Virus record (IMG/VR): IMGVR_UViG_3300031658_000091
Location: 1 to 27,144 of that record
Strand: one strand, 5' to 3'
Length of the DNA: 27,144 nucleotides
DNA from: a virus
The translations under genes were made by a program, and so were the position numbers. Under the pieces are notes generated by a model, which had not been told where the DNA came from, did not search any database, and saw only the letters and a list, made by a program, of their open reading frames with translations. Shown here one piece after another: positions 1 through 27,144 of the stretch (position 1 is the stretch's first letter; each line of letters starts with the position of its first letter).

Positions 1-658
1 AGGAACTTGTTATCCTTACTAACTCCTTTTCCACTTGGTGCGCTAAAAGTTGCAGCGTAGATTTGTCTAAATTGTTCAATGAATTGGTTAAAAAAAAACC
101 TGCACTATAAAGTACATCCATTTTAGCATACTTCCTTAAGAAGTCTTTCCGTTCGTTTATCTTATCTAAGTCCTGTTTATAATCTCCTTCTCTCATATAG
201 ATAGCTGCAATAGTTAAACCTAATTCAGCATCGTCTTGCTTATCATTTAACTGACCTATTAAATCCATTACATCCATGAAATCACCTGCAGTCTTATTAA
301 GAAACTCAGGCATTGTGAACGTTCTCTCTTTAATCTTAAACTCTTTCTTCGGTTGTTCTTTACTTAACCAGCTGAACTCTAATATAAATATCTCGTTTAG
401 TTTCTCATAAGGAACTAACTTTAACTGTTCATATGTGGCTCCAGTACATAAGTGAGCCATTAAATGAGTAATACTCTCAACAGATTTCTTAGTAGCTTCT
501 AAATATAAGCCCTCATCAAAGTCATCCTTAGCAGATTGTGCTAATTTAATATATTCATAGCCATCTTTCCATTGGTCGTATGTAACTTCATGTCTACCTT
601 CTGGTACGTTCAATGTAAGCTTTCCGATTCCTTGTTCTGTTATCTTATATTTTCTCAT
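1..658 (-). CDS. Candidate tail assembly chaperone, -1 frameshift, 3' end off the window
   Basis: This reading frame is open from an ATG at 658 to the window edge, so the C-terminus is missing. Its start overlaps the terminase stop as ATGA. The first ~190 residues are acidic and helical, with a WKDGYEYIKL stretch near residue 32 and an IAAIYMREGDY stretch near residue 152, ending in a GFF motif. I recall this kind of arrangement from siphovirus tail chaperones, but this is not a firm family match. At 95-89 the minus strand reads T TTT TTA in phase with the frame, a textbook X XXY YYZ slippery site inside a run of nine T. After a -1 slip the next 30 codons (starting NQFIEQFRQIYAATF) look more protein-like than frame 0. 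Frame 0 also stays open to the edge, so its stop is not visible. The next gene in a circular map would be the tape measure at the right edge, as expected for a G/GT pair. Confidence 0.6.
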   Translation of the reverse strand, partial: MRKYKITEQGIGKLTLNVPEGRHEVTYDQWKDGYEYIKLAQSAKDDFDEGLYLEATKKSVESITHLMAHLCTGATYEQLKLVPYEKLNEIFILEFSWLSKEQPKKEFKIKERTFTMPEFLNKTAGDFMDVMDLIGQLNDKQDDAELGLTIAAIYMREGDYKQDLDKINERKDFLRKYAKMDVLYSAGFFLTNSLNNLDKSTLQLLAHQVEKELVRITSS

Positions 659-1854
659 ATTGCTACCATTCTTTTTTTCCTTTGATAAATGTAATAAATG
701 AAATATCCCCCTGCATCAAATGGATGATCTAAACCTAATGTTTTGTCTGGTTCGCCGTTCTTGTATGGCAATTGTTCTAAACTTTCAACATATCTTGGAC
801 AATTGAATTTATTTACCTTGTATGTATTATCTTGAAACTTCTTATTCATTGTGTTTATCCTATCTTTAACCAATGGATTCTTAGTTAATGCCTTTACAAT
901 AAACCTATGCCTTTTTAATATGTCAATATCAGTATCTGAAGCAGAAGATTTTCTATTCTGTCCACTTGCATCTGGATAAACTACAATATTATGATTAGGG
1001 AAACGCTTATTAATTGCATTTGCTAAACTTTCAGTATCATATTCATCAATTATTTCATCTATTGCTATTGGTTCGCCATCATCTATTACATGAATGATTG
1101 CAGACATATGCATTATGTTAAAATCAACTCCAATATGTAGTGTATCATTTTCTTTTAATTGTCTATTTGAATGGTTTACATCCCTATCATAATTAGAACA
1201 AACAGTTCCACTTGTAAGATTGACAAATTCACCTTCCAGGTAGGCCTGGAGTTGTTCTGGCGTATATTCATCCAATAGACTTTGAATATAACTATCCGAA
1301 ATAAAAGGATTGTTTTTAGTTGATGCCTTAACTAATAACTTATCTTCACTTGCACCATTCACAAAGAAGTTATGAAGGAATCTAAAGCCCTCTGGAGTAC
1401 TAACAAAATCAGTTGCATTGTTATTTCCTTCAGTTCTTACTGAATTTCTGGCTAATATCTTAATCATTACTTCTTGCATCTTAGCTTTAGGCAGTACATC
1501 TGCTTCATCTATTAAGCTATAACCAACTTCATACCCAACAATTAAATCTGGATTATCCATGGACCTGCAAATGATCCTGCCATAAGGTGTTAATATATCC
1601 TTATCACTCTTATTAATTGTAAACGGTATCTTTTCTGCTAATAGTATTTCAGTAAATTTAGGAAAAGCAATATCTTTTATTAATGGATATGTTGGTAAGT
1701 AATAAGCAACATCTACATCTGGTAGCATTAACTTCTTTGCAATAGTTTTAAGTACACCAGCGTGACTTTTACCACTACGGAAGCCACCAACTAAGCCAGT
1801 ATGTCGCTTAGTACTATTAATGAAGTCTAATTGATGTTGTAATATTCCTATCAC
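655..1854 (-). CDS. terL: Terminase large subunit
   Basis: This is the packaging motor and nuclease that pumps DNA into the prohead and cuts it. The 399 residues fit the compact TerL class. The ATPase domain has Walker A GGFRSGKS at 23-30, Walker B YSLIDEAD with D116/E117, and a coupling motif VSTPEG at 151-156. The RNase H-like nuclease domain has the expected acidic residues in GVDFN (D244), YPDASG (D295) and LDHPFDAGG (D376/D380). The start is GTG at 1854. It shares its G with the TAG stop of the upstream gene, and no ATG lies before the Walker A motif, so GTG is the only reasonable choice. The stop overlaps the next ATG by four bases. It lies in one unit with the candidate small terminase and the tail chaperone candidate. 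Confidence 0.95.
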   Translation of the reverse strand: MIGILQHQLDFINSTKRHTGLVGGFRSGKSHAGVLKTIAKKLMLPDVDVAYYLPTYPLIKDIAFPKFTEILLAEKIPFTINKSDKDILTPYGRIICRSMDNPDLIVGYEVGYSLIDEADVLPKAKMQEVMIKILARNSVRTEGNNNATDFVSTPEGFRFLHNFFVNGASEDKLLVKASTKNNPFISDSYIQSLLDEYTPEQLQAYLEGEFVNLTSGTVCSNYDRDVNHSNRQLKENDTLHIGVDFNIMHMSAIIHVIDDGEPIAIDEIIDEYDTESLANAINKRFPNHNIVVYPDASGQNRKSSASDTDIDILKRHRFIVKALTKNPLVKDRINTMNKKFQDNTYKVNKFNCPRYVESLEQLPYKNGEPDKTLGLDHPFDAGGYFIYYIYQRKKRMVAI

Positions 1855-2201
1855 TATTTTATAACCTTGAATTGTAATGGTTCAATCTTAGTAGTTACTT
1901 CTGTTTTTGTTTCTTGCATTGCTTTACCTTCAGTCCTATCTAAAATTTCTTTAATAGCAGTCATTTTTTCTTTATTATCTGAAGTCTTATCTAATCCAAT
2001 ACTAACTAATTGTAATATCAAAGCATCATCAATAGATAAACCTTTAAGATCTAAATCAATTAAAGAAGCGTCTTTACTCAATAACTTTTTTAGTTTAGTG
2101 GACATTCTTTCACCTTTAGGTGCGCCTCCTTTACTCTTTGCATCCTCTGGTCTTTTATCAAAACCATTAGTATTTCTTTTATCTCCAAAATTAGTACTCA
2201 T
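1854..2201 (-). CDS. Candidate terminase small subunit (DUF5681-like N-terminus)
   Basis: The 115-residue protein starts with a basic, glycine-rich segment including NGFDKRPEDAKSKGGAPKG. This resembles the NGFDKNPENINRKGRPK type of N-terminus (DUF5681-like) found in small DNA-binding phage proteins. The rest is helical and charged, ending in a beta-prone tail (TKIEPLQFKVIK). Its position directly before and overlapping the large terminase by one base is the standard place for the DNA-recognition subunit TerS. The function is inferred from position and this N-terminal similarity. No clear helix-turn-helix can be pointed to. Confidence 0.7.
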   Translation of the reverse strand: MSTNFGDKRNTNGFDKRPEDAKSKGGAPKGERMSTKLKKLLSKDASLIDLDLKGLSIDDALILQLVSIGLDKTSDNKEKMTAIKEILDRTEGKAMQETKTEVTTKIEPLQFKVIK

Positions 2202-2211
2202 ATTAGTGTAA

Positions 2212-2430
2212 TTAAAGTGTTTTTATCATTAAATATTTATATTCTTTTCTTAAAGACTTCAGAAGCATTTCAATAATCTGTGCTTCTATTGTTTTCTGTG
2301 CAAATCTGCAATTAGTTGGAATGATAATTAATCCTTTACTAACCTTAAATCTAACTAATTTCAGAAACGGCATAACGAATCCTAAACGTCCACTAAAATC
2401 ACTTGCATTAACTATAATTGCATCATTCAT
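2212..2430 (-). CDS. Small hypothetical protein
   Basis: I do not recognise this 72-residue protein. It is mixed alpha/beta in character, with a hydrophobic stretch (KGLIIIPTN) and a basic C-terminal helix ending KEYKYLMIKTL. Its ATG overlaps the stop of the upstream membrane-protein gene as ATGA, which suggests translational coupling. It sits ten bases before the candidate small terminase. One thought is a VRR/HTH-type accessory, but nothing in the sequence supports this beyond the position. Confidence 0.65.
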   Translation of the reverse strand: MNDAIIVNASDFSGRLGFVMPFLKLVRFKVSKGLIIIPTNCRFAQKTIEAQIIEMLLKSLRKEYKYLMIKTL

Positions 2431-2645
2431 TTCTTATTATCATTTACAATATCCCATATTAATTTACCACCTAAAAATATAATAGGAAACAACGCCAAAG
2501 AAATAATTGTAAAAGTAACTCCAGTAAATGAATAACTACCGCTAAAAAAGAATTTAAACAAATTGTAAAATGATAAGCATAAGCCTACGATAAACAATAA
2601 TATATTCAGCATTGCTAACCTAATAATTATATCTTCTATTTTCAT
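2427..2645 (-). CDS. Small membrane protein, two transmembrane segments
   Basis: The 72-residue protein has two clear hydrophobic segments, about residues 10-32 (LAMLNILLFIVGLCLSFYNL) and 41-64 (VTFTIISLALFPIIFLGG), with a charged tail VNDNKK. It should lie in the inner membrane. It is coupled to the next gene by an ATGA overlap. A TATCTTTG promoter box sits only five bases before its ATG, so the transcript may be leaderless. Function is unknown. A holin or a superinfection-exclusion factor are possible roles by analogy only. It is far from the amidase at 17396-17917. Confidence 0.75.
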   Translation of the reverse strand: MKIEDIIIRLAMLNILLFIVGLCLSFYNLFKFFFSGSYSFTGVTFTIISLALFPIIFLGGKLIWDIVNDNKK

Positions 2646-2650
2646 AAGTA

Positions 2651-2658
2651 CAAAGATA
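2651..2658 (-). promoter_or_regulatory. -7 promoter box TATCTTTG before the membrane-protein gene
   Basis: TATCTTTGTAC on the minus strand ends just before the ATG at 2645, in the 33-base gap after the preceding gene. It shares the extended TTTGTAC form with the boxes at 14420 and 12947. Confidence 0.45.
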
Positions 2659-2678
2659 CATAAAATATATTTAACCGT

Positions 2679-2909
2679 TTAGAGCAGTTCTATTTTATCA
2701 ACAGTTCTAAAAATGCCTTTACTAAGATTGTAAGTACTACCATCATAATCTTTTACTTCACTACACAATGGCAAATCTTGAAACAAACCAGACTTATGAA
2801 CAAATTTATTCATTCCTAAACTTTTGCAGTAAATTGCATCAGTCCATTCATCAGTATTTTCATTAAAAGAGATATATACTTTGATTATTTTATCCTCTGG
2901 TATTATCAT
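2679..2909 (-). CDS. Small hypothetical protein
   Basis: I do not recognise this 76-residue protein. It begins MIIPEDKIIKVYISF and is beta-rich, with one short motif DYDGSTYNLSKG. Its ATG shares bases with the stop of the upstream DnaA-like gene (TAATG), so the two are probably translated together and may work together. No transmembrane segment or signal peptide is seen. Confidence 0.7.
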   Translation of the reverse strand: MIIPEDKIIKVYISFNENTDEWTDAIYCKSLGMNKFVHKSGLFQDLPLCSEVKDYDGSTYNLSKGIFRTVDKIELL

Positions 2910-3292
2910 TATTCGTTTATTAATTTGATTAAATCAATAGTTGCTTTATCTTCAGTTCCTATAAACATAGCTACTTTATTTTTGCCATGTATCACAGAAG
3001 CGTGATGTCGGTTTAATTTCTTTCCGATGTCTACCAATGACATAATATTTTTATCGTTCATTAGATACATTATTACGTGCCTACACGCGACTATTTCATT
3101 GTTTCTATTACTACTTCTTAAATCTCTTAAAGTAATATTACAATGCAGAAAGCAATTATAAACTAATCTATCAAAATATATATCCATTCTGTGCCTTTGT
3201 TCTATTGGAGTTGGTAGTATATAAGCTAATGCCATTTGTTCAGCAATAACAATATCCAATTCATCCCTTTGTTGTAATAATTTTTCTATCAT
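2909..3292 (-). CDS. Stand-alone DnaA domain IV-like DNA-binding protein
   Basis: The 127-residue protein resembles the C-terminal DNA-binding domain of the initiator DnaA. Residues around 53-112 follow the domain IV pattern: DLRSSNRNNEIVACRHVIMYL matches the usual L-x-S-x-x-R-x-x-x-IV-x-A/C-R-x-x-x-M-Y-L helix. SLVDIGKKLNRHHASVIHGK matches the signature helix-turn-helix (IG-x-x-x-x-R-x-H-x-S/T-V-x-H). The AAA+ ATPase domain of DnaA is absent; the first ~50 residues are a helical extension. It probably binds specific sites in double-stranded DNA, either at the phage origin or at host DnaA boxes, without ATP-driven oligomerisation. That role is inference. A TAAATTTG promoter box lies five bases before its ATG. 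The downstream 76-residue gene is coupled by TAATG. Confidence 0.85.
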   Translation of the reverse strand: MIEKLLQQRDELDIVIAEQMALAYILPTPIEQRHRMDIYFDRLVYNCFLHCNITLRDLRSSNRNNEIVACRHVIMYLMNDKNIMSLVDIGKKLNRHHASVIHGKNKVAMFIGTEDKATIDLIKLINE

Positions 3293-3297
3293 GTTTT

Positions 3298-3305
3298 CAA
3301 ATTTA
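3298..3305 (-). promoter_or_regulatory. -7 promoter box TAAATTTG before the DnaA-like gene
   Basis: TAAATTTG on the minus strand ends five bases before the ATG at 3292. With initiation a few bases after the box, the mRNA would have almost no 5' leader. Confidence 0.4.
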
Positions 3306-3325
3306 ATACTTATTTATTTATTATC

Positions 3326-3505
3326 CTAACTTATTAAGTCTTTTATTTTAAAAACTTTACACGTTCTATTTTTGCAAAGTCTAATTACTAATTCACCATC
3401 ACATAAAGTTGGATTTATTATTACTGCATTTCCGTCTATCATTTGAAAGATAGTATTTCCGAGATAGCTATATAAGTTCTCGTATCCTTTAATCTCTTTT
3501 AACAT
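3326..3505 (-). CDS. Orphan NUMOD4-like small protein
   Basis: This 59-residue gene overlaps the end of the HNH endonuclease gene by seven bases and ends in TAG at 3326. It begins MLKEIKGYENLYSYLG and ends LCKNRTCKVFKIKDLIS. This can be aligned by eye with the N-terminal NUMOD4 part of the neighbouring HNH protein (DIINYEGIYQISNYG ... LSKKGKVETLKVHKLVA). NUMOD4 is a DNA-recognition module of homing endonucleases. Here it stands alone with no HNH residues. It could be a decayed second endonuclease, a gene made by partial duplication, or a regulator binding the same site as its neighbour. The coding call rests on the overlap, the continuous frame and this similarity. Confidence 0.6.
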   Translation of the reverse strand: MLKEIKGYENLYSYLGNTIFQMIDGNAVIINPTLCDGELVIRLCKNRTCKVFKIKDLIS

Positions 3506-3984
3506 TCTATTTCTTTTAAAGCTTTTTTATAAGCATTCGCTGCGTCTATTTCGTTTATAAATCTTCCTAAGTTTTTCTTTTTTCCGTTATTATAAATCAT
3601 AGATACAAATTTATTTCTTTTCGCATCAAAATGAACGCCTACATATTTAGAGCTTCCACCTTTTTTATCTTTTGATGTGTTTTCTCTTGGACTTATTAAT
3701 TGTAAATTATTTACATTATTATTCATTTTATCATTATCAATATGGTCTATTACTATAGTATATTTATCAGGTACGTGATTAAGAAAATAAATAGCTACTA
3801 ATTTATGAACTTTTAAAGTTTCAACTTTACCTTTTTTAGATAAATTTACTTGACCATATCCATGACCAGTTTTAGGATTCTTTAATATAGTTTCTTTGTT
3901 AAATTTAAAACTCTTTACTCTTCCGTAATTAGATATTTGATAAATACCTTCATAATTAATAATGTCTTTAAATACTTCTTTCAT
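3499..3984 (-). CDS. HNH homing endonuclease, NUMOD4-HNH-AP2 layout
   Basis: This 161-residue protein has three modules. Residues ~4-64 are NUMOD4 (FKDIINYEGIYQISNYGRVKS). Residues ~60-100 are the HNH nuclease (H60; VIDHIDNDKMNNN with D80/H81; N93 in NNLQLISPREN). Residues ~112-158 are an AP2-type DNA-binding domain (SKYVGVHFDAKRNKF ... IDAANAYKKAL). It should make a site-specific cut and promote its own spread by homing. It stands as a free gene between complete neighbours, so it is not in an intron or intein that I can see. A promoter box and an unusual structured leader lie just upstream (4005-4101), suggesting independent control. Confidence 0.93.
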   Translation of the reverse strand: MKEVFKDIINYEGIYQISNYGRVKSFKFNKETILKNPKTGHGYGQVNLSKKGKVETLKVHKLVAIYFLNHVPDKYTIVIDHIDNDKMNNNVNNLQLISPRENTSKDKKGGSSKYVGVHFDAKRNKFVSMIYNNGKKKNLGRFINEIDAANAYKKALKEIEC

Positions 3985-3994
3985 TTTATTATTT

Positions 3995-4087
3995 TTAAAT
4001 TAAAAAGTCCATAACTAAATTAGCGCCTGAGAAAGCTAAAATAATTATGGACTTAAATTTATTTGTTTGGAAGTTCTCAGGCTTCAT
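3995..4087 (-). CDS. Possible 30-residue leader peptide before the HNH gene
   Basis: An ATG at 4087, six bases after the TATCTTTG box, opens a 30-codon frame that ends in TAA eleven bases before the HNH start. The second half is hydrophobic (SIIILAFSGANLVMDFLI). The frame covers both pairs of inverted repeats at 4005-4082, so translation would disturb the RNA structure. It may be an attenuator-type leader peptide or a genuine membrane micro-protein. It is too short for coding statistics to help. Confidence 0.3.
   Translation of the reverse strand: MKPENFQTNKFKSIIILAFSGANLVMDFLI
4005..4082 (-). promoter_or_regulatory. Predicted pseudoknot leader RNA upstream of the HNH gene
   Basis: Two perfect inverted repeats interleave. 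In minus-strand order, GCCTGAGAA (4082-4074) pairs with TTCTCAGGC (4033-4025), and AAGTCCATAA (4054-4045) pairs with TTATGGACTT (4014-4005). The order 1-2-1'-2' is that of an H-type pseudoknot, with connecting loops of 19, 11 and 10 bases. The second stem runs into a U-rich stretch (GACTTTTTAATTT), so alone it would look like a terminator. The likely start of transcription is right at the 5' end of the first stem. Confidence 0.5.
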
Positions 4088-4093
4088 ATGATA

Positions 4094-4101
4094 CAAAGAT
4101 A
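4094..4101 (-). promoter_or_regulatory. Bacteroidetes-type -7 promoter box TATCTTTG
   Basis: The minus strand reads TATCTTTGTA, matching the flavobacterial TAnnTTTG box. It lies directly before the pseudoknot leader and the 30-codon frame. A good -33 TTG at the usual distance is not obvious; TTTG at 4130-4127 is a few bases too far. Confidence 0.5.
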
Positions 4102-4139
4102 CTAATAGTTTAATTAACATTCTTTACAAATTACTAACA

Positions 4140-5342
4140 TTAAAATATATGCGTTAATCTTGCAACCTGCCCATGTTCTTTGTGATGTATAAAAGCTTCT
4201 ACTGCCTGCGGTGCGTGTTGGAATCCTTTTCTATGATGCCAGCTATCTGTACCACTTGGACTTCTTAATGTTTCTATACATACACTAAATATATCTTTTG
4301 CAGTCTTATGATGTAAGTGATGCGTATATATATATCTGTGTTTACATTTTGCCCATTCCTTTGGCGCTTCTTCTGCCATCAATCCATGTAATTTATCTAC
4401 TTTTGCGCCATCGCCATGAGTTGATCCAATTAAATTATCACCATAAACAGTATACTTTCTGTGACTCATGTCATTATCAAAAGTCACTTGTTTACAGTTT
4501 TGAAACCAACTGGACACGCTATCTAATAACATGAAGCCATGCGTGTAATCGTGATTACTTGGATTAAAAACAACCTCTACATCTGCTACGGTTAAAAGCT
4601 TCTCAATAATTTCAACTAATAACTTTTTAGCCATGTTATAATTATCATACCACATTTGATCTGTGTCTTGACCAGTTCCACTTGTAGTTGTGCTGTGCGC
4701 ATTATCTACATGAAGTATATCATTACCAGCAATAAATATAATCTTATCAATTTCAAAACCATTACTTTTTTGTAAAATACCTTCTAATCCTTTACGAACT
4801 CTTTGAACTGCTAACTGGCTATTGTAAACTTCTCCAGTTTCAAATGAACTGCAAATTTTACCGATATGAACATCTGCTGGATCAAATACTAAACAATGTC
4901 CATCTTTTGATTTTGTTCTTTTAAACTTTGGATATTTGAAAGCGTATTTCTTAGCTTCTGAAAGCATTAATTCATGCAATTCTTTTATCTTTTCTTCTGA
5001 ACCTATACTTTCAGCTTTTTCTTTGTATTGAATCCATTGTTGGCCAGTAGTTTTTGAAGTAGATATTTTTACTATCTCAAAATTCTCTGGAATTTCTATT
5101 GGTTCGCTTTGTAGTTTTTCAACTGAAGAAACAATATCACCTTTTTTATCGTACTTGTTTTGCGTATTCACAAAAGAACGCTGTAAAGGTTGTTTGTTCA
5201 TATCTTTAACAATAGCTATTTGTTCATCAGTAAGCCATCTATGTATTTTGTTTCTACCTTTCGGTATTTCACCATCCCTAACTGGAATCAATCCTAATAA
5301 TTCAGCTTGTTCTTTAGTTACTCTTAATCGTTTCTTTTTCAT
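4140..5342 (-). CDS. Calcineurin-like metallophosphoesterase
   Basis: This 400-residue protein has all five metal-binding motifs of the calcineurin-like phosphoesterase fold in its second half: DPADVHIGK (D157/H159), AGNDILH (N207/D208), PSNHD (N263/H264/D265), STHGD (H309) and YTHHLHH (H342/H344). The binuclear metal centre should hydrolyse phosphodiester bonds. Relatives include Mre11/SbcD nucleases and phage phosphoesterases, so a role in phage DNA processing is likely but not shown. The first ~150 residues lack a catalytic motif. They begin with a basic segment (MKKKRLRVTKEQAELLGLIP) that reads like a helix-turn-helix. The gene lies between the clamp gene and the HNH gene. No SbcC-like partner ATPase is present. 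Confidence 0.87.
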   Translation of the reverse strand: MKKKRLRVTKEQAELLGLIPVRDGEIPKGRNKIHRWLTDEQIAIVKDMNKQPLQRSFVNTQNKYDKKGDIVSSVEKLQSEPIEIPENFEIVKISTSKTTGQQWIQYKEKAESIGSEEKIKELHELMLSEAKKYAFKYPKFKRTKSKDGHCLVFDPADVHIGKICSSFETGEVYNSQLAVQRVRKGLEGILQKSNGFEIDKIIFIAGNDILHVDNAHSTTTSGTGQDTDQMWYDNYNMAKKLLVEIIEKLLTVADVEVVFNPSNHDYTHGFMLLDSVSSWFQNCKQVTFDNDMSHRKYTVYGDNLIGSTHGDGAKVDKLHGLMAEEAPKEWAKCKHRYIYTHHLHHKTAKDIFSVCIETLRSPSGTDSWHHRKGFQHAPQAVEAFIHHKEHGQVARLTHIF

Positions 5343-5356
5343 ATACTTTTTTTAAA

Positions 5357-5389
5357 TTCAAAAGCCAAACGATATGAATGACTTTTGAA
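5357..5389 (-). terminator. Hairpin between clamp and phosphoesterase genes
   Basis: TTCAAAAG (5389-5382, minus) pairs with CTTTTGAA (5364-5357) over a 17-base loop, followed by TTTAAAAAAAG. The U-run is poor, so it may be an attenuator or RNA-stability element rather than a full terminator. Confidence 0.35.
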
Positions 5390-5397
5390 ATTGTTTA

Positions 5398-6474
5398 TTA
5401 TTGTATCATCATTGGCATAGCTAACATTAAAACATTATCATTTGGTTTAATAATTCCAGCAGTCATTGAATTACCTATCTGAATTTCTATATTAGTTTCT
5501 TCAATATTTTGTAGCATTTCAATTATCTTTCTTGAATTAAATGCAAGTTCTACATCTTCACCATCTTTTTGACAAATTAATGATTCCTTTGCTTCACTAT
5601 TATAATCTAAATCTCTTGAAGATACTTCTAATTCATTATCTTTAAAATTTAAAGTACTTGAAAATGTTACTTTATTTGAAAACAAAGATACTCTTTTTAA
5701 AGATTGCAAAAGACTTACTTTATCAATCTTTATAATGTTTTTATTATCTGGTATAATTGATTGGTATTTTGGAAATACTGAATCCACTAATCGAGAATAT
5801 AAAGTAATGTCATCATATTGAAAACAAGCATTTGTATCATTTACATTTAGTAATAGTTCACTTTCACTAAGCGAATTTTTTAATAAAGATAATGCTTTTT
5901 TTGGAATGATAAAATTATTTTCTAATTGATTACATTTAAAAGAATACTTTGATAACATACTTGAATCAGTACCTACTAAATTCAGATTATCATTTTCAAA
6001 CTCAAAAAATAAACCAGTCATTGCAGGTCTTAAAGCATCATTTGAAATTGCAAAGAAAGTACTATTGATAGCTTTTTTTAATTCGGAACTATTAATAGTA
6101 ATTGGATCACTTTTAATTAATGGACTTTTTGGAAAATCTTCTGAATTTTCAGCAGTCATTTTATATTTACCTTTATCACTTGAAATAGTAACTGTATCTT
6201 TTTTTACTTCTATTTTAACATTATCGTTTGATAGTGTTTTTAAAGTATCTAAGAATATTCGGTAAGGTATGCAGGTTTTACCGTCTTCAATTCCTTGTAC
6301 TTGTACATTGGTAGTCATTGTATTTTCTAAATCGGATACGGTTATATTCATTAAGTTTCCTTTTACTTCTATTAGATAGCATTCTAATATTGGTAGTGCG
6401 GCATTGTTTGAAATAATACCGCTAAGTAAGTTTAATTTATTCGTTAATTCTTTTGTATTTACTTGAAATTTCAT
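5398..6474 (-). CDS. dnaN: DNA polymerase III beta subunit (sliding clamp)
   Basis: This 358-residue protein is a full-length DnaN homologue, which forms a dimeric ring holding the replicative polymerase on DNA. The three-domain clamp pattern is visible. It starts MKFQVNTKELTNKLNLLSGII with PILECYLIE and SDLENTM near residues 28-52. The middle has RPAMTGLFFEFENDNLNLVGTD around residue 148. Domain III has DSVFPKYQSIIPDN, and the protein ends LMLAMPMMIQ, close to the LLMPMRL-type end of cellular clamps. Length matches cellular DnaN (~365-375). No polymerase or clamp loader is seen in the window, so the ring would have to be loaded by the host tau complex. It lies between the helicase-methyltransferase and phosphoesterase genes. 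It was probably captured from a Bacteroidetes chromosome at some point. Confidence 0.93.
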   Translation of the reverse strand: MKFQVNTKELTNKLNLLSGIISNNAALPILECYLIEVKGNLMNITVSDLENTMTTNVQVQGIEDGKTCIPYRIFLDTLKTLSNDNVKIEVKKDTVTISSDKGKYKMTAENSEDFPKSPLIKSDPITINSSELKKAINSTFFAISNDALRPAMTGLFFEFENDNLNLVGTDSSMLSKYSFKCNQLENNFIIPKKALSLLKNSLSESELLLNVNDTNACFQYDDITLYSRLVDSVFPKYQSIIPDNKNIIKIDKVSLLQSLKRVSLFSNKVTFSSTLNFKDNELEVSSRDLDYNSEAKESLICQKDGEDVELAFNSRKIIEMLQNIEETNIEIQIGNSMTAGIIKPNDNVLMLAMPMMIQ

Positions 6475-6494
6475 AATTTATAATTTAATTGTTT

Positions 6495-8675
6495 TTAAAA
6501 TAATTCTTTAATTGTATCTTTTTCTAATTGTACGCTTTTATGATTCTTTGCATTAATATCAAAGTAACTTTCTTTTAATTCAATAGATATACTTTTTCTA
6601 TTCATTTTAATTGACTGACATCCCTCAGATCCAATTCCTCCAAATGGGCTAAATATAGTTTCATTCTCATTTGAGTATAAATGTATTATTCTTTCAATAG
6701 TATCTAATTGTAATGGACAAATATGCTTCTCATCATTTCCATCTCTGGCACTTCTGAATTGTAATGTTCTTGAATAATTAACATCCATCCAAACTGGAGA
6801 AGCGTATTTTTGCCATAAATCTACTGGTAGATAGTTTGGTTCGCTTGAATCGGTATCTTGATGAGTTACTGGAACTTCATTATCTCCTGCGTTTCTAAAA
6901 AATAAAACATAATCAGGAATACCTACTCTACTCATTACGCTATCTTTCTTTATTGTTTTATGTAAAAGTCCTAATGCTTTTGTTCTTTGCATTTCAGTTA
7001 CTGGATTCTTCCATATTGTTGTTTTTGCATGATATATAAATCCTTCTTGAGTAAACCAGTCAATTAACATTCCGCTAAAATCTCTTAATCCAATATATCC
7101 TTCTTTACCTTTTTGGATTGGTAAGTCCATACAATGAATAGCGCATATTCTACCACTTTTTAATACTCTTTTTAGTTCAGGTATTAAGTATTTAAAGTGA
7201 GTTTCAAATTGCTTATAATTAGATACATTTCCCATGTCCTCAGACTTATCTGAATAAACATATAATTCAGCAAAAGGCGGAGAGAATACAACTAAATCTG
7301 CTGAGTCATCTTTTAATTTTTTACTTTCTTCTACACAATCACCATTTAACAAATGATAGTTTTCTGTTTTAATTTCTTTTTTCATAATATTAACTTTGCT
7401 TTTACTTGTTTTATAATCTGTTTCAGCTGAATATTTAGCCATTTCTTTTATCATTTCTTTATGTTTCTTTTCTTTATCTAATATTGATTGTCTTACATTT
7501 TTTTGACTTTCAGGAACTAATAAATGTACTGTTACTTTATTTTTTTGACCAAATCTGTAGCATCTTCTTACAGCTTGATAAAATGCTTCAAATTTAAAAT
7601 CATATGAAGTAAATACCATATTGCTACATTGCTGGTAATTCATGCCAAAAGATGCTATGCTTGTTTTTGTTATTAAGTTTTGAAATTCTACATTTGCAAA
7701 TCCATTTAAATTATTAGCTTTTACTTCTGGCTTATCTTTACCTTGTACATTTATAGAATTTTTTAAAACCTTACTTAGTTTATCTGTTTCAGTATTCCTT
7801 AATGACCAAACAATGAATTGTTCTTCTGAACTATTAACTATTTCTATAGTTTTTTCTATTCTTTTATCAAAAGACCTTTTTAGATCTCTATGTAATTCAG
7901 TAGCACTAACAGCCGCATCACAAAACAAGCTACCAGTATTATTTTCTACTGGTATAATATGCTCTATATATTCAATTTCAGGCAAATCATATCCATTATC
8001 ATCAAATCCTAATGTTTTTGGATTATCTACAGAAATAGACCATGTACATACATACTTCCAGAATGTATCTTTTGCGTGTTTTCTTAATCTCCATTTGCTT
8101 GTTTCTCCACCATCATGAACAAAGAACATAGCTAACATCTCTAAGTAGCTCATAGCTCCTAAAAACTCACTATGCTGCCCTAATTCCATATGGTCGTTTG
8201 GCGATGGAGTTGCTGTACATGCTAATTTATAAGGCGTGTTTTTAAATGTATTAATTATTAAGCTTGACATTTTGCCGTCCTTACCTTTTAATATAGAACT
8301 CTCATCAAGAACCACCCCTCCATAAATAGAAGTATCTAAATTTTTAAGCTGTTCAAAATTAGTAATATCAAAAGAATCTAAATTAATACCAAATTGCACA
8401 GCTTCTCTTTTTGTTTGAGCAACTACAGCCAATGGAGCTAATATTAATACTTTTTGCCTTGTATGATTAAATACTGCATCCGCCCATGCAAGTTGCTGGA
8501 TTGTTTTACCTAATCCGCAATCTTCAAATAATGCAAATCTTCCTTTTTTTAATGCAATCTTAACGATATGCTTTTGAAAGTCAAATAGATTAACATTCAA
8601 ATCTGTTTCTTCAATATCAAAACCACTTGATATAAATGTTTTTTCTTTAGTTTTTAAAAATTCTTTGTACTTCAT
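6495..8675 (-). CDS. SF2 helicase fused to a beta-class DNA methyltransferase
   Basis: Residues ~25-400 of this 726-residue protein form a SNF2-like SF2 helicase: Walker A EDCGLGKT (51-58), DESS box (124-127), TATPSPND (154-161) and motif VI QAVRRCYRFGQ (367-377). Residues ~435-726 form a DNA amino-methyltransferase. The catalytic motif SPPF (465-468) comes before the AdoMet motif FSPFGGIGSEG (675-685), the order of the beta class. SPPF rather than DPPY favours N4-cytosine methylation, though N6-adenine is possible. An in-frame ATG at 7385 sits at the domain junction with an A-rich upstream, and could yield a separate 296-residue methyltransferase. The protein may modify phage DNA against restriction while moving along it. 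A VRR-NUC nuclease and a second SF2 helicase lie just upstream. Confidence 0.92.
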   Translation of the reverse strand: MKYKEFLKTKEKTFISSGFDIEETDLNVNLFDFQKHIVKIALKKGRFALFEDCGLGKTIQQLAWADAVFNHTRQKVLILAPLAVVAQTKREAVQFGINLDSFDITNFEQLKNLDTSIYGGVVLDESSILKGKDGKMSSLIINTFKNTPYKLACTATPSPNDHMELGQHSEFLGAMSYLEMLAMFFVHDGGETSKWRLRKHAKDTFWKYVCTWSISVDNPKTLGFDDNGYDLPEIEYIEHIIPVENNTGSLFCDAAVSATELHRDLKRSFDKRIEKTIEIVNSSEEQFIVWSLRNTETDKLSKVLKNSINVQGKDKPEVKANNLNGFANVEFQNLITKTSIASFGMNYQQCSNMVFTSYDFKFEAFYQAVRRCYRFGQKNKVTVHLLVPESQKNVRQSILDKEKKHKEMIKEMAKYSAETDYKTSKSKVNIMKKEIKTENYHLLNGDCVEESKKLKDDSADLVVFSPPFAELYVYSDKSEDMGNVSNYKQFETHFKYLIPELKRVLKSGRICAIHCMDLPIQKGKEGYIGLRDFSGMLIDWFTQEGFIYHAKTTIWKNPVTEMQRTKALGLLHKTIKKDSVMSRVGIPDYVLFFRNAGDNEVPVTHQDTDSSEPNYLPVDLWQKYASPVWMDVNYSRTLQFRSARDGNDEKHICPLQLDTIERIIHLYSNENETIFSPFGGIGSEGCQSIKMNRKSISIELKESYFDINAKNHKSVQLEKDTIKELF

Positions 8676-8712
8676 GTGCTTGTTTTTTAAAGTGTTTAAA
8701 TTAATTTAATGC

Positions 8713-8745
8713 AATATTAATACTAATAAAGTTATAAACCTAATT
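8713..8745 (-). repeat. 33-bp repeat, copy A (pairs with 9090-9122)
   Basis: 31 of 33 bases match the copy at 9090-9122. Each copy starts in the last codon (Asn) and TAG stop of a gene and ends 33-37 bases before the next ATG. On the minus strand the core is GGTTTATAACTTTATTAG, which includes TAACTTTA, one base from the promoter box. It may be a duplicated promoter or leader. Confidence 0.6.
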
Positions 8746-8994
8746 TATGATTAAGTTATTATTCAAATAATCTTGAATTTCTTCATCGGTAAATTCTGTA
8801 TCAACTGTATCATCATCTGAAAATCTTGTAAAATGTAAAGTATCACCGTTTCCAAAATCAATATAATAATCTAAGTAATCGCAAATATCCATCTTATCAA
8901 ATTCTTTAGTAATTAAGATCGTATCATTAATGATTAATTCAGTAGTTACATAATAACTATTATCTTGTATTGTGTTTATTATTTCTATTTTCAT
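8740..8994 (-). CDS. Small acidic hypothetical protein
   Basis: I do not recognise this 84-residue protein. It is strongly acidic, especially its second half (FSDDDTVDTEFTDEEIQDYL), and beta-rich in the first half. Such acidity is common in small phage proteins that mimic DNA or bind basic partners, but this is only a compositional remark. Its ATG overlaps the stop of a 21-residue membrane peptide gene (ATGA). It ends AAT-TAG followed by a repeat shared with the end of the VRR-NUC gene. Confidence 0.7.
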   Translation of the reverse strand: MKIEIINTIQDNSYYVTTELIINDTILITKEFDKMDICDYLDYYIDFGNGDTLHFTRFSDDDTVDTEFTDEEIQDYLNNNLIIN

Positions 8995-9056
8995 GATGCA
9001 AGGATTATTAATGTTATTCCAAATATAATTGTTAATATAATTTCAAAGTTTTTCAT
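8991..9056 (-). CDS. 21-residue transmembrane peptide
   Basis: An ATG at 9056, after an A-rich leader (ACTAAACAAAAACAA), opens a 21-codon frame whose TGA overlaps the next ATG. After MKNFE the peptide is nearly all Ile/Leu/Thr/Phe/Gly, one membrane-spanning helix. The exact ATGA coupling and the intact frame filling the gap favour a real gene. A pure leader peptide for the acidic protein is the alternative. Confidence 0.45.
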   Translation of the reverse strand: MKNFEIILTIIFGITLIILAS

Positions 9057-9089
9057 TTGTTTTTGTTTAGTGTTAAATGATTAGATTGT

Positions 9090-9122
9090 AATATTAAGTC
9101 TAATAAAGTTATAAACCTAATT
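9090..9122 (-). repeat. 33-bp repeat, copy B (pairs with 8713-8745)
   Basis: This is the second copy, overlapping the stop of the VRR-NUC gene and lying upstream of the 21-residue peptide gene. The two mismatches are adjacent. No third copy was noticed in the window. Confidence 0.6.
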
Positions 9123-9377
9123 AAATTCAATTAAAACATCTTTTTTTGTAAAAAAACTTTTAAAACCTTTTTCTTTTAACTCTTTTAATCTGAACTTTTG
9201 CAATGTAGATAGTACACCAGTAGCTGTTTTAACTTCTATAAATATAGGTTCTTCTCCTTGTTTTAAACAAAGCAAATCTGGTATTCCATTCTTATTAGTT
9301 TTTATTAATTTTAAAACATAATATCCATTTGATTCAAATTTATTAATGATCTTCTTTTGATAATCTGCTTCTTTCAT
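9117..9377 (-). CDS. VRR-NUC domain nuclease
   Basis: This 86-residue protein is a minimal VRR-NUC (PD-(D/E)XK) nuclease. It begins with the family's E-x-x-x-Q motif (MKEADYQKKI) and has GIPDLLCL with D34, then FIEVK with E48 and K50, followed by LQKFRLKELKEKG. Stand-alone VRR-NUC proteins of this size are common in phages and are usually linked to an SF2 helicase gene. That holds here: its ATG overlaps the helicase stop (ATGA). It is expected to cut branched or structured DNA during replication or recombination. The precise substrate cannot be read from the sequence. Confidence 0.92.
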   Translation of the reverse strand: MKEADYQKKIINKFESNGYYVLKLIKTNKNGIPDLLCLKQGEEPIFIEVKTATGVLSTLQKFRLKELKEKGFKSFFTKKDVLIEFN

Positions 9378-10585
9378 AGGTCTTTTAATGTTTTTTTGAA
9401 TGTTTGCAGGGTAAAATTCTTTTTATTCATTACAGCTTTATGAATTTTGTATTCAATACCAGCTTTTGAAAATAACCAATAAACATCATTTTCTTTTCTA
9501 TCTAATGTTGTCATTCTATCTCTAAACTGCCAGTAAGTCACAGCTGAAAAATCTATATTATAAGCAACTATCATTTCTGCTTTTGATAAGTTTATACCTT
9601 CCCTTCCAGAAACAAATTGTAAAGCAATACTTTTATTGGTTGTATTAAATTCATTTATATCTTCTGTAATATCTAATATTTCTTTGATGGCTTTTAATTC
9701 AGCTTTGAATTTATAAAAGATAGCTAATTTTTTACCTTTAAAATTATCACGAATATAATTAACTTTTGAATAATCTATTATTTTACTGTTTCCACTTTCA
9801 AACTTTACAGTTCCAGAACTTAGCTGATGAACCTTTTGCATGAGCTTAACAGAAGTATCTGCCAAAATAACTTCATTAGTTCCATCAATTACTAAATCAC
9901 GTTTCAAACGCTTTATCAAACTATATGTTACTGGCAGCATTTCAACTTCTTTAATATGTTCAGAAATTGTAGAACTGAATCCAGCTTCTTTTTGCGTGTA
10001 TGTTAATTTATATTTATCAATAACATTACTTAGTTTACTATATTCTATATTTTTATAGCTTTTTGCTTGGCCATAACTTGTATAAACTATTTCAGGAGTT
10101 CCTAATACATTAAAAAACTTATAGAAGTTCGCAAACTGTTTAAACGGTGTAAAGGGACTAATCCAAAATTGATGAAATAATTGTGAATTTGATTCTGGTG
10201 TTATTGTTCCAGACATTAAAATTAAATCATTATTTACAAAGCTTCTTAATATCTTAGCTTTTTTGTTTGGCTTTGGATAAGTTCCTAAATTATGGCTTTC
10301 ATCTGCAATAACTAAATCAAAGTTTCCTTTAATATTATGCAGATTTTCGTAATTCGTTACTGTAATATCATATTTGTGGCCAGCAGTAATATAATCTTCT
10401 TGAATAGAACTAATTGCTTTTTTCTTTGTTACAAATAAAACATTGCTGTAATACTTTGCAATGTCTAAAGAAATATGAGTTTTGCCAGTTCTAACTTCAA
10501 AGCAAAGAATTAATATCTTATGCTTTTTCAGAATTTCTAAACCTTGTTCAGAAGCTTCTTTTTGGTATGATCTTAATTTAAACAT
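9374..10585 (-). CDS. SF2 DNA helicase
   Basis: This protein of about 403 residues is a SNF2/DEAD-like helicase that couples ATP hydrolysis to movement on DNA. Motif Q/I is RSYQKEA near the N-terminus. Walker A is EVRTGKT (30-36), the DEAH-type box is ADESH (94-98), motif III is LMSGTITPES, and the C-terminal RecA fold has SGREGINL and QFRDRMTTLDR as motifs V and VI. I start at the ATG at 10585. The frame can be extended to a TTG at 10594, inside the end of the primase gene, but ATG is more likely. It is coupled to the VRR-NUC gene downstream and overlaps the primase gene upstream. The three probably act together in replication-fork processing. Confidence 0.9.
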   Translation of the reverse strand: MFKLRSYQKEASEQGLEILKKHKILILCFEVRTGKTHISLDIAKYYSNVLFVTKKKAISSIQEDYITAGHKYDITVTNYENLHNIKGNFDLVIADESHNLGTYPKPNKKAKILRSFVNNDLILMSGTITPESNSQLFHQFWISPFTPFKQFANFYKFFNVLGTPEIVYTSYGQAKSYKNIEYSKLSNVIDKYKLTYTQKEAGFSSTISEHIKEVEMLPVTYSLIKRLKRDLVIDGTNEVILADTSVKLMQKVHQLSSGTVKFESGNSKIIDYSKVNYIRDNFKGKKLAIFYKFKAELKAIKEILDITEDINEFNTTNKSIALQFVSGREGINLSKAEMIVAYNIDFSAVTYWQFRDRMTTLDRKENDVYWLFSKAGIEYKIHKAVMNKKNFTLQTFKKTLKDL

Positions 10586-12812
10586 TCTTTTCAAGTTGTT
10601 TAATATATTTGTAAATCATTGTTAAGCTAACACCTAATTGTTCGCTTGTTTCTTTTTTGTTCAGCTTTGGATTTTGAGAATAAAGAATTTGAAATTTTTC
10701 TTTTGTGCTTTTACCTTTATTATTTACAATTACATTCTTTATTTCAGAAGTTTCAATACTATCAATTTTAATCTTCTTAGCCATTGCAATAAAATATTTA
10801 CTTAATTGTTCCGCTTTCAAAATAGATTCTTTAGAAATTAAATCCCTTTCAGTTACTTTCCTTTCAGTATCTGAAAATACTTGAATTAATAATGCAAATC
10901 TTGGAATATATGATTTTTGTTTTGGCAACATACTTTTCATGTATTCATTTTCTTCATCTGAATTTTGTGTTTCTGTTATTTCATTAAAAATTCTTATCCA
11001 TTCTGTTTTTGCTTCTGGACTAAATTTTAAAACTATTGGTTCAATGCTTCCATCTCTATTTCTTCTTAGTACATTGTTCTTAATTGATTCATAGAATGAT
11101 ACTATTTTATCTGAAAACCAATTAATAGTATCATAACTCATTTCTGCATCATTGTATTTTTCAACTTTTAGATCTGGATATGATAATAGCATTCTATCCA
11201 TGAAACCATTATCTTTATTTTCTTCAGTATAAAAAGAATTAAAAATTGCTGGTTGAATACCACCTAAAATTGGAATCATTGGACTTGAAACAAAAGAACC
11301 TGCCCTTGAAATTCTGTTTAGATTTACACTTTTACCACTCCATGTACTAAGCCAAAATTCTAAATCTGAACCTTGTTTATATTTGTTCATATCCTTAAAC
11401 CATCCTGCAAGTTCATCTTTAAAAACGCCAACACCATTATCATTTTCTTGATGTAAATCAACTAAAGCTTCTAAAGTAATATCATTTGCAATAAATTGTT
11501 TTTTAATTGGCTTCTGAATTTCTGGATAATCTTTTTTATCCTTTGGCGTTAAGTTATCATAATGCTCAAACTTTTCATAGTCTTTAATGTATGAAGAAAT
11601 TTCTTTATTGTTCTGTTTTTCTAATGGAAATATAATATTTGATATTGATGGCGTTTTTCCAATACCAGCTTTTCCAACAACAGCTAACCAAACAACAGCA
11701 GATTCTTGCCATCCTTTTTTGACTTCTATTTTCATTGCATTACCAATACATAAAGAAGTGAGCCATAACAATGAACTGCCCATATAATCAACATTGCTGT
11801 TTAATGTTGTACTACATTCTGAAATATAAGTTTGTACTGTTTTTGGGAATATGTCAATTGGAAATTCAAGATCCTTTGTTTCTATTTGAATATTTTCTTT
11901 CGGTTCTTGTTCTTTTTTTATCCTTCTTGTACCATAGCCATCAAGATATGCTTGTTTTGATGCTGCAGACCGATTACTATTAAAGTATTTACAAGTATAA
12001 GCAGAAAATGCGGTGTATTGTTTTTCACTTTGGTATATTGTACCAGTACTGTGCAAAAACATTAAGTCTTTATCTTTATAAATATATCCACTATGTACGC
12101 TTTCAGAATTATGCCTTTTGATAATATACTTATCTGCTAAATTTCTTATAATTGTGAAATCTTCAGAAACAATATCCCAAACTGAATTTTTATTATTGAA
12201 ATCATCCCATGCAGTAATTTCACCTTCAATTTGTACAAAGTCTTTTTTAGCTGGTGCAATCTTTACAGTTTCAGTATCAATATAATTGTATGTTTCTGCA
12301 ATTAAGAATAATATATTTCTATCATTATCTGAAATGAATTGAATATTTTGATAATCCAAATCGCCTAAATGTTTATCATAGGCGATTACCATTCCACCAA
12401 TCCCCCTTGTTTCAATTATTGCTTCAGTATGTCCCTTTAAGGATGCAATTTTTTGGTTTCCTTCAACTCTTTTACTTTTATATAAAATATGATAGCCATT
12501 ATTTTTAGTTTTCTTAATAACAAACTTATCATTAAAATCCAGAATATTATCTTGAAGAAAAGATAAAAATTCAGCCCACCATTCTAATTGTTCTTTGGCA
12601 GTACTTAATACTTTTAAATCTATATCTAAAACTTCCAGATAATTGAAGCCAGTAATTAATCCATATAATGGAGCATTCAGAAGTTCAATTTGTTCTGAAG
12701 TTCTTGCAGTAGTTTGGAAGTCTTTCCATGCGCCATCTGGTCGCTTATCCTCCTTGCAAGGAATAACAGAATATCCTAAAGAAGATAAAAGTTGTAAATG
12801 TGTTTTTTTCAT
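10578..12812 (-). CDS. Primase-polymerase fused to DUF3987 helicase-like ATPase
   Basis: At 744 residues this is the largest gene. The N-terminal ~170 residues are a PrimPol (archaeo-eukaryotic primase) domain: SVIPCKEDKRPDGAWK, the catalytic LDIDLK (D63/D65), GYHILY (H108) and ETRGIGGMVIAY. Residues ~310-620 are a DUF3987-type ATPase with Walker A GKAGIGKT (380-387), VFKDELAGWFKDMNKY and GGIQP. The end is a helix-turn-helix (NKKETSEQLGVSLTMIYKYI). Such fusions prime synthesis and unwind the origin in phages and plasmids. The gene is first after the repeat array at 12997-13238, with its own promoter box and a structured leader, which fits an origin-linked replisome gene. Confidence 0.92.
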   Translation of the reverse strand: MKKTHLQLLSSLGYSVIPCKEDKRPDGAWKDFQTTARTSEQIELLNAPLYGLITGFNYLEVLDIDLKVLSTAKEQLEWWAEFLSFLQDNILDFNDKFVIKKTKNNGYHILYKSKRVEGNQKIASLKGHTEAIIETRGIGGMVIAYDKHLGDLDYQNIQFISDNDRNILFLIAETYNYIDTETVKIAPAKKDFVQIEGEITAWDDFNNKNSVWDIVSEDFTIIRNLADKYIIKRHNSESVHSGYIYKDKDLMFLHSTGTIYQSEKQYTAFSAYTCKYFNSNRSAASKQAYLDGYGTRRIKKEQEPKENIQIETKDLEFPIDIFPKTVQTYISECSTTLNSNVDYMGSSLLWLTSLCIGNAMKIEVKKGWQESAVVWLAVVGKAGIGKTPSISNIIFPLEKQNNKEISSYIKDYEKFEHYDNLTPKDKKDYPEIQKPIKKQFIANDITLEALVDLHQENDNGVGVFKDELAGWFKDMNKYKQGSDLEFWLSTWSGKSVNLNRISRAGSFVSSPMIPILGGIQPAIFNSFYTEENKDNGFMDRMLLSYPDLKVEKYNDAEMSYDTINWFSDKIVSFYESIKNNVLRRNRDGSIEPIVLKFSPEAKTEWIRIFNEITETQNSDEENEYMKSMLPKQKSYIPRFALLIQVFSDTERKVTERDLISKESILKAEQLSKYFIAMAKKIKIDSIETSEIKNVIVNNKGKSTKEKFQILYSQNPKLNKKETSEQLGVSLTMIYKYIKQLEKNV

Positions 12813-12833
12813 TGTGCTGAATTTTAAATTAAA

Positions 12834-12936
12834 AAAGGTGTATTAAAACTTTTGAAGGCACAACTTCTACTAATCTTAAAACACCTTTCAATATTTTCTT
12901 TTAATTAGAATTTCTTTTGTGCTAAACATTCTAATT
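12834..12936 (-). promoter_or_regulatory. Structured leader RNA of the primase operon (two hairpins, kissing-loop potential)
   Basis: Hairpin 1 pairs AATTAGAAT (12936-12928) with ATTCTAATT (12911-12903). Hairpin 2 has an outer stem AAAGGTGT (12888-12881) with ACACCTTT (12841-12834), which runs into six T, and an inner stem GAAG/CTTC (12867-12864, 12857-12854) closing a six-base loop TTGTGC. That loop is exactly complementary to GCACAA (12922-12917) in the loop of hairpin 1. Hairpin 2 alone resembles a terminator just before the start codon. A 13-codon frame (ATG at 12929) lies inside. Confidence 0.5.
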
Positions 12937-12946
12937 TATTATGGTA

Positions 12947-12954
12947 CAAATATA
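12947..12954 (-). promoter_or_regulatory. -7 promoter box TATATTTG of the replication operon
   Basis: TATATTTGTAC on the minus strand lies between the repeat array and the primase leader. No clear TTG at -33 is seen. Confidence 0.5.
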
Positions 12955-12996
12955 GTAATAATTTATTTACCATCTGGTTTTTTCTTTGTTAATAAC

Positions 12997-13238
12997 TTTA
13001 AACCAATTTTAAACCATTTTAAACCAATTTTAAACCAAACGAAAAAAATAAATTCAATGTTTATAGTACTTGCAGAACTATTTTAAACTTTTAAACCAAA
13101 ATCTGAAAAAAACTGAAAAAAATATTTTCTTACTTTTTTATTTTCTTGTTTTACATTTTAAACCAAACAAGGTTTAAACGGTTTAAAGTGTTGGTATCAT
13201 TGTCTAATAGAATTCAACCAATGGTTTAAAAGTTTAAA
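12997..13238. repeat. Iteron-like array of TTTAAACCA, candidate replication origin
   Basis: TTTAAACCA occurs at 12997, 13008, 13018 and 13029 (spacing 11, 10, 11, one helical turn), and again at 13090 and 13157. Inverted copies GGTTTAAA lie at 13171 and 13180 and TGGTTTAAA at 13222, with partial units at 13082 and 13232. The whole non-coding stretch 12813-13309 is extremely AT-rich and holds no credible gene. Phased repeats beside a PrimPol-helicase gene are typical of phage and plasmid origins. They could also be operators of the replication promoter. Confidence 0.65.
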
Positions 13239-13250
13239 ATAAATCTACTA

Positions 13251-13287
13251 AATAGAATAGCCGACTAAGAAAACTTAATCGGCTATT
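13251..13287 (-). terminator. Intrinsic terminator after the 102-residue gene
   Basis: AATAGCCGATTAAG (13287-13274, minus) pairs with CTTAGTCGGCTATT (13269-13256) around a UUUU loop. The single non-Watson-Crick position is a G-U pair only on the minus-strand RNA, which supports the orientation. The downstream U-run is short (CTATTTAG). It separates the recombination genes from the origin region. Confidence 0.7.
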
Positions 13288-13309
13288 TATAATTTCAACT
13301 TTTTAACTG

Positions 13310-13618
13310 TTAATAACTTTTAAAAATATCTTCATAATACACAATAATTTCATCATTATCGCTTTCATCTGTATCAATGTCATATTCTCCAGTTTGTATT
13401 TCATTCTTAAATGCAGACATTTTAAAGAATACACTATTGCCTTGTCTATAAATTAGGTTCTTTGTACCTTCATAAGATGGCATTGCAGTTGATACTGTAA
13501 AGTATTCATCAAACGTCCTTACAAAGCAGTATTTTGCATCTGTAAGATAGTTATCAGTAAATGAAACATTGTACTGGTTTGTTCCTTTAGTTATTTTTAT
13601 GGTGTTATTTTTTTTCAT
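13310..13618 (-). CDS. Hypothetical acidic-tailed protein
   Basis: I do not recognise this protein. I start it at the ATG at 13618 (MKKNNTIKITKG, 102 residues) because the stop of an upstream 47-residue gene overlaps there. The frame extends in phase to another ATG at 13654, giving 114 residues. It is beta-rich with aromatic residues in the middle (DAKYCFVRTFDEYFTVS) and a very acidic end (DIDTDESDNDEIIVYYEDIF). It is the last gene before a terminator and the origin region. Confidence 0.7.
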   Translation of the reverse strand: MKKNNTIKITKGTNQYNVSFTDNYLTDAKYCFVRTFDEYFTVSTAMPSYEGTKNLIYRQGNSVFFKMSAFKNEIQTGEYDIDTDESDNDEIIVYYEDIFKSY

Positions 13619-13748
13619 ATCTAATTGTATAATTTTTATAGAAAAAAAAGCCATATAATTTAGCTGAAATCAAACTATTGAATTGTTTAATTCTTAATGT
13701 TTCTACTGTTGTGAGAATATCGTTAATTTCTGTTATTGTGTAATTCAT
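13605..13748 (-). CDS. 47-residue hypothetical protein
   Basis: An ATG at 13748 lies inside the end of a 25-residue membrane peptide gene, and the frame runs to a TAA that overlaps the next gene's start by about 14 bases. The product begins MNYTITEINDILTTVETLRI, a likely helix, and ends basic and aromatic (KNYTIRYEKK). Function is unknown. The chained overlaps on both sides are the main support. Confidence 0.45.
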   Translation of the reverse strand: MNYTITEINDILTTVETLRIKQFNSLISAKLYGFFFYKNYTIRYEKK

Positions 13749-13800
13749 AAAAGGCATATATTAAAATTACTGCAAAGAATACTGTTGGGAATATTTCCAT
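13723..13800 (-). CDS. 25-residue transmembrane peptide
   Basis: An ATG at 13800 shortly after the SSB-gene terminator opens a 25-codon frame. The peptide starts MEIFPTVFFAVILIYAF, a single membrane helix, and ends in a polar ELHNNRN tail. The next gene's ATG overlaps its last codons. It parallels the 21-residue peptide at 8991-9056 in size, hydrophobicity and coupling. Confidence 0.45.
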   Translation of the reverse strand: MEIFPTVFFAVILIYAFYELHNNRN

Positions 13801-13813
13801 GATCTTGTTTTTT

Positions 13814-13845
13814 AAAAAAGCCTACATACAAAATACATAGGCTTT
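13814..13845 (-). terminator. Terminator after the DUF3127 gene
   Basis: AAAGCCTA (13845-13838, minus) pairs with TAGGCTTT (13824-13817) over a 13-base loop, followed by more T (CTTTTTTAAAAAAC). It lies eleven bases after the gene's stop. Confidence 0.7.
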
Positions 13846-13856
13846 AAGTTAATTGA

Positions 13857-14201
13857 TTAAAATGGTAATTCTTCAGCATCTACTTCTTCAGTTGCTGTTT
13901 CTTGTACTGGTTCAGCTTCTAAATCAACGCTTTTAATCATCCATGCTTGAAGTTCAGTATAATATTTTCCTTTCCATTCAGAAGTTTTAATATTAAAATC
14001 AACATCAACTGTTTTACCTACTTTATTATACTGTAAGAACTTATCTACTTTTTCAGTTCCAAAGATATTGAAAGCAAATATTTGTTCAGTTCCTTCATAT
14101 CCTTCCATATTAGATATAACAAAAGATACTTTCTTCCATTCTTTACCAGCTGCAGATAAGCCTTCAATTGTTTCGCTTATTACTTTAATTTTTCCAATCA
14201 T
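13857..14201 (-). CDS. DUF3127 single-stranded DNA-binding-like protein
   Basis: This 114-residue protein matches the DUF3127 pattern: a start MIGKIKVISETIEG, then AAGKEWKKVSFVISN, FNIFGTEKVDKFL, KVGKTVDVDFNIKTSEWKGKYYTEL and a final AWMIKSVD strand. This reads as an OB-fold of the kind found in Bacteroidetes phage SSB proteins. The end is acidic and closes in EELPF, like the DDIPF tip by which SSB proteins recruit partners. It should coat single strands and may dock the ERF annealase or helicases. It is followed directly by a terminator and preceded closely by the DUF3310 gene. Confidence 0.85.
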   Translation of the reverse strand: MIGKIKVISETIEGLSAAGKEWKKVSFVISNMEGYEGTEQIFAFNIFGTEKVDKFLQYNKVGKTVDVDFNIKTSEWKGKYYTELQAWMIKSVDLEAEPVQETATEEVDAEELPF

Positions 14202-14205
14202 AATT

Positions 14206-14415
14206 TTAATTTAATTTGTTTAATAATTTGTTTAATTCTTTTGTGTAATTTTTAATCTTTTCTTCATCTTTTAAATCATGACCTTTAGATCTTAATTTAT
14301 ATTTCAAAATGTTGCCTTTTAAAAATCCTATGTATTCAGATTTTGTTAAGCAATACTTTAAAACATCTAAAGCTTCAAAGTCAGTCCAAAGTTGGTAATG
14401 TTTTTCTTTATTCAT
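14206..14415 (-). CDS. DUF3310-family small protein
   Basis: The 69-residue protein has the DUF3310 pattern: HYQLWTDFEALDVLKYCLT, then GFLKGNILKYKLRSKGHDLKDEEKIKNYTKELNKLL. The GN-I-KY-x-R core and the K-x-x-Y-x-x-x-L helix are the family marks. DUF3310 proteins are common in phages beside nucleotide and replication genes, but their activity is not established. It has its own TAACTTTG box only four bases before the ATG, overlapping the end of the exonuclease gene. Confidence 0.8.
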   Translation of the reverse strand: MNKEKHYQLWTDFEALDVLKYCLTKSEYIGFLKGNILKYKLRSKGHDLKDEEKIKNYTKELNKLLNKLN

Positions 14416-14419
14416 TGTA

Positions 14420-14427
14420 CAAAGTTA
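14420..14427 (-). promoter_or_regulatory. -7 promoter box TAACTTTG before the DUF3310 gene
   Basis: TAACTTTGTACAATG on the minus strand puts the box four bases before the ATG at 14415 and over the stop of the upstream gene. A transcript from it would be leaderless. Confidence 0.4.
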
Positions 14428-15045
14428 ATCTAATTTTTTTTGTAATGTTTTCAAGTACTCAATTTTTATTTCAGTTGCGTAATCAATACGTTCTTTTAAT
14501 TCAGCAATTGTATCTTCACACCTTTCAATTAAAATTGTATGATGGTATTCTACTTCATTATGAACTACGTAATTAAAGAAATGGCAAACTTCAGTTCCAG
14601 TAGATAACATTTGCATCTGCATTTGTGCAAAATACTTTGGATTAATTTCACCAGTAATAACTAATTTATTAAAGGTTTCAATAGTAGGACATTTAATTTC
14701 TAAAATTTCATTGGTAGTTGTAAGATAACCATCTGGCGAAGCACCAGAATGTTCATTGTAAGGCATAAAAGGTGATTCAGTTACTTCTATGAACTCCAAT
14801 CTTTTTAATGCTTGAAATTTCGCAAATGCTGTTGGTTCTAAATCAATTCCCCTTTGTACATCTTTGGAAAAATAAACTTCTTCTTCAGATAATCCAAAAT
14901 ACATTTCACCTGCTTTTTTCATTGCGTAATTATTTATTTTATCGGTAGTTCTTTTTAAAGTGATCTTACCTAATAAACCTTCTATCTGTGAAGCTGTAAA
15001 TTTTCCTTTACGTGATTCAAACCATTCTGTTGTTCTTTGTTTCAT
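14425..15045 (-). CDS. YqaJ-type (lambda exonuclease family) recombinase nuclease
   Basis: This 206-residue protein is a YqaJ-like 5'-3' exonuclease of the PD-(D/E)XK fold. Visible motifs are RTTEWFESRKGKFTASQI at the start, GIDLEPTAFAKF (E70), SGASPDGYL (D105), EIKCP (E116/K118) and YFAQMQMQM (137-146). It chews one strand of broken DNA so that a partner can anneal the exposed 3' tails. The ERF annealase at 15587-16102 is the expected partner, so the phage carries its own single-strand annealing recombination pair. Confidence 0.95.
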   Translation of the reverse strand: MKQRTTEWFESRKGKFTASQIEGLLGKITLKRTTDKINNYAMKKAGEMYFGLSEEEVYFSKDVQRGIDLEPTAFAKFQALKRLEFIEVTESPFMPYNEHSGASPDGYLTTTNEILEIKCPTIETFNKLVITGEINPKYFAQMQMQMLSTGTEVCHFFNYVVHNEVEYHHTILIERCEDTIAELKERIDYATEIKIEYLKTLQKKLD

Positions 15046-15047
15046 TG

Positions 15048-15239
15048 TTATTTTGGTTTAATATTGTTTTTTATTCTGAATATTTTTAAAATTCCTGTTC
15101 TTATTATTATTAAGTTGTTAAAGGCTTTTACATTTTTCTTTTTAAATCTTTTTTTCTTTGATTTATTAAAATTAATTTCTTTTATTTTTAAGATTATATT
15201 TCCAATTCTCTGAATTTCTTTTTTATCTTTAAAGTTCAT
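15048..15239 (-). CDS. Small highly basic protein
   Basis: The 63-residue protein is very rich in Lys and Ile/Asn, with KSKKKRFKKKNVKAFNN near the middle. It has no recognisable domain. It could bind nucleic acid through charge. In very AT-rich DNA, Lys/Ile/Asn-rich frames arise easily, but the frame fills the space exactly between two genes: it starts right after one stop and ends two bases before the exonuclease ATG. Confidence 0.55.
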   Translation of the reverse strand: MNFKDKKEIQRIGNIILKIKEINFNKSKKKRFKKKNVKAFNNLIIIRTGILKIFRIKNNIKPK

Positions 15240-15440
15240 TTATTTAAGTTTATAATGTGATAATTTTTCTGCTCTGCAAACACCTAACTCAACTATATTT
15301 AAAGATGCTTCGGTTGTAAGCCCTAAGTTAGTAAAATGCTTTACAATGTTTTTTTGTAAGATTCCAACTAATAAAGCGTTTTTAGCATATTCAATAGCAG
15401 GATTTAATTTTGTTAAAAGGTCTTTGTTTGATAATTTCAT
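15240..15440 (-). CDS. Small hypothetical helical protein
   Basis: I do not recognise this 66-residue protein. It is helical and amphipathic (KLNPAIEYAKNALLVGILQK, NIVKHFTNLGLT). It is first in its unit, following the terminator at 15535-15563 and a TATCTTTG box at 15482-15475, so it is probably the start of the exonuclease operon. Confidence 0.7.
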   Translation of the reverse strand: MKLSNKDLLTKLNPAIEYAKNALLVGILQKNIVKHFTNLGLTTEASLNIVELGVCRAEKLSHYKLK

Positions 15441-15474
15441 AATTTATTTTTTATTGTTGTTAACTAATATACCT

Positions 15475-15482
15475 CAAAGATA
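15475..15482 (-). promoter_or_regulatory. -7 promoter box TATCTTTG of the exonuclease operon
   Basis: It lies 35 bases before the ATG at 15440 and just after a strong terminator, which defines a new transcription unit. No clear -33 TTG was seen. Confidence 0.5.
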
Positions 15483-15534
15483 TACATACTTTTGGAATAA
15501 AAAAACTTTTTATCATTTATTTTCATTTTATTTC

Positions 15535-15563
15535 AAAAAAAAAGGCGGATAACTAATCCGCCT
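15535..15563 (-). terminator. Strong intrinsic terminator after the ERF gene
   Basis: AGGCGGAT (15563-15556, minus) pairs with ATCCGCCT (15550-15543) around a five-base loop, followed by a run of nine T. It is the clearest terminator in the window. Confidence 0.9.
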
Positions 15564-15586
15564 CAAACTTAACACTAAAAACAATT

Positions 15587-16102
15587 CTATTTATAATTCA
15601 AATATTTCAATTCGTTTTCTTTTGAAATAGTATATATACTTTTCACTTTGTCTAAAGTTGCGCCAGCTTTATATGCCTTTTCAAAATTAGCTTCTGTGAA
15701 TACTGGTTTACTTAATGGCTTTGTAGGAGGTTTTTGCGTGTCTGCGTCTTTAGTGTCATCAATTAAGAATAAACCGTTTAAAGAGTACTTTCTGGCATAA
15801 CTCGAGCTACTTCCGAAAGATTGTGCTATATCCATTCCTTTACGTTCTGGATTGATTCCTGCTTGTGCTTTAACCGTTACTGATTCCGTTCCGTCTGTAA
15901 TTGTACAGGTACTTTCTACATATACAAGAGATAAAACTTCTTTTATTTCGTCTGTAATAGTTAGAGTCAATCCTTTAGCGTTTAGTAATGGTTTAACAGC
16001 TTCTAAGATATCTTCACAGCTTCTGTAGTTATACTTACCAAAATTATTTCTTTGGTTCTTAGGAGCTTTTAATTCGTTTTGTACTTCGATTAATTTTTTC
16101 AT
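15587..16102 (-). CDS. ERF-family single-strand annealing protein
   Basis: This 171-residue protein belongs to the ERF superfamily of phage annealases. The pattern is NFGKYNYRSCEDILEAVKPL near residues 20-40, a central beta region, and the diagnostic GSSSSYARKYSLNGLFLIDD around residues 95-115, followed by KDAD. It pairs complementary single strands during recombination and concatemer formation, working with the YqaJ exonuclease downstream. The C-terminal ~50 residues (KPPTKPLSKP then a helical end) form a linker and a small domain. The strong terminator follows its stop. Confidence 0.93.
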   Translation of the reverse strand: MKKLIEVQNELKAPKNQRNNFGKYNYRSCEDILEAVKPLLNAKGLTLTITDEIKEVLSLVYVESTCTITDGTESVTVKAQAGINPERKGMDIAQSFGSSSSYARKYSLNGLFLIDDTKDADTQKPPTKPLSKPVFTEANFEKAYKAGATLDKVKSIYTISKENELKYLNYK

Positions 16103-16113
16103 ATTTTTTGTTT

Positions 16114-16542
16114 TTATTGTTTACCTAATTGATAAGCTTTTTTCATAGCTAATAAAATATTTTTTCTTTGTGTAGAATCTTGTGTAAATCCACCAGTTGT
16201 TTCTTGTAATAACTCAAGCAGATCATTTTTTGCTTCTTTTTCAATTATCATTCCTTCACCTAATAAAAAAATAAGTGCTTCAGCATCATCAAAAATATAG
16301 TTTTCATTAAAATATCCTTCAATAGTTTCTTGACATTCACAGATACCAGTTTCCATTCCAATTCTGCGTGCTATATATCCTTTGTCAAACTTTTTTCTAC
16401 CTATTGGATTCTTTATGCAAATAGTTCGCATATCTCCAGACTTTAATAATACATCTACATCTATTTCAACGGTGTATCTTTCATGTTGATTGTAAGTTGT
16501 ACAATCTAAAACTTCATTTCCTTTGTAATATAACTTTTTCAT
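16114..16542 (-). CDS. Hypothetical protein, first gene of the early region
   Basis: I do not recognise this 142-residue protein. It starts MKKLYYKGNEVLDCTTYNQH. A beta-rich half contains RTICIKNPIGRKKFDKGYIARR and two nearby cysteines (GICECQ), followed by an acidic helical half (DDAEALIFLLGEGMIIEKEAKND). It sits eleven bases before the ERF gene and just after a TATATTTG box, so it is probably among the first genes expressed. A role beside recombination or in host takeover is possible but unsupported. Confidence 0.75.
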   Translation of the reverse strand: MKKLYYKGNEVLDCTTYNQHERYTVEIDVDVLLKSGDMRTICIKNPIGRKKFDKGYIARRIGMETGICECQETIEGYFNENYIFDDAEALIFLLGEGMIIEKEAKNDLLELLQETTGGFTQDSTQRKNILLAMKKAYQLGKQ

Positions 16543-16576
16543 TGTGCTTGTTTAAGTGTTATTAAATAATATATTG

Positions 16577-16584
16577 CAAATATA
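16577..16584 (-). promoter_or_regulatory. -7 promoter box TATATTTG of the early operon
   Basis: It lies 34 bases before the ATG at 16542 in the gap between the lysis and recombination genes. Upstream is a tandem repeat AAAAAAGATTG (16618-16639). The gap 16543-16687 also holds a weak 5-bp hairpin at 16671-16683. Confidence 0.5.
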
Positions 16585-16617
16585 AAGAGGATATATTTAA
16601 TAAACGACTATTTGCAA

Positions 16618-16639
16618 AAAAAAGATTGAAAAAAGATTG
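16618..16639. repeat. Tandem AAAAAAGATTG, two copies
   Basis: Two exact 11-base copies lie head to tail, about 35-55 bases upstream of the early promoter box. The spacing of one helical turn and the A-tracts suggest an UP-like or bent activator site, or an operator. Confidence 0.4.
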
Positions 16640-16687
16640 TTTTTTTTACTAATTAGCGTAAAAATCAATGATAACAAGGTTATTTTG

Positions 16688-17173
16688 TTAGAAAATAGTT
16701 TGTAATTTAAAACCAAATACAAGATTTTTGTTTAGATCTAATCCAAAATCAAAAGAAGTTAAGTATTTTTCTTTAATTAATAAGCCTATATTTAAGCTTA
16801 ATGCTGAATTGTTTATTGTATTTGTTTCTATTGAGTGCGCAAAATTGATTCCACCACCTAGAACGCCCTTAAATAATGAAGGCTTATTTGCTTTCTTTAG
16901 TTTCTTCTCTAATATAGTAGATAGTTTTGTTTGCGCTGAGTCCCTTAATACTTGCTTTGTGCGTATTTCGTTAATTATTATTAGTTCGTCTCTTAAAATA
17001 GCTAATTCAGCCTCTAAGTTGTTTATTTGCTCTGTCTTTTGAATAGATTGCAGATAGCTTTTTTCAATATTAGAAAGGCTAACTTTAACAAGGGTATCGT
17101 TTTTATAAATCGTTTGTCCATAACTTAAGTTTATTGTCAATATTAGAACTATTAAAAATATTAGCTGTTTCAT
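16688..17173 (-). CDS. Secreted envelope protein, possible spanin component
   Basis: The 161-residue protein starts with a signal peptide (MKQLIFLIVLILTINLSYGQ, cleavage likely after the SYG). Then comes a coiled-coil region (~38-90) and a glycine/beta-rich end (FKGVLGGGINFAHS, FDFGLDLNKNLVFGFKL) that resembles outer-membrane strands. There is no lipobox cysteine. Its first 71 bases overlap the previous gene in another frame, like the nested Rz/Rz1 spanin pair. Together with the amidase nearby this suggests a part in outer-membrane disruption at lysis. The spanin role is inference. Confidence 0.7.
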   Translation of the reverse strand: MKQLIFLIVLILTINLSYGQTIYKNDTLVKVSLSNIEKSYLQSIQKTEQINNLEAELAILRDELIIINEIRTKQVLRDSAQTKLSTILEKKLKKANKPSLFKGVLGGGINFAHSIETNTINNSALSLNIGLLIKEKYLTSFDFGLDLNKNLVFGFKLQTIF

Positions 17174-17399
17174 TGTAGATAATTTTATTCTTTACTATAT
17201 ATACTTTCTCTTGTTTCAGTTCCTTTACTGAATCTAAAAGCAAATATAACTCTTTTATATCTAAGCCTAATTCTTTAATTATATATAATTGCTCATCTTC
17301 TTTTTTCGTAGAGATATAATTGTTGTTCTGTAATAATATAAAAGCTATTGCTATAACTAACAATATATAAACTAAATATTTCTTTAAGAATGTTTTCAT
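17103..17399 (-). CDS. Membrane-anchored coiled-coil protein, inner-spanin-like
   Basis: The 98-residue protein has one N-terminal membrane helix (about residues 8-24, YLVYILLVIAIAFILL) followed by a periplasmic helical region (ISTKKEDEQLYIIKELGLDI ... LDSVKELKQEK). This is the topology of an i-spanin (Rz). Its ATG overlaps the amidase stop (ATGA), and its last 71 bases overlap the secreted 161-residue gene. The lysis role rests on topology and context; no sequence family is recognised. Confidence 0.75.
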   Translation of the reverse strand: MKTFLKKYLVYILLVIAIAFILLQNNNYISTKKEDEQLYIIKELGLDIKELYLLLDSVKELKQEKVYIVKNKIIYNETANIFNSSNIDNKLKLWTNDL

Positions 17400-17917
17400 T
17401 TTATAAATTCTTTAATAATCTTAGCCATGCTACAAACATCAAATTTACTACAATCAGTTAAGTTGCTTCCGAAAAAAGGTTCTATTAATATAGTTGTAGC
17501 TTTTGGAGCATATACCATAGCGTAACCTCTATCTCTAACACTTGTTAAAGCTTTAGTTCCTCCATGTCTTAATTTTATTCCTGTTTTAGCATTTACTAAG
17601 TTACTAAACTCTTGCGCTAATCTCTGTCCTTCGGGATTATTACCGTAGTATAAGGTAGAGCAACCAGTTGCAGAAGCTGACTTAAAAGAATTGAAATGTA
17701 ATAACATTACTAAGTCATATTCATTTTGATTAATTCTTGAAGCTGTTGCTTTCATTCTTGGAGTGTAACCTCTAATACTACTATCATGTCTATATATGTC
17801 ATGATTAGGAAACTCCTTCATTACTTCTGTGTAAAATTCGAACTCTCTTAAACCGTTCAGCTCGTTTATAGCTCCTTTACTTTTTTCGTTATGTCCTATT
17901 ACAAAAGCTACTTGCAT
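17396..17917 (-). CDS. N-acetylmuramoyl-L-alanine amidase (Amidase_3), endolysin
   Basis: This 173-residue protein is a zinc amidase that cuts between the sugar and the peptide in the cell wall. Zinc ligands are H9 in VIGHNEKSKGA, a Glu in LREFEF (E25 or E27), and H74 in MLLHFNSF. The catalytic Glu is E146 in ILIEPFFGSN. No signal peptide or binding domain is present, so export to the wall depends on a holin or similar factor. It overlaps the upstream membrane/coiled-coil gene and is coupled to the inner-spanin-like gene, which marks the lysis cassette. Confidence 0.93.
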   Translation of the reverse strand: MQVAFVIGHNEKSKGAINELNGLREFEFYTEVMKEFPNHDIYRHDSSIRGYTPRMKATASRINQNEYDLVMLLHFNSFKSASATGCSTLYYGNNPEGQRLAQEFSNLVNAKTGIKLRHGGTKALTSVRDRGYAMVYAPKATTILIEPFFGSNLTDCSKFDVCSMAKIIKEFIK

Positions 17918-18204
17918 TTTAATAGTTGTTTTTGCTGTTCTGCAATTTTAACTCTTTGTTCTTTGATTATAAGATCCTTTTCGTTTATGAATATTTGCAT
18001 GTCATCAATTAATTTTCTGAACTCGTTTAGTTGTTCTCGATAATCTTCAATCAATTGCTTTTCCATATCTCGAACCGCAGCTAAATTTTCAAGTTCAGCA
18101 CTTTTTGCATTACTCTTTTTTATACGTCTACCGCCAAAAAATGTAGCTACCATTCCAACAAGTCCTCCAACGGCTTGCCAATTATCCTTTATGAAATTAT
18201 CCAT
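17908..18204 (-). CDS. Membrane/coiled-coil protein, holin candidate
   Basis: The 98-residue protein has a short hydrophobic, glycine-rich N-terminal segment (WQAVGGLVGMVATFFGG, about residues 9-25) followed by basic residues (RRIKK). A long coiled coil follows (about 38-95, with LIEDYREQLNEFRKLIDDM). Its end overlaps the amidase gene by ten bases. Position suggests a holin or a membrane anchor in lysis, but a single weak membrane segment with a long coiled coil is not a classical holin. Confidence 0.7.
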   Translation of the reverse strand: MDNFIKDNWQAVGGLVGMVATFFGGRRIKKSNAKSAELENLAAVRDMEKQLIEDYREQLNEFRKLIDDMQIFINEKDLIIKEQRVKIAEQQKQLLKCK

Positions 18205-18205
18205 T

Positions 18206-18448
18206 TTAATTTTCTTTATCTTTTAATTCGTTATAAATTACTTCAAATTCTGTTGTTTCTCCTAATATATTATATATACTTTCATCTTCTTGTATGTACC
18301 AAAAAATAGGTTCGTTTAAATCTGCAACATCATAATCTACCCAGTAAATAGTAGTACTATTTTCTTCTTTAGGTAATCCGTAAAAGTCAGCGCATTGTTT
18401 ACGTGCTGCTATTGCTTGTGCTTCTGTGTTATATTTATGTCCTATCAT
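18206..18448 (-). CDS. Small hypothetical protein
   Basis: I do not recognise this 80-residue protein. It starts MIGHKYNTEAQAIAARKQCA and contains the aromatic stretch TIYWVDYDVADLNEPIFWYI. It lies between the LamG-like protein and the lysis genes with one-base gaps. Similar small proteins accompany tail-fibre genes in Bacteroidetes phages by my recollection. A fibre-assembly role is a guess. Confidence 0.7.
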   Translation of the reverse strand: MIGHKYNTEAQAIAARKQCADFYGLPKEENSTTIYWVDYDVADLNEPIFWYIQEDESIYNILGETTEFEVIYNELKDKEN

Positions 18449-18449
18449 T

Positions 18450-19373
18450 TTAGTAAATTGTGTATTCTGTGTTTATATTTGCTTCTATTCCTGCTCTGTT
18501 TGTTGACTCGTTTGATGGATATATTATTATTTCTTGAACGTTTCCTATATAAAAATTCCTATCTATTTGCCCTCCATCTCTTGACCTTGCTCCTATAGAA
18601 AACGTGCTATTACTACTACTTATGCTTCTGTCTGATGTAGCTGTTGTAAAACTTGTATTTATAGCACTTACAGAGTTTAAAAAAACATCTAAATCATCTC
18701 CATCTATTAATGAAGTAGACAATCTTTGTGCTACACTAACAGTTGCTGAAAGTTTTATCTCTGCTCCACTTGTATAATTATCTGTAACTCCAAAACCAAA
18801 ATCGCTGTTTGAATACCCTATGTTTATAGGAACTTTGCTTCCTGCTCCCGAATTATTTCTAATTTCAATTAGCGTCTTATTGTTGAACCAAAAATTAGGA
18901 GAACCACTTATTGAAGTTGCTTTTTCAACCGTCAAAACAGTTAATGAATCACTAATAGACTGAAATGTAATAGGGGATGTTGTATTATTCCATACAGATA
19001 AATTGTCATTGCTTCCGTCAAATTTAACAGCAGGCTTACCATTTTCTAAAATAACAGTTCCACTACTTACAATTTTAGGCTGATTTGATGCTGTTGTTTG
19101 TAAAGCGTTATTGCTACTCCCAGACTGGTCATACCATACAGAAACAAACCCATCGCCTGCGCCAGTGAATGTTGTTAACGTTCCGTCTATTATTTCTGAA
19201 GCCGTAAAATCTTGTTCAGTGTTGTCACTTGAACGCCTTACTTTTATAACGCTTGTTGTAGCGTTTGCTATTTTTCTTAAAGAATAAGCTGCTGCTGCAC
19301 CTGAATAATCTTCTAACAAATATCCAGTTGGTATGTATATAGGATTAATCCAAAAAGCGAATGGCAAACCCAT
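18450..19373 (-). CDS. LamG/concanavalin A-like tail or receptor-binding protein
   Basis: This 307-residue protein is beta-rich and contains the pattern VSVWYDQSGSSNNALQ, NQPKIVSSGTVILENGKPAVKFDG, typical of LamG-like jelly-roll domains (arabinofuranosidase-B N-terminal type). These often bind sugars. The middle and end repeat Ser/Thr/Asn-rich strands. Its ATG overlaps the stop of the long fibre gene (TAATG), so it is probably a tip or accessory part of the host-recognition apparatus. The first ~25 residues (FAFWINPIYIPTGYLLEDYS) may form the attachment peptide. Carbohydrate target unknown. Confidence 0.8.
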   Translation of the reverse strand: MGLPFAFWINPIYIPTGYLLEDYSGAAAAYSLRKIANATTSVIKVRRSSDNTEQDFTASEIIDGTLTTFTGAGDGFVSVWYDQSGSSNNALQTTASNQPKIVSSGTVILENGKPAVKFDGSNDNLSVWNNTTSPITFQSISDSLTVLTVEKATSISGSPNFWFNNKTLIEIRNNSGAGSKVPINIGYSNSDFGFGVTDNYTSGAEIKLSATVSVAQRLSTSLIDGDDLDVFLNSVSAINTSFTTATSDRSISSSNSTFSIGARSRDGGQIDRNFYIGNVQEIIIYPSNESTNRAGIEANINTEYTIY

Positions 19374-21304
19374 TATGAGAAGTTTTTAATTACTGAACCG
19401 TATAAGTTTGTACCATCGTAAATAAATGTAAATATATCTACAGCATTTGCGCCAGTAGATAAAATAGGAGCAGTCCCTTCACTCCATTTAAAAATATTTC
19501 CATAATTCAAAGTTCTTGAACCTGTGGCATCTTGTGTTACAATTAAATTGTAAGTATGCCCACTAATTAAATTAGTTGGATTATCTAAAGTTCTATTTCC
19601 TGCCAATGTAACTTTGGCATTATCATTTGTAGAATCCCAGCTAATATTTGCGGCATCTGTAAGACTTGTAAAAGGATTAACAGCATAAGAAATTTTAGCC
19701 GTATTCAAAGCTATTGCAGTTACATTAGAATCTAATTGTGCGCCATCTGTTGCTATATCTCTGCCATCAACTGTTGAATCTGTTGTGATTGCGCCAGTTA
19801 CGTCTAATGTATTTGGAATAGTTATTGCACCAGAAACGCCAGTAATCCAATCTCCAATATTTAACTGGTCGTCAGCAGTAGCACTTGCAGCAGCTATAGA
19901 TGAACCTATAATAATGTTTCTATCACCCGTAGTGATGTTGTCGCCTGAGTTAGCTCCTACAGCTGTGTTGTTTGAGCCTGAAAGATTACCACCTAATGAA
20001 TAGTAACCTGTAGCTACATTACCTGAACCTGTATTTGTATTACTACATGCCATGCTTCCAATAGCCGTATTACTACCAGCAGTTGATAAGGATAATGAAC
20101 CATAACCTAAAGCAACATTAAAATAGCCAAATGTACTACTTGTCAATGCTGACCGTCCTACAGCAGTATTGTAACCTCCCATAGTAAGTGTTGTACCAGC
20201 TTCATCACCAATTAGAGTGTTGTAGCTACCACCTGGCACTATAGAATCACCAGCGTTAGCACCTGCTACAAAATTACCAGTTCCTGATGTTACCGAACTA
20301 ATACCTGCCGTAGCAATATTTCCAGTCATTGTACCACCAGATTTTGGAAGTGCATTGTTTGATGTTGTTGTATTTGTAGATACTTGTGCAGCATCTGTAT
20401 AAGATACTTTTGAAGTATTTGCAGCAACAGAAGTATTTGCAGAAACTCTTGCTTCTGTATAATATAAATTTCCATTTTCAGAAATATCTCCAGTATCTAA
20501 AGATACAACGCCAGTCTGACTGTTTACAGAATCAACTGCGCCAGAAGTAATATATATATATGAACTGCCAGACCATCTATAAGTTTTATTTGTATCTAAA
20601 GCTACATAAATCTTTCCTGCTTCTCCAGTTACTGGAAACGATGCTAAATTTGCAAACTCTAAAACGTCATCTACATAAGAAGGTAATTGACTTGAAGGAA
20701 CTAAAGAATCTGAACCTAAAGAAGCATATCCATTTGATGAACCTTTTGCACTTGTTAATTGATAAACGCTTAAATCTTGATCGCCAGTATTTACGCCACT
20801 TGTATTTGCAACTATTGTAGCTTGTGTCGGTGTTATTCCTACTTTAGCAGTATTCAATGATACTGCACTTGCATCTGTGTAACTTATCTTTGAAGTATTC
20901 GCTAATACATTTGTATTCGCATTTACTAAAGAATCTGAATAATATTTGTTAGTTCCTTCTGCAATGTTATCAGTATCTAATACTACAACGCCAGTAAGTG
21001 AATTTACAGAATCAACTGAACCGCCGCCAGCAACTTCACTCCATGAACTATCTATTCGTGCGTATTGTTTGCCATCTGCTGGTGCTTCTGGAAATGTTAC
21101 TTTTGCAGTATTCAAATCAACAGCAGGTGTTAAATCTACATTCAAAATATTGCTTAGTCCTATATCTGTTTTAGTAGTTGCGTGTGGATTTGTTCCATCA
21201 TCTAAAGTTAATTCAGAATGTTTAAAAACTCCAACGCCATTTGCTACTGAAATATTAACAGCTTCTGCACTATCTTCAATTATTATGTTTACTTCTTCAG
21301 CCAT
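19373..21304 (-). CDS. Long tail fibre with tandem modules and YadA-like head repeats
   Basis: The 643-residue protein begins MAEEVNIIIEDSAEAVNISV. It then carries two copies of a fibre module: VDSVNSLTGVVVLDTDNIAE ... NKYYSDSLVNANTN near residues 97-145, and VDSVNSQTGVVSLDTGDISE ... NLYYTEARVSANTS near 257-305. The YYT-x-x-R type motif is common in trimeric phage fibres. Residues ~365-475 contain repeats of the N-T-A-V/I-G type (YNTAVGRSALT, NTAIGSMA, NNTAVGANSGD, DRNIIIGSS), as in YadA/Hep_Hag heads of trimeric adhesins. The C-terminus is a beta-rich cap. It should form a long trimeric fibre for host contact. Residue positions are approximate. Confidence 0.88.
   Translation of the reverse strand: MAEEVNIIIEDSAEAVNISVANGVGVFKHSELTLDDGTNPHATTKTDIGLSNILNVDLTPAVDLNTAKVTFPEAPADGKQYARIDSSWSEVAGGGSVDSVNSLTGVVVLDTDNIAEGTNKYYSDSLVNANTNVLANTSKISYTDASAVSLNTAKVGITPTQATIVANTSGVNTGDQDLSVYQLTSAKGSSNGYASLGSDSLVPSSQLPSYVDDVLEFANLASFPVTGEAGKIYVALDTNKTYRWSGSSYIYITSGAVDSVNSQTGVVSLDTGDISENGNLYYTEARVSANTSVAANTSKVSYTDAAQVSTNTTTSNNALPKSGGTMTGNIATAGISSVTSGTGNFVAGANAGDSIVPGGSYNTLIGDEAGTTLTMGGYNTAVGRSALTSSTFGYFNVALGYGSLSLSTAGSNTAIGSMACSNTNTGSGNVATGYYSLGGNLSGSNNTAVGANSGDNITTGDRNIIIGSSIAAASATADDQLNIGDWITGVSGAITIPNTLDVTGAITTDSTVDGRDIATDGAQLDSNVTAIALNTAKISYAVNPFTSLTDAANISWDSTNDNAKVTLAGNRTLDNPTNLISGHTYNLIVTQDATGSRTLNYGNIFKWSEGTAPILSTGANAVDIFTFIYDGTNLYGSVIKNFS
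20390..20540 (-). repeat. Fibre module repeat, copy 2
   Basis: This stretch repeats 20870-21020 at an offset of 480 bases (160 codons). The best-conserved part is around 20491-20537, including CTACAACGCCAGT-like and TTTACAGAATCAACT segments. It encodes the second VDSVNS/YYTEAR module. Confidence 0.6.
20870..21020 (-). repeat. Fibre module repeat, copy 1
   Basis: This is the partner of 20390-20540. It encodes the first VDSVNS/YYSDS module. The repeats could support recombination that changes fibre length. Confidence 0.6.
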
Positions 21305-21307
21305 TTT

Positions 21308-21664
21308 TTAACAGATTGTTGATACGTTTTGTAATATGTTTATACTTCCTTTAATATATGTTTTTACCCTACTTGCATTAAAAATTAATTTAACATCGTA
21401 ATAATATAAACCAACTTCAAAATCTGCTAAAAAACTATCAATCTTTATTTTACCAGCAGCTGCATCAACTAAAGTTAATCCACTACCAATTGATAAAGAT
21501 TTTGCCAGTTTACCAGTTTCATTGCTGTATCTGAATTGACAAAGTGCAGTTATTCCAGTAAGGTCTATTGCAACGCTGTTTTCATCAGTTAAGGTAAAAA
21601 TAATATCTTCAGTATTTGAAGTCTTTATTAAATCATCGTAATTATATGTTCCAAAAGTTGCCAT
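21308..21664 (-). CDS. Baseplate/fibre adaptor, BppU-N-terminal-like fold
   Basis: The 118-residue protein reads as an all-beta domain. EDIIFTLTDENSVAIDLTGI followed by TALCQFRYSNETGKL and a later LYYYDVKLIF resemble the N-terminal domain of upper baseplate proteins (BppU) and similar tail adaptors, where a strand states the property and a 'DLTG' turn follows. It sits between the head-tail connector and the fibre. It may anchor the fibre to the tail tip. The fold call is by pattern only. Confidence 0.7.
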   Translation of the reverse strand: MATFGTYNYDDLIKTSNTEDIIFTLTDENSVAIDLTGITALCQFRYSNETGKLAKSLSIGSGLTLVDAAAGKIKIDSFLADFEVGLYYYDVKLIFNASRVKTYIKGSINILQNVSTIC

Positions 21665-22092
21665 TATAAAATTATTATTCCATTAAAAATACTACTATCA
21701 TCAGTTGGTTTCACCAAACTGTTATCTTTCATATACATAAGTACTTGGCTTCTGTACCTTTCAGCAAAAGTTAATGCTTCACGTTTACCAACTTCAGCTG
21801 TTGATGGTTCTTCATTACTGCCTTGTGCTATTTGAACGCCTTTATTACCAGTTTTGGTATGGTTTCCTTGTGTTATGTAGTATTTCAAATAATATGCAAT
21901 CATAGGCTTTAATAAAGCTAATAAATCGCAATAATTTTCTGGCAATACTTTCACATTAAGAAATAATGTATCACCTAATAATGGTTTTACTTGTTCTAAT
22001 TCTACCAATTCAAGAACATTATCCTTAACAGCATTAATATCAAAGTTCTTAGTAAATGCTAAGTTTCTTATTTCGTTTTTACTCGCTATCAT
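21664..22092 (-). CDS. Head-tail connector/neck protein (DUF6712-like)
   Basis: The 142-residue protein is mainly helical. It has VKPLLGDTLFLNV and a LLALLKPMIAYYLKYYI helix, then a polar loop (GNHTKTGNKGVQIAQGSNEE) and a final helix (FAERYRSQVLMYMKDN). This fits the Bacteroidetes phage neck family annotated as DUF6712, functionally like gp6-type adaptors that sit under the portal. It overlaps the end of the portal gene by 14 bases, which supports this place in the virion. Confidence 0.65.
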   Translation of the reverse strand: MIASKNEIRNLAFTKNFDINAVKDNVLELVELEQVKPLLGDTLFLNVKVLPENYCDLLALLKPMIAYYLKYYITQGNHTKTGNKGVQIAQGSNEEPSTAEVGKREALTFAERYRSQVLMYMKDNSLVKPTDDSSIFNGIIIL

Positions 22093-23335
22093 GTGTCATT
22101 TTTTCAGCTTGTTCTTCTTCTACTCCCATTAACATCAATAAGTTCTTAGTAGCATTTAATCCGATAATGTCTTTGCTTTCTAATACGCCTTTAATAGCAT
22201 TGTAATCGCCTACTAAATCGACTGGCGTTTGATTGCTAAATGTATATTCACTTTCTAATTCTAAAGCTTCCAAAACTGCATCAGCTACTTTAACTTGAAA
22301 GTTATTTATTTGTCTTTCAGCTAATGCCCACTCATTTTTTAATTGTTGATTGTTTCCTAAAGAACCAGCCGTTTGTAATCCTGCTAAACTTCTAAACCAT
22401 TGATTTGCTTTTACAATATTGTTTTCTGTTGTTTCTTGTAATTTAGAAAATGAGCCTTCTTTTTCCATTGGGAAAACAGTATAAACTGGTGCTTCAACTC
22501 CGCTGTTTGATGCGTGAATTAAAGTTTTACCACTTCTGCCATCTGAAGTTCCTTTGATATTCTTTTCTAATTTATTCTTAGCAGCTATTAAATCTTCTGG
22601 TGTATTGTATTCACCTAAATCTATACTTAATATAGCACTTAAAGTGATACCATTTTCAAAATGATTTGCAGAATATTGTCCAATTAAGCTTTCAACTTGT
22701 GCATCGTAAAACGCACCAACCCATTTAGGTAAACCATAAACGCTATTCATTACATCATAATCTTTTAACATTATAATGCTTCTGAAAGTTTCTACTTCGG
22801 ATTCTTCATCCATTGTTTCATTAGGAAAAAAACCAATACTGTATGGTTTTACTTTTCTATCTCGCCAGTCTTTACTTATAACTGCAAATTCTGGTAAAAC
22901 ATCAAATTCTTCAATACAAACTCTTTCAGTTGGTATATGATAAACAAATATTTCCGAACCTATTCGTACTCTTTCAATAAATGCATATCCATGAGAATAA
23001 TAATCTATTGATAAACGTTTTGAAAGCTCGTAAAAATCATAATTAGAATTTAAATCTTCTAATAATTTATCTTTTACAACTTCATTATCAATAATAATTT
23101 CGCCACTACTTACATATTCAGCTTTTGAATAAATAATATTTGAAAGTGTAGAACTATTTTTTACTATTTCACTAATTGTGTATGGTAAAAAATTGTCAAT
23201 CCCACGACTAACAATTTTAAATCCATTTGTTTTTTTAACCAAATTATTACTAATCGGCGTTTGTGCAATTTTGTTTTCTACTGTAAAACTACTTGCCTGC
23301 TTTTGTACTTTTTGGTTTCTTTGTAACTGCTTCAT
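22079..23335 (-). CDS. Phage portal protein
   Basis: This 418-residue protein has the features of a portal. There is an early region ISEIVKNSSTLSNIIYSKAEYVSSG, a middle with YYSHGYAFIERVRIG and FVYHIPTERVCIEE, then VYGLPKWVGAFYDAQVESLI followed by HFENGITLSAIL. The long end helix region (NEWALAERQINNFQVKVADAVLEAL) forms the crown. Portals form the dodecameric ring through which DNA passes and dock the terminase. Here the gene lies after the capsid and candidate tail-tube genes, not beside the terminase, which is an uncommon order. Confidence 0.9.
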   Translation of the reverse strand: MKQLQRNQKVQKQASSFTVENKIAQTPISNNLVKKTNGFKIVSRGIDNFLPYTISEIVKNSSTLSNIIYSKAEYVSSGEIIIDNEVVKDKLLEDLNSNYDFYELSKRLSIDYYSHGYAFIERVRIGSEIFVYHIPTERVCIEEFDVLPEFAVISKDWRDRKVKPYSIGFFPNETMDEESEVETFRSIIMLKDYDVMNSVYGLPKWVGAFYDAQVESLIGQYSANHFENGITLSAILSIDLGEYNTPEDLIAAKNKLEKNIKGTSDGRSGKTLIHASNSGVEAPVYTVFPMEKEGSFSKLQETTENNIVKANQWFRSLAGLQTAGSLGNNQQLKNEWALAERQINNFQVKVADAVLEALELESEYTFSNQTPVDLVGDYNAIKGVLESKDIIGLNATKNLLMLMGVEEEQAEKMTHDSE

Positions 23336-23483
23336 GCTTCTCTATAAATTTTGCTAACATACCAAACCCTCCCAAAAGAGAGTGTTTGTGTATATCATTA
23401 GCGTTTACCTTTCTTGTGTCTATATTTCCAAATCCTCTGACAAAGATAATACTTTCTTTGTATTGCTTTTTAAATTTCCACAT
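23289..23483 (-). CDS. Small basic protein overlapping the portal gene
   Basis: The 64-residue protein is basic and begins MWKFKKQYKESIIFVRGFGN, with a central NANDIHKHSLLGGFG and a Lys-rich end (AVTKKPKSTKAGK). I do not recognise it. It lies six bases after the upstream gene and overlaps the portal start by 47 bases in another frame. By position it could be a small head or neck factor. Confidence 0.65.
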   Translation of the reverse strand: MWKFKKQYKESIIFVRGFGNIDTRKVNANDIHKHSLLGGFGMLAKFIEKHEAVTKKPKSTKAGK

Positions 23484-23489
23484 AGGCGT

Positions 23490-24065
23490 TTATACTGAAG
23501 TTGCTGCGATTAATTCAGCCTCTATAGCTGTAACTGTTGTTGCTGGAGTTGATGCGCCAGAAATACCGCTAAGTACTCTTAACATTTCACCTTGTTCAGC
23601 CATCAAATTCATAGTAAATAAATTTTCATCTGAAGTAGCTTTACCAGAAGTAGATTCTAAGTTATTGAATTTAGCAAATGCTTCTTCTTCAGCAACTGCA
23701 TCATATCCAACAAATAATAATCTTTCATCATCATACAATCTTGCAACTGCATACATTTCACAACTTTTTCTAATTTCTTCTAATTGAAATCTTTGCTCCT
23801 TGTTTGGATTAGGTACTGCAAAAGCAACTCCTACTTCATTATTTACTTCCATTGATTCTGTAACTTCACATTCTCCTCTTTTGAATGCTATTTTACCAAA
23901 ACCATTGCCAGCTGAAGTGAACACCATATTAGTAATATCGTGTGCAACTGTTCCTGCTGTAATGCTTGTAATATCTGCGGTTTTTATTATATACAAGGTT
24001 TTAACACCTGCTCTTTTATTGCAGTTAATACCACCAACTGCTGTTAAACTTAAACTTGCGCTCAT
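23490..24065 (-). CDS. Virion protein, candidate major tail tube
   Basis: The 191-residue protein has a beta-rich layout like siphovirus tail tube proteins. There is an N-terminal strand pair (GINCNKRAGVKTLYIIKTADI), a central RGECEVTESMEVNN segment, VARLYDDERLLFVGYDAVAE, and an end with ESTSGKATSDENLFTMNLMAEQGEMLRVL. That last pattern (S-G-K-x-x-S-D-x-N-x-x-x-x-x-L) is what I recall from tail tubes in Bacteroidetes phages. The alternative is a capsid decoration protein, since it follows the capsid gene after a terminator hairpin. Confidence 0.7.
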   Translation of the reverse strand: MSASLSLTAVGGINCNKRAGVKTLYIIKTADITSITAGTVAHDITNMVFTSAGNGFGKIAFKRGECEVTESMEVNNEVGVAFAVPNPNKEQRFQLEEIRKSCEMYAVARLYDDERLLFVGYDAVAEEEAFAKFNNLESTSGKATSDENLFTMNLMAEQGEMLRVLSGISGASTPATTVTAIEAELIAATSV

Positions 24066-24092
24066 TTTTTTTTATTTTAATTGTTTAAAAAT

Positions 24093-24117
24093 AAGGCTTA
24101 CCTATTAGATAAGCCTT
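24093..24117 (-). terminator. Terminator after the major capsid gene
   Basis: AAGGCTTA (24117-24110, minus) pairs with TAAGCCTT (24100-24093) around a nine-base loop, followed by ATTTTTAAAC. It probably reduces read-through so that capsid transcripts exceed those of later genes. Confidence 0.7.
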
Positions 24118-24131
24118 TTTAAATTTATTTA

Positions 24132-25307
24132 CTATCTGTAAAGAACTATATCTCCACCATTAGTGTAATTCACATCAAAAGCGTAATCACATCTATATCT
24201 TACAGTTCTGTCGCCAGTACTTTCAAATTGAGGGATTATTGCCAAATCATTCCATTCAGCATCTAAAGCTGTTCCGAAATGTAAGTTCGAAGCGTTTGCT
24301 GCTACGATTGTATTTTTAGCCATGTAAGGTACATATACAATTTTAGAACCTAAGAAATCTAATTCTTTAGAACCAATGTAATAAGATCCTGCGCCATTTG
24401 AAGCAGTTGCTTGTGCTAAAGAATAAGCTTTGATTAAATTCTTATCTCCAAAAATAAAGAAATCAGCGTCATCTTCTACTGATTCTGGTAAGCTGTTATA
24501 AACTTGAGTTAATACTTCTAAAGCATTAGAAGAGTTAATATAGTTTACGTTTCCACTTGTGAAAGTTCCAGCAAATGCAGTAGTTGCTAATGCAATAGAA
24601 AAAGTAGTTGCATTCAATACGATAATTGCATGAGATTCTCCACTTTGTCCACTCCAATCAGTTCCTGAAGAACCTACCATAGAAGATAATGTAACTACAT
24701 CTCCAGTTTTTAAATCAGAAGTAGAAGCTACAGTACAAACAGCTGCTGCTGCTTTAGTCATTGCAGAAACTGCTACTTTTGCAGAATCAATTTTTACAGT
24801 ATCAGAACCTGCTTCCAATAAAGGAATTAATCCAGCTACTACGTTTGCAGATGCTGAAACAGTTACTTTCGCTAATGTTCCTGCTGCTACTGAACCTCTC
24901 CAGATTGCTGCGTCCATGAATTTACTTCTTAAAGCTGAACGATGTTCGATAATAGCTTCTTCTAAAGTTGCTGGAGCTTCAAAATCGCCTGCACGACCTC
25001 TTGGTTGTTGTGATGCATACCATGTAGCATTTAAAGTAGAATAGTCATATTCTACTGCTTCCATGAATTTCTTTGGATCAAGATATTTTTCATCTAAAGT
25101 AAAAGAACCTGCGCTGTTAAAAGCTGCTGCAGAATCTTGAACGTTTAAAGTTCCGTCTAATGTCTTGATTACTGCTCTTGAATCAATATCTGAATGAACA
25201 GTTATATATCCGTTTTCAATTGTCTTTCCTCTTAAAATAGACTGAGCTATTACTCCTTCTAATTCTTTTCCTGTGTACGTGTTTGTACTGATTGTTGGTG
25301 TTGCCAT
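24132..25307 (-). CDS. Major capsid protein, HK97-like, with an FCCH-like insertion
   Basis: This 391-residue protein has the HK97-fold plan. The first part includes LDEKYLDPKKFMEAVEYDYS and the ARE/ALRSKFMDAAIWRGS helix region around 115-138. The end has ALEVLTQVYNSLPESVEDDADFFIFGDKNLIKAYS, LDFLGSKIVYVPYM and RYRCDYAFDVNYTNGGDIVLYR. Between them, residues ~185-258 form a separate beta segment (VASTSDLKTGDVVTLSS ... NATTFSIALATTAFAGTFTSG). It resembles the FCCH-type beta domain seen in phage structural proteins and probably protrudes from the shell. Its ATG shares a base with the scaffold gene's stop (TAATG). Confidence 0.88.
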   Translation of the reverse strand: MATPTISTNTYTGKELEGVIAQSILRGKTIENGYITVHSDIDSRAVIKTLDGTLNVQDSAAAFNSAGSFTLDEKYLDPKKFMEAVEYDYSTLNATWYASQQPRGRAGDFEAPATLEEAIIEHRSALRSKFMDAAIWRGSVAAGTLAKVTVSASANVVAGLIPLLEAGSDTVKIDSAKVAVSAMTKAAAAVCTVASTSDLKTGDVVTLSSMVGSSGTDWSGQSGESHAIIVLNATTFSIALATTAFAGTFTSGNVNYINSSNALEVLTQVYNSLPESVEDDADFFIFGDKNLIKAYSLAQATASNGAGSYYIGSKELDFLGSKIVYVPYMAKNTIVAANASNLHFGTALDAEWNDLAIIPQFESTGDRTVRYRCDYAFDVNYTNGGDIVLYR

Positions 25308-26383
25308 TATTTAATAAAGTTTTGGTAATTGTTTAAATGTTGTTTCCAAACAGGAACTTTTTTGTTATCGTCCTTTTTTGAATTTGTCTTTTCTGTTGAT
25401 GGTTTTGCTAAATTTTTAATTTCTTCTTTAACTTTTGCATTAATAACTTCTTCCATAGTAGGTTCTACAATTACTTCATTAGTAATTACTTCTTCTGCTT
25501 TGTCTTCCATTACTTCTTCTTCTTCTTTAGGCTGTAATTCTTCAATCATAGCTTCTAATTCTGAAATCTTAACTTTTAAAGCTTCGTTTTCTTCTTTTAA
25601 ATCTTTTAATTCCTGCTCTGCATCATCTTCTGCGGCTTGAATTAAAGCTTCGTTTCTGAATAAGTTCTTGAACTCTTCAAACAAAGACTTTTTTTCATTT
25701 TCTTCCATTCTTTTTGGTTTAGGTAAATTATTAATTAAATTATTCGGTACTATTATATGTCTATTTGTGAATTGTTGTTTCGTGTAATTAGTAACTTTTT
25801 TTGCAGTCCACTCATTACCTACAAAACCAAACTCTTTTGCTTCTGTAAATGTTAACCATTCGCCATGTCCTCCATTTCGTTCCATTAAATCATTAAGAAC
25901 ATTTTGTTCTATTCCTAAATTTAAAAAAACTTGTTCTATTGATGATTGGAATTTATCCAATTGTTTTAAAGCATCTTGAAAATCGTTTGCGTTTCCACTT
26001 GCATCAGTCATTGCTTTGTGAATTAAATATAATCCAGTGTTATCCATGTAGATATTTTCTACACTTGCTGCGCTTGCAATGATTGTAGATGCTGAAGCGT
26101 TTATACCTCTAAGAAATACATTTATTTTTGCATCACTTTGTTTAAGTAGGTTATAAATTGCTAAGGCGTGCATTACATCGCCCCCTAAAGATTCCAAAGT
26201 TAAATTTATAGTTTTAACCTTTAAACTTTGAAGTGCATTTAATTCTAAAGCTATATTTTCAGAAGTATTTTTTTTGTAATCTGCTTCATTATCTGCCCAA
26301 ACATTGTAACCGATATCTCCTACAATAGAAATATCTGCAACATCTTTGCTCTTTTTTACATTCATTACATTAGTTACCTTCAT
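25307..26383 (-). CDS. ClpP-like head maturation protease fused to scaffold
   Basis: The N-terminal ~200 residues are a ClpP/S14-type protease: ESLGGD (the NSPGG-like strand turn), RGINASASTIIASA with the likely nucleophile S97, and YLIHKAMT with H122 (numbering from the ATG at 26383). The last ~133 residues are charged and coiled-coil (LKDLKEENEALKVKISELEA), then acidic, then basic, as in capsid scaffolds. I start at ATG 26383 because a TATATTTG promoter box (26398-26391) lies inside any longer frame; ATG 26365 is also possible. An internal in-frame ATG at 25708 (MEENEKKSLFEEFKNLF) could give a free scaffold, as with lambda C/Nu3. Confidence 0.88.
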   Translation of the reverse strand: MKVTNVMNVKKSKDVADISIVGDIGYNVWADNEADYKKNTSENIALELNALQSLKVKTINLTLESLGGDVMHALAIYNLLKQSDAKINVFLRGINASASTIIASAASVENIYMDNTGLYLIHKAMTDASGNANDFQDALKQLDKFQSSIEQVFLNLGIEQNVLNDLMERNGGHGEWLTFTEAKEFGFVGNEWTAKKVTNYTKQQFTNRHIIVPNNLINNLPKPKRMEENEKKSLFEEFKNLFRNEALIQAAEDDAEQELKDLKEENEALKVKISELEAMIEELQPKEEEEVMEDKAEEVITNEVIVEPTMEEVINAKVKEEIKNLAKPSTEKTNSKKDDNKKVPVWKQHLNNYQNFIK

Positions 26384-26390
26384 ATAGATG

Positions 26391-26398
26391 CAAATATA
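26391..26398 (-). promoter_or_regulatory. -7 promoter box TATATTTG of the capsid unit
   Basis: TATATTTGCATCTATATG on the minus strand puts the box seven bases before the ATG at 26383. TTTTTG at 26428-26423 is the nearest -33-like element, slightly too far. Confidence 0.45.
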
Positions 26399-26430
26399 AT
26401 ACACCTAATTGCTACCATTTAGCAAAAAGA

Positions 26431-26631
26431 TTAATTACAACAGATACTTCTTATTTTACTTTGACTCATAGAGTAACGCCTACCCAATAAACTATACAAG
26501 CTCATTAAACTTTTAGCGCAATTATACTCATTAAAGAAGTCAGCCCTTATTAGAGCTGTTATATTCTCTTTTGTAAATGCTCCTTGTTTTGCTAAATCTA
26601 ATGCTTTAGTAAGTTGTACTTGATTCGACAT
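26431..26631 (-). CDS. Small hypothetical protein after the tape measure
   Basis: I do not recognise this 66-residue protein. It is helical (VQLTKALDLAKQGAFTKENI) and ends with a basic, cysteine-containing tail (SMSQSKIRSICCN). Its ATG lies 26 bases inside the end of the tape measure gene in another frame, suggesting coupling. It may be a minor tail component, but only the position hints at this. Confidence 0.6.
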   Translation of the reverse strand: MSNQVQLTKALDLAKQGAFTKENITALIRADFFNEYNCAKSLMSLYSLLGRRYSMSQSKIRSICCN

Positions 26632-27144
26632 TGGCTACTTGTTTTTGTTTACTTGTGAAATTACTCTCTACGTTTATTACTTCTATCTGTTGGTTTTCAG
26701 CTATATTGTCAAAACCTGCTTGTGTACCCCTTGAGACACTCGAAGATACGTTATTTATACTTGAAGGACTTTGAACTAATCCACCAACTGCGAAATGTTG
26801 TTTTGGTAGTTGCATATTATTCAAAGCTTTCATATAATCAACTCCGTAGTAGTCTGTTGCTTTCTTAGTTTGAACAAACTCTCCATTACTTAATTTAGCA
26901 TCTATTGAATCACTTGTGCCTGTTCCTGCTCCTTGTACATGACCACCTTCAGCAAACTTCTGAGACTTTATCTTAGCAATATTTAAACCATAAGCAACTC
27001 CTAACGCTGCTACATTTAAAGCTCCTGCTATAGGTCCTGCTATAGGTCCTAATTGCATTGCTGTAGATAACGCTGTTATAACACCCTGAGCAAAAGTAAT
27101 AGTTGCAGTTGCTATAGATACGGCTTGTTGCTTCTTACCTTGCT
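26606..27144 (-). CDS. Tape measure protein, C-terminal part, 5' end off the window
   Basis: The frame stays open from the stop at 26606 to the right edge, so only the last ~179 residues are visible. They show the usual tape-measure end: QAVSIATATITFAQGVITAL and GPIAGPIAGALNVAALGVAY (hydrophobic helices), followed by FAEGGHVQGAGTGTSDSIDA and LSNGEFVQTKKATDYYGVDY. The FAxGG...GTSDSI...LSNGEFV pattern is highly typical of this family. The protein sets tail length. A first internal ATG at 27058 is not the start. Confidence 0.9.
   Translation of the reverse strand, partial: QGKKQQAVSIATATITFAQGVITALSTAMQLGPIAGPIAGALNVAALGVAYGLNIAKIKSQKFAEGGHVQGAGTGTSDSIDAKLSNGEFVQTKKATDYYGVDYMKALNNMQLPKQHFAVGGLVQSPSSINNVSSSVSRGTQAGFDNIAENQQIEVINVESNFTSKQKQVANVESSTTY

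Follow-up and report, generated by a model that had tools for sequence, protein, structure and literature searches.

T4-type phages have a trimeric sliding clamp, gp45, with two domains per subunit, which acts together with a polymerase and a clamp loader of the phage. Homologues of the bacterial clamp, DnaN, are encoded by other described phages, including Arthrobacter phage Hestia (complete), in which the clamp gene lies two genes after a helicase/methylase gene, Aurantimonas phage AmM-1 (a complete GenBank genome), and Salinibacter phage M1EM-1 (a partial genome). No polymerase is annotated in AmM-1, in the part of M1EM-1 that was read (28 of its 36 kb), or in Hestia beyond the first 1.5 kb of its record, part of which is covered by the terminase gene. 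The clamp pocket consists of subsite I, which takes the LF anchor, and subsite II, which accommodates Gln and the aliphatic position in the canonical clamp-binding motif, Q-phi-x-[LM]-[FL], with H175 and M362 bridging both subsites (PMC11139829). Among methyltransferases, Bacillus DnmA has been reported to localize preferentially near the replisome, in an article whose main text does not contain the word "clamp" (PMC9973331). Here, a viral DNA of 27,144 bases (the window; IMG/VR record IMGVR_UViG_3300031658_000091), in which the first gene and the tape-measure gene are cut at the ends, was analyzed with respect to its own DnaN homologue.

Identity of the clamp and gene content of the window

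The gene at positions 5398 to 6474 (minus strand) is a complete ORF from ATG to stop and encodes a DnaN-type beta sliding clamp of 358 amino acids (aa). Its three DnaN domains occur in order, each scoring above its curated Pfam cutoff (PF00712, E = 6e-27; PF02767, E = 1e-21; PF02768, E = 2e-15), and phrog_947 (DNA polymerase processivity factor) was matched over the full length with an E value of 4e-65. The best solved relative by sequence was the beta clamp of Elizabethkingia anophelis (PDB 8dt6; E = 3e-59, 34% identity), to which the AlphaFold model of the window clamp (pLDDT 92.5) compared with a TM-score of 0.96. The first-pass annotation had recognized a full-length bacterial-type clamp here, and the ORF, the three domains, the phrog_947 match, and the predicted fold confirm a three-domain bacterial-type beta clamp. 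In the alignment, the residues that correspond to the dimer interface of the E. coli clamp (L264, F265, Y104, R261, and E297) and the basic DNA-channel residues (R72, R149, K192, and K193) are kept or similar, both sets being positions with these roles in the E. coli clamp. No close relative of the window clamp was recovered in a single-sequence scan of viral contigs, and megablast of the first 25 kb of the window against phage records gave no match.

Portal, capsid, protease, and tape-measure genes are present, and the record thus represents a tailed phage. The minus strand carries, in order, genes for a PrimPol-DUF3987 protein, a helicase, a VRR nuclease, an SNF2 helicase-methyltransferase, the clamp, an exonuclease, an HNH protein, a DnaA domain IV protein, small ORFs, and the large terminase. 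The first of these (10578 to 12812, minus strand; 744 aa) joins a Prim-Pol domain (PF09250; 27.3 bits against a cutoff of 22.8) to a DUF3987 primase-helicase, with candidate catalytic residues in DID at residue 63, GYH at 106, and IIETR at 132. Domain and PHROG matches identified the superfamily 2 helicase (9374 to 10594, minus strand; 406 aa) and the VRR-NUC, resolvase-like nuclease (9117 to 9377, minus strand; 86 aa). The segment from 9117 to 12812 that holds these three genes is a cassette recurring across many IMG/VR contigs, and a single scan confirmed 465 candidate relatives for the PrimPol protein. Downstream of the clamp lies a DNA repair exonuclease (phrog_704; 4140 to 5342, minus strand; 400 aa). 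The DnaA domain IV protein (2909 to 3292, minus strand; 127 aa; PF08299, E = 3e-15) stands alone, without the ATPase part, and may bind the origin or act as a regulator.

Pfam and PHROG searches of the window proteins that were scanned revealed no clamp loader and no A-, B-, or C-family polymerase, and every unannotated ORF is shorter than about 220 aa. The earlier reading that neither a polymerase nor a loader is visible therefore holds for the window, with the exception of the PrimPol-DUF3987 protein. Because of its Prim-Pol domain, "no polymerase in sight" has to be understood as no processive replicative polymerase, the domain being a primase-polymerase and not a processive replicase.

Phage clamps without a polymerase, and their origin

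An alignment-based scan yielded 37 viral IMG/VR records with a DnaN relative, a terminase being present in 19. None of the 37 matched PolA, PolC/DnaE, or PolB; since many are fragments, the absence in any single record weighs little, and the longer records likewise lack a match. The first-pass annotation had supposed that phages with a clamp usually carry their own polymerase, which, for this type of clamp, is contradicted by these records together with Hestia, AmM-1, and the M1EM-1 stretch. A clamp without a polymerase is a recurrent arrangement, not an anomaly. Such clamps sit in many records, and no account of why a polymerase-less phage should carry one was found in the literature searched.

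Several database entries require caution. The unannotated MT83xxxx fecal scaffolds, which gave the top tblastn matches in the phage collection, were set aside as probable chromosome pieces because a DnaA-like ORF lies beside the DnaN gene in at least one of them (MT836192, here L005); MT836192 and similar GenBank entries are filed as phage and resemble bacterial chromosome. The Campylobacter/Staphylococcus phage records MG065691, MG065686, and OR844989 (the last of 282,636 bases) also show DnaN matches that may be host contamination.

A maximum-likelihood phylogeny (88 clamps with 50 host DnaNs) required eight changes of the phage label, six of them forced by well-supported branches, indicating that DnaN entered phages several times. 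Bacteroidota DnaN was the source of the phage DnaNs, on several occasions. The placement among Bacteroidetes DnaNs that had been suggested as a check put the window clamp near Flavobacteriia-type DnaNs, but its exact position is unsure on a branch of length 1.13, and among the host DnaNs of the tree set, identity to it peaked at 41%.

The interval that the window lacks could be judged from a related record (L305), which has the first window gene, TerL, tape measure, protease, and MCP in common with the window, in identical order. L305 spans the absent interval, which there consists of ORFs of 133, 393, and 633 aa plus the tape-measure protein and nothing else; the three ORFs had no PHROG match and, from their position, are probably tail genes. 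The gap in the window, some 6 to 7 kb by comparison with L305, most likely contains no polymerase, so that a polymerase gene in the missing part, one of the two findings that were to refute the first-pass proposal, is unlikely. Moreover, 50 long records related to the window via capsid, terminase, exonuclease, PrimPol, or helicase-methyltransferase contained neither PolA nor DnaN, which makes the clamp an optional extra in a replisome that depends on the host. Replicons of this type apparently lean on the host for replication.

The peptide-binding pocket and clamp-binding tails

In the window clamp, the pocket positions L155, T172, L177, P242, V360, M362, and P363 are either retained or occupied by a conservative replacement, and the changes H175S, R176M, Y323K, V344M, and V247I introduce residues found at these sites in none of the 50 host clamps. 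Codons S172 and M173 (5956 to 5961, minus strand) form the changed pocket rim at E. coli H175 and R176, where all 50 host DnaNs have H/Y/F and R/K, and codon K316 (5527 to 5529, minus strand) is the changed subsite II residue at E. coli Y323, where all 50 have F/Y/L. Loss of the hydrophobic groove had been considered fatal to the first proposal; the deep LF pocket is retained, but three rim residues that are near-invariant in the 50 host clamps are changed. Conserved columns were broken at 4 of 15 pocket positions, compared with 4 of 56 elsewhere (P = 0.056), and the same test on five fast lineages pooled gave P = 0.036. On these values, the statistical case for a specially remodeled window pocket is weak, and the residue changes are suggestive of altered specificity rather than proof of it. 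In most phage clamps, the pocket is host-like.

The gene adjoining the clamp (6495 to 8675, minus strand), whose stop codon precedes the start of the clamp gene by 20 bp, encodes an SNF2-type helicase fused to an N6/N4 DNA methyltransferase (726 aa), with relatives of up to 81% identity; we propose it as a candidate clamp client. This neighbor and its clamp-binding-like tail had been overlooked in the first-pass annotation. The extreme C-terminal hexapeptide, TIKELF (6498 to 6515, minus strand), occupies the L-x-L-F tail site of the family: 53 of 60 nonredundant close relatives have L-x-L-F there (e.g., STLTLF), in a tail that otherwise varies, and position 2 is L in 54 of the 60 and K in the window protein. 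TIKELF retains the LF anchor and fails both the strict motif and its hexameric form, having neither the Gln nor the aliphatic residue at position 2. The structural model of the protein (pLDDT 59.5) places the last residues outside the final helix, at low confidence. More distant helicase-methyltransferases beside phage clamps end in QPSLF (L113 and L115) or QGSLF (L123), and those near the clamps of the Arthrobacter phages Hestia and Anekin end in LPALF and MPSLF, respectively. Among the close relatives whose loci were fetched (>70% identical), none had DnaN, making the window the single case of this close family beside a clamp. Since clampless relatives bear the better-formed STLTLF, the tail motif may be meant for the host clamp alone. 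The only other motif-like peptides in the window, QPAIF within the PrimPol-DUF3987 protein and QVLMY in a protein of 142 aa, were judged unconvincing as clamp-binding motifs.

Across the clamp-bearing phage contigs, the canonical motif ended 15 of 143 ORFs within three genes of the clamp versus 1 of 435 located farther from it on these contigs (Fisher P = 6e-9, a significance inflated because the counts include homologues, chiefly PcfK-like proteins, and thus lack full independence). The contrast is large despite this homology; in clampless relatives, the motif ended 16 of 2,809 ORFs. The motif-ending neighbors belong to several families, comprising PcfK-like proteins, helicase-methyltransferases, and several unnamed proteins. 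The gene order PcfK-PcfJ-DnaN recurs in the Bacteroidota phage contigs L094, L091, L103, and L105, where the PcfK-like tails carry the canonical motif (QIDLF, QVDLF, QGELF, and QGSLF). Among viral contigs, a Q-x-x-L-F ending was found on 12 of 26 ORFs with methyltransferase motif IV versus 27 of 2,404 others, and such tails occur on N6/N4, C5, and D12 methyltransferases alike. Methyltransferases of differing classes end in this way on clampless contigs also (L050:4988-5647, L308:7555-8199, L176:8935-9576, and L312:10510-11268) and, to judge from their termini, look as if made for binding the host clamp. Host DnaE (Pol III alpha) has an internal QVSLF in eight of nine Flavobacteriaceae genomes and QISMF in the ninth, and the tails of host DinB resemble QLKFDF. 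No description of clamp-binding tails clustering near phage clamps was found in the literature searched, which took in few subscription journals and no bioRxiv preprints; this clustering is new here and is the part worth pursuing.

Proposed role of the clamp and comparison with known systems

We give a probability of about 0.5 to the reading that the window clamp was captured from the host, is host loaded, and is used by both host Pol III and the phage helicase-methyltransferase. A functional beta clamp gene would have been taken from a Bacteroidota host, replication would start with the phage's own PrimPol/DUF3987 primase-helicase, the host clamp loader would place the phage ring on phage DNA, and host Pol III would work on it. 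The helicase-methyltransferase would also join the ring via its clamp-binding-like tail, so that modification would be tied to freshly synthesized phage DNA. Because the phage and its relatives have neither a polymerase nor a loader, use of the phage clamp by host Pol III is the most parsimonious reading, and it agrees with the data. The first-pass interpretation is thereby supported in part: redirection of Pol III gains from that absence but is burdened by the rim, since H175S, R176M, and Y323K could weaken Pol III binding; the departure of TIKELF from the canonical motif likewise speaks against the proposed mechanism. More tentatively, polymerase-less phages may repeatedly capture a clamp with, or next to, a tail-bearing protein (methyltransferase, PcfK, or others) as a private tool belt that couples modification to replication, with rim and tail having drifted here into a possibly orthogonal pair.

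The strongest competitor, a serious one to which we nonetheless give rather low odds, is that the extra clamp merely lets host Pol III run many phage forks at once, with no special clients and with the pocket changes as drift. The host-like pockets of most phage clamps, the repeated gains of DnaN, and a pocket enrichment that reaches only P = 0.056 agree with such a dosage effect, against which stand the clustering of clamp-binding motifs beside phage clamps, the three altered rim residues of the window clamp, and the 50 relatives that cope without any clamp. An unlikely alternative is a replacement clamp unaffected by an agent that targets the host pocket, whether a defense protein, a toxin, or the inhibitor of a competing phage. 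For resistance to a clamp-targeting defense, which the first-pass annotation had also suggested, no direct evidence was found. The rim changes do sit at the peptide-ligand site, and clamp-targeting proteins exist: Twort gp168 inhibits clamp loading (PMC11139829), and a toxin/antitoxin system aimed at the clamp has been described (PMC12795458). In the window, however, no known anti-phage or anti-defense partner stood out when ten proteins were run through PADLOC, the sole matches being those of the helicase-methyltransferase to methyltransferase and helicase models, and most phage clamps have kept a host-like pocket.

Quite improbable, too, is an exclusive pair in which the ring binds TIKELF, mostly ignores host ligands, and acts as a dedicated tether rather than as a polymerase clamp. 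Subsite II differs on both sides, through H175S, Y323K, and V344M in the clamp and the L-to-K change at position 2 of the tail, and, compared with the close helicase-methyltransferase relatives fetched, only the window protein adjoins a clamp; but this is one case on a long branch with the borderline enrichment given above, and since the LF anchor is intact, as is most of subsite I, host ligands may still bind. That the clamp serves an own polymerase in the missing part of the genome is very improbable, given the L305 interval and the 50 relatives without PolA, even though the record looks fragmentary, with its tape-measure and first genes cut.

If the captured clamp does work with host Pol III and phage clients, the phage ring may hold phage enzymes on newly made DNA besides serving the host polymerase. 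From the clustering of tails and the tails of methyltransferases, a clamp, whether of phage or host, may be a platform that places protective methylation on new phage DNA, and phage methyltransferases would then be a source of natural clamp-binding peptides.

Compared with known systems, the window clamp shares with T4-type gp45 the role of a phage sliding clamp but differs from it as a three-domain DnaN without a phage polymerase or loader. It resembles the phrog_947 clamps of M1EM-1, AmM-1, Hestia, and Anekin in having no annotated polymerase in the stretches read, at about 22 to 25% identity; in Hestia and Anekin, a helicase/methylase gene and an HTH gene lie just upstream of DnaN, whereas no HTH gene separates methylase and clamp in the window. 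The Bacteroidota phage clamps beside PcfK/PcfJ (e.g., in L094) are likewise stand-alone DnaNs, ∼38% identical to the window clamp, on contigs without a PolA, PolB, or PolC match and next to a neighbor with a clamp-binding-like tail; unlike in the window, the neighbors are PcfK-like (QIDLF) and PcfJ-like proteins instead of a helicase-methyltransferase, and the pocket is host-like. With bacterial DnaN (8dt6), the window clamp has in common the three domains, fold, length, C-terminal MPM motif, and deep LF pocket, and it is set apart by its 34% identity, its long branch, and the S, M, and K that stand at E. coli H175, R176, and Y323.
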